Shown: one piece after another, positions 1 through 64,000 of the stretch
Layout: the number at the start of each line of letters is the position of its first letter
How positions within the stretch are numbered: the first letter of the stretch is position 1
Program-made: the position numbers and the translations under genes
The notes under the pieces: generated by a model
Told to the model about the DNA's origin: nothing
Database searches by the model: none
Seen by the model: only the letters and a program-made list of their open reading frames with translations
DNA from: an uncultured Neokomagataea sp.
GTDB taxonomy: Bacteria; Pseudomonadota; Alphaproteobacteria; Acetobacterales; Acetobacteraceae
Assembly: GCF_946476835.1 (NCBI RefSeq)
Contig: NZ_CAMKWA010000003.1
Coordinates: 1-64,000, forward strand
Reading direction: 5' to 3'
Length of the DNA stretch: 64,000 nucleotides

Positions 1-60
1 GCCTACGCCTACGCCTACGCCTACGCCTACGCCTACGCCTACGCCTACGCCTACGCCTAC
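1..60 (+). repeat. Perfect hexanucleotide tandem repeat (GCCTAC)10 inside cheA
   Basis: Ten uninterrupted copies of GCCTAC fill the first 60 bases and may continue to the left. In the cheA frame they read as alternating Pro and Thr codons (CCT ACG), just before the P3 domain, where CheA proteins carry a flexible linker. Because each unit is 6 bases, gain or loss of units changes linker length without breaking the frame. Confidence 0.97.
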
Positions 61-1231
61 GAAAGGCGGAGTTAGTGTGCGGGTCGATTTGAATAGAGTT
101 GATAAACTTGTTGATTTGATGGGTGAAATTTTAATTCTTCAAGAAGAGATAAAAAGTTCAAAAATATTGCATAATGAAAGTAATTGTTTAAAAAAACTTG
201 AATCAATCACACAAGAACTACAAGATAATATTATGTCTATGAGGGCGCACCCGATAGATTTGGCTTTTCAGAGAATGAAAAAAGTGGTGCGTGAGGCCTC
301 AAGACTAGCGTCTAAGGAGGTAGACCTTGTTCTCGAAGGAGAGGAGACTAGTGTCGATCGTTCTGTATTGGAAGCGATTATTGATCCATTAACGCATATG
401 GTGCGTAACGCTATAGATCACGGCATAGAAAACAGAGAGATTCGACTTTCTAAAAATAAAAATGAGAGAGGAAAAATATACTTACGATCATTCCATTTTT
501 CCGGAAGGATAATCGTTGAGATCGAAGATGATGGCTGCGGTTTGTCAAAAGATAATATTCGTAAAAAAGCTCTCAAAAATGACCTTATCTCTCAAAATCA
601 GGTTTTAACGGATGTTGATATATATAACTTGATTTTTGCATCGGGCTTTTCAACAGCGTCTACTGTATCGAACCTATCCGGCAGGGGGGTTGGTATGGAT
701 GTTGTTAAGCGTGAAATAGATAAAATTGGAGGTAAAATTAGTATTTTTTCTGAAGAAAATAAAGGCACAAAATTTCGTATTTCATTACCTTTAACGTTAT
801 CAGTTGTTGAGGGTCTTTTGTTTAAATCTTTAGGTAATAAATTTATTATACCGATATCTGATGTTATAGATACATTTGAGATTAATAGTAAAAATATAAT
901 TAAAAATGAAAACGAAATGTATATTTATAGGTATAGAAATGAGTACATTTCTATGTTTAATATTAATTATTGGATGGGTGGAGGTGATTTTTGTTCTAGG
1001 GTTGGTGTGTGTATACAATCTGAATATGGTTGTAAGTATATATTTTCTGTTGATGAAATAATTGATAAAAATAGATTTGTAATAAAATCCATAGAAAAAA
1101 ATTATAAAAATATTAATGGTTTTTCGGCATCAACTATTCTGGGTGATGGAAGTCTTGCCTTGATTGTTGATGTGAATTTTTTCGCAGAAAAAATTGGGCA
1201 TACTACAAAAAATAGAGGAAGTGATGAGTAA
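1..1231 (+). CDS. cheA: Chemotaxis histidine kinase CheA, 5'-truncated by the window edge
   Basis: C-terminal part of the kinase that autophosphorylates under receptor/CheW control and passes phosphate to CheY and CheB. The frame is open from base 2, so the gene starts outside the window; the GTG at 77 is an internal codon. In order: a Pro-Thr tract (bases 2-61), the P3 dimerisation helix (RVDLNRVDKLVDLMGE), the P4 ATPase with N box HMVRNAIDHG, G1 box DDGCG and glycine loop GRGVGMD, then a P5 CheW-like domain. The P1 histidine domain and P2 are not visible. The sequence is much more AT-rich than genes after 3.8 kb. It overlaps cheW by 8 bases. The family call is firm; the full architecture cannot be judged here. 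Confidence 0.93.
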   Translation, partial: PTPTPTPTPTPTPTPTPTPTKGGVSVRVDLNRVDKLVDLMGEILILQEEIKSSKILHNESNCLKKLESITQELQDNIMSMRAHPIDLAFQRMKKVVREASRLASKEVDLVLEGEETSVDRSVLEAIIDPLTHMVRNAIDHGIENREIRLSKNKNERGKIYLRSFHFSGRIIVEIEDDGCGLSKDNIRKKALKNDLISQNQVLTDVDIYNLIFASGFSTASTVSNLSGRGVGMDVVKREIDKIGGKISIFSEENKGTKFRISLPLTLSVVEGLLFKSLGNKFIIPISDVIDTFEINSKNIIKNENEMYIYRYRNEYISMFNINYWMGGGDFCSRVGVCIQSEYGCKYIFSVDEIIDKNRFVIKSIEKNYKNINGFSASTILGDGSLALIVDVNFFAEKIGHTTKNRGSDE

Positions 1232-1640
1232 ATCTTTGGTCTTTAAATGTGGTGAGTATAATTTTTCATTTGAAATATCTTGTATTAAAGAAATTAAAGG
1301 GTGGATAGAACCAACCTTATTGCCCTCTAGTGAAAAATATATTGAGGGTATAATAAATATTAGAGGGTCAGTTATACCTGTTGTAGACTTATTCGATATA
1401 ATAGGCGGGAAGGGAGATATAATAAAAAAAGCTTTGATAATTGTTTCATGTAGAGAAAAATTTATAGCTTTTTCAGTTTCATCAGTTAGCGATATCGTGG
1501 AGTATTCAAAAATAAAATCTTCACCAAATATTTTCTCGGAAAAGATAAATGTAATATATGGAATTATAGAAAGTGATGAAAGGTCAATTTTTTCTATTAA
1601 CTTATTAAAATTAGTGGAAAAGATTATTGTTAATGAGTAA
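1224..1640 (+). CDS. cheW: Chemotaxis coupling protein CheW
   Basis: Adaptor that links CheA to chemoreceptors in the signalling array. The 138-residue product is a single CheW-like SH3 domain; the typical segment with GIINIRGSVIPVVDL is clear. I chose ATG 1224, which overlaps the cheA stop (ATGAGTAA) and has GAGGA a few bases upstream; an in-frame start at 1194 would overlap cheA further and add ten unconserved residues. It overlaps cheR by another ATGAGTAA junction, so the genes are probably translationally coupled. It is very AT-rich, like the rest of the che block. Confidence 0.93.
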   Translation: MSKSLVFKCGEYNFSFEISCIKEIKGWIEPTLLPSSEKYIEGIINIRGSVIPVVDLFDIIGGKGDIIKKALIIVSCREKFIAFSVSSVSDIVEYSKIKSSPNIFSEKINVIYGIIESDERSIFSINLLKLVEKIIVNE

Positions 1641-2406
1641 TTATAACTTTGAAATTATAAAGAATTTAATTAATAAAAAATATGGATTATTTTTTCCTGA
1701 GGAAAAAAATTACCTATTTATTTCTAGGTTTGATAAGGCATTTATTGATAGTGGATTTGATTGTATTGAAGATTATATTAATAATATAATAATTAATAGA
1801 AGTGAACATCTTATTATAAATGAAATAACAACTAATTATACGTTATTTTATAGGGAGGAGCATCATTTTTCATATTTGAAAGATTTTATGAAAAGAAAAA
1901 AAGAAAACAAAGTTAGGGTATGGTCTGCGGGCTGTTCGACGGGGGAGGAGGTGTATTCAATAGCAATTTCTATTAATGATTTGTGCGTTGATAAAGGTAT
2001 AAAGTATAGTATTCTAGGTAGTGATATAAATGATAAAGTAATTAAAAAAGCATCAAAAAATAAATATTCTCTTGAGGATATAAAATATATAAAAAAAATA
2101 TATAAAAAATTTATAAATATAGATGGAGGTAATGTATCTTTTAATTATGAAATAACAAAAAATATAACCTTTAAATTGCTAAATTTAAAAAATGGGTGGA
2201 ATTTTAACTTTAAAATTGATGTTATTTTTTGCAGGAATGTAGCAATTTATTTTGATTGTGTGAGTAAAGATCAACTATGGGAGCGTCTTTCTAAAACTCT
2301 TATTGCTGGAGGTGAACTCTATATTGGTCACTCAGAAAGAATACATAATCCATCTCAATATGGATTAAAGGCTTTTGGTATCAATGCATATAGGAAAATA
2401 TCATAA
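1633..2406 (+). CDS. cheR: Chemoreceptor glutamate methyltransferase CheR
   Basis: SAM-dependent methyltransferase that methylates receptor glutamates during adaptation, opposed by CheB. The 257-residue product has the usual N-terminal helical domain and a Rossmann methyltransferase domain with the SAM-binding motif SAGCSTGEEVYS and the later motif FCRNVAIYFD. The ATG at 1633 lies in the cheW stop region; a TTG six bases earlier is less likely. Its stop overlaps the cheB start by one base (TAATG). It is strongly AT-rich with many AAA and ATA codons, unlike the genes beyond 3.8 kb. Confidence 0.95.
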   Translation: MSNYNFEIIKNLINKKYGLFFPEEKNYLFISRFDKAFIDSGFDCIEDYINNIIINRSEHLIINEITTNYTLFYREEHHFSYLKDFMKRKKENKVRVWSAGCSTGEEVYSIAISINDLCVDKGIKYSILGSDINDKVIKKASKNKYSLEDIKYIKKIYKKFINIDGGNVSFNYEITKNITFKLLNLKNGWNFNFKIDVIFCRNVAIYFDCVSKDQLWERLSKTLIAGGELYIGHSERIHNPSQYGLKAFGINAYRKIS

Positions 2407-3365
2407 TGGTTGAAAGAAAAATAAAAGTTTTAATTGTAGATGACTCTATAACGGCTCGTGCATTGATATCATTTAGCTTGAAAAAAGATGAGCGCCTGCA
2501 AATTGTGGGGGCAGCCGGAACTCCATACGAAGCGCGCGATATGATTATTAAAACATCTCCAGATATAATTACTTTGGATATAGAGATGCCTGGGATGAAT
2601 GGTCTTCAATTTTTAAAAAAAATAATGAATTTTAGGCCTATGCCAGTAGTTATCGTTTCTAGTTTTGATAAAAAACATAAAATTGCAGATGCAGCGTACA
2701 GTATGGGAGCAGTTTCTTTTTTTTCAAAAAAAAGCGGTAAGGATACATTCTCTACATTGGCTGATGAAGTTATATCATCTTATTATAGATACCAATCTAA
2801 GTATAAAATTATAGCAATTGGTTCTTCAACGGGTGGAATTTCAGCCTTAGAAGAAGTTTTGAAAAAATTACCGATACATTCTCCGCCTATTGTTATTGTT
2901 CAACATATTTTGTGTAGTTTTGCGGAAGGAATGGTAAAGAGATTGAATGAAGTTATAGATTTAAAGGTCGTTTTAGCAGAAGATGGTTTGCCTTTAGAAA
3001 GCGGTGCCGTTGTTGTCGCTCCGGGAGATCAACGGCATTTAGAAGTTATAATAAAAAATGGTACCGCTATCTGTCATTTATCGCCGGGTGATAAAGTGAA
3101 TGGTCACCGCCCATCCATAAATGTTTTATTTAACTCTATATCAACTATTTATAAGAATAATTCTATTGGAGTGATTTTAACCGGTATGGGGGATGATGGC
3201 GCTCAAGGGCTTTTAGCGATGAAGAATGAAGGGGCATTTACGATAGCGCAAGATGAGAGGACATCAGTGGTTTATGGCATGCCTAAGCAAGCTTTTGAGC
3301 GTGGTGCTGTGTGTAAGCAATTATCTTTAGATAAAATTGGCGAAGAAATTTCGCGTAATGTTTAG
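2406..3365 (+). CDS. cheB: Chemotaxis response regulator protein-glutamate methylesterase CheB
   Basis: Removes methyl groups from (and deamidates) chemoreceptors after phosphorylation by CheA, giving adaptation. The 319 residues contain a receiver domain (acidic pair DD12-13, phospho-acceptor Asp58 in TLDIEMPG, Lys108/109 region) and a C-terminal methylesterase domain. By comparison with enterobacterial CheB the catalytic triad should be Ser141 (GSSTGG), His167 (VQHI) and Asp264 (GMGDDGA), all present. Base composition becomes less AT-rich toward the 3' end. Confidence 0.96.
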   Translation: MVERKIKVLIVDDSITARALISFSLKKDERLQIVGAAGTPYEARDMIIKTSPDIITLDIEMPGMNGLQFLKKIMNFRPMPVVIVSSFDKKHKIADAAYSMGAVSFFSKKSGKDTFSTLADEVISSYYRYQSKYKIIAIGSSTGGISALEEVLKKLPIHSPPIVIVQHILCSFAEGMVKRLNEVIDLKVVLAEDGLPLESGAVVVAPGDQRHLEVIIKNGTAICHLSPGDKVNGHRPSINVLFNSISTIYKNNSIGVILTGMGDDGAQGLLAMKNEGAFTIAQDERTSVVYGMPKQAFERGAVCKQLSLDKIGEEISRNV

Positions 3366-3383
3366 TGTAGAAAGAAATATGTC

Positions 3384-3779
3384 ATGATAACTGCTGCATC
3401 AATGTCAATAATATTGGTGGATGATCAAACATCTATTCGTTCTTTGTTGAGAAATAGTCTCATTCAGCTAGGATTTGTGAATGTCGCAGGGGTAAAGAAT
3501 GGCCTTGAGGCATTGGAACATATTCGTACAAATACGGTGCATTTGATCATATCTGATTTTAATATGCCTGATATGGATGGATTAGCATTGTTGCGCGCCG
3601 TTAGGTCATCACCCAGTACGCAAAAAATTGGTTTTATTATGCTCACGGGGCATGCAAATAAAAACTTAGTACAAAAGGCGATTTCAGAAGGGGTCAATAA
3701 TTTTTTGGCCAAGCCTTTTACGACGAGTACTTTGAAATCGCGTATTGAAGCCGTTTTTGGCCCCGTGTGTGGGGGGTAG
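3384..3779 (+). CDS. cheY: CheY-like single-domain response regulator
   Basis: Stand-alone receiver domain of 131 residues that likely carries the CheA signal to the flagellar motor. Acidic pocket Asp13/Asp14 (VDDQ), phospho-acceptor Asp58 (SDFNMPDMDG), Thr88 (MLTGH) and Lys110 (AKPF) are all in place. ATG 3384 is used; ATG 3402 would start exactly at the first beta strand and is a fair alternative. It follows cheB after 18 bases and is last in the block. It is more GC-rich than cheA-cheR, so the compositional change runs through it. CheY rather than another receiver protein is inferred from context. Confidence 0.88.
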   Translation: MITAASMSIILVDDQTSIRSLLRNSLIQLGFVNVAGVKNGLEALEHIRTNTVHLIISDFNMPDMDGLALLRAVRSSPSTQKIGFIMLTGHANKNLVQKAISEGVNNFLAKPFTTSTLKSRIEAVFGPVCGG

Positions 3780-3792
3780 TTAGCTGTTTACG

Positions 3793-4935
3793 TTATCCTT
3801 TTTCAGATAAAAGGATCTCTCTAGCTGCGCCGTAGATATGGTAGAGTGAGCTGGCGGGCATGTGGTCAGATATGGCCTCATAATGTGGGTGTAAGCGGTC
3901 AATCCATCCGCCTGAGAGGTGTTGTTTTAAGAAGCAGTTGAAGAGTATTTGGCTGCACTCTAAAGCCGCAATGGGGCTTTTCTGAGAACGAGGGTGGTAT
4001 AAAAGGCGCAAGAATTCAGTTTGTGGCCATATACGGAGTGAGTGCTCCTGAATGGTATAAGCATCATTTATGGCGTCAAGCACATGATATTTGGATATGC
4101 CATATTGCTCCGCGTTGTTTTGTAAAGCTTGAGCAAGCTGGTTGATTTTTGTGTTTTCTAAAGCCTCTGGGCTTAAGCGCACGTATTCGTGTAGGAGCCA
4201 GGACCATTCGAGCATGTGCCCAGGCTCTACTCGGTTCTTGCCTAGGGTGTGGAGTGCGCTCAGGTCTTGGTTGAAAAATTCAAGGAGTAAGCACGATTGC
4301 GGGGTAATGAAGTACCTTTTTGCTAGTGTCACAAGCTGCTGAGCATGTTGTAAATATTCGTTATCTTGCGTGGTTTCGAAGAGTGCCAAGCAAGCTTCGA
4401 GCAGGTGCATATGGGGGTTTTGGCGCCGGATTGTATCTTTCTGTGGGATGGTATCCCAAAAGCCCCCTTGGGGAGCATAAAAGATATCAAGAGTTTCTCT
4501 GAATATTGTTTTTGCCGTTGTACGGTAGTGAACGTTTTGGGTGAGACGATAAGCCCATGCGTAGGCGTATAAAATAAAGGCGTGTGCGTAGAGGTCACGA
4601 GTGGTATCGGCGGGTTCATACTGTGGGGTAATGGAAAAAATCCAACCGGGTTTGCCGTCACGTCGCCAATAGAGCTTTTCGATCATTTTTAGGCACGCGA
4701 GGGCTTTGTCGCCGGCATAAAAATGCCCATCGATTTCAGCACGGCAGTAAGTTGCAATTTGGCGCGCTTGAACCATGAGGCGTAATTGTGGGAGGGGAAT
4801 GGGTTGCCCGTCCCATGTTAAGCGCTCATGGAAGAGTGAGGTCTCTGCGTTGAAACCTTGTTGGCTCCAAAGAGGTAGAGCTTTTTGAGTAAGCCAGTGA
4901 GACCACTCGTGGTGCAAATTTTCGTAAGAAATCAT
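3793..4935 (-). CDS. AGE-family sugar epimerase/isomerase
   Basis: Member of the N-acylglucosamine 2-epimerase superfamily (alpha/alpha-barrel; includes RenBP, mannose isomerases and cellobiose 2-epimerases). The 380 residues show the repeated helical pattern and typical motifs: an N-terminal WDG segment, RDLYAHAF, GGFWD, NPHMHLLEACLALFE and VEPGHMLEWSWLL, whose His residues are the expected catalytic and substrate contacts. It starts 2 bases after hldE on the same strand, so a role in phosphosugar or heptose supply is tempting, but the substrate cannot be read from sequence. It faces cheY convergently. Confidence 0.86.
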   Translation of the reverse strand: MISYENLHHEWSHWLTQKALPLWSQQGFNAETSLFHERLTWDGQPIPLPQLRLMVQARQIATYCRAEIDGHFYAGDKALACLKMIEKLYWRRDGKPGWIFSITPQYEPADTTRDLYAHAFILYAYAWAYRLTQNVHYRTTAKTIFRETLDIFYAPQGGFWDTIPQKDTIRRQNPHMHLLEACLALFETTQDNEYLQHAQQLVTLAKRYFITPQSCLLLEFFNQDLSALHTLGKNRVEPGHMLEWSWLLHEYVRLSPEALENTKINQLAQALQNNAEQYGISKYHVLDAINDAYTIQEHSLRIWPQTEFLRLLYHPRSQKSPIAALECSQILFNCFLKQHLSGGWIDRLHPHYEAISDHMPASSLYHIYGAAREILLSEKG

Positions 4936-4937
4936 GA

Positions 4938-6371
4938 TCAGTGTTTAGTCATCTTATGAACAATAGATGTTGTGGAGCGACCGGAAATAAGGTTCGCAAG
5001 GAACACGGTGCCACCATATGATTTAACAAAATCTCCGCCCACAACCTCATTTTCCCGATAGTCAGAGCCTTTGACCAGTACGTCAGGTTTGATGGCTTGG
5101 ATTGCTTGAAGGGGAGTATCTTCATCAAAAATCACGACGAGATCGACATAGCGCAAAGCGCCCATGACTGTTGCGCGCGCTTGCTCGTCTTGTAATGGGC
5201 GGGTTGGGCCTTTGAGGCGCATGACGGAGGCATCGCTGTTGAGCGCCACAACCAGTTTATCGCCTTGGCGAGAGGCTTCACGTATGAGGGCAATATGTCC
5301 GGGGTGAATCAGGTCAAAGCAACCATTGGTAAAAACAATACGCGCCCCATGGTGGCGCCAATTTTCGATGATTTGTTGTGCTTGTGCCAGGGGTAAGGTG
5401 GCACCATTTTCTTGCATATCGGCAAGGAGGCTTTGGTTAAGTTCTTCACGGGTTACTGTGGCAGTACCAAGCTTGCTGACGGCAATGGATGCGGCGTTTG
5501 CTGCGATTACAATGGCGGTTTCTAAGTTTTTCCCTGCGGATAAGACGCTGGCGATTGTGGCCACGACAGTATCGCCCGCACCGGAGACGTCATAAACTTC
5601 TGATTTGTGGGCTGTGGCGTGGGTGACGCTGCCATTTTGTCGGCAGAGTGTCATGCCGTCTTCGGAGCGTGTGACCAGAAGGTCGCCGCCAAACTGTTCC
5701 ATTGCGCGGCGGGCTGCATATTCGACTTCCGCATTTGTTTTGACGGGGAGGCCGGTAGAGGCCTTTAATTCACCGCGATTAGGTGTGATGAGGGTCGCGC
5801 CGCGATAGGTGCGGAAGTCCAATCGTTTGGGATCAACGATAACGGGGATATTCCGTGTTTGGGCTTCGGCAAAAATAGCGTGCAGTACGGCGTCGGATAA
5901 TACGCCCTTTGCGTAATCCGAACAGATGACGACATCGGCATGGGTAAGTGCAGCGCGGGCAGCCGCGATGAGTGCTTCTTGCATGTCTGGGGAGACATGG
6001 TCGATTTTTTCCTCATCAATACGTACGAGTTGCTGCCGTCCGCTTAAGACGCGTGTTTTGGTGATGGTAGGCCACGCAGGATCTGCGACGAGGCCGGAGA
6101 GGGAGATATTCGGGAGAGTTTGTAAATTTTCCCTAAGAGTTTCTGCTGATTGGTCACAGCCGATAAGGCCGACGAGTTCTACCGTACAGCCTAATGTCGC
6201 AGCATTCATGGCGACGTTTGCGGCCCCGCCGGGAACGGTTGTGTGGTTGGCTCGAACTAGAACGGGAACCGGCGCTTCAGGTGAAATCCGCTCAACGGAG
6301 CCGTTGATATAACAATCGAGGAGTAGATCACCAATAATGGCGACCCGGCCGAAAGAAAGGTTGTCGATCAT
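4938..6371 (-). CDS. hldE: Bifunctional heptose 7-phosphate kinase / heptose 1-phosphate adenylyltransferase HldE
   Basis: Makes ADP-heptose for the LPS inner core: phosphorylates D-glycero-D-manno-heptose 7-phosphate at C1, then transfers AMP. The 477 residues fit full-length HldE. Residues 1 to about 320 are a PfkB/ribokinase-type kinase (GGAANVAMNAATLG near the N end, DVSGAGDT catalytic motif). From about 345 a nucleotidyltransferase domain follows, with FTNGCFDLIHPGH (HxGH) and late KGSDY and GRSTTS motifs. It lies between ispE and the AGE epimerase on one strand, consistent with an operon. Confidence 0.96.
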   Translation of the reverse strand: MIDNLSFGRVAIIGDLLLDCYINGSVERISPEAPVPVLVRANHTTVPGGAANVAMNAATLGCTVELVGLIGCDQSAETLRENLQTLPNISLSGLVADPAWPTITKTRVLSGRQQLVRIDEEKIDHVSPDMQEALIAAARAALTHADVVICSDYAKGVLSDAVLHAIFAEAQTRNIPVIVDPKRLDFRTYRGATLITPNRGELKASTGLPVKTNAEVEYAARRAMEQFGGDLLVTRSEDGMTLCRQNGSVTHATAHKSEVYDVSGAGDTVVATIASVLSAGKNLETAIVIAANAASIAVSKLGTATVTREELNQSLLADMQENGATLPLAQAQQIIENWRHHGARIVFTNGCFDLIHPGHIALIREASRQGDKLVVALNSDASVMRLKGPTRPLQDEQARATVMGALRYVDLVVIFDEDTPLQAIQAIKPDVLVKGSDYRENEVVGGDFVKSYGGTVFLANLISGRSTTSIVHKMTKH

Positions 6372-6414
6372 GAGTGGGCGTGTCCTCGAATGCTCATCAC
6401 ATCAATGTGAGGTA

Positions 6415-7299
6415 TTATTTCTCAGTGGAAGCGAAGGCACCACCCCAAATCCACCAATTGTGGTGTTCTTGTAGAGCTCGGGCTGCTGTGTGCGCGTCTT
6501 CGGCTGTTGGGAAAAGGCCGAAGCAGGTGGCTCCAGATCCGCTCATACGGGATAATAGGCAGTTGGGTAGCGTGGCGATTGCTTTGAGCGTTTCATTGAT
6601 AATAGGCGCTAGACTGACGGCCGGAGGTTGGAGGTCATTGGTTGTATAGGCCAAGACTGAAGCAAGGTGTTGCATGTTTTCCCAGTGTGTGGGGAGAGCG
6701 GGTGCTGTACGAGGTTGTGGGCCACCAGCGTGAGAAAAGCGCCGGAAAATGTCGGGTGTAGATACGCCAATGCCGGGGTTGGCCAGCAAAATGCCGCCCT
6801 GTGGGAGTGGGGGGGCTGTCTTTAAAATTTCGCCGATGCCGAGCATGCGCGTTGGGGCTTGCTCTAAGCATACGGGAACATCGGCCCCAAGGGTTGGAGC
6901 AATGCTGGGTAATAATGCGGGATCAACTTCCCATAGGGTAGCAAGAAGGCGCAGCGCGCTGGCAGCATCGGCTGAGCCGCCACCGATGCCGGAGGCAACG
7001 GGGAGGTTTTTCTCCAGTGTTAGGTGAACGCCTTGTGTAATGCCCGCTTTTTGTCGGAGTGCATGAGCGGCTTTTAGGACGAGATTATCAGCTGAGGCGC
7101 TTAAGCCGGGCGCAAAGGGGCCGGTAATGGAAAGCTGGCACGTATTGTCGTGTCTTTCGGCGCTTAATCGATCACCTGCACCGGCAAAAACGGCAAGACT
7201 GTCGAGGAGATGATATCCGTCCGGGCGGCGACCGGTAACGTGTAGGAAAAGATTGATTTTTGCGTGCGCGGTATCGTGCAGCGTCAGTGGTGTGGTCAT
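6415..7299 (-). CDS. ispE: 4-diphosphocytidyl-2-C-methyl-D-erythritol kinase IspE
   Basis: GHMP kinase of the non-mevalonate (MEP) isoprenoid pathway, phosphorylating CDP-methylerythritol at the 2-hydroxyl. The 294-residue product begins with the substrate segment AHAKINLFLHVTGRRPDGYH and has the ATP-binding glycine loop PVASGIGGGSADAA; the C-terminal GHMP motif is seen as SGSGATCFG. The ATG overlaps the stop of the upstream TPR gene by 4 bases (ATGA), so the two are probably co-translated. Confidence 0.96.
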   Translation of the reverse strand: MTTPLTLHDTAHAKINLFLHVTGRRPDGYHLLDSLAVFAGAGDRLSAERHDNTCQLSITGPFAPGLSASADNLVLKAAHALRQKAGITQGVHLTLEKNLPVASGIGGGSADAASALRLLATLWEVDPALLPSIAPTLGADVPVCLEQAPTRMLGIGEILKTAPPLPQGGILLANPGIGVSTPDIFRRFSHAGGPQPRTAPALPTHWENMQHLASVLAYTTNDLQPPAVSLAPIINETLKAIATLPNCLLSRMSGSGATCFGLFPTAEDAHTAARALQEHHNWWIWGGAFASTEK

Positions 7300-9125
7300 G
7301 GAAGGAGCCCGGATGAGTGTTCGAAAATAGGCAGATGAGGGCCGTTATGGCGCAATGCATCGTCTATGAGTGTGCGGTCATGTTCTGATGGTTGATCATC
7401 AAGTGCCTGATTCCATTGATCTTGTGCTTCTGTATGGCGGCCTTGGTACCAGTAAGCAACACCAAGATGATAAGCAATTTCGGGATCATTGGGGGCATGT
7501 TCTGCTGCGGTGTTGAGGATGGGGGTGGCTGTTTTGAGGTCTTTTTTGAGTTTGATAAGTGCCCAAGCATAGCTGTCTTGGAAGGCGGTATTGTCGGGCT
7601 GAAGTTTGAGAGCTTTTTGTAGGGATTGGAGGGCTAAGGCAGGGTTGTCGTCATGCTCGATTGAGGCGTAGCCGAAACCATTCAGGACATCGGGCTCGTT
7701 GGGAGCGAGATCGAAGGCGTGCATGATGTCTTCACGTGCATGAGGCCAGTCTCCTGCATTGTCATAGGCCATGGCTCGGGTAAGAAGGAGGGGCCATACG
7801 TCATCCCGTCGGGGGGAGGAGACAACTAAGGCGTGAGAGTAATGTTTGATGGCGTCTTGGTGGAGGCCTGCAGCTTCTTCGGTGTCGGCTAATTGTGTCA
7901 GAAAAATTTGATCATCGGGGCGAAGTGTTAACGCATGCTGAAGGGCGTGGCGTGTGGCGTCTGTATCATGTGTTTGGTTCGCTAATGTCACGCGTTCTTG
8001 CGCTGCGAGGACGGCGAGTGGATCAGTATCTGGAATGCTGTTCAGTATTGTGAGGCCATGTGCGGCTTGGTCTTCATCGCGGAATAAATCGGCAAGAAAA
8101 ATACGGGCAACGGTAAGGTTTGGATCGAGGTGGAGGGCTTGTTGTAGTGCGATGATAGCGACATCGCGTGATGCAGGGTCATGTGAGGAGCCCGTCAGCA
8201 TGACAGCGATTTGGACATTTAGAATAGCGGTGGCTTGAGCCGCAGATAAGGGCGCACGCGGCCGAAGCTGTTCTTGAAGACGGTCTACGGTGAGGGCGGT
8301 TAATGCGGATTGTGTGCCGAGATCAGCCAAACGTTTAAGTGCATTTTGACGGTGATTTGTCTGAGCGAGCCAGCCGCTCTCGAGTTGGGCATTCAGAATT
8401 TGGAGGGCGGGTGCGTTTGGAGCGCTTTGTGTGACACGATTATATAAGGTGGCAATTGTCTCTGGAGTGGCCACGCGTTCTGCGATGAGGGCTGCGTGTA
8501 GCACGAGGAGACTGCGTGTCGGTCCAAACGAGGCTGCGTCATTCAAAAGGGTGATCGCTTGCCGGATGGATGCTGAACTCGGGTTGCGGAGTGGTTCGCT
8601 TTCATCCACGAGACTCCAGGCCGTAAGGATCGGGGATACGAGGGCAATGAGAGGGCCGGGGTGGCTGGTCCGGTTGAGGATGTAGCGCGTTTCGTTGGTT
8701 TGGTGGTGTGCGAGTGCTTCTTCCGCCAGCAAGAAAGCGGCAATGTCATTATCCGGCATGGTGCGGGCAAGGCTGATGGCGTCTGCCGTGCGGCCATCCA
8801 TAGCTGCGTAGCTTAGCGCTTGTTTGGGTAATGTGAGATCATTGGGGGCTAGTGGGAGCAGGTGGAGCAGGGCGCCAGATGCTTCCGTAATGGCATTGCG
8901 TTGCATCATAACATTAGCAGCCAAACGCCATCCGGTGGTGGATGTTTGGGTGGTGATGCTCGTAGAGGCTTTTTGTATTGGTGAAATGCTTTGCCCGTGG
9001 GCTATATGCGGCGCAGTAGAGAGCGCAAGGGAGATCCCGGCCAAGCCGCATGTTATACGGTTGAGCATTGGGTAAGACGAAAAAAGGCGCCGAAGCGACC
9101 TGTGCCGGAGGCCGTTGATCTGCAT
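7296..9125 (-). CDS. Exported TPR-repeat protein
   Basis: A 609-residue protein made mostly of tetratricopeptide repeats, most regular in the C-terminal 300 residues (for example a segment with LNGFGYASIEHDDNPALALQ). The N terminus has a basic stretch and a hydrophobic core ending in AHG, consistent with signal-peptide export to periplasm or outer membrane; an internal ATG at 9068 would give a more compact signal peptide. TPR proteins are scaffolds and no partner can be named. It leads the tpr-ispE-hldE-AGE run and is divergent from the UDG-like gene across 67 bases. Confidence 0.85.
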   Translation of the reverse strand: MQINGLRHRSLRRLFSSYPMLNRITCGLAGISLALSTAPHIAHGQSISPIQKASTSITTQTSTTGWRLAANVMMQRNAITEASGALLHLLPLAPNDLTLPKQALSYAAMDGRTADAISLARTMPDNDIAAFLLAEEALAHHQTNETRYILNRTSHPGPLIALVSPILTAWSLVDESEPLRNPSSASIRQAITLLNDAASFGPTRSLLVLHAALIAERVATPETIATLYNRVTQSAPNAPALQILNAQLESGWLAQTNHRQNALKRLADLGTQSALTALTVDRLQEQLRPRAPLSAAQATAILNVQIAVMLTGSSHDPASRDVAIIALQQALHLDPNLTVARIFLADLFRDEDQAAHGLTILNSIPDTDPLAVLAAQERVTLANQTHDTDATRHALQHALTLRPDDQIFLTQLADTEEAAGLHQDAIKHYSHALVVSSPRRDDVWPLLLTRAMAYDNAGDWPHAREDIMHAFDLAPNEPDVLNGFGYASIEHDDNPALALQSLQKALKLQPDNTAFQDSYAWALIKLKKDLKTATPILNTAAEHAPNDPEIAYHLGVAYWYQGRHTEAQDQWNQALDDQPSEHDRTLIDDALRHNGPHLPIFEHSSGLLP

Positions 9126-9192
9126 AATAGAATTCTTTTAGACCGCGTATGGTCTGTCGCCAACTGAAAGCAGACATGAAGCGGGAGAGTGC

Positions 9193-9990
9193 ATGACCCC
9201 TGACGTGATTCCAGGACCAGCGGGCCACCTTGCTGCCTTGACGCTTTTGCGTGATTGGGGCGTGGATGAGGCCTTATTAGAGACCCCACAAGACCGCTTT
9301 GCAGAGGTTGAAGCGACGCTGCAAGTGGCACGTACGTCCGTGATGTCAGAGGGGCGGTCGGTCGCTGCACGTGGTGGTGTGGAAATTTCCCGTGCGGCTG
9401 AGGAAGGCACTTTGGTGCGCGGAGGCGTGCCGCAAGGTGGCCCCGAAAAGCTCTCGGAAACAGCATTTTTGGCCCGGATGGCAACGCATTATTTGAAGCC
9501 TGTTTATGTTGAAAATGCTCCCGTGATGTTGATTGGTGAGGTGCCTGATGCAGAGGAAGATCGCACGGGCTCTCTTTTTGCTGGGGAGAGTGGGGTCTTG
9601 TTGGACCGCATGTTGGCATCGATTGGTGTGCTCCGATCGGCGTTGTCACAAGTGCCTGCTGTGCCGTGGCGTCCACCGGGGGGGCGACCGGTGAGTGCGT
9701 CTGAGATGAAAGCATGTTTGCCGTTATTGCAGGACGCGATCCGTGAAGGGCGCCCGCAGCGAATCGTCACAATGGGGGTGACGCCGCTGCGGATGTTATG
9801 CGGCGCTGTGATGTTGGGACGTATGCGAGGGCGTTGGACGAATGTGACGATTCCGGGTTTGGATGCAGCGATTCCTGTTTTTCCGATGCATCATCCAGTG
9901 CAGTTGAAAGTGGGGGCTCCGATGCGTCGTAAGACGTGGGAAGACCTCTTGTCTTTGCGTGAGCACTTAGAAAAGGCGGGTGTTTTGTAG
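9193..9990 (+). CDS. Uracil-DNA glycosylase superfamily protein with degenerate Fe-S site
   Basis: 265 residues resembling family 4 uracil-DNA glycosylases: GEVPDAEED (115-123) matches the GEAPG..ED motif, then GESGVLLDRMLASIG, WRPPGGRP, KACLPLL, RGRW and HHPVQL near 234. In family 4 enzymes four cysteines bind a 4Fe-4S cluster. Here the N-terminal CxxC is absent, the third position is Trp159, and only Cys175 remains at a ligand position. The N-terminal 100 residues are diverged and unrecognised. The Asp after GEVP also differs from the usual Gly. It could be a non-cluster UDG variant or a repurposed protein. Start chosen for GGGAG just upstream. Confidence 0.72.
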   Translation: MTPDVIPGPAGHLAALTLLRDWGVDEALLETPQDRFAEVEATLQVARTSVMSEGRSVAARGGVEISRAAEEGTLVRGGVPQGGPEKLSETAFLARMATHYLKPVYVENAPVMLIGEVPDAEEDRTGSLFAGESGVLLDRMLASIGVLRSALSQVPAVPWRPPGGRPVSASEMKACLPLLQDAIREGRPQRIVTMGVTPLRMLCGAVMLGRMRGRWTNVTIPGLDAAIPVFPMHHPVQLKVGAPMRRKTWEDLLSLREHLEKAGVL

Positions 9991-10160
9991 TCCATATGAG
10001 GGTGTGGCAAAAAAAATGCACAAAAGAGAAAAAAACCATCGAAATTAAGCTGTTGACCACTGGAACGAATCGTCAAGCCTCGCTATGATCGTACTGTCGA
10101 GGGCCATAATTTTTACCCAAACTTGCTTTGGTGCGTGAAAACGTGTAGCCACTCGTCGCT

Positions 10161-12143
10161 ATGCGATGGATGATTCCCCTAAATTGTAATAATGCAACAC
10201 GCGCTGTTGTGGTCAGTGCGCTTCTTGTGGCTGGTGGTTCTTTTGCGTCTGTGCGTGCACAAACGTTGCGTTCTCAGCCTGCACAAGCTGGCACCGTCCA
10301 GACAGAAGATGCGCATGATGATGAAACGGCGTTTGCGCAGGGGCGTATGCCGGATGATGCTGCTGTGTCTTTGCCGCATCCGTTATCTGCGGGTGAGGCG
10401 GCTCATTATCGCCAGATTTTTCAAGCCCAACGACGAGGGGATGTACGCCTCGCGCAGATCACACAGCGGCATTTGTCCGATACGACCTTGTTGGGGGATG
10501 TTTTAGCGGATCGGTACCTTTCACCTGGAGCACAGCCTGCGTCGGAAGAGTTGAAGGACTGGTTAAAGCATTATGCGTCTTTGCCAGATGCTGGGAATAT
10601 TCAGGCGCAACTGTTGAAGGTGGTTCCTCCGGGTAGTGTGCCGGTGCAGTCGTTTCGTCGTGCGCTCTCAGCGGATGCAGGGGTAGATTCTGCTCATATG
10701 GGTCCGGCTGCGCCGGCAGATCCGTTGGCGCATGCTTTCACACGTAACCCTTTATTGGACCGCACGGTGCAAGAGCGGGTAGCGCGAGGTGAGCGTGGAG
10801 CGGAGAGTGCGCGCCGTCTTGTCGATTCAACACCGGGTATGACGGATGCCTATGCTGGGCAGCTTTATGGTGAAATTGCGCTCGGTTTATTATCCCAAGG
10901 GCTGACAAGCGCGGCTTTGCGTATTGGGAGCGCTGGTTACGGGCGTGGGCAACATAAGGTTGCCCTACCGGCTTACGTTGCTGGCTTGGCGGCTTGGCGC
11001 TCTGGCCAATACGCTGCGGCCTATTCTTTGTTTGAAGATGCTGCCAATGCTCCGTTAACAACGGCGGAAGCTCAGGCCTCTGCTGCGTATTGGGCTGGGC
11101 GTTCCTCGGTTCCGATACATGGTATGACGCGTTATGCGAGTTGGTTGCATCGCGCGGCGGTGCACAAAGAGACGTTCTATGGTCTTTTGGCGGCTCAAAG
11201 CTTGGAGCAGGGGCGGCATGGCCATGCACGAGTGCCAGGTTTGTCTCATGAGTTGACCCTGCATGACCCGGTGCCAGTTTTGAGTGAAATTGATGTTGAA
11301 GCCGTGAACGCTCTGCCGGATGGGCGACGTTTGTTTGCTTTGTTGCAAATTGGTGAGGCCAGCCGTGCTGAGGCTGTTATGCGCCAGATGTGGCCGGATA
11401 TAGCGGGTGATGCGGCGCGTGCACGCTCTTTGCAGTTGGTGGCGCAGGCGGCTGGTCTTCAGGATTTATCAGAGCAGCTTGCGTCTTTGATCGTTGATGG
11501 GGAGCATCAACCGAGTGGAGTGCCGGGGGCATCATTGCCTCTGCCGAGCCTGAGGCCTGCGCATGGGTTTCGGGTTGACCCTGCGTTGGTTTATGCGCTG
11601 ACGCGTGTTGAATCGAACTTTGATGCGAACGCTATTTCTGGCGTGGGGGCTGAGGGGCTGATGCAAATTCGTCCTTTGACGGCAACATTTGTGACGCACC
11701 CTCATCAGGTTTATGATTCCAAGGGTGTAGCCATTAATACAGTGGCGCCGGGGATGGCGGCGCGCTTACGTGACCCATCCGCAAATTTAGATATCGGCCA
11801 GATGTATGTTGTGTATTTGGCTGGGCAGTCGAGCCATGTTGATGATGCGACGCATCCAGCGGGCGGTGATTTGGTGCGGGTATTGGCGTCATACAATGCA
11901 GGGCCGGGCGCGATTGCGCGTTGGGAAGCCGCTCAGCAAGAAGATATGCACGACCCGTTATACTTTATGGAAACATTGCCCAATACGGAGACGCGTGATT
12001 ACGTGCACCGTGCGTTAACGTATACGTGGTTGTATGCGCACCGTCTTCATGTGGGGGCGCCGTCTTTGGCTGCGCTCAGCGCATCTGAATGGCCGTCATT
12101 TTCTGCGGAAGAAGCTTTGGCGCGGAAGCATGCTGTGAACTGA
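10161..12143 (+). CDS. Soluble lytic murein transglycosylase (SLT family)
   Basis: Periplasmic enzyme that cleaves peptidoglycan glycan strands with formation of 1,6-anhydro-muramyl ends. The 660 residues have a signal-like N terminus (hydrophobic run ending ASVRAQ), a long helical superhelix region, and a C-terminal goose-lysozyme-like SLT domain with the catalytic Glu in LTRVESNFD, then GAEGLMQI and SYNAGPGAIARW. No clear ribosome binding site precedes ATG 10161, and ATG 10170 is possible. It is followed closely by a convergent gene, so it is probably monocistronic. Confidence 0.92.
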   Translation: MRWMIPLNCNNATRAVVVSALLVAGGSFASVRAQTLRSQPAQAGTVQTEDAHDDETAFAQGRMPDDAAVSLPHPLSAGEAAHYRQIFQAQRRGDVRLAQITQRHLSDTTLLGDVLADRYLSPGAQPASEELKDWLKHYASLPDAGNIQAQLLKVVPPGSVPVQSFRRALSADAGVDSAHMGPAAPADPLAHAFTRNPLLDRTVQERVARGERGAESARRLVDSTPGMTDAYAGQLYGEIALGLLSQGLTSAALRIGSAGYGRGQHKVALPAYVAGLAAWRSGQYAAAYSLFEDAANAPLTTAEAQASAAYWAGRSSVPIHGMTRYASWLHRAAVHKETFYGLLAAQSLEQGRHGHARVPGLSHELTLHDPVPVLSEIDVEAVNALPDGRRLFALLQIGEASRAEAVMRQMWPDIAGDAARARSLQLVAQAAGLQDLSEQLASLIVDGEHQPSGVPGASLPLPSLRPAHGFRVDPALVYALTRVESNFDANAISGVGAEGLMQIRPLTATFVTHPHQVYDSKGVAINTVAPGMAARLRDPSANLDIGQMYVVYLAGQSSHVDDATHPAGGDLVRVLASYNAGPGAIARWEAAQQEDMHDPLYFMETLPNTETRDYVHRALTYTWLYAHRLHVGAPSLAALSASEWPSFSAEEALARKHAVN

Positions 12144-12151
12144 TCTTCTGC

Positions 12152-12730
12152 TTAGAGCAGGGTGATGAGGGCAACGCCGCCTAGGATGAGAATGAGGGCG
12201 CCGAGTAGGAAAATGGTCAGGCGCTTTTCAATGAAGTGCCGGATGGGTTCTCCGTAAAGTTTGAGTAAAATGGCCTCAAGATAAAAGCGTGCTCCGCGGG
12301 TGACGATACTGGCGGCGATAAAGGGGATAAGCGAAAAATGCGCGGCCCCGGCAGCAATTGTGACAAATTTATAGGGTAGTGGCGTGAGGCCTTTGGCCAG
12401 AATGATCCAAACCCCGTAATGTTGGAATAAGCTTTCCAGTGATGCGATTTTGCTTTCAGCATGGTAAAAATGCGCGATTGGTGCGCCGATATGTGCCATG
12501 AGGAAGGCGCCTAACCCCCAACCAATGATGCCCCCGGTAACGCTTGCAGTGGTGCACAAGCCTGCGAGGCGTAGTGCATGCTCACGATGGGCAAGCAGCA
12601 TGGGTATGAGCATCACATCCACCGGAACTGGGAAGAGAGAGGCCTCTGCTGCGGCAACGATGATGAGCCAAAAAGGGGCGCGTGGTGATGCCGCGAGGGC
12701 CATGAGGCGGTTGTAAAGGGATGTCAGCAC
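12152..12730 (-). CDS. YqaA/DedA-type VTT-domain membrane protein
   Basis: 192-residue inner-membrane protein of the SNARE-associated/DedA (VTT) superfamily, closest in layout to YqaA: four to five hydrophobic segments, an acidic-proline motif early (EASLFPVPVDVML), the internal LAKGLTPLPYKFVTIAAG segment and a basic helix near the end. DedA-superfamily members affect lipid carrier or phospholipid flipping and membrane homeostasis; the substrate here is unknown. It is convergent with the transglycosylase and divergent from cytochrome b561. Confidence 0.84.
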   Translation of the reverse strand: MLTSLYNRLMALAASPRAPFWLIIVAAAEASLFPVPVDVMLIPMLLAHREHALRLAGLCTTASVTGGIIGWGLGAFLMAHIGAPIAHFYHAESKIASLESLFQHYGVWIILAKGLTPLPYKFVTIAAGAAHFSLIPFIAASIVTRGARFYLEAILLKLYGEPIRHFIEKRLTIFLLGALILILGGVALITLL

Positions 12731-12901
12731 AAGAACTCTCAGGATGCAGGGCGTCTTTAGGGTATCTTCTTTCGTATCGTTCCGCAGTATAAATGGAAAG
12801 TTGTTTGCTGGGAGCAGACGAAAGGCGGCTTCTGTTTTACAGAAGAATCTTTCTTAGGCTGCCGCTGGGGCAGTGTTTTCATTACAGAAAGTTTTTGGGA
12901 A

Positions 12902-13432
12902 ATGGCGGTACGTTATACTTTGCCGGCGCGGATTTTGCATTGGATGATGGCTTTTATCATCATTGCGGCGTGGGGAATTGGTTTTTATGCAGACCGTATT
13001 CTGCCGGTGGGGCCGTCCCATACGCGTTTGAGTTTGCTGACGTTTCATAAAGAAATTGCGACGTTTGTTATTGTATTATTTGTCGTGCGTGTGGCGTGGC
13101 GTGCTACGCATCGGCCACCTGAAGTGTCGGGCGCACTAACGGAAGAGCAGCGTTTTGTGGTGCATGTCGCGCATTGGATTTTGTACGGTTTGATGCTGTT
13201 GACGCCGGTGACGGGGTGGTTGATGTCTTCTGCTCACGGTTATCCGGTGCCAATGTTGTGGGTGATTCATTTACCGCCATTGGTGGCGAAGAGTGCGGTA
13301 TTGGCTCCGTTATTTACCGCTCTGCATCAGCTGGTGTCGTGGGTTCTGGGGGTTTTCATTGCAGGGCATGTGACGGCAGCGTTGCTGCATCGTTTCTCAC
13401 GTCGTGACGGGATCATGGAAACGATGCTTTGA
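12902..13432 (+). CDS. Cytochrome b561 (CybB-type)
   Basis: Four-helix di-heme b-type cytochrome of the inner membrane, moving electrons between quinone and a partner such as superoxide or a periplasmic acceptor. The 176-residue product shows the family start RYTLPARILHW and four membrane segments. Candidate heme ligands are His13, His49, His142 and His156. ATG 12902 is used because the conserved RY..P..RILHW begins there, although the GGGA upstream is very close to the start. The upstream 170 bases contain no other gene. Confidence 0.9.
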   Translation: MAVRYTLPARILHWMMAFIIIAAWGIGFYADRILPVGPSHTRLSLLTFHKEIATFVIVLFVVRVAWRATHRPPEVSGALTEEQRFVVHVAHWILYGLMLLTPVTGWLMSSAHGYPVPMLWVIHLPPLVAKSAVLAPLFTALHQLVSWVLGVFIAGHVTAALLHRFSRRDGIMETML

Positions 13433-13510
13433 TCAATTGAGCGTTGTTCCGAAGAGAGGTAATCGGTTTGAGGTTGCTCTTTGTTCGTGAGGTAGTTGTT
13501 TGACTACGTT

Positions 13511-13547
13511 TCCGACGCTTTGTCAGTGGATAGTGCTAGGCGTCGGA
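13511..13547. other. Inverted repeat between cybB and the CdiI-like gene
   Basis: TCCGACGC (13511-13518) is complementary to GCGTCGGA (13540-13547), giving an 8-base stem with a 21-base loop. There is no T tract on either side, so a classical terminator is not supported. It sits between two converging genes. Confidence 0.4.
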
Positions 13548-13583
13548 GAGAAGGATATGCGTGTGGGGCGACGGGGCCTAGGT

Positions 13584-14108
13584 TCAGGCGTAGTGAGGCC
13601 TGCAGGCGTTGAACGCTCTTAGAATGGTTTCACCAATGGCTTCATCCGTATCATGGATGGAAACATGAAAAACCTTTCCATCATTTTTATCCAAATCCCA
13701 CGCCCCGTGTCCACCACCACTGCCGCGTGTGGCCGTGAGCTCAATTTGATCCGTATTTTCATACTCCCAGCATGAAAATACGCTGGCTGTTTTAGTCACA
13801 GCGGTTCGCCAATCTTTGATTTGAAAGTCTACGGCGACTTTTCCCCAAAAGTTTAGAAAGGCTTGGCTGGTTTCGAAGTTCACTTTTTGAACGATTTCGG
13901 GTGAGCGAGGCGAAGGCTCTTTAAAGTCTTCGCTTGTTTGTAAAGAACGGCGAAAATTTTCACCAATCCATTGAGGCGTTGCATGCTTTCGATCCGTGTA
14001 CGCTGACCAGCCAGTACGAGAGAAAAATTCTCCGCCCCAGATTTCGGAACAAGTAACGGCACAGAATTTTTTGTTTCTGTAGAGAGATGCTTTTTTTGTC
14101 TTCATCAT
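13584..14108 (-). CDS. Hypothetical protein resembling CdiI (DUF1436) immunity proteins
   Basis: 174 residues, soluble, no signal peptide. The opening KKASLYRNKKFCAVTCSE, a following S.TGWSAY segment and the overall size recall DUF1436 contact-dependent inhibition immunity proteins, which neutralise a CdiA toxin delivered by a neighbouring cell. This is memory-based resemblance only. No toxin, CdiB or secretion gene is nearby, so it would be an orphan immunity gene. It lies downstream of ccmB, in the place where ccmC often sits, and is flanked by 150 and 115 bases without genes. Confidence 0.5.
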   Translation of the reverse strand: MMKTKKASLYRNKKFCAVTCSEIWGGEFFSRTGWSAYTDRKHATPQWIGENFRRSLQTSEDFKEPSPRSPEIVQKVNFETSQAFLNFWGKVAVDFQIKDWRTAVTKTASVFSCWEYENTDQIELTATRGSGGGHGAWDLDKNDGKVFHVSIHDTDEAIGETILRAFNACRPHYA

Positions 14109-14223
14109 TTCACAACCTGTGGGGGTAATGGCGTTAATGCTAATTATGGTGTCGCTGTCTCGTCTAAGGCTCTTGGGGGGGGCGATGTAGAGTATGAAGT
14201 TATTGTGAGTGTTGAGGCGCCAT

Positions 14224-14889
14224 TTATTCAGTTGCGGCTTTGAGCCCTTGGCCTGCGGCTAGTGGGCTGAGGGGAAGGGCTGCCATGAGGCACGCGCCCA
14301 AGAGATCTAATCCGCTTTCTGCGGATGTGCCGAGTAAGGGCGCGTAAGAGGCGGAGGCGCCAAAGATTAGAATTGGTGTTGCGAGGGGGAGCACTAAGAG
14401 GGGTAACAGAACGCCCCCGCGACGTGCGCCCAGCACAACGGATGCCGCCATTCCGCCGAGGAGTGAAAGGCACAATGTGCCGAGTGTGAGGCTGATGAGT
14501 AGAATGGGCATTTCCTGTTCGGTCACGCCGAGCATGAGGCCGAGTGGTAAGCTAGCAATAATGAGGGGTAAGCCCGTTGTGAGCCAATGAGCAATCATTT
14601 TGGCGAGGGCAACCCATGGGGCCGAAAGGCCCGTCAGCATTAAGAAATCCAGTGATCCGTCATCTAGCTCAGATCCGAAAAGTCGATCGAGTGGCAGTAA
14701 AGACGCGAGCAGCGCGCAGACCCAGACGATGCCCGGTCCCATATGGCGCAGCAGGTCCGGTGACGGGCCGAGCGCTAAAGGGAAGAGGCTGCCGCATAGA
14801 ATAAAGAAAAGTAGCGTCGCGAGGGTATCAGCGCCAAAGCGAAAGGCGAGGAGGAGGTCACGGCGAATAAGTGCGAGAAAAGCCGTCAT
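14224..14889 (-). CDS. ccmB: Heme exporter subunit CcmB
   Basis: Membrane subunit of the CcmAB(CD) ABC complex used in system I cytochrome c maturation, which releases heme-loaded CcmE. The 221-residue product has about six hydrophobic segments; FGSELDDGSLDFLMLTGLS and the start FLALIRRDLLLAFR are typical of CcmB. It overlaps ccmA by 4 bases. ccmC does not follow. Confidence 0.93.
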   Translation of the reverse strand: MTAFLALIRRDLLLAFRFGADTLATLLFFILCGSLFPLALGPSPDLLRHMGPGIVWVCALLASLLPLDRLFGSELDDGSLDFLMLTGLSAPWVALAKMIAHWLTTGLPLIIASLPLGLMLGVTEQEMPILLISLTLGTLCLSLLGGMAASVVLGARRGGVLLPLLVLPLATPILIFGASASYAPLLGTSAESGLDLLGACLMAALPLSPLAAGQGLKAATE

Positions 14890-15533
14890 GACAGAATATC
14901 CAAATCAAAATCATCTAACGGCGTTGTGCTGGGTGAGATGACGGGGAGTTGATGTGTGCGTGTGTTTGGTAGTGGGAGGGGCACGTGTGTGGTTGCGATG
15001 AGTGCGCCACCTTGGGCGCGGTGTTGCGCCATAATGTGCCCGAGGCGTTCAATACTGGCCTGATCAAGGCCGACGCTTGGCTCATCGAGAAGCCATAATG
15101 TCGCACCGGAGAGCATAACGCGGGCGAAGGCTGCACGGCGTTTTTGTCCGGATGAGAGGAGGCGAGCGGGGACATCTGCGAGGTGAGTAAGGTCTAGTGC
15201 TGCTAAAACATCATGTAGCGGTGCGGCGCCGAGTTGTGCGGCGAGGGCGAGATTATGGCTAAGGCTGAGGGCTGGTTTAAGGGCATCTTGATGACCGAGC
15301 CATGAGAGGGATGCTGCGCGGGTGATTTGGCCGTGTGTGGGGGGGCGCAGCCCTGCAATGGTGCGTAGGAGGGTGGATTTTCCTGCTCCATTTGGGCCGG
15401 TGAGCAACATTGCTTCGCCGGGGTAAAGAGTAAGGTTGACCGCATCCAGCACGAGGCGATCTCCACGGATGACGGAGAGGTCCTGTACTGTAAGGATGGG
15501 TGTGTGGGTGTCCGGGCTGCTCATATCATCCAT
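14886..15533 (-). CDS. ccmA: Cytochrome c biogenesis ATP-binding protein CcmA
   Basis: ATPase of the heme-handling ABC transporter of system I cytochrome c maturation. The 215 residues have Walker A GPNGAGKST, signature LSSGQKRR, Walker B LWLLDEPSVGLD and the switch His in TTHVPL. ATG 15533 is used; ATG 15524 is an alternative three codons later. First gene of the ccmAB pair, divergent from the amino-acid ABC importer across about 200 bases. Confidence 0.93.
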   Translation of the reverse strand: MDDMSSPDTHTPILTVQDLSVIRGDRLVLDAVNLTLYPGEAMLLTGPNGAGKSTLLRTIAGLRPPTHGQITRAASLSWLGHQDALKPALSLSHNLALAAQLGAAPLHDVLAALDLTHLADVPARLLSSGQKRRAAFARVMLSGATLWLLDEPSVGLDQASIERLGHIMAQHRAQGGALIATTHVPLPLPNTRTHQLPVISPSTTPLDDFDLDILS

Positions 15534-15740
15534 TGCAAATAAGAAGCGTTATCAAAAAAGTTTAGACCCATGAATAGCGTGATGCGCAAGGGGGTGTTGC
15601 GTAAACGTATCGCGTGTTGGGCTTTCAGGCCATGAAAGATGGAAAATACTCGCCCCGATGGGGGGGGTTCGTTAAGAGGGGGTTCGTTTTCTGTGTTAGA
15701 GTATGTCATGGTGTGACGCTCATGCCATGTACTATTTTGA

Positions 15741-16517
15741 ATGAGGGGCCTGGAACTGACTGATCTCGTGCTTCGGGCGAGTGACATCGCCAAATCCTTT
15801 GGTGGCAGCCCAATTCTCAAGGGAATTTCGCTTAATGTAGAGCGAGGAGAGCTGATTTCTATCATCGGTCCATCCGGCTGTGGGAAATCAACCTTTTTGC
15901 GCTGCTTGAATTTTCTTGAGCACCCGGATGTCGGGTCTGTTCATATTGAAGATGTTGCGGTGTCATGCTCAGGTGGGCATTGGACCAGAGCGCATGAAGC
16001 GCAAGCCCATAAATTGCGCCAGCATGTTGGTATGGTTTTTCAGTCGTTCAACTTATTTCCGCATCGTACGGTGCTGGATAACGTGATGATGGCCCCGATC
16101 CATGTGAAGCGTGTGCCTGCGGCCGAGGCCGAGGCTGTTGCACGTGAATTGCTCACCAAGGTTGGCTTAGAGCATGTGATGGAGCGTTTTCCGGATAGTT
16201 TGTCTGGTGGGCAAAAGCAGCGTGCAGCGATTGCACGGGCTTTGGCCATGAAACCATCTGTCATGTTGTATGATGAGCCAACCTCCGCCTTGGACCCGGA
16301 ATTGTCCGAAGAAGTGCTGACAGTGATGCGTGCGCTGGATGAGGAAGGAATGACTCAATTGGTGGTCACGCATGATATGCGGTTTGCGCAGGCAGCTTCT
16401 GACCGGGTGCTGTATTTTGAAGGGGGAGAGATCGTGGAAAGCGGCGATCCGGACCTTATGTTTGCCGATCCGCGAGACGGGCGGACGCGGCGTTTCTTGC
16501 GGACGCTGCTCGGATGA
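15741..16517 (+). CDS. Polar amino acid ABC transporter ATP-binding protein (GlnQ-like)
   Basis: ATPase that powers uptake of a polar amino acid or similar compound. 258 residues with Walker A GPSGCGKST, Q loop in FQSFNLFPHRTVLDN, signature LSGGQKQR, Walker B MLYDEPTSALDPE and switch VVTHDM. The Q-loop and DNVM.AP segments are those of the GlnQ/HisP group. Its end overlaps the fused permease gene by 4 bases (ATGA). The start is uncertain because no good ribosome binding site precedes 15741. Confidence 0.92.
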   Translation: MRGLELTDLVLRASDIAKSFGGSPILKGISLNVERGELISIIGPSGCGKSTFLRCLNFLEHPDVGSVHIEDVAVSCSGGHWTRAHEAQAHKLRQHVGMVFQSFNLFPHRTVLDNVMMAPIHVKRVPAAEAEAVARELLTKVGLEHVMERFPDSLSGGQKQRAAIARALAMKPSVMLYDEPTSALDPELSEEVLTVMRALDEEGMTQLVVTHDMRFAQAASDRVLYFEGGEIVESGDPDLMFADPRDGRTRRFLRTLLG

Positions 16518-18073
16518 AACGTTTTCTCTCCCTAATATGTGCGTGCTTGGTTGGCGTGTCCGTTTTGGTGCCGGTTTCGGCGGAAGCCGCGTCGAGCAAT
16601 GTACCGGGTGCTTTGAACGCAACGGATTTGCCATGGGCCTCTGATGGTGAGGCAAACGTACCCTACACTTTCCACGATCCGGCGGAAGAAGCCCGAATTA
16701 CGGGCTTTGAATATGACCTCGTTGCGGCGCTGGGCGAGCATATGGGGTTAAAATCTCGGTTTGTTCAGAATGACTGGGATGGGTTAATCCCCGGCCTGTC
16801 GCGTGGGCTTTATGCGATGGTGGTGGACGGAATTGAAATGACGCCGGAGCACAAGGCGGCAGTTCTCTTTTCCCACCCTTATTATATTACGAGTAACCGT
16901 ATCGTTGTCCGTAAAGAAATGAAGGACCCGCCTTTAACGGTGGATGCTTTGCAGGGGCGCACGGTTGGTACCATTAAAGAAACATCGGCTGAGCGTATTT
17001 TGCGGCGTGATGGCCATGTTAAAATTCGCTCGTATGTTGAAGAGACCAATGCTTTTGCTGATCTAAAGAATGGTCGGCTGGATGCTATTTTGCTGGATGA
17101 GCCTATTGCGCTTTATTACGGCAGTATCTCGCAAGACATGCAGATCGTTGGGGAACCGATTGGTCATACGTCTTATGGTATTGCGTTCCGGCATGGTGAA
17201 GAAAAACTGTGTGGGCGTGTGGATGTTGCGTTAACTGCACTTACTCAAGATGGAACTTTGCATCGCATTTTGGCGAAGTGGAATCTGTGGACGCCTGCTA
17301 TGGCGGATTATACGGGCGATCACACGCAACCGGATATCGCGCCGACGGAATGGCAGCGTTATCGTGATGCAATGGACGCGACGACTGGCCGTGGTTGGGG
17401 AGCTCTTGCGAAGCGTTATATTGGCTTCCTGCCGCTGATTGGGCGTGCCGCATTGATGACACTGGCGGTTTCAGCTTTGGCGATGGTGTTGGCTGTGGCG
17501 TTGGGTGTAAGCTTGGCGTTGGCGCGGCATTATGGTGGCTGGGTGCTGCGGACATTGGCAGGGCTGTATGTTGAGATCATTCGCGGCACACCATTGCTGA
17601 TTCAGGTGTTGTTTATTTTCTACGGTTTGCCGATTTTTGGTATTCGGCTCTCTCCGTTTGTAGCAGGTGTTCTGTCTCTGGGGCTAAACTACGCGGCTTA
17701 TGAGGCTGAAAACTATCGTGCGGGCCTGCTCTCGGTGCCAAAAGGCCAGTCGGAAGCGGCTGTAGCGTTGAATATGACGCAGTTACAGGCGTTGCGTTTG
17801 GTGGTTGTTCCGCAGGCTTTCCGAACGGTTGTGCCGGTCATGACGAATGATTTTATTTCGTTATTGAAAGACAGCTCCTTGGTTTCGGTCATTACGTTGA
17901 GCGAGTTGAGCCAAGCGTATGTGCGGCTTTCGGCGACGTATTATGATTATTTTGGTACGGGACTGATGGTTGGCGCTGCGTATTTGCTGCTGGGTCTGCC
18001 TTTTGTACGTTTGGCGCGTATGGCTGAGCGGAGAATGGGGCGGAGCATGGGTGGCGCAGGGCGGCCGCATTAA
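16514..18073 (+). CDS. Fused amino acid ABC transporter substrate-binding protein and permease
   Basis: 519 residues joining two normally separate importer parts. After a signal peptide ending near AEA, residues about 35-270 form a family 3 periplasmic binding domain (GFEYDLVAALGEHMGLKSR; DGLIPGL; DAILLDEP). Residues about 300-510 form a BPD-type permease with several membrane helices, RGTPLLIQVLFIFYG and an EAA loop (AVALNMTQLQALRLVVVPQA) that docks the ATPase. Fusion ties one binding domain to each permease subunit. Ligand unknown; amino acid by family. Confidence 0.93.
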   Translation: MKRFLSLICACLVGVSVLVPVSAEAASSNVPGALNATDLPWASDGEANVPYTFHDPAEEARITGFEYDLVAALGEHMGLKSRFVQNDWDGLIPGLSRGLYAMVVDGIEMTPEHKAAVLFSHPYYITSNRIVVRKEMKDPPLTVDALQGRTVGTIKETSAERILRRDGHVKIRSYVEETNAFADLKNGRLDAILLDEPIALYYGSISQDMQIVGEPIGHTSYGIAFRHGEEKLCGRVDVALTALTQDGTLHRILAKWNLWTPAMADYTGDHTQPDIAPTEWQRYRDAMDATTGRGWGALAKRYIGFLPLIGRAALMTLAVSALAMVLAVALGVSLALARHYGGWVLRTLAGLYVEIIRGTPLLIQVLFIFYGLPIFGIRLSPFVAGVLSLGLNYAAYEAENYRAGLLSVPKGQSEAAVALNMTQLQALRLVVVPQAFRTVVPVMTNDFISLLKDSSLVSVITLSELSQAYVRLSATYYDYFGTGLMVGAAYLLLGLPFVRLARMAERRMGRSMGGAGRPH

Positions 18074-18207
18074 TAAATTAAGTGTTGTGCGTGTTGGGGA
18101 CACGGTTTGGGGAGGGGGTGGTGTTCTCTGCTGAGATTTGCCTCCCCTGTGGCGCGGTACTTTTTCTTTAACGGGCATGTGCTGAACTGAGCAATATCCA
18201 TAATATG

Positions 18208-18263
18208 TAAAGGGTACTTGACAGGAATCGTATCGGTATCTCAGGGTGTAAAGTGTCTTTTAC
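18208..18263. promoter_or_regulatory. Two operator-like inverted repeats overlapping a promoter candidate
   Basis: GTAAA-N6-TTGAC (18208-18223) and GTAAA-N6-TTTAC (18248-18263) have the same architecture with centres 40 bases apart, about four helical turns. The first overlaps a TTGACA hexamer at 18219-18224; no convincing -10 box is visible. They lie directly upstream of the membrane protein/XRE pair, so autorepression by the XRE protein is a natural guess. Confidence 0.55.
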
Positions 18264-18278
18264 ATTGTGGAGTTGATT

Positions 18279-18659
18279 ATGTTTAAACCAAAGCGATACT
18301 CATTGGAGTTAGTGGGGGCATTGGTTTTTTATACTGCCCTGTTGTTTGCGGGCGATGTTTTGTCCTGCGTTGTGCGTCCGGTCGGTTATCTTCGGTTCGT
18401 CATCAGTTTGCTGCCGATGCTGGGTGTTATTGCTGGCGCTTGGGCTATTTTACGTGGGTTATGGCGGATGGATGAAATGCAACGGCGTATTCAGTTTGAT
18501 GCGATTGTTCTTTCTTTTCTAGGTACAGCGTTAATAACGCTTGGGTGGGGTTTTGCCGAAAGCGCTGGGGTGTCGCCCTTACGGGCATTTTATGTTTGGC
18601 CGATTATGTGTGTTTTATGGTGTATTGGCCTTGTCGTAGCGCGCTGGCGGTATTCATGA
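18279..18659 (+). CDS. Small four-helix membrane protein paired with an XRE regulator
   Basis: 126 residues with about four hydrophobic segments and a short charged loop (RGLWRMDEMQRRIQFDA) in the middle. ATG 18279 is chosen because TGGAG lies 8 bases upstream; a GTG at 18267 is unlikely. It overlaps the XRE gene by 4 bases (ATGA), a pairing seen in many bacteria for which function is not established. The charged loop could sequester or regulate the small DNA-binding partner, but this is speculation. Confidence 0.78.
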   Translation: MFKPKRYSLELVGALVFYTALLFAGDVLSCVVRPVGYLRFVISLLPMLGVIAGAWAILRGLWRMDEMQRRIQFDAIVLSFLGTALITLGWGFAESAGVSPLRAFYVWPIMCVLWCIGLVVARWRYS

Positions 18660-18844
18660 AAAACTGCATCAAGGAACTGCGTATCGCTCGAGGGTGGAGT
18701 CAAAGCGATTTAGCAGCAGCACTTTCGGTATCTCGCCAGACAGTCAATGCTATTGAGAACAGCCGCTATGATCCCAGTCTGCCGCTAGCCTTTACGGTCG
18801 CATCGGTGTTTAGCCTCAAGATTGAAGATATTTTTCATCCTTGA
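18656..18844 (+). CDS. Small XRE-family helix-turn-helix transcriptional regulator
   Basis: 62-residue protein that is essentially one HTH_3 domain: LRIARGWSQSDLAAALSVSRQTVNAIENS is the two-helix reader, followed by a hydrophobic helix and the ending LKIEDIF typical of this mini-family. ATG 18656 overlaps the stop of the membrane protein. Probable target: the GTAAA-N6-TTTAC-type repeats upstream of the pair. Confidence 0.88.
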   Translation: MKNCIKELRIARGWSQSDLAAALSVSRQTVNAIENSRYDPSLPLAFTVASVFSLKIEDIFHP

Positions 18845-18909
18845 TGTTACGTGTCTCGTATGTCGTGCGTGTTTACGATTGTGTCGCTGAAGCTGTTGGA
18901 AGGAACAAA

Positions 18910-19050
18910 ATGACGCTTGATGTTCAAGCGCGTTGGTTACTTTTGGGCTCAATCTGTCCAGCTATGCTTCTGCCGTTCAGTGACCTGATACCTGCTTCGG
19001 ATGTTGTCAAAGGTTGCTTGATAGGCGGTGTGATTGGTGGGCAGTGCTGA
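18910..19050 (+). CDS. Possible small membrane protein, perhaps truncated
   Basis: 46 codons from ATG 18910, preceded by GGAAGGA at good distance. The product has one or two hydrophobic segments (WLLLGSICPAMLLPF; GCLIGGVIGG). After the TGA stop the same frame stays open for another 14 codons to 19090, suggesting that a premature stop may have shortened it. A second stretch at about 19126-19246 also reads as membrane-like sequence in another frame. It may be the third gene of the membrane protein/XRE unit or a decaying relic. Confidence 0.35.
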   Translation: MTLDVQARWLLLGSICPAMLLPFSDLIPASDVVKGCLIGGVIGGQC

Positions 19051-19243
19051 TGTGTGTTGAAGCTGCTGCGGCATCGGGTGGCGACACAAAAGTAGGTTGT
19101 ATCGGATTAAATCGATAATTTTTATGGTCGTGCGGTCTCGTGCTTATCGCCCTGCTTTGGAAAGAGGGGGATGTACGGGGGGATATGCTCTTTCCGATTG
19201 CGCTAAATATGGGAGGCGTCATGATGAATGCAGCGCGTCTTTT

Positions 19244-20179
19244 TTAGCCGCCGCGTCGGTTTGGGTTGGCTGGGTCATCTAGGGCCGCTGGTGTGATATC
19301 GGCGGTGGTTAAATTGCGGGCAAAACCCATCATGAGCAGGTTTGTCCATGTCTTGGCCCATGTGTTCGTTGCGCTGACAAACTGCTTGGCTTGCGGAAAT
19401 TGAGAGAGATTTTCTTTTGGCCATGCTTGTGACGGCGCAATGATTTGGTTGGTTTGCGGGTCTAGAGGCGCGATGAGTGTGATGATACTTTCGGCTTGTA
19501 CGCTTTGTGCGTTTGCGACTGGGGCGACGTGGAACCAGCCGATATTCATCATGATCGGTGGAACGGGGTAGGCGAGGGTTCGTAAGCGATCGAAAGCGGC
19601 TTGCTCGAAAGGGGCTATATTGGCCGCTAAGACATTTAGTGCGGCGTTTGAAGTGAAGGTGCATTCTTCTACGGGGAGACCGGAAGGTGCTGCTTTCTCG
19701 CTGATATGTGCAGAGTAGTTGCGATCATCATGGCATGGTGTGTCCAAGCCTAAGACGGCTGTTGCGGGAATGGGAATTTGTGTGGCGCGCGCAATAATGA
19801 TGCCGGTGATCACGCCGCGATCCATTCGCGCCAAGAATTGTTCAGACAATTCACCATTAGGGCCATCTTGCCCAGTGAGAATAGGGTGCCAGTCTCCCGT
19901 TGGAAGAGGGATGGTGTGGCCTGCGATGTGAATGGCGCCCCGCTGAATGATGTTGGGGTCTGGAAGGCCGATTTTTCCAGTGTCATTGGGCGGCGGTGAT
20001 GAATCGTTTGCATTTGTATCGGCTGTCGGTGATGGCGGTGCATGTCCCGGCAGCCAAGGAGCGTGATGCTGTAAAGAAGCTGTTGGAAAGAAAGCCGTCA
20101 GCCCGGTGCAGGCTCCACCGAGGAGCAAGGCTGTGCGCCAAAAGGGGGCACGTTTCCAAAGGCGGGTAAAAGCGCTCAC
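19244..20179 (-). CDS. Uncharacterised single-pass exported protein, third gene of the AAA+ cluster
   Basis: 311 residues, GTG start. A basic N terminus precedes one hydrophobic segment (about residues 14-34), then a Pro/Asp/Asn-rich linker (about 45-70) and a soluble domain of about 240 residues that I do not recognise. Two cysteines (in DTPCHDD and EECTFTS) could pair in the periplasm. It follows the membrane AAA+ gene after about 120 bases on the same strand. A periplasm-facing partner of that ATPase is a reasonable inference, nothing more. Confidence 0.7.
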   Translation of the reverse strand: MSAFTRLWKRAPFWRTALLLGGACTGLTAFFPTASLQHHAPWLPGHAPPSPTADTNANDSSPPPNDTGKIGLPDPNIIQRGAIHIAGHTIPLPTGDWHPILTGQDGPNGELSEQFLARMDRGVITGIIIARATQIPIPATAVLGLDTPCHDDRNYSAHISEKAAPSGLPVEECTFTSNAALNVLAANIAPFEQAAFDRLRTLAYPVPPIMMNIGWFHVAPVANAQSVQAESIITLIAPLDPQTNQIIAPSQAWPKENLSQFPQAKQFVSATNTWAKTWTNLLMMGFARNLTTADITPAALDDPANPNRRGG

Positions 20180-20297
20180 GGTAATCTCATCTTAAATGCA
20201 GAGGTTCAAAGTGGGTCATGATCGTGGGGTATGTGTGGCGCACCATGACCTACGGAGAGCCTAGATGGCGAGGGGCATTGATATTGGGTTCGTGGTT

Positions 20298-21578
20298 CTA
20301 GGGGGCGGGGGTGGATGAGCGGGCGAGTTGGAGGTCAGCATCACGGCTGATTTCAGCGGTGACGCCTTGTTCATTATTGGTTAGGCGGACCATTTTAGCG
20401 CCTTGCTGACGGGCGACGATTAGGCTTTCGCTGATCATATCTTCAATAGAGCGCACGAGGTCACGGGCGCTGGCGCCGGTCCCAAGATTTTTCTGTTTTT
20501 GTAGGAGTTGGAATAGCAGCGCGGGATCAATGCCCCCTGTTTCAACGTGTAGGCCGTAGCTTTCGATCATGGCTTCGATTTCCAGCGCGGCAACCCGTGC
20601 AAGATCAAGCCCATGTAAGGCGCGGAAGACGAAAATTCGATCAAGGCGGTTTAAGACCTCAGGTGCGAAGCCTGCGCGTTTCAGGGCTTCGACGGATTCG
20701 GCACGCATGCGGTCGGGTTCATTTTCGAAGCGCTCGGCAATCTCTGTGAGGGCGTCTGTGGCGATGTTGGATGTGAGAATGAAGATGGCGTGAGTTGTTG
20801 AAATCTGCTCGCCGGTTGAGGCTTCAGTAATATGGCCGTCATTCCATGCTGTCAGGAATTTTTTGAAAACATCTGGGTGAGCTTTTTCGATTTCATCCAA
20901 AAGAACAACGGCATCGGGTGCGTTTTTAAGGCCGCCTGTTAGGGCGCCAAACGTATCAGAGCCGACATAGCCGCGCGGAGAGCCAAATAGGAGCGTGGCC
21001 GCGTGTGGACTCGACATCTGCGTCATGTCGTAATGCTGTAGGGGGCGCTCGGTTTGTTTGGCGATTTGTTTGGCTAAGTAAGTTTTGCCGGTGCCGGGTG
21101 GGCCAGCGAGTAAGAAAACGCCGACGGGTTTTCCCCGGACTTGTAGGGCAAGGCGGCGCCGTAACTGCTGGGCGATATCTTCACAAACACGATCTTGGCC
21201 AATCACGCGTGCGCGGAGCGAGGCTGCGAGCTCTTCAGCGTCAATAACGGTTTCACGTTGTTCGCGTGCCATCATTTCTTCGAGGGCTCCGCGATTGGTG
21301 AGGCGGCTGAGGATGTCCATGAGGAAGCCTTTCCTGCGGCGAAGGCCTTTGCGGGCCAATGATTCAGCAGATGTTTCGTAAAGAAGGCCAGCAATGGCCA
21401 TGAAGGTGCCTAGTCCTGCAACGAAGGGGAAGGCGGGGCGCAGCCATTCAAAGGCGTGCTCTAATCCTGCGAGCGACAGGTGCAGCATGACTGCAACCTG
21501 CACGACGGCAAGGATCAAGAACACGGCCATCATGAGTGGCATGGCGCGGTTGAGGGCGGGAATGAGGGAGCGGAACAT
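20298..21578 (-). CDS. Membrane-anchored ClpB/ClpA-like AAA+ ATPase
   Basis: 426 residues. Two hydrophobic segments (about 12-35 and 48-67) are followed by a basic stretch and one AAA+ module of the Clp/Hsp100 second-domain type: Walker A GPPGTGKT (159-166), pore-loop-like GSPRGYVGSD (199-208), Walker B VVLLDEIEKAH (224-234), sensor 1 LTSN (268-271), arginine finger in NRLDR (310-314) and sensor 2 GASARD (368-373). All catalytic elements look intact. There is no Clp N domain, no first AAA+ domain and no peptidase. Hsp100 proteins remodel or unfold proteins; membrane tethering suggests a membrane-protein substrate. Middle gene of a three-gene minus-strand cluster. Confidence 0.88.
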   Translation of the reverse strand: MFRSLIPALNRAMPLMMAVFLILAVVQVAVMLHLSLAGLEHAFEWLRPAFPFVAGLGTFMAIAGLLYETSAESLARKGLRRRKGFLMDILSRLTNRGALEEMMAREQRETVIDAEELAASLRARVIGQDRVCEDIAQQLRRRLALQVRGKPVGVFLLAGPPGTGKTYLAKQIAKQTERPLQHYDMTQMSSPHAATLLFGSPRGYVGSDTFGALTGGLKNAPDAVVLLDEIEKAHPDVFKKFLTAWNDGHITEASTGEQISTTHAIFILTSNIATDALTEIAERFENEPDRMRAESVEALKRAGFAPEVLNRLDRIFVFRALHGLDLARVAALEIEAMIESYGLHVETGGIDPALLFQLLQKQKNLGTGASARDLVRSIEDMISESLIVARQQGAKMVRLTNNEQGVTAEISRDADLQLARSSTPAP

Positions 21579-21592
21579 TTAAGATGGCCTCG

Positions 21593-22171
21593 TCATTGGA
21601 CGATAACGCCAAGTTCAATGGCTTGGTTCAGCCCGGTTAAGGAAGGGAGGGCTTGTGGGCCAAGGGCCGTCATAGCGATGATCGACAAAAGCGCATTATG
21701 TGGCGGTGTGATGGGGGTGATAGTGACGGCCCCTGCGGTGGTGATAGGGAGAAGAATGGGTTGAAATGTACCGCTTAAGATAATGCGTTGGGTGATTCCT
21801 GCGCTGGTAACGTCGATGATCTGGCCGGGTGTGCCTGCATTATCGAGGAGGGGGAGTTGTGCAAGGCGCATGTCTCCACGTTGTAAGGCCGCCATGATTT
21901 TTGAACGTGTTGCAGGGTCAAAAGGGGATTGTTCAAGTGCTTTTGGGGCTTGGTCCATGGAAAGCATGGAGAGTTGAGTGGCTGCTTGTAGAGGAGGACG
22001 CTGAGGAGCGGTGTGTGTGTGCTCAGTGCTTGGTTGGTGTTGTGTGTATGCATAAAACCCGCCGCCGAGCGCGAAAATGGACGCTAAGCAGAGTGTAAGA
22101 AGCCCCGTATTTGCTGTGTGCTGAGCGCGGGGTTTCTGCAGTTCTGGCTGAGGAGGTGGGTGAGTTGTCAT
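21593..22171 (-). CDS. Uncharacterised single-pass membrane protein, first gene of the AAA+ cluster
   Basis: 192 residues: a short Pro/Gln-rich cytoplasmic start, one membrane helix (about 22-43, LLTLCLASIFALGGGFYAY) and an extracytoplasmic part of about 150 residues, with an LQRGDMRLAQLPLL segment and two beta-rich stretches containing ILSGTFQPILLP and AVTITPITPP. No family recognised. It ends 14 bases before the AAA+ gene and has a similar anchor plus external domain layout to the third gene, which suggests the three proteins form a membrane complex. Confidence 0.72.
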   Translation of the reverse strand: MTTHPPPQPELQKPRAQHTANTGLLTLCLASIFALGGGFYAYTQHQPSTEHTHTAPQRPPLQAATQLSMLSMDQAPKALEQSPFDPATRSKIMAALQRGDMRLAQLPLLDNAGTPGQIIDVTSAGITQRIILSGTFQPILLPITTAGAVTITPITPPHNALLSIIAMTALGPQALPSLTGLNQAIELGVIVQ

Positions 22172-22365
22172 GATTTTGCCATCTCACTCATCATTGGGGC
22201 GGAAAGCAAGCTTTGGATGTGTAGGAAAATGTAAACTATTCTTGCTAATCATGGCGTGTTGTTTCTGTTGGAGGTCGGTGGTGTAGTCGATCTAATGCTT
22301 GCGTTTGAGGGCGCGCTGCCTTATTGGGATAGGTATTCCTTTCATCTTCCGCTCTTTTTTCGGGG

Positions 22366-22391
22366 GGTGGCCTTTACGGGCCGCCTTTTTT
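22366..22391 (+). terminator. Intrinsic terminator or attenuator ahead of rimP
   Basis: GGTGGCC (22366-22372) pairs with GGCCGCC (22379-22385) around a 6-base loop, followed directly by six T. Because the divergent gene on the left points away, the only transcript this could end is one heading into rimP, so it may be a leader attenuator of the rimP-pnp operon. Confidence 0.6.
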
Positions 22392-22442
22392 GTTTTGGCA
22401 GAACGCGACACTTTTTCTGATGATGCTCCGGCTTACCCGGAG

Positions 22443-23051
22443 ATGCCGCATTTAGGCGGGCTTGAGGCTCGTATTGCGGGGCGGATCGCGCCGACTTTGG
22501 CGGATCTTGGGTTCGAACTCGTGCGCCTTTCGGTGCTCGGGCGCGAAACGCCGACTGTTCAAGTTATGGCAGATCGTGCGGATGGCACTCTGATTTCAGT
22601 CGAAGACTGTGAGCAGATCAGCCATGCCGTTGGTGCTGTTCTGGATGTGGATGATCCGATTCCCGGCGCATGGATGCTTGAAGTATCCTCCGCAGGGATT
22701 GATCGCCCGTTGACCCGTCTGAAGGACTGGGATCGCTTTTCGGGGCATTTGGTGAAAGCCGAAGTGGATGTGCCGATTGATGGTCGCCGTCGTTTCACCG
22801 GCGTTGTGATGGGTACGCGTGATGGCGCTGGGCTCATCCGTCTGGATGATGGCGCTGAGGCGGTCTTGCCTTTGGCTGATATTCGCAAAGCACGCTTGGT
22901 GTTGACGGATGCTTTGATTGAAGCAAGTGCAGCGCTGTCTGGCGTGAAGCAAGATCAGGCAGAAGACGGCGAAGAGCGTCGCGTGCCGAAGCTGAATGCC
23001 GGTAAGCCGGGCAAAAAAGGCTCTGGCAAAAAAGCTGTAGGGAAGAACTGA
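22443..23051 (+). CDS. rimP: Ribosome maturation factor RimP
   Basis: Assembly factor for the 30S subunit, acting on free 30S particles. The core is clear: [20 protein letters not shown], the [12 protein letters not shown] motif and a C-terminal SH3-like domain, ending in a Lys/Gly-rich tail. The start is uncertain: ATG 22443 is the first in-frame ATG, TTG 22395 would add 16 residues but follows the T tract of a hairpin, and a TTG at 22299 would translate through that hairpin. First gene of the rimP-nusA-ylxR-infB-rbfA-truB-rpsO-pnp run. Confidence 0.9.
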
Positions 23052-23088
23052 GGATGACCTGTTTCATGCTGGTTGGAGGTCCTAAATA

Positions 23089-24648
23089 ATGGACACATCT
23101 GTGAGCCGTCCCGAATTGCTTTTGGTGGCGGATGCGGTCTCTCGCGAGAAGAATATTGATCGTGATGAGGTGCTGGAGGCAATGGAGCAGGCCATCCAGA
23201 AGGCTGGTCGCGCCAAATATGGCCATGAAAAAGACATTCGTGCGACGATCGACCGTAAGACGGGCGAAGTTCGTTTGAGCCGTTGGACCGAAGTGGTCGA
23301 AGAGGTTGAGAACGAAGATACGCAGATTCCGGTGCATATCGCGCGTAAATTTCAGCCTGAAATTAACGTCGGTGAGCATTTGGTTGATCCGCTCCCGCCG
23401 ATTGATTTTGGCCGTATTGCTGCGCAGACAGCAAAGCAAGTTATTGTACAGCGCGTGCGTGAATATGAGCGTAAGCGCCAGTACGATGAGTTTAAGGATC
23501 GCGTAGGTGAAGTCGTTAACGGTACGGTTAAGCGTACGGAATACGGCAACCTCATGGTTGAGATTGGTAGCACGGAAGCCTTGTTGCGCCGTGATGAACT
23601 GATCCCACGTGAGGCGTTCCGTAACTCTGAACGTGTGCGTGCCTACATCTATGATGTGCGTGATGAGACGCGCGGTCCGCAGATTTTCCTGTCGCGTACG
23701 CATCCAGCTTTCTTGGCGAAGTTGTTCGCGCAGGAAGTGCCGGAAATTTATGATGGCATCATCGAAATTAAGGCTGTGGCCCGTGATCCGGGTTCGCGCG
23801 CTAAGATGGCGGTGATTTCACGCGACACGGCGATTGACCCGGTCGGTGCCTGCGTTGGTATGCGTGGTTCACGTGTGCAGGCGGTTGTCGCTGAGCTTCA
23901 GGGCGAAAAAATCGACATTATTCCGTGGAGTCCAGAAGCGGCGACGTTCGTTGTGAATGCTCTGGCACCTGCGGAAGTCAGCAAAGTCGTGATGGACGAA
24001 GAAGCTGGACGTGTTGAAGTCGTGGTGCCTGATGAGCAGTTGTCTTTGGCAATTGGTCGTCGTGGTCAGAACGTGCGTTTGGCAAGTCAATTGACGCGCT
24101 GGGATATCGATATTTTGACGGAAGCGGAAGAATCCGAGCGCCGTCAGGAAGAATTCCGTAAGCGTAGCAACCTCTTCGTTGAGTCGCTTGATGTTGATGA
24201 TGTGATTGCTGGTCTTCTGGTGACGGAAGGGTATCACACCATTGAAGAGCTGGCTTACGCTGAACCTTCAGACCTACACGACATCGAAGGCTTCGATGAA
24301 AGTGTTGCTGAAGAGCTGATGGATCGTGCCAATGATTATCTGGCCAGCAAGGAGCAGGAGCTTGATGACAAGCGTAAAGCCCTTGGTGTGACAGATCAGG
24401 TGGTTGATCTGGGCGTGTTCACGAACCAAATGCTGGTTACGCTCGGTGAAAAGGGCGTGAAGACATTGGATGATCTTGGGGATCTGGCTGGTGATGAACT
24501 GGTTGAAATCCTTGGGGGCGATTCGATGGACGAAGAGACGGCTAATGAAGTGATCATGGCGGCTCGTGCTCACTGGTTTGAGGACGAATCCTCAGAAAGT
24601 GAAGCACCGTCTCACAATGAAACGCATGAGGAGTCGGGCGACGTCTGA
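23089..24648 (+). CDS. nusA: Transcription elongation/termination factor NusA
   Basis: Binds RNA polymerase and nascent RNA, modulating pausing, termination and antitermination. 519 residues in the usual order: N-terminal polymerase-binding domain, S1 domain (VGEVVNGTVKRTEYGNLMVE), two KH domains (CVGMRGSRVQAVVAELQGEKIDI; LAIGRRGQNVRLASQL) and two C-terminal acidic repeats of the alphaproteobacterial/enteric type (GFDESVAEELMDRA; TLGEKGVKTLDDLGDLAGDEL). TTGGAGGTCC precedes the ATG. It overlaps the YlxR gene by about 30 bases. Confidence 0.97.
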   Translation: MDTSVSRPELLLVADAVSREKNIDRDEVLEAMEQAIQKAGRAKYGHEKDIRATIDRKTGEVRLSRWTEVVEEVENEDTQIPVHIARKFQPEINVGEHLVDPLPPIDFGRIAAQTAKQVIVQRVREYERKRQYDEFKDRVGEVVNGTVKRTEYGNLMVEIGSTEALLRRDELIPREAFRNSERVRAYIYDVRDETRGPQIFLSRTHPAFLAKLFAQEVPEIYDGIIEIKAVARDPGSRAKMAVISRDTAIDPVGACVGMRGSRVQAVVAELQGEKIDIIPWSPEAATFVVNALAPAEVSKVVMDEEAGRVEVVVPDEQLSLAIGRRGQNVRLASQLTRWDIDILTEAEESERRQEEFRKRSNLFVESLDVDDVIAGLLVTEGYHTIEELAYAEPSDLHDIEGFDESVAEELMDRANDYLASKEQELDDKRKALGVTDQVVDLGVFTNQMLVTLGEKGVKTLDDLGDLAGDELVEILGGDSMDEETANEVIMAARAHWFEDESSESEAPSHNETHEESGDV

Positions 24649-25333
24649 GTTATCCGATACTGATGGCACTGCCCTTGACCGTGATGAAGACGGCGGCAAT
24701 GTTTCTTTAGAAAAAGGCGGTAAAAAGCCTATTTCTGAACGACGTTGCCTCGTTACGCGGGAGGTAAAAAGCTCCGCAGCGATGATACGTTTCGTTGTGG
24801 GGCCCGGTCAGCAGGTGTTCCCGGATGTAGCGGGACGCCTACCTGGGCGAGGAATGTGGTTGAGTGCGCGGCGGGATGTGATAGATAGCCCACGCATACG
24901 ACAGGCATTCGCCCGGGCGGCCAAAGCCCAGGTTGTTGTCCCTGAAGGGTTGGCTGATCTTGTGGAAGCAGGATTGGTTCGCCGTATGGCTGATGTTGTC
25001 AGTTTGGCACGTCGGGCGGGGCAGGCGGTCTGTGGTTTTCAAAAATGCCGGGAATGGTTGATTTCTGGCAAAGCAGCGCTGGTCGTTCGGTCGCAGACGG
25101 GTAGTCCCGATGAATGTGCCCGACTGATGTCGGGGCGGCGTGATATACCGATGGTTGTGGTCCCAGATCGGATCTTAACCTCGGTGTTCGGACGGGAACG
25201 GGCGGTCTATGTTGTGTTGACGCAAGGTGCGTTGGCGCAGCGCTTGATCACCGAGCATGAGAGATTTTCGGGGGTAGCGGGTTTGCTGCCTCCAGGCCCT
25301 GATGGGGGCAGTGAGGAACAGGCAGAACTATGA
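24617..25333 (+). CDS. RNA-binding protein: YlxR domain fused to an L7Ae-like domain
   Basis: Fusion common in Alphaproteobacteria, always near nusA and infB. After a charged tail the YlxR (DUF448) domain starts at [23 protein letters not shown] and includes [14 protein letters not shown]; the C-terminal half ([21 protein letters not shown]) is an L7Ae/L30e-like RNA-binding fold. The precise role is not settled. ATG 24617 is used; ATG 24626 has a closer GAGGAG-like site and is equally possible. Its stop overlaps the infB ATG. Confidence 0.87.
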
Positions 25334-28110
25334 GCGACGGCAACGAGCGCAACCAGGACGGAAAGCAGACCCCTACCCAGGGTGGAGAGCAGAATAAATC
25401 GGCCCGACTGTCCCTGCGTCCAGGTGGACGGAAAGAGGGTGGCCGCACGGTCGGTGCTGGGTCAGTGCGTCAAAGCTTCAGTCATGGCCGCTCCAAAGAG
25501 GTGCAGGTCGAAGTGCGTAAACCGAAGCGCCCTTCGGGTGGCGCAGGCGGTTCCGGTCGTGGGGCCCGAGGTGGTGCTGGTGGCCGTGCGCTGACAGCTG
25601 CTGAGCTGGCAACACGTCAACGCGTGCTGGAAGCACAGCGCAAGGCAGCAGCAGAAGAAGCTGCACGCCGTGAAGCTGAAAAAATTCAGATCATGTCTGC
25701 AGCGGAAGCGCAGCGTAAGGCTGACGAAGAAGCACGTTTGCAGGCAGAGCGTGATGCTGCTGAGGCGAGTGAGCGTCAAGCAAATGCGGCAGCGGAAGCT
25801 CGTGACGCAGAAGCAGCAGAAGCTGCGAAAGTTGCAGCAGCAGAAGCTGCACAGCGTGCCGCAGAACGTGCAGCGGAAGAAAAGGCGCGTCAGGCTCCTT
25901 TGGATCCGCGTGCGCATTCAACTGGTGGCGTGCAACTTGCAGCTCCGACGGAGCGACTGCGTCCATTGGCTGAGCGTGCTATTATGCCTGCTCGTCCAGT
26001 TCAGAAGGCGCGTCCAGCGGCACCGGCATCATCTGGCGGTAATCGTGCGGAAACAACTCTGCATCTGCGCAATAATGCAGCTGCCGCAGCTGCAGGGCCA
26101 GAGGAAGAGCGCCGTCCAGCCCGTAAGGGTAATGTAGGCGGTGGCGCGCCAGCGCGTCGTTCTTCTTCGCCGTCCTCTTCGCAGCAGCGTAAGGGCAGTG
26201 CAGGTGGTGCGCGTCGTAGCGGTCGTATTGACGTGCGTGCAGCGATCGAGGGTGATGACGGTAAGACGCGTTCACTGGCTTCGGTACGTCGTCAGCGTGA
26301 TCGTGAACGCCGTCAGGCTGAGCTGGAACGTCTGCGTGCTGATCAGGTGCGTGTTGTTCGTGATGTGATCGTGCCAGAAACGATCACGGTTGCTGAACTT
26401 GCTAACCGTATGGCCTCCCGTCAGGGTGAAGTCATCAAGGCGCTCATGAAGATGGGTGTTATGGCGACGGCCGCACAGAGCATTGATGCAGACACAGCAG
26501 AACTGGTGGTTGAAGAATTTGGCCATCGTGTGAAGCGTGTTTCTGAGAGCGATGTGGAGATCGGCATTGAAGGTGTCGAGGATCGCGCAGAAGATCTGGC
26601 ACCACGTGCGCCGGTTGTGACCATTATGGGTCACGTTGACCATGGTAAGACATCCTTGCTGGATGCACTGCGTACGACCGACGTGGCTGCTGGTGAAGCG
26701 GGTGGTATTACGCAGCATATCGGCGCGTATCAGGTTCAGGTGCCATCTGGTAAGAAGATTACCTTCTTGGATACACCGGGCCATGAAGCGTTTACGTCAA
26801 TGCGTGCGCGTGGTGCGTCTGTCACAGATATCGTTGTGCTGGTGGTTGCCGCTGATGATGGTGTGATGCCGCAAACGATTGAAGCGATTAAGCATGCGAA
26901 AGCAGCTAATGCGCCGTTGATCGTGGCTATTAACAAGATTGATAAGCCAGGCGCTAACCCTGACCGTGTTCGTCAGGAATTGCTGAGCCATGAAATCGTG
27001 GTTGAAGCAATGAGCGGTGACACGCAGGATGTTGAAGTGTCAGCGCTGAAGCGTACGGGCTTGGATAAGCTTGAAGAAGCGATCTTGCTGCAAGCTGAGA
27101 TGCTCGACCTCAAGGCGAACCCGAAGCGTATTGCTGAAGGTGCAGTGATTGAAAGCCGTCTTGATCGTGGCCGTGGTCCTGTTGCGTCTGTCTTGGTGCA
27201 AAAGGGTACTCTGAAGCGTGGCGATATCGTTGTTGCCGGCGCTGAGTGGGGACGTGTTCGTGCGGTTCTCGATGATCGTGGTCGCCAGTTGAAAGAGGCA
27301 GGTCCGTCTGTGCCGGTAGAAGTGCTGGGCCTGACGGGTGTGCCGGGTGCTGGTGAAGCGTTTGTTGTGGTTGAGAACGATACCCGCGCTCGTGAAATCA
27401 GTGAATTCCGTCAGCGGAAGATCAAAGAGAAGTCAGCTGCGGCACAGGTTGCTGCACGTGGTACTCTGGATCAGATGTTGGCGCGTATTCAGGCCGGCGT
27501 GCAGAAGGAAGTTGCACTGCTGATCAAGGCTGACGTGCAGGGTTCTGCCGAAGCGATTGCAGCGACTGTGCAGAAGTTGGCGCATGAAGAAGTGGCGGTC
27601 CGTGTTCTGAACGCAAGTGTGGGTCAGATTACGGAAAGCGATATTCAGCTTGCGAAAGCCTCGAATGCCGTAATCGTGGCGTTTAACGTCCGTGCAACGA
27701 CGCAGGCGCGCGAACTGGCGCAGCGTGAGAGCGTGGATATCCGCTACTACTCAATTATTTATCAGGTTGCTGATGATGTTGAGCAGTTGGTTAAGGGTAA
27801 GGTTGCACCGAAGCATCGCGAGAAGTTCTTGGGTTATGCGGAGATCCGTCAGGTCTTCAACATTACCAAGACAGGCAAGGTTGCTGGTTGCTATGTTACC
27901 GAAGGTCAGGTCAAGCGTGGCTGTGGCGTCCGCTTGCTGCGTGAGAACGTTGTGATCCATGAAGGTGATCTCAGCCAGCTCAAGCGCTTCAAGGATGACG
28001 TCAAGGAAGTGGCGCGTGGCTATGAGTGCGGTCTTTCCTTCGCTGGTTTCAATGACCTGCGTGAAGGCGATGTCGTCGAATGCTATGAAATGGAAGTGAT
28101 CCCAGCTTGA
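25330..28110 (+). CDS. infB: Translation initiation factor IF-2
   Basis: GTPase that brings initiator fMet-tRNA to the 30S subunit and promotes subunit joining. 926 residues: a long Gly/Arg- then Ala/Glu-rich N-terminal region (about 1-330, probable coiled coil from about 95 to 195), the IF2_N module ([26 protein letters not shown] split across N2), then the G domain with G1 [10 protein letters not shown]3 DTPGHEAF and G4 NKID, followed by EF-Tu-like and C-terminal domains. ATG overlaps the upstream stop (ATGA). Confidence 0.97.
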
Positions 28111-28517
28111 GTTCACGTCATGACATAAAGGGGCCTGCTGGCATTGCTGCTGATGGCCCCAGCACACGCCAGTTACGGGTGGCGGAAGAAGTGCGGCGCG
28201 TTCTTTCGGACGTTTTCGCCCGTACGGAATTCCGTGACCCTGAGCTGTTCGATGTTCATGTGACCGTGACGGAGGTTCGGATTTCTCCGGATTTCCGCCA
28301 TGCGACGGCTTTCGTTGCCCGTCTTGGGCGCACGGACATTGACGAGGTTTTGCCTGCGTTGAAGCGGGCAGCTCCGTTTTTGCGGAAGGCATTGTCTAAG
28401 ACCATGCGTTTGCGCATTGTACCGGAAGTTCACTTCCAGCCGGATACTGCGCTGGATAATGCTATGGAACTCAATCAGATACTGCGCTCTCCAGAAGTGC
28501 GCCGCGATCTGGATTGA
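28107..28517 (+). CDS. rbfA: Ribosome-binding factor A
   Basis: 30S assembly factor needed for 16S 5'-end maturation and cold growth. 136 residues with the KH-like fold: [27 protein letters not shown] is split by the usual spacing, and [17 protein letters not shown] and [19 protein letters not shown] are typical. Translation probably begins at TTG 28107, whose bases overlap the infB stop (TTGA); no in-frame ATG lies upstream of the conserved region. Confidence 0.92.
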
Positions 28518-28531
28518 GGGCAGGTTAAAAC

Positions 28532-29509
28532 ATGTCCAAGCGACGTGGACGTGATATCGACGGGTGGCTGATTTTAGATAAGCCACTTGGACCAACTTCT
28601 ACCGATATGGTGAATCGCCTACGTTGGGGGTTTGGTGCACGTAAGGCAGGTCATGGTGGGACGTTGGACCCCTTGGCCTCCGGTATTTTGCCGATTGCTT
28701 TTGGCAAGGCAACGCGAACGATTCCCTACATTATGGATGCGACAAAGTGTTATAGCTTTACGCTGCATCTGGGAGAGAGCCGCACGACGGATGACCGTGA
28801 AGGTGACGTCTTAGCGACGTCTGATTACCGGCCAACGGATGATGCGATTCGTGCTGTATTGCCGGCTTTGACGGGTAATGTGATGCAGGTGCCACCTGTT
28901 TTTTCTGCGTTACGTGTTCAGGGGCGCCGTGCTTACGAGATGGCACGCGAAGGCCGGCCGCCTGATTTACCACCACGGCCAGCACGTATTGATTCTGTTC
29001 GTTTAGTAGACCGCCCGGATGCGGATACTGCGTTGTTTGAAGTGCAGTCTGGTAAGGGGGTGTATATGCGCTCTCTTGCGCGGGATATTGCATTAGCTTG
29101 TGGCACGGTAGGGCATATTTCTGTCTTGCGGCGGACGCGCTGTGGTCCATTTGATTTGAGCCATGCGCGGAAGTTTGATGAGATAGCACTGGACAAATCG
29201 CCTGAAACTGTAGACAACGCCGATGCTCTTCCGGTTCCTTTGTTGGAGGCGGCGACCGCGCTGGTCGACATCCCGGCGCTGGCCGTTACCGCAGCAGAGG
29301 GAAAGATGCTGGTTTGGGGTCAATCACTTGACCCTATGACGCTGACGCATCCCATGCCGGCTCAGTTGCAAGAGAGTGATCTTTTGTGGCGCGCGATGAT
29401 CGGAGAGCACGTGCTTGGTCTTTGCCAGATCCGTGATGGACGGCTGAGAGCGGTGCGTATGCTAGAAAATCACGAATTTTTTGGAGAACACGATGTCGAT
29501 TACTGCTGA
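28532..29509 (+). CDS. truB: tRNA pseudouridine(55) synthase TruB
   Basis: Forms pseudouridine 55 in the T arm of elongator tRNAs. 325 residues with [18 protein letters not shown], the catalytic Asp in [13 protein letters not shown], and the later Tyr/Leu segments [10 protein letters not shown] and [12 protein letters not shown]. The 3' end overlaps the rpsO start by 17 bases. Confidence 0.96.
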
Positions 29510-29762
29510 ACGCCGCACGGCGCTTATCGCTGAATACCGTCAAAGCGAAACCGATACGGGTTCGCCAGAAGTGCAGGTTGCACTGCTGACGGAGCGTATT
29601 GTTAACCTGACCGAACACTTGAAGACCCACAAGAAGGACTTCCACTCCCGCCGTGGCCTTCTGATGCTGGTTGGTCAGCGTCGTAGCATGCTGGATTATC
29701 TGAAGCGTAAGAATCAGGCTCGTTACCAAGCTGTGATTCAGCGCCTCGGCCTGCGTCGCTAA
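29493..29762 (+). CDS. rpsO: 30S ribosomal protein S15
   Basis: Primary binding protein of the 16S central domain. 89 residues, the standard length, with the family start [19 protein letters not shown] and the [16 protein letters not shown] signature split by a turn. ATG 29493 has GGAGAA 8 bases upstream and lies within the truB 3' end; a TTG at 29481 would add four residues that S15 proteins lack. Confidence 0.97.
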
Positions 29763-29770
29763 TTATGCAA

Positions 29771-29800
29771 GGGCTGGGTTGTTCTGTTACAATCCAGCCC
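29771..29800 (+). promoter_or_regulatory. 12-base stem-loop in the rpsO-pnp spacer
   Basis: GGGCTGGGTTGT (29771-29782) pairs with ACAATCCAGCCC (29789-29800) with one G-T wobble and a 6-base loop. There is no T tract after it, so it is unlikely to stop transcription. In E. coli the rpsO-pnp spacer carries an RNase III-cleaved stem-loop through which PNPase controls its own message; this could be the counterpart. The rest of the 200-base spacer up to pnp holds no convincing gene. Confidence 0.6.
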
Positions 29801-29966
29801 GTTGTGCCATCCGGACCCTCGGCGGTGCGGGTGCGCGACCGGCGTTTCAGGCCACATGGTGTCGTGCCAGACGACTCTGCCACCACCGCCATGCCGTCCG
29901 AAACGCTGCTCCGCCACCTGCCGGTCGTCCTGACGATGGTATTGATCCTTGAGATAGGAGAACGAA

Positions 29967-32117
29967 ATGTTCGATTACTTCCGTAAGGAAATTGAGTGGG
30001 CAGGACGCCCGCTGATCCTTGAAACCGGTAAGATTGCCCGTCAGGCTGATGGCGCTGTTATGGTCACTTATGGTGACACGGTTGTTCTGTGTACGGCGGT
30101 TGGCGCAAAGAGCGTAAACCCAGGGCAGGATTTCTTTCCTCTCACGGTTAACTATCAGGAAAAGGCTTACGCAGCTGGTAAGATCCCTGGCGGGTTCTTT
30201 AAGCGTGAAGGTCGTCCGTCAGAAGCAGAAGTGCTTACGGCACGTTTGATTGACCGTCCGATTCGTCCATTGTTCCCGGACAATTTCCGTAATGAGGTTC
30301 AGATCACCGCTACGGTGCTGAGCCATGACATGGAAAATGACCCGGCACTGGTTGCGATGATTGGTTGCTCAGCAGCATTGACGCTGTCTGGTATTCCTTT
30401 CTTCGGTCCGATTGCAGCGGCGCGCGTTGGCTTGCTTGATGGCAAGTTGGTCGTTAACCCTGCTCTTGCTGATATGAAGAACAGCACGCTTGATCTGATG
30501 GTGGCCGGTACGTCCGAAGGCGTACTGATGGTTGAATCAGAAGCAAGCGAACTGTCAGAAGAACTGATGCTGGAAGCTGTGACGTTGGGTCATTCTTCTT
30601 TCCAAGCAGTTATCGACGCGATCATTGATTTGGCTGAGCATGCAGCTAAGTCCCCTTGGGACCTTCCGGCGCCGAGCAAGGAAGAAATCGCTCTGCGTAA
30701 GCGCGTTGATAAGGTTGGTACGAAGCTGATCGCAGAAGCTTATAAGGAGCGTGTGAAGCAAGCACGTTACCAGAAGGTTGCTGAAGCGAAAGAACGCATC
30801 AACGAAGTACTGGAAGAAGAAGGTCACGATCTGTCGATCGCTAAGCCACTTCTGAAGGAACTGGAAGCACATGTTGTCCGTGGCTCTATTCTGAAAACTG
30901 GCCAGCGTATTGATGGGCGTGATCTGAAGACGGTTCGTCCGATCTTGTCAGAAGTCGGCATTCTGCCGCGTGCACATGGTTCATCGCTCTTTACGCGTGG
31001 TGAAACGCAAGCACTCGTCGTTGCTACGTTGGGCACGGGGCAGGATGAGCAGGTGATTGACGCCCTTGAAGGCGAATATCGCTCAAACTTCATGCTGCAC
31101 TACAACTTCCCTCCGTACTCCGTTGGTGAATGTGGCCGTATGGGTAGCCCGGGCCGCCGTGAAATCGGTCATGGTAAGTTGGCTTGGCGTGCACTGCACC
31201 CACTGCTGCCGACGAAGGAGCAGTTCCCTTACACCATGCGTGTGGTCTCTGAAATTACAGAGAGCAACGGTTCCTCATCCATGGCAACCGTTTGTGGTTC
31301 CTCACTGGCGCTGATGGATGCGGGTGTACCGCTGCCACGTCCGGTTGCGGGTATTGCAATGGGCCTGATCAAGGAAGAGCGTGGCTTTGCTGTTCTGTCC
31401 GACATTTTGGGTGATGAAGATCACCTTGGGGACATGGATTTCAAGGTTGCGGGTACGTCCGAAGGTGTCACCGCGCTGCAGATGGACATTAAGATTACGT
31501 CCATCACACCAGAGATCATGAAGATCGCTCTGGAGCAGGCACGTGAAGGTCGTATTCACATTCTTGGTGAAATGGCGAAAGCTCTGACGGAAGGTCGTAC
31601 AGACGTTTCTACGAATGCGCCTAAGATCACGACGATGAACATTGCTAAAGAAAAGATCCGTGATGTGATCGGTTCTGGCGGTAAGGTTATCCGTGAGATC
31701 GTTGAGTTCTCAGGAGCTAAGGTTGATATCAATGATGACGGTGTCATCACGATTGCTGCAGCGAATGACGAACAGGCACAAAAAGCAATTTCTCGTATTG
31801 AAGGAATTGTTGCAGAGCCAGAAATCGGCCGTATCTATGACGGTAAAGTTGTAAAGACGGCTGACTTCGGTGCGTTTGTGAACTTCCTTGGCCCGCGTGA
31901 TGGCTTGGTTCATATTTCTGAACTGGGGCAAGGTCGTGTTGCGAAAACAACTGATGTTGTGAAGCAAGGCGATGCTGTGAAGGTTATGGTTGTTGGGTTC
32001 GATGATCGCGGCAAGGTTAAATTGTCCATGCGGGTTGTCGATCAGCAAACGGGTGCTGATATCACGGAAAGTGTTGGTGCAAAGCCAGGACGTCCGCCCC
32101 GTCGTGACGCGGAATAA
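29967..32117 (+). CDS. pnp: Polyribonucleotide nucleotidyltransferase (PNPase)
   Basis: Phosphorolytic 3'-5' exoribonuclease and degradosome component. 716 residues with two RNase PH-type domains (first [20 protein letters not shown] split by a strand; second [19 protein letters not shown]), the catalytic Asp region [16 protein letters not shown], then KH ([12 protein letters not shown]) and S1 ([15 protein letters not shown]) RNA-binding domains. AGGAGAACGAA precedes ATG 29967. Last gene of the operon, followed by a terminator. Confidence 0.97.
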
Positions 32118-32140
32118 GTTGCGTTTCGGCTGATGTTATG

Positions 32141-32174
32141 GGGGGCGGGGAAGTTAACCCCGCTCCCGTTTTTT
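32141..32174 (+). terminator. Intrinsic terminator after pnp
   Basis: GGGGGCGGGG (32141-32150) pairs with CCCCGCTCCC (32158-32167), ten pairs with one wobble and a 7-base loop, followed by a G and six T. It closes the rimP-pnp operon. Confidence 0.88.
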
Positions 32175-32198
32175 GTGTATCGGAGACATTGAGTCCCC

Positions 32199-33617
32199 AT
32201 GAAGTCGATTGATACCCTCCGCTTTGGTGGCCAAGATGTTTTACCTTTGGTCGAGGGGGGCAAGGGCGTAGCCGTATCGACCGGTGTTTCTGCAGGGCAT
32301 TGGGCTGCTGCGGGTGGCATTGGCACTCTCTCTGCTGTGAATGCAGACAGCTATGATGAGCAGGGTAACCCTATCCCTCAGGTGTATCATGCGCGGACAC
32401 GTCGTGAGCGTCAGCATGAATTGATCCGTTATGGGATCGAGGGGGGTATTGCTCAGGCGAAAATTGCTCATGAAATTTCCGGTGGGAAGGGGCGTATTCA
32501 CGCCAATATCCTTTGGGAAATGGGTGGTGCAGAAGAAGTCATCACCGGTATTCTGGAAGCTGTCCCAGGTCTGATTAATGGTGTGACCTGTGGTGCGGGG
32601 ATGCCGTATCGCCTCTCAGATATCGCTGCAAAGTTTAATATTCCATATTATCCGATTGTTTCTTCAGGGCGTGCTTTTAACGCGTTGTGGCGTCGGTCAT
32701 TCAGCAAAACATCTGAGTTGCTGGGTGGTGTGGTGTATGAGGATCCTTGGCGTGCTGGTGGTCATAATGGCCTTTCCAATACGGAAGATCCGTTGTGCCC
32801 AGAAGATCCGCTGCCGCGCGTTATTGAATTGCGCAAGGTGATGCGCCGTTATGGTCTGGATGAGACGCCGATCATTATGGCCGGTGGTGTTTGGCATTTG
32901 GAAGAATGGGAACACTGGATCGGCAACCCCGAGGTTGGCCCAGTTGCTTTCCAGTTTGGTACACGTCCGCTTTTGACGCAGGAAAGTCCTATTCCTGAAG
33001 CATGGAAGCGCCGTTTGCAGAACCTGAAAGAGGGCGATGTTTATCTTAATCGCTTCTCTCCGACGGGTTTTTATTCTTCTGCTGTGAATAATAGCTTCAT
33101 GCAGGATTTGCGTGCGCGTTCGGAGCGTCAGGTCTCTATTCGCAGTAGTGCAGATGACGCGCATGACACGGTTTATGCAATGGGTGCACGTCGTCGTGAG
33201 ATGTTTGTCTCAGCGGATGACCGTGCGAAGATTGCAGCGTGGGAAGAGGCTGGCTTTACTAAGGCACTGCCAACGCCGGATGATACTGTGGTGTTTGTCA
33301 CGCCAGAGGATGCGCGGACTATTCTTGCGGATCAAGCTGCTTGCATGGGCTGTTTGTCTGCTTGCCGTTTCTCCAATTGGCTGCAGCGTGAACCCTTTAC
33401 GAATGGTCAAAAGGCTGATCCACGTTCTTTCTGTATTCAGAAGACGTTGCAGACGATTGCCCATACGGCCAATGATGCTCATGCGGATGAAGTTGTTGAT
33501 AACAACCTGATGTTCGGTGGCACATCTGCTTGGCGTTTTGGTTCGGATCCGTTCTATGCGAATGGTTTTGTGCCGACTGTTGGGCAATTGGTTGAGCGTA
33601 TTCTAACAGGTAAATAA
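32199..33617 (+). CDS. Flavin-dependent oxidoreductase of the nitronate monooxygenase / 2-nitropropane dioxygenase family with a Cys-rich C-terminal extension
   Basis: 472 residues, longer than usual nitronate monooxygenases (about 320-360). The TIM-barrel part carries an FMN-binding pattern including the RAGGHNG motif (185-191) and IIMAGGVW. After about residue 330 an extension contains Cys382, Cys385, Cys389 (CMGCLSAC) and Cys412, a spacing that could hold an Fe-S cluster. The substrate is unknown; the family name is often over-applied. The FUSC gene begins 4 bases after its stop, so the two are probably co-expressed. Confidence 0.8.
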   Translation: MKSIDTLRFGGQDVLPLVEGGKGVAVSTGVSAGHWAAAGGIGTLSAVNADSYDEQGNPIPQVYHARTRRERQHELIRYGIEGGIAQAKIAHEISGGKGRIHANILWEMGGAEEVITGILEAVPGLINGVTCGAGMPYRLSDIAAKFNIPYYPIVSSGRAFNALWRRSFSKTSELLGGVVYEDPWRAGGHNGLSNTEDPLCPEDPLPRVIELRKVMRRYGLDETPIIMAGGVWHLEEWEHWIGNPEVGPVAFQFGTRPLLTQESPIPEAWKRRLQNLKEGDVYLNRFSPTGFYSSAVNNSFMQDLRARSERQVSIRSSADDAHDTVYAMGARRREMFVSADDRAKIAAWEEAGFTKALPTPDDTVVFVTPEDARTILADQAACMGCLSACRFSNWLQREPFTNGQKADPRSFCIQKTLQTIAHTANDAHADEVVDNNLMFGGTSAWRFGSDPFYANGFVPTVGQLVERILTGK

Positions 33618-33621
33618 CACG

Positions 33622-35586
33622 ATGAAATGGAGGGACGGGGTTCAGAAGCCAGCGTTTACGCGCACCAGTCCCTTCATGGCGCTTTCCCATTGGTTAGCGC
33701 GGCATTCCGTTCCCCTTAGTCCTGAGCAAATTGCACCGACTGAGGGCGGACGCGCTGCTGTGGCGACAGTCACGGCACTTTTCCCAGCATTATATTGGCA
33801 TGATGCAACGCTAGTCTGGGCGTCCTTTGTTGCGTTTTGGAGCTGTCTGTTAGAGCCGGGCGGTACACGACGGGAAGAACTGCGCATTTTGGGCGGTTTG
33901 ACGGTGGTGGGGGCCGTTCTAGCTGGGGTCACGGTGTGGGTTGCGGCGGGGCCTTTATGGGGTGTTCTGCTGTGGCTGGCTTTGGCCGGTATAGGCGTTG
34001 GGCTAGGGCGCGTTTTCTCTGCGACGACGGCTCTGCTTTGTGCCCTTTTAGGGTGCACGATGGCTGCTGGTGTTGGCTTTCCGACTCATGATCCGTTGGT
34101 CGCACTGAAAGTTGCGGCTGCGTACCTGTCGGGCGGTGTGTGGGCTATGGTGCTGTGCCTTATTCTGTGGCCATTGCATCCCTATGCACCAGCAAGACGT
34201 GCTGTTGCACAATGCTACCGTCTCTTAACAGTGATGACGGGAGAAATGGCCGCAGGGCGCTTACGTGAGACGTTGCATCGACAAACGGTGCGTACGGCTA
34301 TTGAACGTGCGCGAGCGGTCACCTTACAGATTGATTCTGGGCATGGGAGTACGGTGCTTCGGGGGCGTTTAATTGCGTCTTTGACCGGGGCTGAACGTTT
34401 ATTTACGGCGATGCTGGCCGTGGAGCATTTGGCGCAGAAGCGTGGCATGGATTTCGAAGCGCGGGGCATTTTGGCCGCGTTTTCAGCACTATGCCAAGAA
34501 GCGAGTGAGCATGTGATTGCGCCTGTGCCTGAATGGGCTGTTTTGGGGCAGCATGCCTATGATTTGGCGAATAATGTACGAACAGAGAGTGGGCCGATTG
34601 GGGCATTAGTCGCCTCGAGCGCGCGGACATTGGCGACGATTTCACGCGGTCTTTTGCGTGATGTGCACGCGCCTTTTGAAACGGAGACCGTGCGGGCAGA
34701 GCATCGGTTAACGCGTGTGCATTGGCGGCATGCGTTTCGGTTGGCTGTGGCGTTGGTTATGACGCATTTGGCTACGTTTTGGTTAGGGTTAGAATACGGC
34801 TTTTGGGCGCTGGTTGCGGTTGTATTGGTGGTGCAACCTTCGGGTCATACGACGTTGATTCGCGCCGTGGAGCGTGTGTTGGGTACGATTGGTGGTGGAG
34901 CATTAGTGCTTTTGGCTCGGCCATTTTTGCCTGCTGCACCTGAAATGATGGTTGCGGATGCTGTGTTTGTGGTCGCCGCGATTGCGATGCGGGCCGTGAA
35001 TTATACGATGCTTGTCTTGTTTTTGACGGCTCAATTTATTGTTGTGACGGAAATGATCATGCCCGCGCATGGAGTGGCATGGTTGCGTATTGTGGATAAT
35101 ACGTTGGGTAGTGTGGTGGGAGTGGTCTGTGCCTTCCTCGTGTTTCCGCAGCACCAGACACAAGATATGAGTGGGCTGTTACGTCAGTCCTTGATTAGTA
35201 ATTTGCGTTATCTCGCTGCGGTTTTGGATGAAAAATCTGACATTATCGTGGATCGCTTCCAGCGGCAGGCTGGCGTTGCGACGACGCGTGCGGAATTTGC
35301 TCGGGGTGCTTTGCCTTTGCTCGGTGGGATGTCTTTTGTTGGGCAAAAGTATGAGGCGGCGCATGCTTTGTTACGGGAAATACGCTTGTTAAGTGGAGAG
35401 GTGACCTTGCTGCGTTTTGATATTGCGGCGGGACTTTGCAGTGGAAATGCTGCATTAGCGGCGTACTGGACGCAAAAGGCGGATGCTCTGACGGAAGGGG
35501 CGCCTCTGGCTTCTGTGATAGCAGAGTTAGAGACCGGTCGTGTGACGGCCTCTTTGGCAGAACGTAAGTGGAATGGTGCTGCGTAA
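33622..35586 (+). CDS. FUSC-family inner membrane transporter (aromatic acid efflux type)
   Basis: 654 residues with the FUSC layout: two blocks of about five to six hydrophobic helices (about 45-185 and 375-520), each followed by a soluble helical region. The second block contains the family segment EYGFWALVAVVLVVQPS. Members such as AaeB and MdtO export aromatic carboxylic acids or other inhibitory compounds. It lies 4 bases after the flavin oxidoreductase. An IS6-type relic starts right after its stop codon. Confidence 0.87.
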   Translation: MKWRDGVQKPAFTRTSPFMALSHWLARHSVPLSPEQIAPTEGGRAAVATVTALFPALYWHDATLVWASFVAFWSCLLEPGGTRREELRILGGLTVVGAVLAGVTVWVAAGPLWGVLLWLALAGIGVGLGRVFSATTALLCALLGCTMAAGVGFPTHDPLVALKVAAAYLSGGVWAMVLCLILWPLHPYAPARRAVAQCYRLLTVMTGEMAAGRLRETLHRQTVRTAIERARAVTLQIDSGHGSTVLRGRLIASLTGAERLFTAMLAVEHLAQKRGMDFEARGILAAFSALCQEASEHVIAPVPEWAVLGQHAYDLANNVRTESGPIGALVASSARTLATISRGLLRDVHAPFETETVRAEHRLTRVHWRHAFRLAVALVMTHLATFWLGLEYGFWALVAVVLVVQPSGHTTLIRAVERVLGTIGGGALVLLARPFLPAAPEMMVADAVFVVAAIAMRAVNYTMLVLFLTAQFIVVTEMIMPAHGVAWLRIVDNTLGSVVGVVCAFLVFPQHQTQDMSGLLRQSLISNLRYLAAVLDEKSDIIVDRFQRQAGVATTRAEFARGALPLLGGMSFVGQKYEAAHALLREIRLLSGEVTLLRFDIAAGLCSGNAALAAYWTQKADALTEGAPLASVIAELETGRVTASLAERKWNGAA

Positions 35587-35589
35587 AAC

Positions 35590-35930
35590 GCCTCTGTTGC
35601 AAAGCTAGGTTAGGGGCGTAGGCATTCTGTTTATTTTGATTGTAAAATGGTTTGCTCGCTGAACAGTCTTTTGATTAGACACATTTTTCTTGTGATGCCC
35701 TCCTAGAATGGGAAGGGTTTGGCCCGTCCCTTTTTCGAGGCGTGCATGACCTCAAAATTTTTGATGGTCGCATGAGTGATTTTCATGATTTTGCAGCTAC
35801 GGACAGGTTTAATAAGTTGTGTCAGTTTGCTGTGATCGGCCTCGATCATGTTGTTCACTGTTTCTAGAACGGGTCAGCGTCTGAACAGGGCAATCCAGAG
35901 CTGATGATCCGCGTGCCTGCAACAAACGCA
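35590..35930 (-). mobile_element. Decayed IS6-family insertion sequence (transposase 3' part)
   Basis: Reverse-strand reading gives the C-terminal part of an IS6/IS26-type transposase: VNNMIEADHSKLTQLIKPVR, then ATIKNFEVMHASKKGRAK, a stop codon, and a tail ending IKRLFS. This matches the LNN-IEADH and TIKGFEVM-KKGQ blocks of the DDE domain. A terminal-inverted-repeat-like sequence GCCTCTGTTGCAAAGCT lies at 35590-35606; a weaker match (TGCAACAAACGC, 35918-35929) may be the other end. The transposase N-terminal half is missing. It is not functional. Confidence 0.82.
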
Positions 35931-35979
35931 GTGTGAAAATCAGGTCGGGGCAGTAATAATCAATATCAGCACTTTGAAA

Positions 35980-36396
35980 TTACGTGTCGGCTGCCTCGAA
36001 CGGTTTTTCGAGCCTTCCACCTGTATTGCACGGTGCCACTTCTTTCCGCACGTTCTGTGCGCCAAATTCGGTATGTATGTCTCCCCAATCTTTTAGAGCC
36101 ATAATGACGGGTTTAAGGGTCATTCCGCGTTCAGTCAGACTGTACTCGACCTTAGGGGGGACCTGAGCAAAGACCTTGCGGTGTAGGAAACCGTCCGCTT
36201 CAAGGTCACGAAGCTGCATGGTCAGCATACGTTGCGTGACGTTCGGTAACAGTTTGCGTAGGGCGTTGAAGCGCATTGTTCCGTGGAACAAGTGATACAG
36301 AATGACGCCTTTCCACTTTCCATCGATCAGTTCGAGAGTTGCCTCAACGGCACAGCCGGGGCTTTTATCAAGGTTTTTGTGTCTGGTGTTAGGCAT
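35980..36396 (-). CDS. HxlR-family transcriptional regulator
   Basis: 138-residue winged-helix regulator. PGCAVEATLELIDGKWKGVIL is the family hallmark with the conserved N-terminal Cys15 used for redox or electrophile sensing in several members (YodB, HypR, QorR). MRFNALRKLLPNVTQRMLTMQL carries the recognition helix, split by a turn. ATG 36396 is used; the open frame continues upstream to 36804 but those residues are unconserved and run through the divergent gene. It is divergent from an MDR oxidoreductase, a common HxlR target. Confidence 0.93.
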   Translation of the reverse strand: MPNTRHKNLDKSPGCAVEATLELIDGKWKGVILYHLFHGTMRFNALRKLLPNVTQRMLTMQLRDLEADGFLHRKVFAQVPPKVEYSLTERGMTLKPVIMALKDWGDIHTEFGAQNVRKEVAPCNTGGRLEKPFEAADT

Positions 36397-36400
36397 AGTG

Positions 36401-36416
36401 GTATCATTTCCGATAC
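36401..36416. promoter_or_regulatory. Palindromic operator candidate for the HxlR regulator
   Basis: GTATC-N6-GATAC is a perfect 5-base inverted repeat, sitting 4 bases before the regulator's start codon inside the 99-base divergent spacer. Its size and position fit HxlR dimer binding and autoregulation. Confidence 0.6.
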
Positions 36417-36495
36417 TATAAACAGTTTTTGTGCGTTCTTGTGATGAGAATTTATACGTCTTATTTTTGTATCGTTCAATCACGGAGCAAACATC

Positions 36496-37530
36496 ATGCG
36501 TGCTATAGGTTTCCAGTCTTCTCATCCCATTCATCATACCGAAGCTCTGTTGGATATTGATCTGCCCGATCCTGTACCGACCGGGCGCGACCTTCTCGTC
36601 GAGATCCGGGCTATTTCGGTTAACCCAATTGACATTAAGGTACGAGCGAGTGCAAAGCCCGAGAATGGGCAATGGCGCGTTCTTGGTTGGGACGCAGCAG
36701 GTGTCGTCAAGGCGGTAGGGGCGGATGTTCGTGACTTCGCTGTTGGCGACGAGGTTTTTTATGCAGGTGCTCTGCAGCGGCCTGGTACGAATGCCGAACT
36801 GCACTTAGTCGATGAACGGATCGTTGGACGTAAGCCTAAGACGTTGGACTGGGCGCAGGCCGCAGCGCTTCCGCTTACCGCACTTACTGCATGGGAGATG
36901 CTGTTCGATCGGCTCGATATCCGTCGACTAGTACCAGGAACACAACCTTCCCTGCTGATCATTGGTGGTGCGGGAGGCGTTGGCTCAATAGCTATTCAAC
37001 TCGCCCGGGTTTTGACGAATGTCACCGTGATTGCGACTGCATCGCGTCCTGAGACACAGGCTTGGGTACGAGAGCTAGGTGCACATCACGTGATCGATCA
37101 TCGTGAGGCGCTTGCCCCCCAAGTGGCGCAGCTGCCGACTGGGGCGCCGGGGTTTGTCTTTGCTACGACTGAAACCGCCAAACATTTCAAGAACATCGTT
37201 GAGCTCCTGGCCCCGCAAGGTCATCTGGGTTTGATTGATGATCCGGCGGAGTTGGACGCTATGCCGCTCAAGCGTAAGAGTCTGTCTTTGCATTGGGAAC
37301 TCATGTTCACTCGCTCAATGTATGAGACTGCCGATATTGACCATCAGGGTAAAATTTTGAATGAGATATCGTCTTTGATTGATAGCGGCCGCATTCGTAC
37401 TACGTTGGGCGAACATTTTGGCTCCATAAACGCGACTAACCTACGTCGGGCACATGCGCTTATTGAAAGCGGTCGGGCGCGCGGAAAGCTAGTGCTTGAA
37501 GGTTTTGGCGCGACGGGAGATGCGGTGTGA
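36496..37530 (+). CDS. Zinc-independent MDR oxidoreductase (quinone oxidoreductase / alcohol dehydrogenase-like)
   Basis: 344 residues of the medium-chain dehydrogenase/reductase superfamily, QOR type. The N-terminal GroES-like domain has ISVNPIDIKVR and LGWDAAGVV; the Rossmann domain has the NADPH-binding LIIGGAGGVGSIAIQLA. The catalytic-zinc Cys/His set of alcohol dehydrogenases is absent, pointing to NADPH-dependent reduction of quinones or enones. It is controlled in all likelihood by the divergent HxlR gene. The pair lies between two IS6 relics. Confidence 0.91.
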   Translation: MRAIGFQSSHPIHHTEALLDIDLPDPVPTGRDLLVEIRAISVNPIDIKVRASAKPENGQWRVLGWDAAGVVKAVGADVRDFAVGDEVFYAGALQRPGTNAELHLVDERIVGRKPKTLDWAQAAALPLTALTAWEMLFDRLDIRRLVPGTQPSLLIIGGAGGVGSIAIQLARVLTNVTVIATASRPETQAWVRELGAHHVIDHREALAPQVAQLPTGAPGFVFATTETAKHFKNIVELLAPQGHLGLIDDPAELDAMPLKRKSLSLHWELMFTRSMYETADIDHQGKILNEISSLIDSGRIRTTLGEHFGSINATNLRRAHALIESGRARGKLVLEGFGATGDAV

Positions 37531-37600
37531 ACGGCAAGGCAACCGATTGGGTGCGTGCTTGCTATGCGACTGGCGATACGGTGCTTTTGGCGGATGATGT

Positions 37601-38065
37601 GGCTCTATTGCAGAGTTGATTATCCTGTTGGAAACCGCTGCGCTATATTAGCGTAGGGCTTGGCCTATGGGTGGTTTCAAGGGGCGAAGTGATTCTCTTG
37701 GTGGTGTTTGTTGGTATTGCCACTAGGGGATCAGTTATCGTGCCTTTGAAACCATGCTGGCGGGGCGTTAGTGTTGATGGGACTTATTATTAAGGCTGCA
37801 AGAAATATGGGCGTATCTGTACCGGTTTTTCAACAAGAATGGTGATACAATAGATATCTACTTATCGTGGACCTATGGCATTGAAATCGGCGAACTCAAG
37901 AAAAATGCTAAGATTCCCGACGCAGTGGTGCACCGTCAGGTCGAGTATCTAAATAATGTGATCGAGGCTGATCACAGAAAACTAAAACAACTGATTAAAT
38001 TGGTCCGCGGCGTCAAAAGCATGACAACTGCGCATGTGGTGCTAATCTAACTGTGCGACAGAACC
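37601..38065 (+). mobile_element. Internally deleted, decayed IS6-family insertion sequence
   Basis: Left end GGCTCTATTGCAGAGT (37601-37616) and, in reverse complement, right end GGTTCTGTCGCACAGT (38050-38065) match at 12 of 16 positions. Between them fragments of an IS6 transposase read forward: FKGR followed by GISYRAFETMLAGR, NKNGDTIDIYLSW, and YLNNVIEADHRKLKQLIKLVR ending in a stop. Frames shift between fragments and about 300 bases of a full element are missing. Orientation is opposite to the relic at 35.6 kb. No target duplication was found at its ends. Confidence 0.85.
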
Positions 38066-38170
38066 CGGCGTAATGCATTTGGTCGGGGTAAAGCGCGATG
38101 AAATAGCGCATGGCTTGCGATTAGTTCGCTTTTCTCTTGTGTATGGGGAAACGCTTTGTGTTGTCTGTAC

Positions 38171-38584
38171 CTAGCAAAGAGCAAGTTCGCTTAAAATTTT
38201 ATGTAGATGTGGAGGCAAATTCGCGATGCCGTCTGATATGGCGCCGAGATCGGCCGGGGCATCTTCTGCTTTGAGGTAGCGCCAGCCTTGGAAGGGGCGC
38301 ATGGCGCGGGGTTGGACGGGTATAATTTCATCCGAGACGAGGATGAGGGTGCCTGTGGTACCGTCTGGGCGCTCGTAAGGTTCTAACCCGACGATAGGTT
38401 GTCGGCAGAGGATCAGGCCGTTGAGCACTCGGTAGAGAGATCCCTTATTCAGGATCTCGTCTGCGCGTTTGGGCATGGTGCGCGTTGTAATAGCACCATG
38501 CCCACGAAAGCGTGGGTGTTGCATCCGCTCCCGGAGTGCATCGATCGTTGGGCAGCCAACGGCAAGTTTGATCATATGCAACAT
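38171..38584 (-). CDS. DUF1489 family protein
   Basis: 137-residue protein of a conserved alphaproteobacterial family of unknown function. MLHMIKLAVGCP at the start, the TRTMPKRADEILNKGSLYRVLNG region and RPFQGWRYLKAEDAPADL are the diagnostic segments. It follows the nucleoside hydrolase by 24 bases on the same strand. Confidence 0.9.
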   Translation of the reverse strand: MLHMIKLAVGCPTIDALRERMQHPRFRGHGAITTRTMPKRADEILNKGSLYRVLNGLILCRQPIVGLEPYERPDGTTGTLILVSDEIIPVQPRAMRPFQGWRYLKAEDAPADLGAISDGIANLPPHLHKILSELALC

Positions 38585-38608
38585 GGGGCGGAGCCGTTCG
38601 TGACGTTG

Positions 38609-39703
38609 TTAGTGTTGACCCATTGCGTTTTGTGATTGAGCGACAAACTCATTCAAGAAACGTTCGGTATCCACGGAAAGAACGATATGGACTTTGTTTA
38701 GGCCCACTTTCTTTGGGGCAGTGCTGTCTGGCCAGACATGTGCGTGGCCGTAATCCATACCCGGTGCTGTGTTGATATCCATATAGGCGTCAACAGATTT
38801 GGTGACGAGGTTGGGTTCGACAGCGATGGCAGACGTGAGTTCATCCCATAGCGGCAGCGGAGAGAAGAAGCGTTTCAGGTAGTCCGTCGCGGGAGTATGT
38901 TTGGCGTCCATACGGTTCATGAGGGCCGGGGTCATCATGATATCGTTAGAGACGTTGCCCACGCAGGTGATGGATGCCCAAGGTGCTGTGAGAGCGATAT
39001 GTGCAGCTTCTGGGTCTGTGATCATGTTGAAGTCAGACGCGAAATCCGCATTGCCGGTTATGGATGTCATGCTGGCATCGAGCAGGCCCCCCATGAAGAC
39101 AAGCTGTTTGGCCGTGCTAGCAAAGGTGGGGTCCATGCGGATGGCCAGAGCGAGGTTCGTCAGTGGGCCAGCGGCGACAACGGTGACCTGATGAGGGTGT
39201 GCGTGCACGGCGCGGATCAGGAATTCTGCGGCGTGAGTGGCGTCTGCTGCGAGGTGCGGCAGACCTTCGGGCAGGTGGCCGAGGGCTGGTTGTGTTGCAG
39301 GTGTATGATCAATGCTGCCGAGGCCGCCCCATGCGCCTTTCCAAGGAATGGTGCCGTATTGTTGTTCGCGCAGGCGTGTCGCTTCAACCGTGTTGACGAG
39401 AGGCAAGGTTGCGCCTTCGGCTACGGGGATTTGTGTTTGGTGTGCAATCTCGAGAAAGCGGCGGATATGTGCTGATTCTGCGTTTTCCCAGTCATCTCCC
39501 ATGACGACGGTGAGGCCGAGGACTGAGACATTAGGACGGTTGAGCAGGGGAATGACGGATTGGATGTCGGAGCCGCCTGGGCCAAGCCAGTCATTATCTT
39601 CTACGACGTATTGTGGGGCTGTGTCTGCCGCGTGGAGCACCGCTGTGTTGGCGGAGAAGGTGAGAAGAGCGGCGAGTGACGCGAGTGAACGGAAACGGAG
39701 CAA
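38609..39703 (-). CDS. Secreted nucleoside hydrolase family protein
   Basis: 364 residues with a signal peptide (hydrophobic core, cleavage near LHAADT) and an inosine-uridine-type nucleoside hydrolase fold, so it would cleave ribonucleosides in the periplasm. VVAAGPLTNLALAI and QLVFMGG are typical. The N-terminal metal-binding motif, usually DTDPGIDDA, reads VEDNDWLGPGGSDIQ: the first two Asp are kept, the Asp-Asp pair is not, as in a DND subgroup I recall from fungal and bacterial secreted members. Late FASDFNMITDPEAA and WDELTSA complete the pocket. Confidence 0.83.
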   Translation of the reverse strand: MLRFRSLASLAALLTFSANTAVLHAADTAPQYVVEDNDWLGPGGSDIQSVIPLLNRPNVSVLGLTVVMGDDWENAESAHIRRFLEIAHQTQIPVAEGATLPLVNTVEATRLREQQYGTIPWKGAWGGLGSIDHTPATQPALGHLPEGLPHLAADATHAAEFLIRAVHAHPHQVTVVAAGPLTNLALAIRMDPTFASTAKQLVFMGGLLDASMTSITGNADFASDFNMITDPEAAHIALTAPWASITCVGNVSNDIMMTPALMNRMDAKHTPATDYLKRFFSPLPLWDELTSAIAVEPNLVTKSVDAYMDINTAPGMDYGHAHVWPDSTAPKKVGLNKVHIVLSVDTERFLNEFVAQSQNAMGQH

Positions 39704-39882
39704 GGTCTATCGTCCTAAAATATCGTGATACCGTAATAATCGTCTAATTATATAGGAAAAGACAAGCGTTTCTGTGAAGGGAAGGTGGGATGGTGCCAGG
39801 CTTGTGTTTTCGGGGGAGTTGTACGGTAAGCAGCCTATGGGGGTGAGGAGTTTTACCCATAGGTTGCCCGGTGATGTGTGTT

Positions 39883-41034
39883 TTACAGCACGAGCCGCGC
39901 TAGGAGTGATTCAAGGCGTAAGCGCCCTTCTGACGTAGCGCGGAGGGTTGTTCCGTCGAAAGAGAGGTAATCTTCCTCAAGGCATGCGGTGAGAATATCT
40001 GGGTCCATACAATCTGTCAGAGAGCGGCTGGTACGGTTTTGAAACGCAGCAGCGTTGATGCCCTCTGTCAGGCGTAAGCCCATAAGCAGTGATTCACGGC
40101 CACGCTCCTCTGCGCTGAGGGGCGTTTCTTCCCGGCTGCCTGTTCCGTGTTTTTCCACCAGTTCGGCCCAAGGTTCGGGCGCGCGGTGGCGCCGTGTGGC
40201 GTGGAGGGTGCCGTTAAAGGTCATGCGACCATGTGCGCCGGGGCCGATGCCAAGGTAATCCTGATAGCGCCAATAGGTCAGGTTATGGCGGCTTTCGCAG
40301 CCCGGTTTTGCGTAGTTAGACACCTCATAGGGTAGGAGGCCACGGGTTGCGGCGACGTCTCCGGTGAGGGTGTAAAGTGTGGCGGCAGTCTCATCATCCG
40401 GCAGGGTAATTTCGCCACGGCGGTGTAGGGCTTCGTATTTCGTGCCCGGTTCAATGGTGAGTTGATACAAGGAAAGGTGATCTGCCACGAGGTCGAGTGC
40501 TGTGGAGAGTTCATCGCGCCAATCAGCGGGGCTTTGGCCGGGGCGGGCGTAGATCAAGTCAAACGAAATACGGGGGAAGAGGGCGCGTGCCGTTTCCAAC
40601 GCTTTGATGGCTTGTGGAGCGGAGTGCTCTCGGCCCAAGAGGCGCAAGGCATCTTCACGCAGGCTTTGAATACCGAGGGAAACGCGGTTTACGCCTGCCT
40701 CTCGAAAGGCCGCGAGGCGGCTTGCTTCTACGCTGGTTGGGTTGGCTTCGAGCGTGATTTCGAGGTTGGGTACGGGATCAAAGAGTGTTTTTGCATCTTC
40801 GATCAAGGCCGCAACTGTTTCGGGGGCCATGAGGGACGGAGTGCCGCCGCCAAAGAAAATGGCGTTTAGGCGGCGGCGGCCAAGGCGGGCGGCATCATGG
40901 GCAAGCTCACGGCGTAGTGCCGTGGCGAAACGCTTTTGTGGGATTTCGTTTCGGACGTGGGAGTTGAAATCACAATAGGGGCATTTCGCCAGACAAAACG
41001 GCCAGTGGATGTAGAGAGAGAGACTGTCGGTCAA
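39883..41034 (-). CDS. hemW: Radical SAM protein HemW (heme chaperone, formerly HemN-like)
   Basis: 383-residue radical SAM protein; HemW proteins bind heme and hand it to respiratory enzymes rather than acting as coproporphyrinogen oxidases. The cluster motif is Cys14, Cys18, Cys21 (CLAKCPYC), followed by FFGGGTPSLM and the EANPTSVE segment, with a C-terminal HemN_C domain. The start overlaps the kup stop by 4 bases, an unusual partner. Confidence 0.9.
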   Translation of the reverse strand: MTDSLSLYIHWPFCLAKCPYCDFNSHVRNEIPQKRFATALRRELAHDAARLGRRRLNAIFFGGGTPSLMAPETVAALIEDAKTLFDPVPNLEITLEANPTSVEASRLAAFREAGVNRVSLGIQSLREDALRLLGREHSAPQAIKALETARALFPRISFDLIYARPGQSPADWRDELSTALDLVADHLSLYQLTIEPGTKYEALHRRGEITLPDDETAATLYTLTGDVAATRGLLPYEVSNYAKPGCESRHNLTYWRYQDYLGIGPGAHGRMTFNGTLHATRRHRAPEPWAELVEKHGTGSREETPLSAEERGRESLLMGLRLTEGINAAAFQNRTSRSLTDCMDPDILTACLEEDYLSFDGTTLRATSEGRLRLESLLARLVL

Positions 41035-43034
41035 ATGGCTATCCGTACGCCGAATTCGACCACGCGATCCGGTGGAATACGGAAGAATTCCGTGGCCGAT
41101 GTTGCATTACGCAGCAGCAGCAGGAAGATCCACATACGCCAGAGTGACATTTTGGGGACGCGTGAGCGAACGACGAGTTCGTGTGAGGTGAAGTAGGAGG
41201 CTTGGATGGGATCGAAAGCGATGTCCAAGGATTTCAGTTCTTGCAGCGCGCGTGGCAGGTTGGGCATTTCCATGAAGCCATAGCGCACGATGACCCGGTA
41301 AATATTGGGGGCCAGTTCTTCCACAATGGTCCGTTTGCCACGTTCTGCCTCGGGTTGGTCCAAGTTTTGGACGGTGACGAAGAGAACGTGCTCGTGCAGC
41401 ACTTTATTGTGTTTGAGGTTATGCAGCAATGAGTTGGGGACGTTGTCTGGGTTTGCTGTGAGGAACACGGCCAAGCCGGGCACGCGGACCGTGCGTGATT
41501 GCGGCAGTCGGTTCAGGAAGGAGCCCATTGGCATGGAGTCGGATTGTTGACGGTTGGTCAACAAGCTGCGGCCACGTTTCCACGTGGTCATTAGGATGGT
41601 GCTGATGGTGCCGATTGCGAGTGGGACCCAGCCACCATCTGGAATTTTGAGTAGGTTGGCTGAAAAGAAGACGCTGTCCACGATAAAGAGGAAGCCGAAG
41701 ACGATTCCAACGCTGATGGCGCTCCATTTGAACGTGCGCCGGAATACAACCATCGCGAGGACGCAGGTGCACAAGAATGTACCCGTTACAGCGATGCCGT
41801 ACGCGGCGGCTAGTGCCGCAGAAGACTGGAAGGCCAACACCAAGACGATGGCACCAAAGCCGAGGATCCAGTTCAGGGACGGCAGATAGATCTGTGCTTC
41901 TTCGGATGGGTTGGTGTGGATGATGCGGGTGCGCGGCAGATAACCCAGTTGGATAAGCTGGCGGCACAAAGAGAAGCTGCCCGAAATCCCCGCCTGAGAG
42001 GCGATGACGGTTGCGAATGTTGCCAGAATGAGCAGGGGTACCTGTGCCCATGCTGGGCCGAGGTGGTAGAACGGGTTGGATAATGTGCTGGGGTCTTTAA
42101 TGAGCAGCGCCGCTTGGCCAAAGTAGTTAAGGGTGAGGGCCGGTAGGACGAAGAACATCCATGCCTTACGGATGGGAGAACGTCCAAAATGGCCCATATC
42201 GGCATAGAGCGCTTCAGCGCCTGTCACAGAGAGTACGACAGAGCCGAGTGCGACGAAGGATAATGTTCCGTGAGTGGCGATAAAGCTCAAAGCAAAGCTT
42301 GGTGACAGAGCCAGCGCGACTTGCGGGTAGAGCATAATGCCGCGAATACCCAAGACGGCTAGGGTTGCGAACCACAGCACCATAATCGGGCCAAAAGCGC
42401 GGCCAATTTTTCCTGTACCGAAGCCTTGGGCCGCAAACAAAGCAGCCAAGACGATAATGGCGAGTGGGATAATGATATGGCTCGCCGATGGAACCGCGAC
42501 CTCAATGCCTTCAATGGCAGATAGGACGGAGACGGCTGGGGTGATAATACTATCCCCGAAGAATAAGCAGCTTCCCGCAATCCCTGCGAGGCCGAATATC
42601 CAGCGTAATCGTGGAGATTTAGCGACGCGTTGTGCCAAGGACATCAGGGCGATGATCCCGCCTTCGCCATTATGGTCGGCGCGCATGATGAGAATGACGT
42701 ATTTGATCGTCACAATCAGCATCAGCGCCCAGAATGTTAGGCTGGCGAGGCCGAGAATATCAACATGGGGGACGGCATGTTTGTCGCCACCAATGGCATT
42801 AACAGAAGATTGAAGCGCATAAAGCGGGCTTGTGCCGATATCGCCAAACACCACGCCAAGGACCGCCACCAGCGCACCTGCACCTGCGGGCTTGGAAGGG
42901 TGTGTACTGTCTCTACCTTCATCCAGTGTGACCGGCGCGCTTTCGCTGGCAGGTTTGGGGGCCTCCCCATTGTCGTGAGGAGCCTCCTTCTGAGAAGAGG
43001 GCGAAGATGTGTTTTGGCCGTTTTGATCGGACAT
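41031..43034 (-). CDS. kup: KUP-family potassium uptake protein
   Basis: Proton-coupled low-affinity K+ importer. From about residue 45 of the long frame come roughly twelve membrane helices, opening with GVVFGDIGTSPLYAL, then GGIIALMSLA, SVLSAIEG and GALYADMGHFG-like segments (here GAEALYADMGHFGR), and a cytoplasmic C-terminal domain. I start at ATG 43034 with GGAA upstream; ATG 43103 would add 23 unconserved residues and include a small hairpin (43065-43084). The N-terminal 45 residues are Pro/Ser/Glu-rich and probably disordered. Confidence 0.93.
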   Translation of the reverse strand: MSDQNGQNTSSPSSQKEAPHDNGEAPKPASESAPVTLDEGRDSTHPSKPAGAGALVAVLGVVFGDIGTSPLYALQSSVNAIGGDKHAVPHVDILGLASLTFWALMLIVTIKYVILIMRADHNGEGGIIALMSLAQRVAKSPRLRWIFGLAGIAGSCLFFGDSIITPAVSVLSAIEGIEVAVPSASHIIIPLAIIVLAALFAAQGFGTGKIGRAFGPIMVLWFATLAVLGIRGIMLYPQVALALSPSFALSFIATHGTLSFVALGSVVLSVTGAEALYADMGHFGRSPIRKAWMFFVLPALTLNYFGQAALLIKDPSTLSNPFYHLGPAWAQVPLLILATFATVIASQAGISGSFSLCRQLIQLGYLPRTRIIHTNPSEEAQIYLPSLNWILGFGAIVLVLAFQSSAALAAAYGIAVTGTFLCTCVLAMVVFRRTFKWSAISVGIVFGFLFIVDSVFFSANLLKIPDGGWVPLAIGTISTILMTTWKRGRSLLTNRQQSDSMPMGSFLNRLPQSRTVRVPGLAVFLTANPDNVPNSLLHNLKHNKVLHEHVLFVTVQNLDQPEAERGKRTIVEELAPNIYRVIVRYGFMEMPNLPRALQELKSLDIAFDPIQASYFTSHELVVRSRVPKMSLWRMWIFLLLLRNATSATEFFRIPPDRVVEFGVRIAI

Positions 43035-43114
43035 GAAGGGTTCCGTTTTGGGCTTTGCTTCCGAGCCATCCGAGAATGGCTCGACCACCAATGCCCCTTT
43101 CATGACAAGATTTT

Positions 43115-43147
43115 GCCTTCAGACGCAAGTAATACGATTCTGAAGGC
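43115..43147 (-). other. Stem-loop between yggS-type gene and kup
   Basis: GCCTTCAGA (43115-43123) pairs with TCTGAAGGC (43139-43147), a perfect 9-base stem. On the minus strand it lies upstream of kup; the run after it is GCAAAATC, without U's, so it is not a standard terminator. A second hairpin, GAGCCAT/ATGGCTC, lies at 43065-43084. Confidence 0.45.
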
Positions 43148-43175
43148 GAAGACATGTCTAAGAGTGAAAAATAAT

Positions 43176-43862
43176 TTACTCTTTTGAGGGGGATTTAGGG
43201 CGGCCTCCGAAGATGGCGCTACCCACACGAACATGCGTGGCTCCGTGGGCAATCGCTGCCTCGAAATCGGCAGACATTCCCATGGAAAGCGTTTTGAGGC
43301 CGTGGCGGTGTGCGAGTTGTGCGAGAAGCTGAAAATGCGTGTGTGGCTCTTCATTTTCAGGTGGGATGCACATGAGGCCCTGTATTGAGGGGCCAAAGGT
43401 TTTTAGGGCGTGTTCAATGAATTTGTCGGCCTGTTCTCGGGGGGTGCCGAATTTTTGTGGCTCATTGCCTGTATTAATTTGCACATAAAGGCGCGGTAGA
43501 CGGCCAATTTTTTGTGCAGCTTTGTCGATGGCCGTGAGGAGAGAGGGGCGGTCTAAGGTCTCGATGACATCGGCAATGCGGCAAGCCTCTAGGGCTTTGT
43601 TCGTTTGCAGGCCGCCAATAATATGGAGTGATAGGTCCGGATAACATGCTCGGAGCGTGGGGAATTTCGTGGCCGCTTCTTGCACGCGGTTCTCACCAAA
43701 GAGACGTTGGCCAGCGGCAAGTGCCGCCTCAACTGCTTCTAGCGGGTGGAACTTACTGACGGCTACAAGTTGTGTGGCATCGGCCGTACGTCCTGCTTTG
43801 ACGCATGCGTTACGGATGCGGTTTCGAATCTTATCGAGGTTGCAAGCAATAATGTCAGACAT
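43176..43862 (-). CDS. YggS/PROSC-family pyridoxal phosphate-binding protein
   Basis: Alanine-racemase-fold PLP-binding protein that helps PLP homeostasis; no catalytic activity is established for the family. The PLP lysine is in LVAVSKFHP, followed by FGENRVQEA and the later VRVGSAIFG phosphate-binding segment. ATG 43862 (MSDIIACNLDKI) matches where the family begins; an upstream ATG at 43913 would leave only 2 bases to the divergent rsmB-type start and adds unconserved residues. Confidence 0.91.
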   Translation of the reverse strand: MSDIIACNLDKIRNRIRNACVKAGRTADATQLVAVSKFHPLEAVEAALAAGQRLFGENRVQEAATKFPTLRACYPDLSLHIIGGLQTNKALEACRIADVIETLDRPSLLTAIDKAAQKIGRLPRLYVQINTGNEPQKFGTPREQADKFIEHALKTFGPSIQGLMCIPPENEEPHTHFQLLAQLAHRHGLKTLSMGMSADFEAAIAHGATHVRVGSAIFGGRPKSPSKE

Positions 43863-43915
43863 GAAGGCACATGACGCCATTGCGTCGAGCGCCGCAAGAT
43901 GCGATTTCGTCATGT

Positions 43916-45253
43916 ATGAATAAACCGACTACCAACCGCGGGTCACGCGGTCCCCGTAAAGCACCTTCCGGCAAGCCTTCAGGCAAGTTCTCTGGGCGTT
44001 CCGCGCGTCCGTCTGCGGATCCAACACGAGATCTTGCCTTTGATATTGTCTGTGGTGTTGTCGAGCATCGGCGTATGTTGGAAACAACATTGGATCGTGC
44101 GGGCGCGATGGAAGCGCGTGACCGCTCATCTGCGCATCGTCTAGCAGCAACGACACTGCGCCATATGGGCAGCATGACGGAATTGCTGCAACCTTTGTTG
44201 CGCCGTGAGCCACCAGAGCCTGTGCGTTGCGCTTTGCTGCTGGGTGTGGCTCAGCTTTTGCATTTGGAAACGCCGCCGCATGCTGCAGTTGGCACGATTG
44301 TTGACTTGCTGCGCCGTCGTGGTCTCGCGCCCTTTGCTGGCCTAGCAAATGCGGTGCTGCGCCGCGTTTCACGCGAAGGGGCGACTTTGCGTGAGGGGCT
44401 GGATGAAGCGCGTTTGGATGTTCCGCCTTGGTTGTGGAGCGCATGGGGTGCGCGCGCCCGTGCGATTTCACGTGGACTGCACCGTGAAGCTCCGTTGGAT
44501 TTAACGTTGCAGCCGGGTGCTGCGGTGCCAGACGACGGTGAAGAGCTGCCGACAGGGAGTGTACGTTTTCCCGCTGGGACGCGCATTGCAGAACTGGAAG
44601 GTTTTGAAGAAGGTGCATTCTGGGCGCAGGATGTTGCTGCGGCGATGCCGGTGCGTCTGATGGGTGACGTGTCCGGTAAAACGGTTGTTGATCTGTGTGC
44701 GGCCCCCGGTGGCAAGACGGCGCAATTAGCGCATGCCGGGGCTACAGTGACGGCTGTTGAACGAGAAGCGCCGCGGGCGGAACGTTTGCGTGAAAATATC
44801 AAGCGTTTGAAGTTAGAAACGGTACAAGTTGTTGAAGCCGATGCTCTGACTTGGAAGCCGAAAGAAGCGGTAGATGCAGTTCTTTTGGATGCGCCATGTT
44901 CGGCAACAGGGACATTCCGCCGGCACCCAGATGTGCTGTGGATTAAGCGCCCGCGTGATGTTGTGGCGTTGGCTGAAGCGCAAGACAATTTCATTGATGC
45001 CGTGCGTGATATGCTGAAGCCGGGTGGTATGATGCTGTATGCAGTCTGTTCGCTTCAGGATGAGGAGGGGCCGGAGCGTATTGCTGCTGCGCTGGAGCGT
45101 GGTGGTTGGCGTTTGGAGCCGTTCTCTGAAGATGAGTTGTCGTCTATGGCGGCTGCACGTACGGCGGAAGGTTATTTCCGCACGCATCCTGGTTTGTGGC
45201 AGGACCGCGGCGGTATGGATGGGTTCTTTGCGGCACGTTTGATTCGCGTGTGA
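43916..45253 (+). CDS. RsmB-type rRNA (cytosine-C5) methyltransferase
   Basis: SAM-dependent m5C methyltransferase, by layout RsmB-like (16S C967). An N-terminal NusB-like helical domain (about residues 30-155) precedes the Rossmann domain with the SAM motif DLCAAPGGKTAQLA, DAPCSATGTFRRHPDVLW (motif IV Cys) and YAVCSLQDEEG (motif VI nucleophile Cys). A basic Arg/Gly/Ser-rich tail opens the protein. ATG 43916 is preferred to a frame-extending ATG at 43871 that lies inside the divergent gene. Confidence 0.91.
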   Translation: MNKPTTNRGSRGPRKAPSGKPSGKFSGRSARPSADPTRDLAFDIVCGVVEHRRMLETTLDRAGAMEARDRSSAHRLAATTLRHMGSMTELLQPLLRREPPEPVRCALLLGVAQLLHLETPPHAAVGTIVDLLRRRGLAPFAGLANAVLRRVSREGATLREGLDEARLDVPPWLWSAWGARARAISRGLHREAPLDLTLQPGAAVPDDGEELPTGSVRFPAGTRIAELEGFEEGAFWAQDVAAAMPVRLMGDVSGKTVVDLCAAPGGKTAQLAHAGATVTAVEREAPRAERLRENIKRLKLETVQVVEADALTWKPKEAVDAVLLDAPCSATGTFRRHPDVLWIKRPRDVVALAEAQDNFIDAVRDMLKPGGMMLYAVCSLQDEEGPERIAAALERGGWRLEPFSEDELSSMAAARTAEGYFRTHPGLWQDRGGMDGFFAARLIRV

Positions 45254-45259
45254 GTGCAG

Positions 45260-45306
45260 CATGTTTGCGGATGCTACCCTAGTCAGGCTCAGGCTCCGCA
45301 AACATG
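45260..45306. other. Perfect 12-base inverted repeat downstream of the rsmB-type gene
   Basis: CATGTTTGCGGA (45260-45271) and TCCGCAAACATG (45295-45306) are exact complements around a 23-base loop. A T4 run appears only 7 bases later, so termination is possible but weak. The remaining bases to 45564 contain no gene I can support, only a TATAAT at 45492-45497 without a matching -35 box. Confidence 0.6.
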
Positions 45307-45564
45307 AGCATCTTTTAAGCACTTTGGGATGCCTCGGCACTGCACTGGATGTTTTTAATGACATACAGCTCTGGACGGGTGTGTGCTTTTTGACGCGCAT
45401 AAAGAAAGGGCCGTCATAGCGCCAAGGCATTGGCTTTTGATTTGGGGCTATTGAGAGGGCTAAAGCCGGCATGGCCGGTGCTTATGACACATATAATATC
45501 AAACGATTTCCATTTATAAGACGTAATAAGCATAAACCTTCTCGAGAAAAGGAGGTCTCTTATC

Positions 45565-45720
45565 ATGTCAAAGAATGGTCGTTTTGTTGTGAAGATCGGT
45601 ATTATTGGTCTGTCATTATCAATGCTGGCTGCTTGCTCATCTATTGGTAATGTGTCGCGTTCAAGTGTTCCAGATAGTGTTTCTTATTCGCCTTTGGTTG
45701 GGAATGGAAATTTCCCTTGA
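45565..45720 (+). CDS. Small lipoprotein
   Basis: 51 residues: a Lys-containing start, a hydrophobic segment, and the lipobox LAAC with Cys24, so a mature lipopeptide of 28 residues rich in Ser and ending FP. AAGGAGGT lies 8 bases before the ATG, the best ribosome binding site in the window, and a perfect terminator follows. Its neighbours point toward it or away, so it is a single-gene unit. Similar in size and style to small entericidin-like or Lpp-like lipoproteins, but no family is recognised. Confidence 0.82.
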   Translation: MSKNGRFVVKIGIIGLSLSMLAACSSIGNVSRSSVPDSVSYSPLVGNGNFP

Positions 45721-45744
45721 TATGATTGCGAATATTTACTGAGT

Positions 45745-45780
45745 CCACTCAATAGAAAAACTCTATTGAGTGGCTTTTTT
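45745..45780 (+). terminator. Perfect intrinsic terminator after the small lipoprotein
   Basis: CCACTCAATAGA (45745-45756) is fully complementary to TCTATTGAGTGG (45762-45773) with a 5-base loop AAAAC, followed by C and six T. It lies 4 bases from the lptB stop, and the A run before the stem may let it work for lptB as well. Confidence 0.92.
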
Positions 45781-45784
45781 ATGT

Positions 45785-46594
45785 TTAGAGAGAGAAATTC
45801 TCGCCCAGATAGACCCGACGGACATCTTCATTCGCGACGATCGCCTCGGGGGTGCCTTCCATTAAGACTTGCCCGCCGTGCATGATGTAAGCACGGTCAA
45901 TGACTTCAAGAGTTTCACGGACGTTATGGTCTGTGATGAGCACGCCGATGCCGCGATCTTTGAGGTGGGAGACAAGGTCACGGATTTCACCGACGGCAAT
46001 CGGGTCAATACCAGCAAGTGGTTCATCCAAGAGAATATAGTTTGGCTGGCTGGCGAGAGCGCGGGCAATTTCCAAGCGGCGACGTTCCCCGCCGGAGAGC
46101 GCGAGAGACGGGGAGCGGCGGAGATGTGTAATGCCAAACTCAGCCAAAAGCCCGTCGAGCATGGTTTCCCGCACGTCTGGGTCCGCCTCAATGACTTCAA
46201 GTGCAGCCATAATGTTTTGTTCAACATTGAGGCCGCGGAAGATACTGGCTTCTTGTGGAAGGTAGCCAACGCCCAAACGGGCGCGTCGGTACATGGGGAG
46301 TTCCGTGATTTCCGCGCCATCCAGTGTGATGGAGCCAGTGTCCGGCTGCACGAGGCCGACAATCATATAGAAACTGGTTGTTTTGCCAGCTCCGTTTGGG
46401 CCGAGTAGGCCCACAGCTTCACCCCGTTGGACTTTGAGCGAGACGTTTTGAACAACGGCACGTTTTTTATACGTTTTGCCGATGCCCGTGGCGACCAAGC
46501 CCGTGCTGGTGTTGAGTGTGTGGGTGGTGCTGGGAGAGGTTTCAGAAGTCACGGTGGTTTGGTCACTTATGCGGCTGAGACGGGGCGGCTTCAT
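45785..46594 (-). CDS. lptB: LPS export ABC transporter ATP-binding protein LptB
   Basis: ATPase of the LptB2FGC complex that lifts LPS out of the inner membrane into the Lpt bridge. Walker A GPNGAGKTT, Q loop with YLPQEASIFRGLNVEQNI, signature LSGGERRR, Walker B ILLDEPLAGIDP and switch LITDHN are all present. The start is uncertain: ATG 46594 overlaps lptA by 32 bases, GTG 46552 lies 11 bases after the lptA stop; neither has a good ribosome binding site. The first 35 residues are Ser/Thr-rich and unconserved. Confidence 0.94.
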   Translation of the reverse strand: MKPPRLSRISDQTTVTSETSPSTTHTLNTSTGLVATGIGKTYKKRAVVQNVSLKVQRGEAVGLLGPNGAGKTTSFYMIVGLVQPDTGSITLDGAEITELPMYRRARLGVGYLPQEASIFRGLNVEQNIMAALEVIEADPDVRETMLDGLLAEFGITHLRRSPSLALSGGERRRLEIARALASQPNYILLDEPLAGIDPIAVGEIRDLVSHLKDRGIGVLITDHNVRETLEVIDRAYIMHGGQVLMEGTPEAIVANEDVRRVYLGENFSL

Positions 46595-47513
46595 TGGGAA
46601 CGACAAGGCCCTGGATGGGAGAGTCGCTGCCGGGCAGCATGGTGGCAATACCCGTTTTCATGTTCACGATAGCCTGTGAACCATTATTTTGATTTTGGCC
46701 TTGTGTCACATGTACATGACCAATCAAACGCGCGATTTGGCTATCGGCAACATAGACGCCGCGATCGCCCGTGGCTGTTTGGTTTTGCGTACGAATAATG
46801 ACATGGCCCCAACCATAGGCGCGGTCTAGTTTTGAGCTGCCGCCGCCTAGTGGGCCACCGGTGGTATTTGTACTGGCAGGCTGTGGGGTTGGTGTTGTCG
46901 GGGCTGTTCCTTGTGGGGCGGTGTACGCGGCGAGTACGTCAGCTTGAACTTGCTTGCCATCATTGGTCGTAACGGTCGCGTTCCCACGCCCAACGGACAT
47001 GTGATCGCGTGCATGATATTCCATGACATCACGCGCGGTGAGAATGTCTTGTGGGGTTGTGAGGCGTAGAGCATGGCCCGTGAGCAGCATGACAGCTTGG
47101 TCCATGTCATACATGCCGCGGTCTCCCCATGCTTGGTCGGCCTGATTGTAAACATGGACGTGTCCACGGGCTTCGAGCCGGTAAAGTTCCAGCGAGCCGC
47201 TCATGGGGTCGGAGCTATCGGTTTTTTGTTGTGGGTCTTGGGTGGGTTGGTTCTTTTTGCGGAGGTAGCCGATCAACGTATCAGCATCGACGGTGACATC
47301 TCCGCGGATAGCTCGTGCGCCACCACTGAGGGTGACGGTCTGAGTGTTACGATCATAAACTTCTTCACCCTTCCAAAACAGTTTGACGGTTTGGCCATGT
47401 GAAAGGTCTTGCTCTCCCGCAGCTGCGTGGGCTGTGCCAATGCAGAGGGGCGTTGCCGTGCAAAGCAACGCGGCAAGTGCGCTGAGGAAGTGGGTTTGAA
47501 AGGGACGCATCAT
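46563..47513 (-). CDS. lptA: LPS transport periplasmic protein LptA (OstA-like)
   Basis: Periplasmic bridge component that carries LPS toward LptDE. 316 residues, longer than enteric LptA (185): signal peptide (cleavage near AHAAAG), an OstA beta-jellyroll with YDRNTQTVTLSGGARA, a Gln/Pro/Thr/Asn-rich insertion (about 215-245) and a second stretch of beta repeats ending in a Pro/Ser tail. Overlaps lptC by 4 bases. Confidence 0.88.
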   Translation of the reverse strand: MMRPFQTHFLSALAALLCTATPLCIGTAHAAAGEQDLSHGQTVKLFWKGEEVYDRNTQTVTLSGGARAIRGDVTVDADTLIGYLRKKNQPTQDPQQKTDSSDPMSGSLELYRLEARGHVHVYNQADQAWGDRGMYDMDQAVMLLTGHALRLTTPQDILTARDVMEYHARDHMSVGRGNATVTTNDGKQVQADVLAAYTAPQGTAPTTPTPQPASTNTTGGPLGGGSSKLDRAYGWGHVIIRTQNQTATGDRGVYVADSQIARLIGHVHVTQGQNQNNGSQAIVNMKTGIATMLPGSDSPIQGLVVPNEAAPSQPHK

Positions 47514-48295
47514 GGTGCCGTATGTGCTCCTTTGGGTGAGGGCTGAGGCCCAGATTGTGTCCCGGTACTGGAATCGTCAAACCGGACGGTTTGTCCCGCA
47601 CCGGTGAACTGCATGATACCCTCATGTTGATCCAGAAAATACCCCTGAGCATCTTCTGTGCCAAAGGGGCCTTCTGCATGGACGCTGTCATGGGAAGCGA
47701 CAACGTCATGTTTCAAGTCTAGATCGGCGGAGGGGCCGTTGAGGAGGGTGCCGTCATCACGATACAGGACAACGTGGCCATCTAGGTTCAATGTCTGTTC
47801 ATGCTGCATATAGACACCGCGATCGGCTTGGATTTGTGCCCAACCAGAGCCCGGCAGCATAATGTCAGCCACGGGGTTGATGAGGTCAACGCGGTCTGGT
47901 CCGTCTTGGTGGGTAGTGCGGGCTGAAATTGTGTAGGGGCGTTGGTGTTCATCAAGGCCGCGATATATGGCGTCTTCCATATTGCCGCTTTCGACGCGGA
48001 GACGTGCCATTTCACGCATGGCAGCACGGTTCTGGCTGACGAGATGCGTGACTTCGGGCCATGCAGCGATAGAAATGAGCAAGAGAATAGCTAAAGTGGG
48101 GAGAGCCTTTTTGGCAAAAGCAACCACTGTGCGTCGGCGGGCTAGGTCATGCGCATTTGGGATGGCGCGGTCCCGTTCAAGTGCTGCCTGACGCAAGGCA
48201 TCAAGCCGTGAAATCGTTTCGCGGCGTTCTTGGCTGAAATCATCGCGTTGGGCGCGTGGCGTGTGGCCGTTAGGTGGTGGGGTGTCTTGGTTCAC
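47510..48295 (-). CDS. lptC: LPS export protein LptC
   Basis: Single-pass inner-membrane link between LptBFG and LptA. 261 residues: a charged cytoplasmic N terminus of about 60 residues (Arg/Glu-rich, helical), one membrane helix (about 63-83) and a periplasmic OstA-like beta domain, with DRGVYMQHEQTLNLDGHV typical. The long cytoplasmic part is an alphaproteobacterial trait. 4-base overlaps with kdsD and lptA. Confidence 0.87.
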   Translation of the reverse strand: MNQDTPPPNGHTPRAQRDDFSQERRETISRLDALRQAALERDRAIPNAHDLARRRTVVAFAKKALPTLAILLLISIAAWPEVTHLVSQNRAAMREMARLRVESGNMEDAIYRGLDEHQRPYTISARTTHQDGPDRVDLINPVADIMLPGSGWAQIQADRGVYMQHEQTLNLDGHVVLYRDDGTLLNGPSADLDLKHDVVASHDSVHAEGPFGTEDAQGYFLDQHEGIMQFTGAGQTVRFDDSSTGTQSGPQPSPKGAHTAP

Positions 48296-49284
48296 CGGAG
48301 GCCTGCACGAAGAAGGTCATGAAGATGCACAATGCCGATTGGATGTTGCTTCTGATCAAGGACAAAGAGGCTCGTAATGGGCTTCGAGCGTGCATTCATC
48401 TGGCGTAATGCGTCTTGTGCTAATGTCGATGGGGTCGTCGTGATGGGTTTATGGTTCATGACGTCCCTTGCGGTGGTGGTGTGCAAGTTGCCTAAAAGGG
48501 CATGACGCAAATCTGCGTCTGTAATCAGGCCACATAGAGCGCCTTCGTCATTAATAACACCCATGCAGCCGAATGTCTTGCGTGTCATTTCAAGAATAAC
48601 ATCCTGTAAGGAAAGGTCTTGTTTTCCTAAGGGGAGTGCATTGCCTGAATGCATGAGGTCTTGGACGGGGCGCAACTGTGCTCCGAGGCGACCGCCGGGG
48701 TGAAACGTGCCAAAATCTTCAGCAGTGAAATTGCGGCGTTCCAGTAGGGCGATAGCGAGTGCATCTCCCAGAGCCAGTTGCATGAGCGTGCTTGTGGTGG
48801 GAGCAAGCCCCATGGGGCATGCTTCAGGCGCGCGTGGAAGAAGGAGGGTGAGTGAAGCGGCGCGTGCTAGTGCGGAATCTGCTATAGCGGTGATGGCGAT
48901 GACGTTAATATTACGGCGTGCGGCGTAGGTTAGAATAGCGGCAAGTTCGGCTGTCTCCCCCGAGTTGGAGAGGGCGAGAATAAGGTCGCCTTCGGCCAAC
49001 ATGCCGAGATCTCCGTGGGCGGCTTCAGCAGGATGAATAAAGAGAGAGGGGGTGCCGGTAGATGCGAGGGTCGCTTGTATCTTGCGTCCAATATGGCCGG
49101 ATTTTCCGATGCCTGTGACGGCGAGGCGCCCTGTACAGTCAAAAATCATCCGTACTGCATCATCAAAAGAGCTGCCGAGTGGGCCGTTGAGAGCAGTACT
49201 GAGAGCCTCCAGCCCTGCGCGTTCTGTGAGCAGGGTTTGGTATGCTGACTGGTGAGCGTGCAGGCTTGCTGAAGGCTGGGACAT
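48292..49284 (-). CDS. kdsD: Arabinose-5-phosphate isomerase KdsD/KpsF
   Basis: Converts ribulose 5-phosphate to arabinose 5-phosphate, the first step to Kdo for LPS. 330 residues: SIS domain (GIGKSGHIGRKI, SNSGET, TSTLMQLALGDALA) and two CBS domains (from about 210 and 275). ATG 49284 lies 7 bases after the stop of the RNase D-like gene; upstream in-frame codons to 49401 lie inside that gene and are unconserved. Confidence 0.94.
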   Translation of the reverse strand: MSQPSASLHAHQSAYQTLLTERAGLEALSTALNGPLGSSFDDAVRMIFDCTGRLAVTGIGKSGHIGRKIQATLASTGTPSLFIHPAEAAHGDLGMLAEGDLILALSNSGETAELAAILTYAARRNINVIAITAIADSALARAASLTLLLPRAPEACPMGLAPTTSTLMQLALGDALAIALLERRNFTAEDFGTFHPGGRLGAQLRPVQDLMHSGNALPLGKQDLSLQDVILEMTRKTFGCMGVINDEGALCGLITDADLRHALLGNLHTTTARDVMNHKPITTTPSTLAQDALRQMNARSKPITSLFVLDQKQHPIGIVHLHDLLRAGLR

Positions 49285-49291
49285 CTGGGCG

Positions 49292-49936
49292 TTAGGCGCG
49301 ATGTGAGAAAATATCGGGGTCTTCGTAGCCGAGTAAATCCAGTTTTGCGCGTGCAGAAAGGAAGTCGTAGCAAGACTGTGCGAGGTCGCGGCGGTTTTCA
49401 CGGATCAGCATGGCTTCGAGCTTGGCCCAAAGTGCATGCAGGTACAAGACATCTGATGCGGCATAGCGCATTTGGTCTTCGCTTAGGGTTGGGGAGCCCC
49501 AGTCAGAACTTTGTTGTTGCTTGCTAAGTTCAACGCCGAGAAGGTCACGGCACAGATAAGCGAGGCCGTGGCGGTCTGTGAAAGTATAGACAAGGCGGGC
49601 GGCAATCTTTGTACAAAGTACGGATGGAACATCAACGCCGAATGTATGCTGGAGCACGGCCACATCAAAGCGTGCAAAATGCATGAGCTTGGTGATGTTG
49701 GGGTTGCTGATGAGTGCTTTAAGGTTAGGGGCATCTGCGCCGCGTCCGCCAAGAGCGGTTGGGCGTATTTGTACAAGGTGCGCTTCGCCATTGCCGGAAG
49801 AAAGCTGCACAAGGCACAAACGGTCACGATGTGGGTTGAGGCCCATTGTTTCAGTGTCAATTGCGACAACTGATCCAAGGTCGAGATCTGCCGGCAGGTC
49901 GCCGTCATGAAGATGGATGGCGTTCTGCTGGCTCAT
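49292..49936 (-). CDS. RNase D-like 3'-5' exonuclease (DEDDy), short form
   Basis: 214-residue exonuclease with only the DEDD domain and no HRDC domains, half the size of E. coli RNase D (375). Catalytic acids appear as AIDTETMG (Asp27, Glu29), HFARFDVAVL and the DEDDy motif YAASDVLYL. Short forms like this are standard in Alphaproteobacteria, next to Kdo/LPS genes. Substrates are likely tRNA or small RNA 3' ends. Confidence 0.91.
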   Translation of the reverse strand: MSQQNAIHLHDGDLPADLDLGSVVAIDTETMGLNPHRDRLCLVQLSSGNGEAHLVQIRPTALGGRGADAPNLKALISNPNITKLMHFARFDVAVLQHTFGVDVPSVLCTKIAARLVYTFTDRHGLAYLCRDLLGVELSKQQQSSDWGSPTLSEDQMRYAASDVLYLHALWAKLEAMLIRENRRDLAQSCYDFLSARAKLDLLGYEDPDIFSHRA

Positions 49937-50013
49937 GTCGTATCACCGCTGTTTTGAAGATGCAGGGCGATGCGGCCAGTAGTTGGGGGCCGATCCGGCC
50001 TGATCTAAAGTAA

Positions 50014-50100
50014 TGGTGCCCAGAAGAAGACTCGAACTTCCACGTCCTTTCGGACACAGGTACCTGAAACCTGCGCGTCTACCAATTCCGCCATCTGGGC
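50014..50100 (-). tRNA. tRNA-Leu (anticodon CAG)
   Basis: Reading the minus strand: acceptor GCCCAGA pairs with TCTGGGC, D loop AATTGGTAGACGC, anticodon stem CAGGT/ACCTG with loop TTCAGGT (anticodon CAG, codon CUG), a long variable arm (TGTCCGAAAGGACGT), T loop TTCGAGT, and discriminator A plus encoded CCA. The long variable arm and the sequence type fit leucine. Confidence 0.95.
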
Positions 50101-50591
50101 ATAGAGGCCACCGTAATTCGTTTCAGTTTCCTGAAGCGCTCCGGCTCGGTGAAGAGGCGTTTAGCCCGGCTGGGCGGTGCCGTCAACAGTGAAAGTGAGG
50201 AATATCCATAAAAATGTAAAAATAGAGAGAAGGGGTGTGTTTGATATGAGTTTTTGGAATAGGGCATATGCTTGTGGGTCTTTGGTGGGCTGTCTTAGAT
50301 ATTTCGATTAAAAAATAAAAATATCCATAAGTTGTTGATATAAAACAATTTAATTAGTTGTTTTTGATAGTCATTCTCAACAATTATGTCCGTTTCGGGC
50401 CTTTTTATTAAAAATAAAGGTATACTTCTTCTTCTTTGGTTGGCTGGATTAAAAAATAGGTCAGCAATACTGACTATTATTGTCGGGAGGGAGGTTTTAG
50501 CAGGGAGAAACTGAGAAAAATAATACGTTCTGCGGCGCAGGTGAGGGGACTTGCTGCGTGTGTTGGGCATTAAGAAGAGGAGTGTGGGTGC
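50101..50591. other. AT-rich intergenic region of 491 bases without a convincing gene
   Basis: The stretch from about 50285 to 50480 is markedly AT-rich. It holds a strong Fur-box match (50365-50379). A short frame 50386-50514 (42 codons) follows it but has no ribosome binding site. The last 70 bases lead into gltD. Confidence 0.6.
50365..50379. promoter_or_regulatory. Fur-box-like operator
   Basis: TGATAGTCATTCTCA matches the 7-1-7 Fur consensus TGATAATNATTATCA at 12 of 14 defined positions. It lies about 210 bases upstream of gltD in AT-rich DNA, with no iron gene attached. Confidence 0.55.
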
Positions 50592-52040
50592 ATGACGGAG
50601 CGAATGCTGCAATTCGTCGAGCTCTCTCAAAAGCTGCCTGAGAAGCGCAGCGCGGAGGAGCGGAAGCAGGATTTCGGTGAAATCTATCAAGGCTTCGCGC
50701 GTGCTCGTGCAGAAGAACAAGCCTCTCGGTGTTCACAATGCGGCATTCCGTTTTGCTCTGTGCATTGTCCTTTAGGGAACAATATTCCAGATTGGTTGAA
50801 GCTCACGGCGGAAAACCGGCTGCAAGACGCTTATGAAATGTCCGCAGCGACCAATACTTTTCCAGAAATTTGCGGACGTATTTGCCCGCAAGACCGACTG
50901 TGTGAAGGTAATTGCGTTATTAATAAGGGTTTTGAGAGTGTCACGATTGGCGCTGTTGAACGCTTTGTGACGGAAAATGCCTTTGCCGAAGGGTGGGTGC
51001 AGCCGGTTAAGCCAGATCATGAAAATCAACGGAGTGTTGGGATTGTCGGGTCTGGCCCCGCAGGACTGGCATGTGCTGAGCGCCTGCGCCGTCAGGGGTA
51101 TGAGGTGCATGTGTATGAGCGCCAAGACCGGGTTGGTGGCTTGCTGACTTACGGTATCCCAAGCTTCAAGCTCGAAAAAGACGTGGTTGAGCGCCGTTGG
51201 AAGCTGTTGGAAGAGCAGGGTGTGATCTTCCATCTGTCCACGCCGATTGGTGCAGGCGCTGGTGAGACGTCTCTGGCAGATTTGCGGACGCGCCATCATG
51301 CCGTGTTCTTAGCAACAGGTGTGTACCGTTCGCGCGCGATTAATGTGCCAGGTTCTGAGTTGAGCGGTGTGGTGAATGCTATCGACTTTCTGACGGCGTC
51401 TAATCGCCGTGGTTATCATGAAGACCCCGGTAATGACGTGGCGCTGCATGCGAAAGGTCGCCGGGTGGTTGTGATCGGCGGCGGTGATACGGCGATGGAC
51501 TGTGTGCGTACCTCTATCCGCCAAGGGGCCGCAGAAGTGACCTGCGTGTATCGTCGTGACCGGGCCAATATGCCGGGCTCTCGCCAAGAAGTGTATAATG
51601 CTGAGGAAGAGGGGGCGCGGTTCGAGTGGCTCTCAGCGCCGGATGCGTTCTTGGGAGATGAACAGGTTTCGGGCGTGCGTGTGCAGAAGATGCGTTTGGG
51701 TACACCAGATGCGACAGGCCGTCGTTCTATTGAAGCAACGGGGCAGCATGCCATTGTTGAAGGTGATCTTGTTATCCGTGCGCTTGGCTTTGATCCAGAA
51801 GATTTGCCGTGTCAGTGGGAAGAGCCAGATTTGGCTGTGACACGCTGGGGGACGTTAAAAGTGCCGCCGCGTGGTTTCGAAACGAGCTTACCGGGCGTTT
51901 TTGCCGGTGGTGATATCGTGCGTGGTGCAAGCTTGGTTGTGTGGGCCATTAAGGATGGCCGTGATGCAGCGGACGCAATTCACCGTGCATTTGAAGATGG
52001 TTCCCTGACGGGACAAGGCGCGCTGGAAGCAGCGGAGTGA
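50592..52040 (+). CDS. gltD: Glutamate synthase (NADPH) small subunit GltD
   Basis: Supplies electrons from NADPH to GltB for glutamate formation. 482 residues: N-terminal Cys-rich part with two 4Fe-4S patterns (CSQCGIPFC/CPLGN and CGRICPQDRLCEGNC), then an FAD site GSGPAGLACAERL and an NADPH site VIGGGDTAMDC, and the end GVFAGGDIVRGASLV. ATG 50592 is used; ATG 50604 is an alternative. It is directly upstream of gltB and coupled to it. Confidence 0.95.
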   Translation: MTERMLQFVELSQKLPEKRSAEERKQDFGEIYQGFARARAEEQASRCSQCGIPFCSVHCPLGNNIPDWLKLTAENRLQDAYEMSAATNTFPEICGRICPQDRLCEGNCVINKGFESVTIGAVERFVTENAFAEGWVQPVKPDHENQRSVGIVGSGPAGLACAERLRRQGYEVHVYERQDRVGGLLTYGIPSFKLEKDVVERRWKLLEEQGVIFHLSTPIGAGAGETSLADLRTRHHAVFLATGVYRSRAINVPGSELSGVVNAIDFLTASNRRGYHEDPGNDVALHAKGRRVVVIGGGDTAMDCVRTSIRQGAAEVTCVYRRDRANMPGSRQEVYNAEEEGARFEWLSAPDAFLGDEQVSGVRVQKMRLGTPDATGRRSIEATGQHAIVEGDLVIRALGFDPEDLPCQWEEPDLAVTRWGTLKVPPRGFETSLPGVFAGGDIVRGASLVVWAIKDGRDAADAIHRAFEDGSLTGQGALEAAE

Positions 52041-52045
52041 ACGAT

Positions 52046-55000
52046 ATGACGAATTTTACTGCAGAATACGCGGCCAATGTGAAGCGCTTGGAAGGGCTTT
52101 ATGACCCGTCACAGGAACGCGATTCCTGTGGTGTTGGTCTTGTTGCCGCTTTGGACGGCCAGCCGTCACGCGCTGTTGTGAAAGCTGGGATCGAGGCGCT
52201 AGGCAATATCTGGCACCGTGGCGCAGTTGATGCTGATGGCAAGACCGGTGATGGCGCGGGTATCCACGTCGAAGTGCCGCAGGATTTCTTTGCTGATGCT
52301 GTGCAGAGCAGCGCGCAGGATGACACGATTGATGGTCGCATTGCGGTTGGGATGATCTTCCTGCCGAAGACGGACCTTGGGGCGCAGGAGCGTGGCCGTC
52401 AGATTGTCGAAACGGAAGTGCTGAACTTCGGTTACGGCATTTATGGTTGGCGTCAGGTGCCGATCGATGCGTCGTGTATTGGTGAAAAAGCGAACCAAAC
52501 ACGCCCGGAAATTGAACAAATCATGATCCGCAACGCTCTGGGGAGCGATGAGGAAACATTTGAGCGTGATTTGTATGTGATTCGTCGTCGGATTGAACGC
52601 CGCGCGACGCAGGATCACGTTGATCTTTATGTCTGCTCACTCTCCTGCCGCTCTTTGATTTATAAGGGCATGTTCTTGGCGGAGAACCTGACGGACTTTT
52701 ATCCAGACTTGCTGGATGAGCGTTTCGTCTCACGGTTTGCGATTTACCATCAGCGTTATTCCACCAACACCTTCCCAACGTGGAAATTGGCGCAGCCTTT
52801 CCGGAAGGTCGCGCATAATGGTGAGATCAACACCATTTCGGGTAACACTAACTGGATGCGCTCACATGAAACGCGTCTGTCGCACCCGAATTTGAACCCA
52901 TATTTGGATGATTTGAAGCCCGTGATTCAGGCTTCAGGTTCCGATACAGCAGCGTTGGATAATGTCTTTGAATTATTGACCTTCGCTGGGCGTGATGCGC
53001 CTATGGCCAAGACGCTTTTGGTGCCTGCTTCGGCCGGTGCAGATTCGTCTATGTCTGAAAAATCACGGGCGATGTTCCGCTACTGTAATGCGGTGATGGA
53101 ACCTTGGGATGGTCCCGCCGCCCTATGTGCGACGGATGGCCGTTGGATTATTGCGGGCTTGGATCGTGCGGGTTTGCGCCCACTGCGTTACTCCATCACG
53201 ACGGATAATCTGCTCATCGTGGGCTCTGAAACGGGCATGGTGCGCGTACCGGAGTCACGAGTGCAACGTCGTGGGCGCCTTGGCCCGGGTCAGACATTGG
53301 CGCTCGACCTTCAGGATGCACGTTTGTATCAGCCTGAAGAAGTGCTGGAGATGCTGTCAGATCGTCAAGATTACAGCGAGTGGACGCAGCGGATTACCGA
53401 CATTGCGCCTGTTGTACGTGATACGTCCGAGCCAGATGGCCCAGAGGGCGAAGTGCTGCGCCGTTTACAGGTTTCCGTTAGCCTGACTCATGAAGAGCTG
53501 GAAACCATTCTGCACCCAATGGTGGAGACGGCAGCTGAGGCGCTTGGCTCCATGGGCGATGACACGCCACTTCAGGTGCTGTCGAAGACGCAGCGTGGGC
53601 TTTCCAATTATTTCCGCCAAGATTTCAGTCAGGTGACTAATCCGCCTATTGATTCTTTGCGTGAAACACGCGTGATGAGCCTCATCACGCGCTTGGGTAA
53701 TTTGGGGAATGTACTGGACCAGTCACCTGAACAATGTGATTTGTTGCAGTTGCCTAGCCCTGTTTTGACCATCGGTGAGTTCGACGCATTGCGTCGGGTG
53801 TGTGGTGAAAACGCAGCGGTGATTGATTGCACCTTCTCGGCTGCGGAAGGTGAGGAAGGTCTTCGTGCGGCGATTGCGTCCATCCGTGCCCAGGCGGAAG
53901 AACATGTACGGTGTGGGTGTTCTCACCTTTTCCTGACAGATGAAAACGTAAGCGCTGAGCGTGCGGGTATTCCGATGGTGCTGGCAACGGCGGCTGTGCA
54001 CGTGCATTTGGTGCGGACATCGCTGCGTACGTTCACGTCTTTGAACGTACGCAGTTCTGGCGCGATTGATGTGCATGCCATTGCTGTGACGATTGGTGTC
54101 GGGGCTACGACAGTGAACCCGTCTTTGGCGCAGCATTGCATTGCGGACCGTCTGCGCCGTGGCCTGTTCGGTGCGATGACCATTCGTGAGGCGATGGAGC
54201 GTTATCGTAAAGCTGTGGACAAGGGTCTCTTAAAGATCATGTCCAAGTTCGGGATTTCCATTATCTCGGCCTATCGCGGTGGGTATAATTTTGAGGCTAT
54301 TGGTTTGTCTCGTGCGCTGGTGGCGGAGTTTTTCCCCGGTATGCCGTCGCGGATTTCGGGCATTGGTTTGCCCGGTATCGCACGGAATATCTTGAAGGCG
54401 CATAAACAAGCTTGGGACCAGAAGGTCGAGGCGCTGCCGATCGGTGGACGTTATAAGCTGCGGCGCAAGGGTGAAACGCACGCGTTCTCCGGCCAGTTGG
54501 TGCATATGCTGCAATCGGCTGTGACGGCGAATAGCTTCACATTGTATAAGCGATATGCGGATGGCGTACGTCAGACGGCTCCTGTCGCTCTGCGTGATTT
54601 GCTGGACTTCAAGCCGGCGCATGCACCGATCCCCATTGATGATGTAGAGAGCATCACGCAGATCCGTCGTCGTTTGGTAGCACCGGGTATTTCGCTTGGG
54701 GCTTTGAGTCCTGAAGCGCATGAGACCTTGGCCATTGCGATGAACCGCATTGGTGCCAAATCTGACTCCGGTGAGGGTGGGGAAGACCCTATCCGCGCAA
54801 CGCCGCGCCCGAATGGAGACAATGCGTCTTCGGCCATTAAGCAGGTGGCGTCTGGGCGTTTTGGTGTCACGGCGCAGTATTTGAATGATTGCCGTGAAAT
54901 CGAAATCAAGATGGCGCAGGGGGCGAAGCCGGGTGAAGGCGGGCAACTTCCGGGCTTTAAGGTCACGGAACTGATCGGCCGTTTGCGCCATGCAACGCCG

Positions 55001-56557
55001 GGTGTAACGCTGATTTCACCGCCGCCGCATCATGACATTTACTCCATCGAAGATCTTGCGCAGCTTATTTATGATTTGAAGCAGGTGAACCCGACGGCGA
55101 CGGTCACGGTGAAGCTTGTGGCGCGTACGGGTATTGGCACGATTGCTGCGGGTGTGGCGAAGGCTAATGCCGATGCGATCCTGATTTCTGGTCATTCTGG
55201 CGGTACGGGGGCAAGCCCTCAGTCTTCGATCCATTATGCGGGTCTGCCATGGGAAATGGGGCTGAGCGAGGCGCATCAGGTGCTGATGCTGAACCGGCTG
55301 CGTCATCGTTTGGTGTTGCGTACGGATGGCGGCATCAAGACGGGCCGTGACGTGGTGATGGCGGCGATGCTGGGTGCTGAAGAATTCGGCATTGGTACGG
55401 CGGCGTTGGTCGCTATGGGCTGCATCATGGTGCGTCAGTGTCACTCCAATACATGCCCAGTGGGTGTGTGTGTGCAGGATGAACGTCTGCGTGAGAAGTT
55501 TGATGGTTCGCCAGAAAAGGTGATCAATCTCTTCACGCTGATCGCAGAAGATGTACGTCATATTCTGGCAGATTTGGGTGTTCGCTCATTGAAGGATGTG
55601 ATTGGGCGTACGGATCTGTTGCGCCAGGTGTCACGTGGTGCAGATTATCTGGATGACTTGGATCTGAACTCTTTGTTGGTTCAGGCGGACCCGGGTGAGC
55701 ATGCACGTTATTGCACCCGTGAAGGGCGTAATGAAGTGCCTGACACCTTGGATGCGGACATCATGGCGGATGCGCGTCCGCTCTTCTCCCGCCGTGAGAA
55801 GCTGCATCTGCATTACACGGTGCAAAACACACATCGTGCAATCGGCACGCGGGTATCGGGTGAGATTACGCGTCAGTTCGGTATGGATACCTTGCCGGAA
55901 GGGCATTTGACGCTTTCTTTGCGTGGGTCTGCAGGTCAGTCTCTTGGCGCTTTTGCGGTGAAGGGGCTGAAGCTGGACGTTGAAGGCGATGCCAATGATT
56001 ACGTTGGTAAGGGCTTGTCCGGTGCGACGATTGTGGTGCGTAAGCCCCCCTCTGCGCCGTGGCGTTCGGAAGAAAACTCCATCATCGGAAACACCGTTTT
56101 GTATGGTGCGACGAGTGGTAAGCTCTTTGCCGCAGGGCAGGCTGGTGAGCGCTTTGCTGTGCGTAACTCAGGTGCGGTTACCGTTATTGAGGGCTGTGGC
56201 TCTAATGGCTGTGAGTACATGACCGGCGGTACAGTTGTGATCTTGGGTGATACGGGAGACAACTTTGGTGCAGGCTTTACGGGCGGTATGGCGTATGTGC
56301 TGGATCGCTCAGGCCGTTTCGAAGCGCAGATCAATACGGATACCGTGATGTTGAGCCGTGTTGTGCCCGGTAGCCGTTGGGATCAAGAATTGCGTGCGCT
56401 TGTTGAAGCACATGTGCATGAAACCGGAAGCACTTATGCAGAAGATCTGCTGCATTGTTGGGAACAAACGCTGGAGCAGTTCTGGCACGTTGTACCGCGT
56501 GACTATGCCAAGGTGATTGGTTACGTGCAGGAAGACTTATCCAAGCTCTCTGCTTAG
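52046..56557 (+). CDS. gltB: Glutamate synthase (NADPH) large subunit GltB
   Basis: Transfers the glutamine amide to 2-oxoglutarate. About 1500 residues, standard length: class II glutaminase with nucleophile Cys (RDSCGVG, after a short propeptide that is normally cleaved), central domain, FMN synthase domain (GLGISLGALSPEAHE-like segment, SGHSGGTGASP), Fe-S cysteines GCIMVRQCHSNTCPVGVC, and C-terminal beta-helix GXGXG domain. ATG 52046 has GGAG 8 bases before it; GTG 52037, overlapping the gltD stop, would add three residues. Confidence 0.96.
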   Translation: MTNFTAEYAANVKRLEGLYDPSQERDSCGVGLVAALDGQPSRAVVKAGIEALGNIWHRGAVDADGKTGDGAGIHVEVPQDFFADAVQSSAQDDTIDGRIAVGMIFLPKTDLGAQERGRQIVETEVLNFGYGIYGWRQVPIDASCIGEKANQTRPEIEQIMIRNALGSDEETFERDLYVIRRRIERRATQDHVDLYVCSLSCRSLIYKGMFLAENLTDFYPDLLDERFVSRFAIYHQRYSTNTFPTWKLAQPFRKVAHNGEINTISGNTNWMRSHETRLSHPNLNPYLDDLKPVIQASGSDTAALDNVFELLTFAGRDAPMAKTLLVPASAGADSSMSEKSRAMFRYCNAVMEPWDGPAALCATDGRWIIAGLDRAGLRPLRYSITTDNLLIVGSETGMVRVPESRVQRRGRLGPGQTLALDLQDARLYQPEEVLEMLSDRQDYSEWTQRITDIAPVVRDTSEPDGPEGEVLRRLQVSVSLTHEELETILHPMVETAAEALGSMGDDTPLQVLSKTQRGLSNYFRQDFSQVTNPPIDSLRETRVMSLITRLGNLGNVLDQSPEQCDLLQLPSPVLTIGEFDALRRVCGENAAVIDCTFSAAEGEEGLRAAIASIRAQAEEHVRCGCSHLFLTDENVSAERAGIPMVLATAAVHVHLVRTSLRTFTSLNVRSSGAIDVHAIAVTIGVGATTVNPSLAQHCIADRLRRGLFGAMTIREAMERYRKAVDKGLLKIMSKFGISIISAYRGGYNFEAIGLSRALVAEFFPGMPSRISGIGLPGIARNILKAHKQAWDQKVEALPIGGRYKLRRKGETHAFSGQLVHMLQSAVTANSFTLYKRYADGVRQTAPVALRDLLDFKPAHAPIPIDDVESITQIRRRLVAPGISLGALSPEAHETLAIAMNRIGAKSDSGEGGEDPIRATPRPNGDNASSAIKQVASGRFGVTAQYLNDCREIEIKMAQGAKPGEGGQLPGFKVTELIGRLRHATPGVTLISPPPHHDIYSIEDLAQLIYDLKQVNPTATVTVKLVARTGIGTIAAGVAKANADAILISGHSGGTGASPQSSIHYAGLPWEMGLSEAHQVLMLNRLRHRLVLRTDGGIKTGRDVVMAAMLGAEEFGIGTAALVAMGCIMVRQCHSNTCPVGVCVQDERLREKFDGSPEKVINLFTLIAEDVRHILADLGVRSLKDVIGRTDLLRQVSRGADYLDDLDLNSLLVQADPGEHARYCTREGRNEVPDTLDADIMADARPLFSRREKLHLHYTVQNTHRAIGTRVSGEITRQFGMDTLPEGHLTLSLRGSAGQSLGAFAVKGLKLDVEGDANDYVGKGLSGATIVVRKPPSAPWRSEENSIIGNTVLYGATSGKLFAAGQAGERFAVRNSGAVTVIEGCGSNGCEYMTGGTVVILGDTGDNFGAGFTGGMAYVLDRSGRFEAQINTDTVMLSRVVPGSRWDQELRALVEAHVHETGSTYAEDLLHCWEQTLEQFWHVVPRDYAKVIGYVQEDLSKLSA

Positions 56558-56584
56558 TTTTCTCTGTTAGCGAGAGACTTTAAG

Positions 56585-56628
56585 AAAAGCCCGTTCTTTC
56601 CGTTATTCGCGGAAGAGCGGGCTTTTTT
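56585..56628 (+). terminator. Intrinsic terminator after gltB
   Basis: AAAGCCCGTTCTTTCCG (from 56586) pairs with CGGAAGAGCGGGCTTT, interrupted by one bulge and one wobble, with a short ATT-rich loop and a T6 end. Strong terminator for gltDB; the A run on the left could also serve the opposite strand. Confidence 0.88.
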
Positions 56629-56667
56629 ATCGGGTGTTGAGAGGGTGTAGAAAGATGTGTTCATGGT

Positions 56668-56712
56668 CTTATGGTCCCTGCTGAAGCTTGGATATCAGCA
56701 AGGGACCATAAG
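56668..56712. other. Long stem-loop between gltB and gntP
   Basis: CTTATGGTCCCT-GCTGA (56668-56684) pairs with TCAGC-A-AGGGACCATAAG (56695-56712): 17 pairs with one unpaired A and a 10-base loop. T6 follows only 7 bases downstream on the plus strand, and none on the minus strand. It sits between convergent genes, beyond the gltB terminator. Confidence 0.75.
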
Positions 56713-56742
56713 GCCGTATTTTTTGGGAGAAGCTGTGCTGCT

Positions 56743-58083
56743 TTAGATCACGACAGAGACAAGCAAGGCAAAGAGTAGGCCAAAGACGGAGATTAGCGTT
56801 TCCAGCACAGACCATGTTTTGAGCGTTTGTGGGACCGTTAGGCCAAGATACTCTTTAATTTGCCAAAAGCCTGCGTCGTTCATGGGGCCGAGAGCCACGG
56901 AGCCAGCGCCGGTGACGAGTACCATAAGTTCTGGGGATACGCCGTGTGTATGGGCTAAAATAGGGCCCATAATGCTGGAGGCCGTAGCCATGGAAACGGT
57001 GGAAGAACCACATGCTACACGCACAATGACGGCGAGGAGCCAGCCGAGCAGCAGCATAGGCATATGAATGCTCAGTGCAGCATCAGTAATGGCTTTAGAA
57101 ACGCCGCTATCAATTAATTCTCGGCCGAAGCCCCCACCCGCGCCAACGAGCAGCATGATCAGAGCCGTTGGAGCTAGACACTCATTCGTGAAGCGCAAGA
57201 TGGTTTCACGGGAGAAGCCACGGGCGAGGCCGAGCACGTAAAATGAGAGGATGGTGGCAACGGCAAGGGCGATGTCCGTATTGCCGAAGAAATGGAGCGC
57301 TTGGTTGATGCCGCTATGAGGAGCGCTGATGCTATCGGCGGAGGATCCGAGGAACATCAGTACGACGGGCAATAAGATCGTAATGACCGTTGCGCTGAAG
57401 CTGGGTAGGTTTTCTGGGGGAGTTGTTTTCAGGAATTGTGCAGCGAGTGGGTTGTGCTCGGTAAGGGGGACGTGTTTGGCGGCAAAACGTCCAAACAGTG
57501 GGCCCGCGATAATGGCAATGGGCGTGCCAATGAGAATACCGAAGAAGATCGTCCGTCCGATATTGGCATGATAAGCCGACAGAGCCAGCAAAGTGGCGGG
57601 GTGTGGCGGTATCAAGGCATGGGTGACAGATAGGGCTGCTCCCATGGGGAGTGCGACTTGTAAGAGGGGGGTTTTGGTCCGGTCGGCCAAAACGAAGGCG
57701 AGCGGGATCAGCAATACAAAGCCGATTTCGAAGAAAACAGGGAGACCGACGAGGAGACCAATGACCATCATCGCCCAGTCCACGCGGTTGCGCCCAGCGA
57801 GGTCAGACACGGTCAGGGCGATGCGATCGGCACCGCCGGACTCTGTCAGCATTTTTCCTAGCATAGTGCCAAGTGCGATGACCGTGCCGACATGACCCAA
57901 CACATGGCCTGCGCCATTCTCAAACGACGCAACGACTTGGTCTGCCGGCATACCCGCGATGAGTGCGAGAATAATGGAAACAGAAAAGAGCGTGATGAAG
58001 GGGTTCAACCGCAACCGGGCGATGAGGACAATCAAGGCGAGGATGGAGCCTACGACGAGGCACAGCGCAAAGGGGATACTCAT
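56743..58083 (-). CDS. GntP-family gluconate:H+ symporter
   Basis: 446-residue permease with about 12-14 helices. GLPVFFEIGFVLLIPLAF, HALIPPHPATLL, VRVACGSSTVSMATASSI and GPMNDAGFWQIKEYLGL are diagnostic for GntP/GntT-type transporters of gluconate and related sugar acids, which acetic acid bacteria excrete and re-import. ATG 58083 is preferred to 58089. No kinase or gluconate regulator is adjacent. Confidence 0.93.
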   Translation of the reverse strand: MSIPFALCLVVGSILALIVLIARLRLNPFITLFSVSIILALIAGMPADQVVASFENGAGHVLGHVGTVIALGTMLGKMLTESGGADRIALTVSDLAGRNRVDWAMMVIGLLVGLPVFFEIGFVLLIPLAFVLADRTKTPLLQVALPMGAALSVTHALIPPHPATLLALSAYHANIGRTIFFGILIGTPIAIIAGPLFGRFAAKHVPLTEHNPLAAQFLKTTPPENLPSFSATVITILLPVVLMFLGSSADSISAPHSGINQALHFFGNTDIALAVATILSFYVLGLARGFSRETILRFTNECLAPTALIMLLVGAGGGFGRELIDSGVSKAITDAALSIHMPMLLLGWLLAVIVRVACGSSTVSMATASSIMGPILAHTHGVSPELMVLVTGAGSVALGPMNDAGFWQIKEYLGLTVPQTLKTWSVLETLISVFGLLFALLVSVVI

Positions 58084-58266
58084 GATCACGTATCCTGAAA
58101 AGGAATGTCCTATGAGGGCTAACGCCTTTTCAGGTCACTCGCCAAGGGTGGTTGGGGGGAATGCAGGCGATATCCCGTGATTGTGAAAAAGATGGCGGGC
58201 CTGTCATGAAGTCTTAAGTGAAGAGACCCGTTTGACGGTTGGGGCTGGGCGTCTAATATCAGGTGT

Positions 58267-60105
58267 ATGACATACGATCTTTTTTCCCGCCCGTTTTCTG
58301 TTGCTTCTGCCGCTTCGGGGCAGGGGGTGTCTCATGCTGGGGTGGATACTCCCCCACGATGGGATTTGAGTGATTTGTATGCATCGGTTGATGATCCTCA
58401 GATCACGTCGGATTTTGACGCTTTAGAGCGTGAGGCTCAGGCGTTTGCTCAGGCATGGAAAGGTAAGCTGGGCGAGAGCGATGCGCGGGCTTTGGCTAAG
58501 GCTTTTGCTGTTTATGAGCAAATTGAAGAAGGCTTGGGCCGTATTGGATCGTTTGCGCAGCTAGGTTTTGCGGCACATACGACGGACCCTGTGTGGGGGC
58601 GCTTTTCTCAAGGTGTGCAAGAGCGTTTGACGGATATTTCCGGCCATTTGCTGTTCTTTACGCTGGAACTGAACCGCTTGGACGATGCGCAGGTTGAGGC
58701 TCTTTTGGCTGCGCCTGATATGGAAAAATGGCGTCCATACCTGCGGGATTTGCGGGTGTTTCGTCCGTATCAACTGTCGGATGAGGTTGAACAGGTCCTG
58801 ATGGATAAATCTGTCACGGGGCGTAATGCGTGGAATCGTCTTTTTGATGAGACAATGGCGGAACTAACGGTGAGCTTGGATGGTACGACGCGCCCCCTGG
58901 GGGATGCGTTTAATGCTTTGACCAGCAGTGATCGGACGCGCCGGGCGCAGGCCGCAGAGCAGATTAGCCATGTTCTGGGCCAGAACTCGCGGTTGCTCAC
59001 GCAGATTACCAATACCTTGGCAAAAGATAAGGCCATTACGGATAAGATGCGGGGCTATCCACGTCCGACATCGTCGCGCAATCGGGCGAATATGGTGGAA
59101 GATGACGTGGTAGATGCATTGGTATCTGCTGTGGATGAGGCCTATCCGCGTTTGTCCCATCGGTATTATGCGCTGAAGGCTAAGTGGTTGGGGCTGGAGA
59201 CATTGGAGCATTGGGACCGTAATGCGCCTTTGCCCGGTGTTGTGGATGCTGATCTGTCATGGCGCGAGGGCTGTGGGATCGTACGTGATGCTTACACGCA
59301 ATTTGACCCTGAGTTGGGTGAGCTTGTAGAGCGCTTTCTTGATAAGCCATGGATTGATGCGGCGGCGGTACCGGGGAAATCCTCTGGTGCGTTTGCGCAT
59401 CCAGTGACGCCTTCAGTGCACCCATATATTTTGATGAACTATCATGGCCGTGCGCGTGATGTGATGACGCTTGCGCATGAGCTCGGGCATGGGGTTCATC
59501 AGATTTTGGCGGGAGGGGCGCAAGGCTATTTGAATGCGTCCACACCGCTAACTTTGGCGGAAACAGCTTCTGTTTTTGGTGAGATGCTGACGTTTCAATC
59601 GCTTTTAGAGCGTGAGACGGACCCTGCGCGCCGCCGTTTGCTCTTGGCCTCAAAGGTTGAGGACATGCTCAATACGGTGGTGCGTCAGGTGGCGTTCTAT
59701 CAGTTTGAGGTCAAGGTTCATGATGAGCGTGCGCGTGGAGAGTTGTCTGCGGAGAAGCTTGGCGCAATATGGCGTGAGGTACAGGAGCGAAGCTTAGGTC
59801 CGGCTTTTAACTTTACACCGGATTACGATCATTACTGGTCTTATATTCCGCATTTCGTACACTCGCCGTTTTATGTGTATGCGTATGCTTTCGGGGATTG
59901 CTTGGTGAATGCGCTATACGGTGTGTACCGTGCGCAGCCAGATGGGTTTTCAGAGAAATATCGCACCATGCTGAAGGCGGGTGGTACGCTGCGCCATAAG
60001 GAGCTTTTGGCTCCATTTGGGTTGGATGCGTCTCAGCCCGATTTTTGGAAAACAGGGTTGGACGTTATCTCTGGGCTGATTGATCAGCTTGAGCAGGAAG
60101 GGTGA
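58267..60105 (+). CDS. M3 family oligoendopeptidase (PepF-type)
   Basis: Zinc peptidase of the thimet/oligoendopeptidase F group, cleaving short peptides in the cytoplasm. 612 residues, mostly helical, with the zinc motif HELGH (404-408) in LAHELGHGVHQIL and the third ligand Glu in LAETASVFGEM. The C-terminal FTPDYDHYWSYIPHFV segment with catalytic Tyr/His is intact. An ABC1-kinase-like gene follows after 6 bases. Confidence 0.92.
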   Translation: MTYDLFSRPFSVASAASGQGVSHAGVDTPPRWDLSDLYASVDDPQITSDFDALEREAQAFAQAWKGKLGESDARALAKAFAVYEQIEEGLGRIGSFAQLGFAAHTTDPVWGRFSQGVQERLTDISGHLLFFTLELNRLDDAQVEALLAAPDMEKWRPYLRDLRVFRPYQLSDEVEQVLMDKSVTGRNAWNRLFDETMAELTVSLDGTTRPLGDAFNALTSSDRTRRAQAAEQISHVLGQNSRLLTQITNTLAKDKAITDKMRGYPRPTSSRNRANMVEDDVVDALVSAVDEAYPRLSHRYYALKAKWLGLETLEHWDRNAPLPGVVDADLSWREGCGIVRDAYTQFDPELGELVERFLDKPWIDAAAVPGKSSGAFAHPVTPSVHPYILMNYHGRARDVMTLAHELGHGVHQILAGGAQGYLNASTPLTLAETASVFGEMLTFQSLLERETDPARRRLLLASKVEDMLNTVVRQVAFYQFEVKVHDERARGELSAEKLGAIWREVQERSLGPAFNFTPDYDHYWSYIPHFVHSPFYVYAYAFGDCLVNALYGVYRAQPDGFSEKYRTMLKAGGTLRHKELLAPFGLDASQPDFWKTGLDVISGLIDQLEQEG

Positions 60106-60111
60106 TCTCTC

Positions 60112-61467
60112 ATGGCGCGTGATTTGGACGATACCGGTTTTCTGGGGGGGGTTCAGCGCTTTGCGCGGACCTCCGGGGCTGTGGGAGGAATTGCTGCACG
60201 TTTGGCCGGTCATAAGCTGGGTATTGGCGGTAACCGAGCAGGCCATGCAGAGGATTTGAAGGCCGCTTTAGGGAATCTGAAGGGGCCGTTGATGAAGGCG
60301 GCGCAGCTTTTATCAACAATTCCGGGTGCATTGCCGGAAGAGTATGCGAATGAGTTGGCACATTTGCAGGCGAACGCGCCGCCTATGGGCTGGAACTTTG
60401 TGCGCCGTCGTATGCGTGCGGAGCTTGGTGCGAATTGGGAACGGCACTTTCGTTCGTTTAGTCATGACGCTGTGGCCGCGGCCTCTTTGGGGCAGGTGCA
60501 CCGTGCCCGTTTGGTCGATGGGCGCGAGGTGGCGTGTAAGTTGCAATATCCGGACATGCAGGGGGCTGTTGATACGGACCTGAAGCAGTTCAAAGCAGCG
60601 TTGAGTGTGTTTCGGCAGATTGATGGGACCATTCAGCAAGATGAAGTCTATGCTGAACTGTCTGACCGTTTGCGGGAGGAGTTGGATTACCGGCGTGAGG
60701 CCAGTCATCTACGTTTGTACCGCGATATGCTGAAGGATGTGCCAGAAGTTACCGTGCCTTCAACAGTACCAGAACTTTGCACGGGCCGATTGTTGAGTAT
60801 GGAGTGGGTCAGCGGCCGCAGTATGCGCTCCATGCTGGAAGGGGATATGTCACAAGAGTCACGCGATGCGCTGGCGCGGGCTTTGTTTAAGGGGTGGTAC
60901 ACGCCGGTTTATCGTTACGGTGTCATTCATGGTGACCCGCATATGGGTAATTTTACCGTGCGTGATGATGATGGTCTGAATCTGTTAGACTTCGGGGCTA
61001 TTCGTATTTTCTCTCCCCGTTTTGTGGAGGGCGTTGTGCAGTTGTTCAAAGCGCTGCAAACGAATGATGAAGATTTGGCATTTCATGCTTATGCGAAATG
61101 GGGCTTCCAGAATATCTCGCGTGATACGGCGCAGGTGCTGAATGAATGGGCGCGCTTTTTCTATCGTCCGCTTATGACGGATCGGGTGTGCTCCATGCAG
61201 GAGAGCAATGATCCGGCGGAAGCTAAGGAAGTCTTAGGGCGTGTGTATGAGGGTTTGAAGCGCACGGGTGGGGTGAAGTTGCCGCGTGAATTTGTGCTTT
61301 TAGATCGTTCAGCCATTGGCTTGGGGAGCGCATTTTTGAAGTTGGGTGCGCGTTTGAACTGGCATGAAATGTTTCAGGAGTTGATTGAAGGTTTCAGCGT
61401 GGAGGCATTGGAGGCGCGTCAGCGAGATGCCCTGCTGCGTGCTGAGGTACCTGCGCCTTTAGCTTAA
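60112..61467 (+). CDS. ABC1/UbiB (AarF) family atypical kinase-like protein
   Basis: 451 residues, related to UbiB/Coq8 proteins that support ubiquinone synthesis. KAAQLLSTIPGALP is the family KxGQ motif with Ala for Gly; AAASLGQVHRA is the A-rich loop replacing a P loop; IHGDPHMGNF and LLDFGA are the catalytic and metal segments. The KxAQ variant is usual in one alphaproteobacterial subgroup. It starts 6 bases after pepF. Role in quinone metabolism is inferred from family. Confidence 0.88.
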   Translation: MARDLDDTGFLGGVQRFARTSGAVGGIAARLAGHKLGIGGNRAGHAEDLKAALGNLKGPLMKAAQLLSTIPGALPEEYANELAHLQANAPPMGWNFVRRRMRAELGANWERHFRSFSHDAVAAASLGQVHRARLVDGREVACKLQYPDMQGAVDTDLKQFKAALSVFRQIDGTIQQDEVYAELSDRLREELDYRREASHLRLYRDMLKDVPEVTVPSTVPELCTGRLLSMEWVSGRSMRSMLEGDMSQESRDALARALFKGWYTPVYRYGVIHGDPHMGNFTVRDDDGLNLLDFGAIRIFSPRFVEGVVQLFKALQTNDEDLAFHAYAKWGFQNISRDTAQVLNEWARFFYRPLMTDRVCSMQESNDPAEAKEVLGRVYEGLKRTGGVKLPREFVLLDRSAIGLGSAFLKLGARLNWHEMFQELIEGFSVEALEARQRDALLRAEVPAPLA

Positions 61468-61914
61468 TATCTTCACCCAGTGAGTGATGTGATGATTGGG
61501 AACGAGCATGCCGCAGTCTAATGGGCGGGCATGGTTCGTGCTGGGTGTGTGCGGTTTAAGGCGGCCATCGAGGTTTAGAAGGGCCGTGCATTATGGCGGT
61601 TTTTTGTGTGGGGCGTGCCGTTGTTTCTGGAGACGGATAGTAGTGCGGGCGCGTGGCCTGTTTCTGTGGGCGTGTTTGAAAGATTTTTGTTGTTCCGTAA
61701 GAGATGAACCAGCCCTGCTGGGCAGGCTGCTATGGCTGGTGCGTCCTGTGCGGGTACCAGCCTTATTCGGCGCGCTGAGGGCTGATTTGTGTCGTGGCGA
61801 TTATGCCCTCCCACGCTACGCACAGGCAAAGCCGTGGTAGGCGTTATGTTTCTGACATGGTTTGAAATTACCCAAAAGGATAATGAAACTATATAACATT
61901 TTAAAAATAAATTT
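61468..61914. other. Intergenic region of 447 bases, no gene supported
   Basis: A 114-codon frame (61496-61840) has a composition rich in Arg, Trp and Cys, as expected of random frames, with no recognisable domain. The last 50 bases are AT-rich and probably carry the promoter of the receptor gene. GATAATGA at 61879-61886 resembles half of a Fur box. Confidence 0.5.
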
Positions 61915-64000
61915 ATGGAGAGTCTTGTGCTGTCTCGGAAATATGCCCTGTTGGCGTCTGCCTTGTGTTCTGGGATGTCGGCTTATACTCCGGCTATGTG
62001 TGCGGACACCGTATCAACGAATGAAACGTCAAAGAGCGAACATATTACGGTTGTAAAGCAGAGGCAGCCTTATTTGGGGCGGGTGGCGATAAAAGACGTG
62101 CCCCAAAATATTATCGCACTGAGCGCCAAGACTTTACAAGAAACCGGCACGACCACATTGGCCAATGCACTGGATATGGTGAGTGGCATAGCGCATCAAA
62201 ATAGTTTTGGTGGGCTATGGGATAGCTTTGCTGTGCGTGGTTTTGCTGGTGACATCAATGTGCCGAGTGGCTTTTTGGTGAATGGCTTCAACTATGGTCG
62301 TGGTTTTGGTGGACCGCGGGATATGTCTGGAGTTGAGCGTATTGATGTGCTCAAGGGGCCGAGTTCTGCTTTGTTCGGGCGTGGTGAGCCAGGCGGTACA
62401 GTTGATATTATTACGAAGAAGCCGCAGTTCGAGCAGCACGGTAGCTTTGGCCTACAGGGGGGCAGCTATCATGATGTGCGGGTTGAAGGTGATTATACTA
62501 CACCAATCACGCAGAATATTGCCGTTCGTTTGAATGGTGCATTTGAAGATAGTGATAGTTTTCGTAATACGGTGCATACGCGCAAAGCGACGATTGCGCC
62601 CTCTGTTCTTTGGAAAATAACGGATAAGACCAGCCTATCTTATCAAATGTCGTATACGCGGCAGAATATTCCGTTTGACCGTGGGGTTATTGCCCGTAAT
62701 GGCCAGTTAGGAGTGGTACCTGTTAGCCGCTTCTTGGGGGAGCCTGCGGATGGCCCTAACAAGGTTAGCGATCAAGGGCATCAGGTTCAGTTGCAGCATG
62801 ATTTTTCGCAAGATTGGGGGCTGCAAGCTGGGTTTGGTGATCGTTTGACAGGGCTGAAAGGGTATGGCGAAACACCGGAACTAGCGGCGGCTCGTCAGCC
62901 TTTCTTCCGCGATGGGCGGACGCTTGCACGGCAACGGCGTTATCTCGATTTTCAGACGGAGGATCGTGTTGGGCGCTTAGAGGTGACCGGTCTGTTTAAG
63001 GCGTGGGGCATGAAGCATCATATTCTGGTGGGTACAGATTATGATGTGTTTGACTACGATAATACGCAGAAGCGTTATCGCCCGCCAGCACTTGTCAGTA
63101 AGCCTTCTTTTACCGCGCAAAATGCCATTGATATTTTTGCACCAGTTTATAACGCGAGTGGGACTTTACCTGAGGCGAGTACATTCGTTTTTAATCAAAA
63201 AGAAAATAGCCGTACTGCTGGTGGGTATGTGCAAGATCAGATTGATGTCACGAAGAAGGTGAAAATCCGCCTTGGGGGGCGTTATGATGATTATCGTCAG
63301 ACCATCAACTTCCACACGAATGGCACGACATCCGGGCAGTATCAGACGGCATTTAGCCCACAAGTTGGGGCGGTTTATGAGCCGATCCGTACGGTTTCAC
63401 TTTATGTGAGTTATGGTCGTGGTTTCCGTCCTAATTCGGGAACGAATTATGCGGGAACGGCCTTCCGCCCTGAACGTACGCGTGACGTGGAAATCGGTGC
63501 GAAATATAGCTCGCTTGACCGCCGGGTTGAGGTATCTATGGATGCCTTCCGTATGACGAAAGATAATATTCTGACGTCAGACCCGGTACGGACGGGTTAT
63601 TCTTTGGCGATGGGATCTGCCGTAAGCCAAGGGGTGGAAACGGATATTCATGCGGCGTTACCTTACGGTTTCCGCACAATAGCGAGTGCCTCTTATATTG
63701 ACGCGCATTCCACCTCGACGACGTTAGACCCAGATTTTGGGCGTATTGTTGCGAAAGGTGATCGGTTGTTGAACATTCCGGCATGGAGCGCGAATGTATT
63801 GCTGTTCCGAGACTTTGAGGTGGCTGGGCATGCGGCAATGTTGGGAGCAGGTGTTAATTATGTGGGGCAACGTCTGGGTGAAACTGGGACGCAATTCCAC
63901 CTGCCTGCGTATACGTTAGTACGTGTGATGGGGTCATTTAATGTGACCAAGCGTTTGGTTGTGAGTGGGCAGATTGATAATCTGACGAACCGTACCTGGT
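61915..64000 (+). CDS. TonB-dependent siderophore receptor, 3'-truncated by the window edge
   Basis: Outer-membrane gated barrel importing a ferric siderophore. The frame is open to the last base. After a signal peptide (ending near AMCAD) comes the plug: IITV-like VTVVKQRQ region, LANALDMVSGIAHQ, FAVRGFAGD, GVERIDVLKGPSSALFGRGEPGG, and then barrel strands, with late NLTNRTW typical. 695 codons are visible, near complete. ATG 61915 has no ribosome binding site; GTG 61927, with GGAG 6 bases upstream, may be the true start. Substrate: hydroxamate-type by resemblance, not certain. Confidence 0.93.
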   Translation, partial: MESLVLSRKYALLASALCSGMSAYTPAMCADTVSTNETSKSEHITVVKQRQPYLGRVAIKDVPQNIIALSAKTLQETGTTTLANALDMVSGIAHQNSFGGLWDSFAVRGFAGDINVPSGFLVNGFNYGRGFGGPRDMSGVERIDVLKGPSSALFGRGEPGGTVDIITKKPQFEQHGSFGLQGGSYHDVRVEGDYTTPITQNIAVRLNGAFEDSDSFRNTVHTRKATIAPSVLWKITDKTSLSYQMSYTRQNIPFDRGVIARNGQLGVVPVSRFLGEPADGPNKVSDQGHQVQLQHDFSQDWGLQAGFGDRLTGLKGYGETPELAAARQPFFRDGRTLARQRRYLDFQTEDRVGRLEVTGLFKAWGMKHHILVGTDYDVFDYDNTQKRYRPPALVSKPSFTAQNAIDIFAPVYNASGTLPEASTFVFNQKENSRTAGGYVQDQIDVTKKVKIRLGGRYDDYRQTINFHTNGTTSGQYQTAFSPQVGAVYEPIRTVSLYVSYGRGFRPNSGTNYAGTAFRPERTRDVEIGAKYSSLDRRVEVSMDAFRMTKDNILTSDPVRTGYSLAMGSAVSQGVETDIHAALPYGFRTIASASYIDAHSTSTTLDPDFGRIVAKGDRLLNIPAWSANVLLFRDFEVAGHAAMLGAGVNYVGQRLGETGTQFHLPAYTLVRVMGSFNVTKRLVVSGQIDNLTNRTW

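Follow-up and report, generated by a model that had tools for sequence, protein, structure and literature searches.

A conserved three-gene unit of acetic acid bacteria (AAB) encodes an apparently membrane-anchored Hsp100-type ATPase between two predicted single-pass membrane proteins, here called C and A. Judging from comparison of the gene sequences, it appears that in several lineages the ATPase motor was disabled and C lost together, while A was kept. We tentatively favour a reading in which the unit is an inner-membrane Hsp100-type remodeller that would act either on C or by way of C, A being a constitutive subunit. The unit was found in a 64,000-nucleotide stretch of DNA from an uncultured Neokomagataea sp. 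(the window).

Results

A membrane-anchored AAA+ protein encoded between two predicted single-pass proteins

The sequence-only reading of this locus described a single AAA+ module of the ClpB second-domain type with its catalytic motifs and two membrane helices, lying between the genes of two single-pass proteins of unknown fold. AAA_2 and NCBIfam matches, motif reading and hydropathy bore out the description of the ATPase, and the open reading frames bore out the gene arrangement, with the topology of the neighbours predicted (Table 1).

Table 1. Features of the three-gene unit in the window
Feature	Position	Strand	Basis and remarks
Gene C (C_up), 192 aa	21593..22171	-	ORF; proline-rich cytosolic N-tail, one TM helix and beta-rich extracytoplasmic domain (all predicted)
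C TM helix, residues 23-41	22049..22105	-	Kyte-Doolittle window 1.72; low AF2 confidence here
C beta-rich domain, predicted periplasmic, residues 61-191	21599..21991	-	AF2 model
ATPase gene, 426 aa, membrane-anchored AAA+	20298..21578	-	ORF; AAA_2 5.8e-36; ClpB/ClpA second-module matches
ATPase TM helix 1, residues 14-32	21483..21539	-	Kyte-Doolittle 2.61
ATPase TM helix 2, residues 49-67	21378..21434	-	Kyte-Doolittle 1.73
ATPase single AAA+ module and small domain, residues 109-404	20367..21254	-	Aligned with own-genome ClpB and ClpA second modules
ATPase Walker A GPPGTGKT, residues 159-166	21081..21104	-	Motif reading
ATPase pore loop GYVG, residues 203-206	20961..20972	-	Alignment and motif reading
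ATPase Walker B VLLDE, residues 225-229	20892..20906	-	Motif reading
Gene A (A_dn), 311 aa, GTG start	19244..20179	-	ORF; cytosolic tail, one TM helix and extracytoplasmic domain with two conserved Cys (predicted)
A tail motif LWKRAPFWR, residues 7-15	20135..20161	-	One of the most constant stretches of A
A helix 12-30, TM anchor	20090..20146	-	AF2 helix
A extracytoplasmic domain, residues 66-300	19280..19984	-	Relatives are exported proteins not adjoining an ATPase

The best NCBIfam matches of the ATPase were second-module stretches of ClpB, ClpA and ClpV, and motif reading also found sensor-1 (N271), an arginine finger (R311) and sensor-2 (R372). We take the roles of the Walker A and B, pore-loop, sensor and finger motifs to be those known for the family. 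R3 and R11 ahead of TM1 and RKGLRRRKG after TM2 suggest that both ends of the protein and its AAA+ module should be cytosolic. Its 426 residues contain neither an [IVL]G[FLYM] tripeptide nor HExxH, and thus show no sign of a link to a protease. When compared with two Neokomagataea relatives, dN/dS was 0.025-0.036 for the ATPase, 0.085-0.088 for A and 0.12 for C, with some dS values near or above 1.

C and A each have a single N-terminal hydrophobic stretch and are predicted to be single-pass proteins with an external domain. Hydropathy alone flags further stretches (at 130 and 160 in C and at 127 in A), but the AF2 models place these inside folded domains. The model of C, composed of strands and two helices, has block means of 81-96 over residues 61-192, and that of A has a mean pLDDT of 84.5. 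Outside Neokomagataea, identity to C is only 25-49%, while the ATPase is far better conserved at 72-86% (18 AAB rows); the N-tail of C is poorly conserved in the C alignment. In A, C149 and C173 are invariant across 35 aligned sequences, and among the rows listed (28 of 62 loci) the LW and WR of the tail are kept in 28/28 and the full LWxRAxxWR in 27/28. Relatives of the extracytoplasmic domain of A are exported proteins without a neighbouring ATPase, in the same and in other alphaproteobacterial families. The N-terminal helix of A might conceivably serve as a signal peptide, although an anchor is favoured by the near-invariant tail ahead of it.

Searches agreed with the description of both partners as proteins of unknown fold, since neither AF2 model matched a PDB fold at E <= 0.001. 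The best fold matches, MmpS5 for C (8em5, 4.0e-3, TMt 0.45) and 3lyd for A (9.0e-3, with Tsi3 at 0.13 and Mog1 at 0.14), were too weak for assignment. Nothing convincing emerged when C and A of the window were compared with Pfam, NCBIfam, PHROGs and PADLOC, or when 35 members of each were compared with Pfam, where the best values were single- or two-member matches (DUF7617 at 0.0081 and WD_LRWD1 at 0.009 for C, Amelotin at 0.013 for A). Against PDB sequences the C profile gave four unconvincing matches (E 0.8-0.96) and the A profile none. In a promoter and terminator scan, signals were no more frequent than in shuffles, and the repeats found are short, two-copy matches.

The unit is conserved in acetic acid bacteria

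The order C-ATPase-A was found in 59/59 AAB loci; these had been located via the ATPase, so what they show is that C and A are present. C occurs in all 59, shortened in one (L079), and in many loci C and the ATPase gene overlap by 4 nt, start codon on stop codon. The sequence-only reading named flanking genes that do not co-occur with the ATPase as one of two refuting outcomes; in these loci they do co-occur with it throughout. At the cut-offs applied, the three-gene unit is rare outside AAB.

rimP and nusA lie near the unit in 47/62 family loci, and amino-acid ABC genes lie near it in most rows among those listed. The other 15 loci gave no rimP/nusA match, partly owing to contig ends. In 14 of these 15, the only ORF families (120+ codons) present in at least four loci were the three genes and overlapping frames, and no extra gene common to surroundings away from rimP-nusA occurred in at least 4 of the 14. 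Some neighbours are shared by three loci of one genus (L201, L234, L249).

A relative encoded on plasmid pMVF16-3 of Microvirga sp. VF16 (WP_203447015.1, annotated as an AAA family ATPase and nothing more) resembles the window ATPase in its TM region and catalytic motifs, with 45% identity over residues 20-403. The gene is followed by an unannotated 64-aa ORF holding only an A-like tail (LWNEASVWR) and TM helix; the periplasmic domain of A is absent, and no C was detected at this locus (best match to the C alignment, E 1.2). Of the 2129 plasmid records that gave a match, this alone covers at least 80% of the ATPase; such coverage is reached in none of 146 phage records. In the best 80 of at least 483 ATPase relatives on viral contigs, none starts before query residue 68; a further search of viral contigs gave a single match, to the AAA+ part alone, and a viral search for relatives of A found none. 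A tblastn search with A against plasmids gave no match, though a profile search does reveal the Microvirga mini-ORF. Together, the plasmid, phage and viral-contig searches argue against a mobile or phage origin of the unit. Literature titles and abstract openings yielded no description of this ATPase.

C and the catalytic motifs are absent together

To compare the partners with the state of the motor, 60 assessable loci (of 62 family loci) were scored for C and for the ATPase motifs. In 54/60, C was present and Walker A, pore, Walker B, sensor-1 and arginine finger were canonical or near-canonical. The other six had no C, and in exactly these six the pore loop and the Walker A threonine were gone and Walker B was no longer intact. 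All six kept A at full length, with the tail motif and both cysteines. The disabled ATPases also keep the Walker A lysine in 6/6 cases, so that nucleotide binding may persist, and some keep sensor-1 or the finger. Conserved positions retained in the six number 4-21 of 45 from pore to Walker B, 14-18 of 22 in the N-linker and 4-6 of 7 in TM1, and decay extends outside the catalytic core to the juxtamembrane region (4-6 of 11) and the C-terminal stretch 367-404 (4-10 of 15). One disabled ATPase (G561/G603) is under purifying selection, with dN/dS of 0.057 for the ATPase-like protein, 0.058 for A and 0.034 for NusA.

On a quick NusA tree, in which G475 and G539 have long branches, there were four changes, three of them on supported branches, and the absence of C agreed in all three; a sign test on these three independent contrasts gave p 0.25. 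Since C is absent along with the motifs while A stays, C appears from this pattern to be linked to ATPase activity, and A, with its near-invariant tail, to the scaffold. In one genome (G506, whose contig is as long as that of L079) the ATPase motifs are intact and C is interrupted by a stop, which may be an intermediate, an assembly error or an exception. The six disabled genomes measure 1.9-2.4 Mb. That genome size alone caused the losses is disfavoured, since the complete unit and canonical motifs are retained in seven genomes that measure 1.9-2.2 Mb (G438, G441, G454, G523, G573, G613, G644).

Wholesale decay of the unit also exists. In G530, the frames of A and of the ATPase TM region are broken and those of C and the AAA+ module remain open; A therefore does not survive in every case.

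Comparison with known AAA+ systems

The unit would fall within the known membrane-anchored AAA+ remodellers. The library searches turned up no homologue assigned to a known system, the other outcome that the sequence-only reading had named as refuting it. The ATPase shares its AAA+ subtype and its GYVG, Walker, sensor and finger motifs with the second module of Hsp100/Clp proteins (ClpB, ClpA, ClpE, ClpC), and the features of a D2-type core (GYVG, sensor-1, arginine finger, sensor-2) are all present. It differs in having one module and two TM helices and in lacking an N-domain, an M-domain and a ClpP-type tripeptide. Whereas the ClpB disaggregase is built from two modules, an N-domain and a coiled-coil M-domain, the ATPase has one Walker A/B set and aligns to the last module alone of ClpB profiles and of own-genome ClpB. 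The ClpP-docking tripeptide of ClpA, ClpX and ClpC ([ILV]GF/L) is absent from it; own-genome ClpA has VGF ahead of its PEFRNRLD stretch, probably as the docking tripeptide.

FtsH, a membrane hairpin protein with the single-pass partners HflK and HflC, belongs to a different AAA+ clade. Like FtsH, the ATPase has two N-terminal TM helices before the AAA+ module, with a short loop between them, but it lacks the HExxH of the M41 metalloprotease. PMC12048511 presents FtsH with HflK/HflC as a membrane-anchored cytosolic AAA+ protein whose partner subunits reach into the periplasm. The window ATPase is likewise a membrane-anchored, putatively cytosolic AAA+ protein with partners predicted to reach the periplasm; as against HflK/HflC, no Pfam match to an SPFH/Band 7 domain was found when 35 sequences of A and 35 of C were searched. 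Torsins are ER-luminal and have no TM-spanning anchor, and their activators supply the arginine finger. The ATPase, in contrast, has two TM helices and its own R311, and its match to Pfam Torsin is weak (1.5e-5, below cut-off). Torsin with LAP1/LULL1 is described in PMC4999309 as a single Clp/HSP100-type module with membrane-protein activators. Neither A nor C matched these partner families in Pfam (35 rows each). Msp1/ATAD1 dislocases are membrane-tethered single AAA+ rings that face the cytosol, with no protease, a single TM helix and no operon partners, and are of another AAA+ clade. The ATPase would resemble them as a tethered, cytosol-facing single ring, and differs in clade, in its two TM helices and in its operon partners.

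Discussion

The sequence-only reading proposed a tethered unfoldase with two partners as a remodelling or signalling machine. The tethered Hsp100-type enzyme fits the motifs, but two equal partners do not fit six genomes in which C is missing and A is kept. On the reading that we tentatively favour, the AAB unit would be a three-subunit inner-membrane machine, in which a two-helix hairpin holds the ATPase and a putative ClpB-D2-type ring faces the cytosol. A would be the constitutive subunit, its tail and TM helix docking on the TM hairpin and N-linker of the ATPase and so putting its two-cysteine domain into the periplasm. C would be a client or force transmitter, with ATP-driven pulling acting on or through it: the GYVG pore loop would grip its unstructured, proline-rich cytosolic N-tail, and its beta domain would be moved, extracted or remodelled at the periplasmic side. 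Once C was lost the motor would be useless and could decay, with presumed loss of hydrolysis, to a scaffold for A. The client, oligomeric state and activity of the ATPase are those we infer. The poor conservation of the C N-tail is unusual for a specific engagement tag, and the Microvirga ATPase, which keeps its motifs with no detectable C, counts against dependence on C. We hold with less confidence, as possible rather than probable, the fuller proposal of an Hsp100-clade machine that passes ATP-driven force across the inner membrane to C as a dedicated periplasmic client, with A as receptor subunit, and that became a non-hydrolysing scaffold after client loss in roughly three or more lineages.

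If C instead activates or regulates the ATPase, much as LAP1/LULL1 do for torsin, and the client is some other membrane protein, the unit would be a general inner-membrane dislocase or quality-control device, and C and the catalytic motifs would again be expected to be lost together. The compact extracytoplasmic domain of C in the AF2 model suits a role as activator, and an ATPase far more conserved than C fits a motor with a general client. We nevertheless think this alternative somewhat unlikely, as the ATPase carries an arginine of its own at 311 in 54/54 loci with C, unlike an activator-supplied finger, and a generally useful dislocase should not be repeatedly disabled with the rest of the cluster kept. 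It is improbable that the ATPase instead extracts or remodels A by its LWxRAxxWR tail, with C as an accessory: although the tail is among the most constant partner elements, recognisable in the Microvirga mini-ORF even with the rest of A gone, the six genomes with disabled ATPases still have the tail and full-length A, so the constraint on the tail there does not come from the pore.

The three genes might also form no physical machine and be neighbours with unrelated roles, descending vertically beside rimP-nusA, as the frequent proximity of rimP, nusA and amino-acid ABC genes would allow. Even away from rimP/nusA, however, the three remain adjacent with nothing else widely common, C and the ATPase overlap in many loci, and C and the ATPase motifs are absent together, which leaves little room for this explanation. 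Least credible is an anti-phage defence unit around a single-module Clp-like ATPase, comparable to DolB or PDC-M37B of PADLOC. The ATPase does match PDC-M37B (1.1e-25) and DolB (4.5e-21), but these matches are limited to residues 94-279, the AAA+ part alone, rather than full-length with cognate partners; neither window partner has a match among the PADLOC models, and the chromosomal neighbourhood is fixed in most loci.

Membrane-protein remodelling by AAA+ proteins in bacteria is thought of mainly as the work of FtsH. An Hsp100-type ATPase that is conserved, anchored in the membrane, apparently free of a protease and equipped with partners of its own would represent a distinct solution. The disabled motors, as a naturally occurring series, suggest which of the two partners depends on ATP hydrolysis and which depends on the scaffold alone.

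A three-gene unit around a membrane-anchored AAA+ ATPase

The genes for C, the ATPase and A are divergent from rimP-nusA-infB in the window. The sequence-only reading had described the ATPase as a single AAA+ module of the ClpB second-module type, with catalytic motifs and two membrane helices, and both features were recovered: hydropathy placed two hydrophobic helices within residues 1-70, and when aligned with the ClpB and ClpA that this genome encodes, the ATPase retained the GYVG pore loop, both Walker motifs, both sensors and the arginine finger. Its one module is most closely related to the second AAA+ modules of ClpB, ClpA and ClpV. Neither an [IVL]G[FLYM] tripeptide nor HExxH occurs in the 426-aa sequence, and charge distribution suggests that both ends are cytosolic. 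The ATPase of the nearest relatives, also Neokomagataea, is 97% identical.

The flanking genes are predicted to encode single-pass proteins with an external domain, as that reading also held. In both A and C, a single hydrophobic stretch near the N-terminus is followed by a domain that AF2 predicts well (mean pLDDT 84.5 for A, 78.4 for C). The window proteins gave nothing significant against Pfam, NCBIfam, PHROGs and PADLOC, and 35 aligned members of each gave only scattered weak matches to Pfam (best 0.013 for A, 0.0081 for C). PDB sequences yielded no match below E 0.8, and no PDB fold matched the models at E <= 0.001.

Coordinates of the unit and of other features discussed in the text
Feature	Location	Strand	Description
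C	window 21593-22171	minus	ORF, 192 aa
AAA+ ATPase	window 20298-21578	minus	ORF, 426 aa
A	window 19244-20179	minus	ORF, 311 aa
A-tail/TM mini-ORF	L034 19199-19393		64 aa, Microvirga plasmid pMVF16-3; unannotated, profile match
A-like domain	L195 4078-5550		periplasmic, preceded by stretch with weak ClpP-related match
A-like tandem	L196 3705-6166		three exported domains
A-like protein and following gene	L265 1318-3624		exported protein; transporter-like gene
Chemotaxis-type block	window 77-3779		CheA-, CheW-, CheR-, CheB-, CheY-like genes
Gene pair	window 18267-18844		small membrane protein and HTH_3 regulator

Distribution of the unit

A scan of genome contigs seeded with the ATPase gave 60 loci, of which L093 (Nitrospiraceae) was left out because it matched the AAA+ part only. 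In all 59 remaining loci, each found via the ATPase, C and A flank it, so the flanking genes do co-occur with the ATPase in these acetic acid bacteria (Neokomagataea, Gluconobacter, Gluconacetobacter, Acetobacter, Asaia, Saccharibacter, Novacetimonas, Ameyamaea and Brytella); C is shortened in L079, the ATPase is shortened in L090, and A runs off the contig end in L070. A 4-nt overlap of C and ATPase is common, and the ATPase-A gap in Gluconobacter is 3-4 nt.

Among 249 family genomes, profiles matched the ATPase in 60 (E <= 1e-60), A in 61 (E <= 1e-5) and C in 52 (E <= 1e-4); the remaining genomes had no ATPase match at E <= 1e-60, a cut-off that may miss strongly degenerate ATPases and did miss G467. 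The A profile detected 57 of the 60 ATPase-bearing genomes, and a separate locus search showed A in the other three (G568, G605, G610). Four genomes had A and no ATPase match: the ATPase is degenerate in G467, a contig end intervenes in G457, and G420 and G469 have nothing but stand-alone A-like domains. At class level, 3 of 385 genomes matched the ATPase (E <= 1e-50); two were the window and another family member, and in the third the match fell within a frame of 868 aa, the size of a ClpB. Both matches among 398 phylum-level genomes (E <= 1e-52) were family members, and strongly degenerate ATPases may likewise be missed at these two cut-offs. The sole non-family relative found with the TM region, on a Microvirga plasmid, has 45% identity and is followed by an unannotated ORF with the A tail and TM (profile E 1.2e-7, top of 894 ORFs). 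No other match to this mini-ORF was found in plasmid records, and C was not found at the locus.

The neighbourhood set comprised 62 loci (61 family genomes and the window), with rimP and nusA nearby in 47 and absent near 15, partly through contig ends. When 14 of these 15 were compared all against all, using ORFs of at least 120 codons, the only families in at least four loci were the three unit genes and frames overlapping them. Thus C, ATPase and A form a discrete unit kept in different surroundings.

In the window, the gene pair between A and amino-acid ABC genes is matched in L035 (N. anthophila) and unmatched in L036 (N. thailandica), and so is probably a recent insertion or loss. The chemotaxis-type block, recognized by eye, looks horizontally acquired; G+C is 31-36% in the first 4 kb versus about 50-57% in the remainder.

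The periplasmic domain of A is related to exported proteins without an adjoining ATPase (L193-L196), two of them in genomes with the unit elsewhere (G369, G497), and a class-level search found further such proteins in 7 of 190 genomes. The ClpP-related match ahead of the domain in L195, from G469, is weak (NF045542, 7.4e-4, far below cut-off); the tandem domains of L196 are stand-alone members of an apparently undescribed domain family. In L265, the gene after the A-like protein resembles, by eye, a two-partner-secretion outer-membrane transporter.

Joint absence of C and the ATPase motifs

C status was judged in 60 of the 62 loci, leaving out G457 and G610 (contig ends). In all 54 loci with C, both Walker motifs, the pore loop, sensor 1 and the arginine finger are canonical or nearly so, the variants being GFVG in G456 and GAPGTGKT with GYIG in G605, where the C match is weak (1.2e-5). 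Three of the 54 are otherwise damaged: the ATPase frame of G568 is broken near residue 343; G530 has its ATPase TM region and A in several broken frames with C and the AAA+ module open, apparently a unit in decay; and C of G506 is interrupted by an in-frame stop beside intact ATPase motifs, which would place the loss of C first there, if the stop is not an assembly error.

The other six (G467, G475, G521, G539, G561, G603) are missing the pore loop, an intact Walker B and the threonine of Walker A as well as C. Each retains the Walker A lysine and still has A, in which the tail motif and the two cysteines are preserved; G561 and G603 also keep the arginine finger, and G521 keeps both the finger and the sensor-1 asparagine. 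Spacing between the rimP and ATPase matches in five of the six, ~160-270 bp, is too short for C.

On a quick NusA tree of the 47 loci with NusA, this pattern corresponds to four changes. C was concordant in all three independent pairs on supported branches, a number that puts significance out of reach (p 0.25), and the long branches of G475 and G539 make their placement unsure. Two contrasts each fall inside one genus code, G438 (intact) versus G521 and G506 versus G561/G603; scoring G506 as C-lost gives concordance in two of three, with one pair showing no difference.

Against 51 intact rows (G530, G568, G605 and G610 left out), the disabled six retain 4-21 of 45 conserved positions from pore loop to Walker B, whereas the N-linker keeps 14-18 of 22 and TM1 keeps 4-6 of 7, with drift also in the juxtamembrane part (4-6 of 11) and last helices (4-10 of 15). 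In the single pair compared, G561/G603, dN/dS of the disabled ATPase is 0.057, near the 0.058 of A and not much higher than the 0.034 of NusA, showing that it is a maintained protein and not a pseudogene.

Possible modes of action

The most economical reading is a predicted inner-membrane Hsp100-type ring in which A would be a constitutive subunit and C would either be the client or transmit the force. In the main rival, C activates a general dislocase. The joint absence of C and the motifs supports both readings. That A is instead a substrate pulled by the ATPase is disfavoured, as A is kept beside disabled ATPases. A strict rule tying C to the motifs with A always retained is weakened by Microvirga, with motifs and no C found, and by G530, with A broken and C open.

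LW and WR are present in the A tail in all 28 aligned rows listed from the 62 loci, and the full LWxRAxxWR in 27, the exception being G610; the Microvirga version is LWNEASVWR. Since this tail is kept even where the ATPase is disabled, it probably partners with the TM/linker part that such ATPases retain rather than with the pore.

Searches of open-access literature found no description of this unit. FtsH-HflKC and torsin-LAP1 offer useful models for the way the unit might act, but it lacks defining features of each, and we therefore class it as a variant of membrane-anchored AAA+ remodellers.
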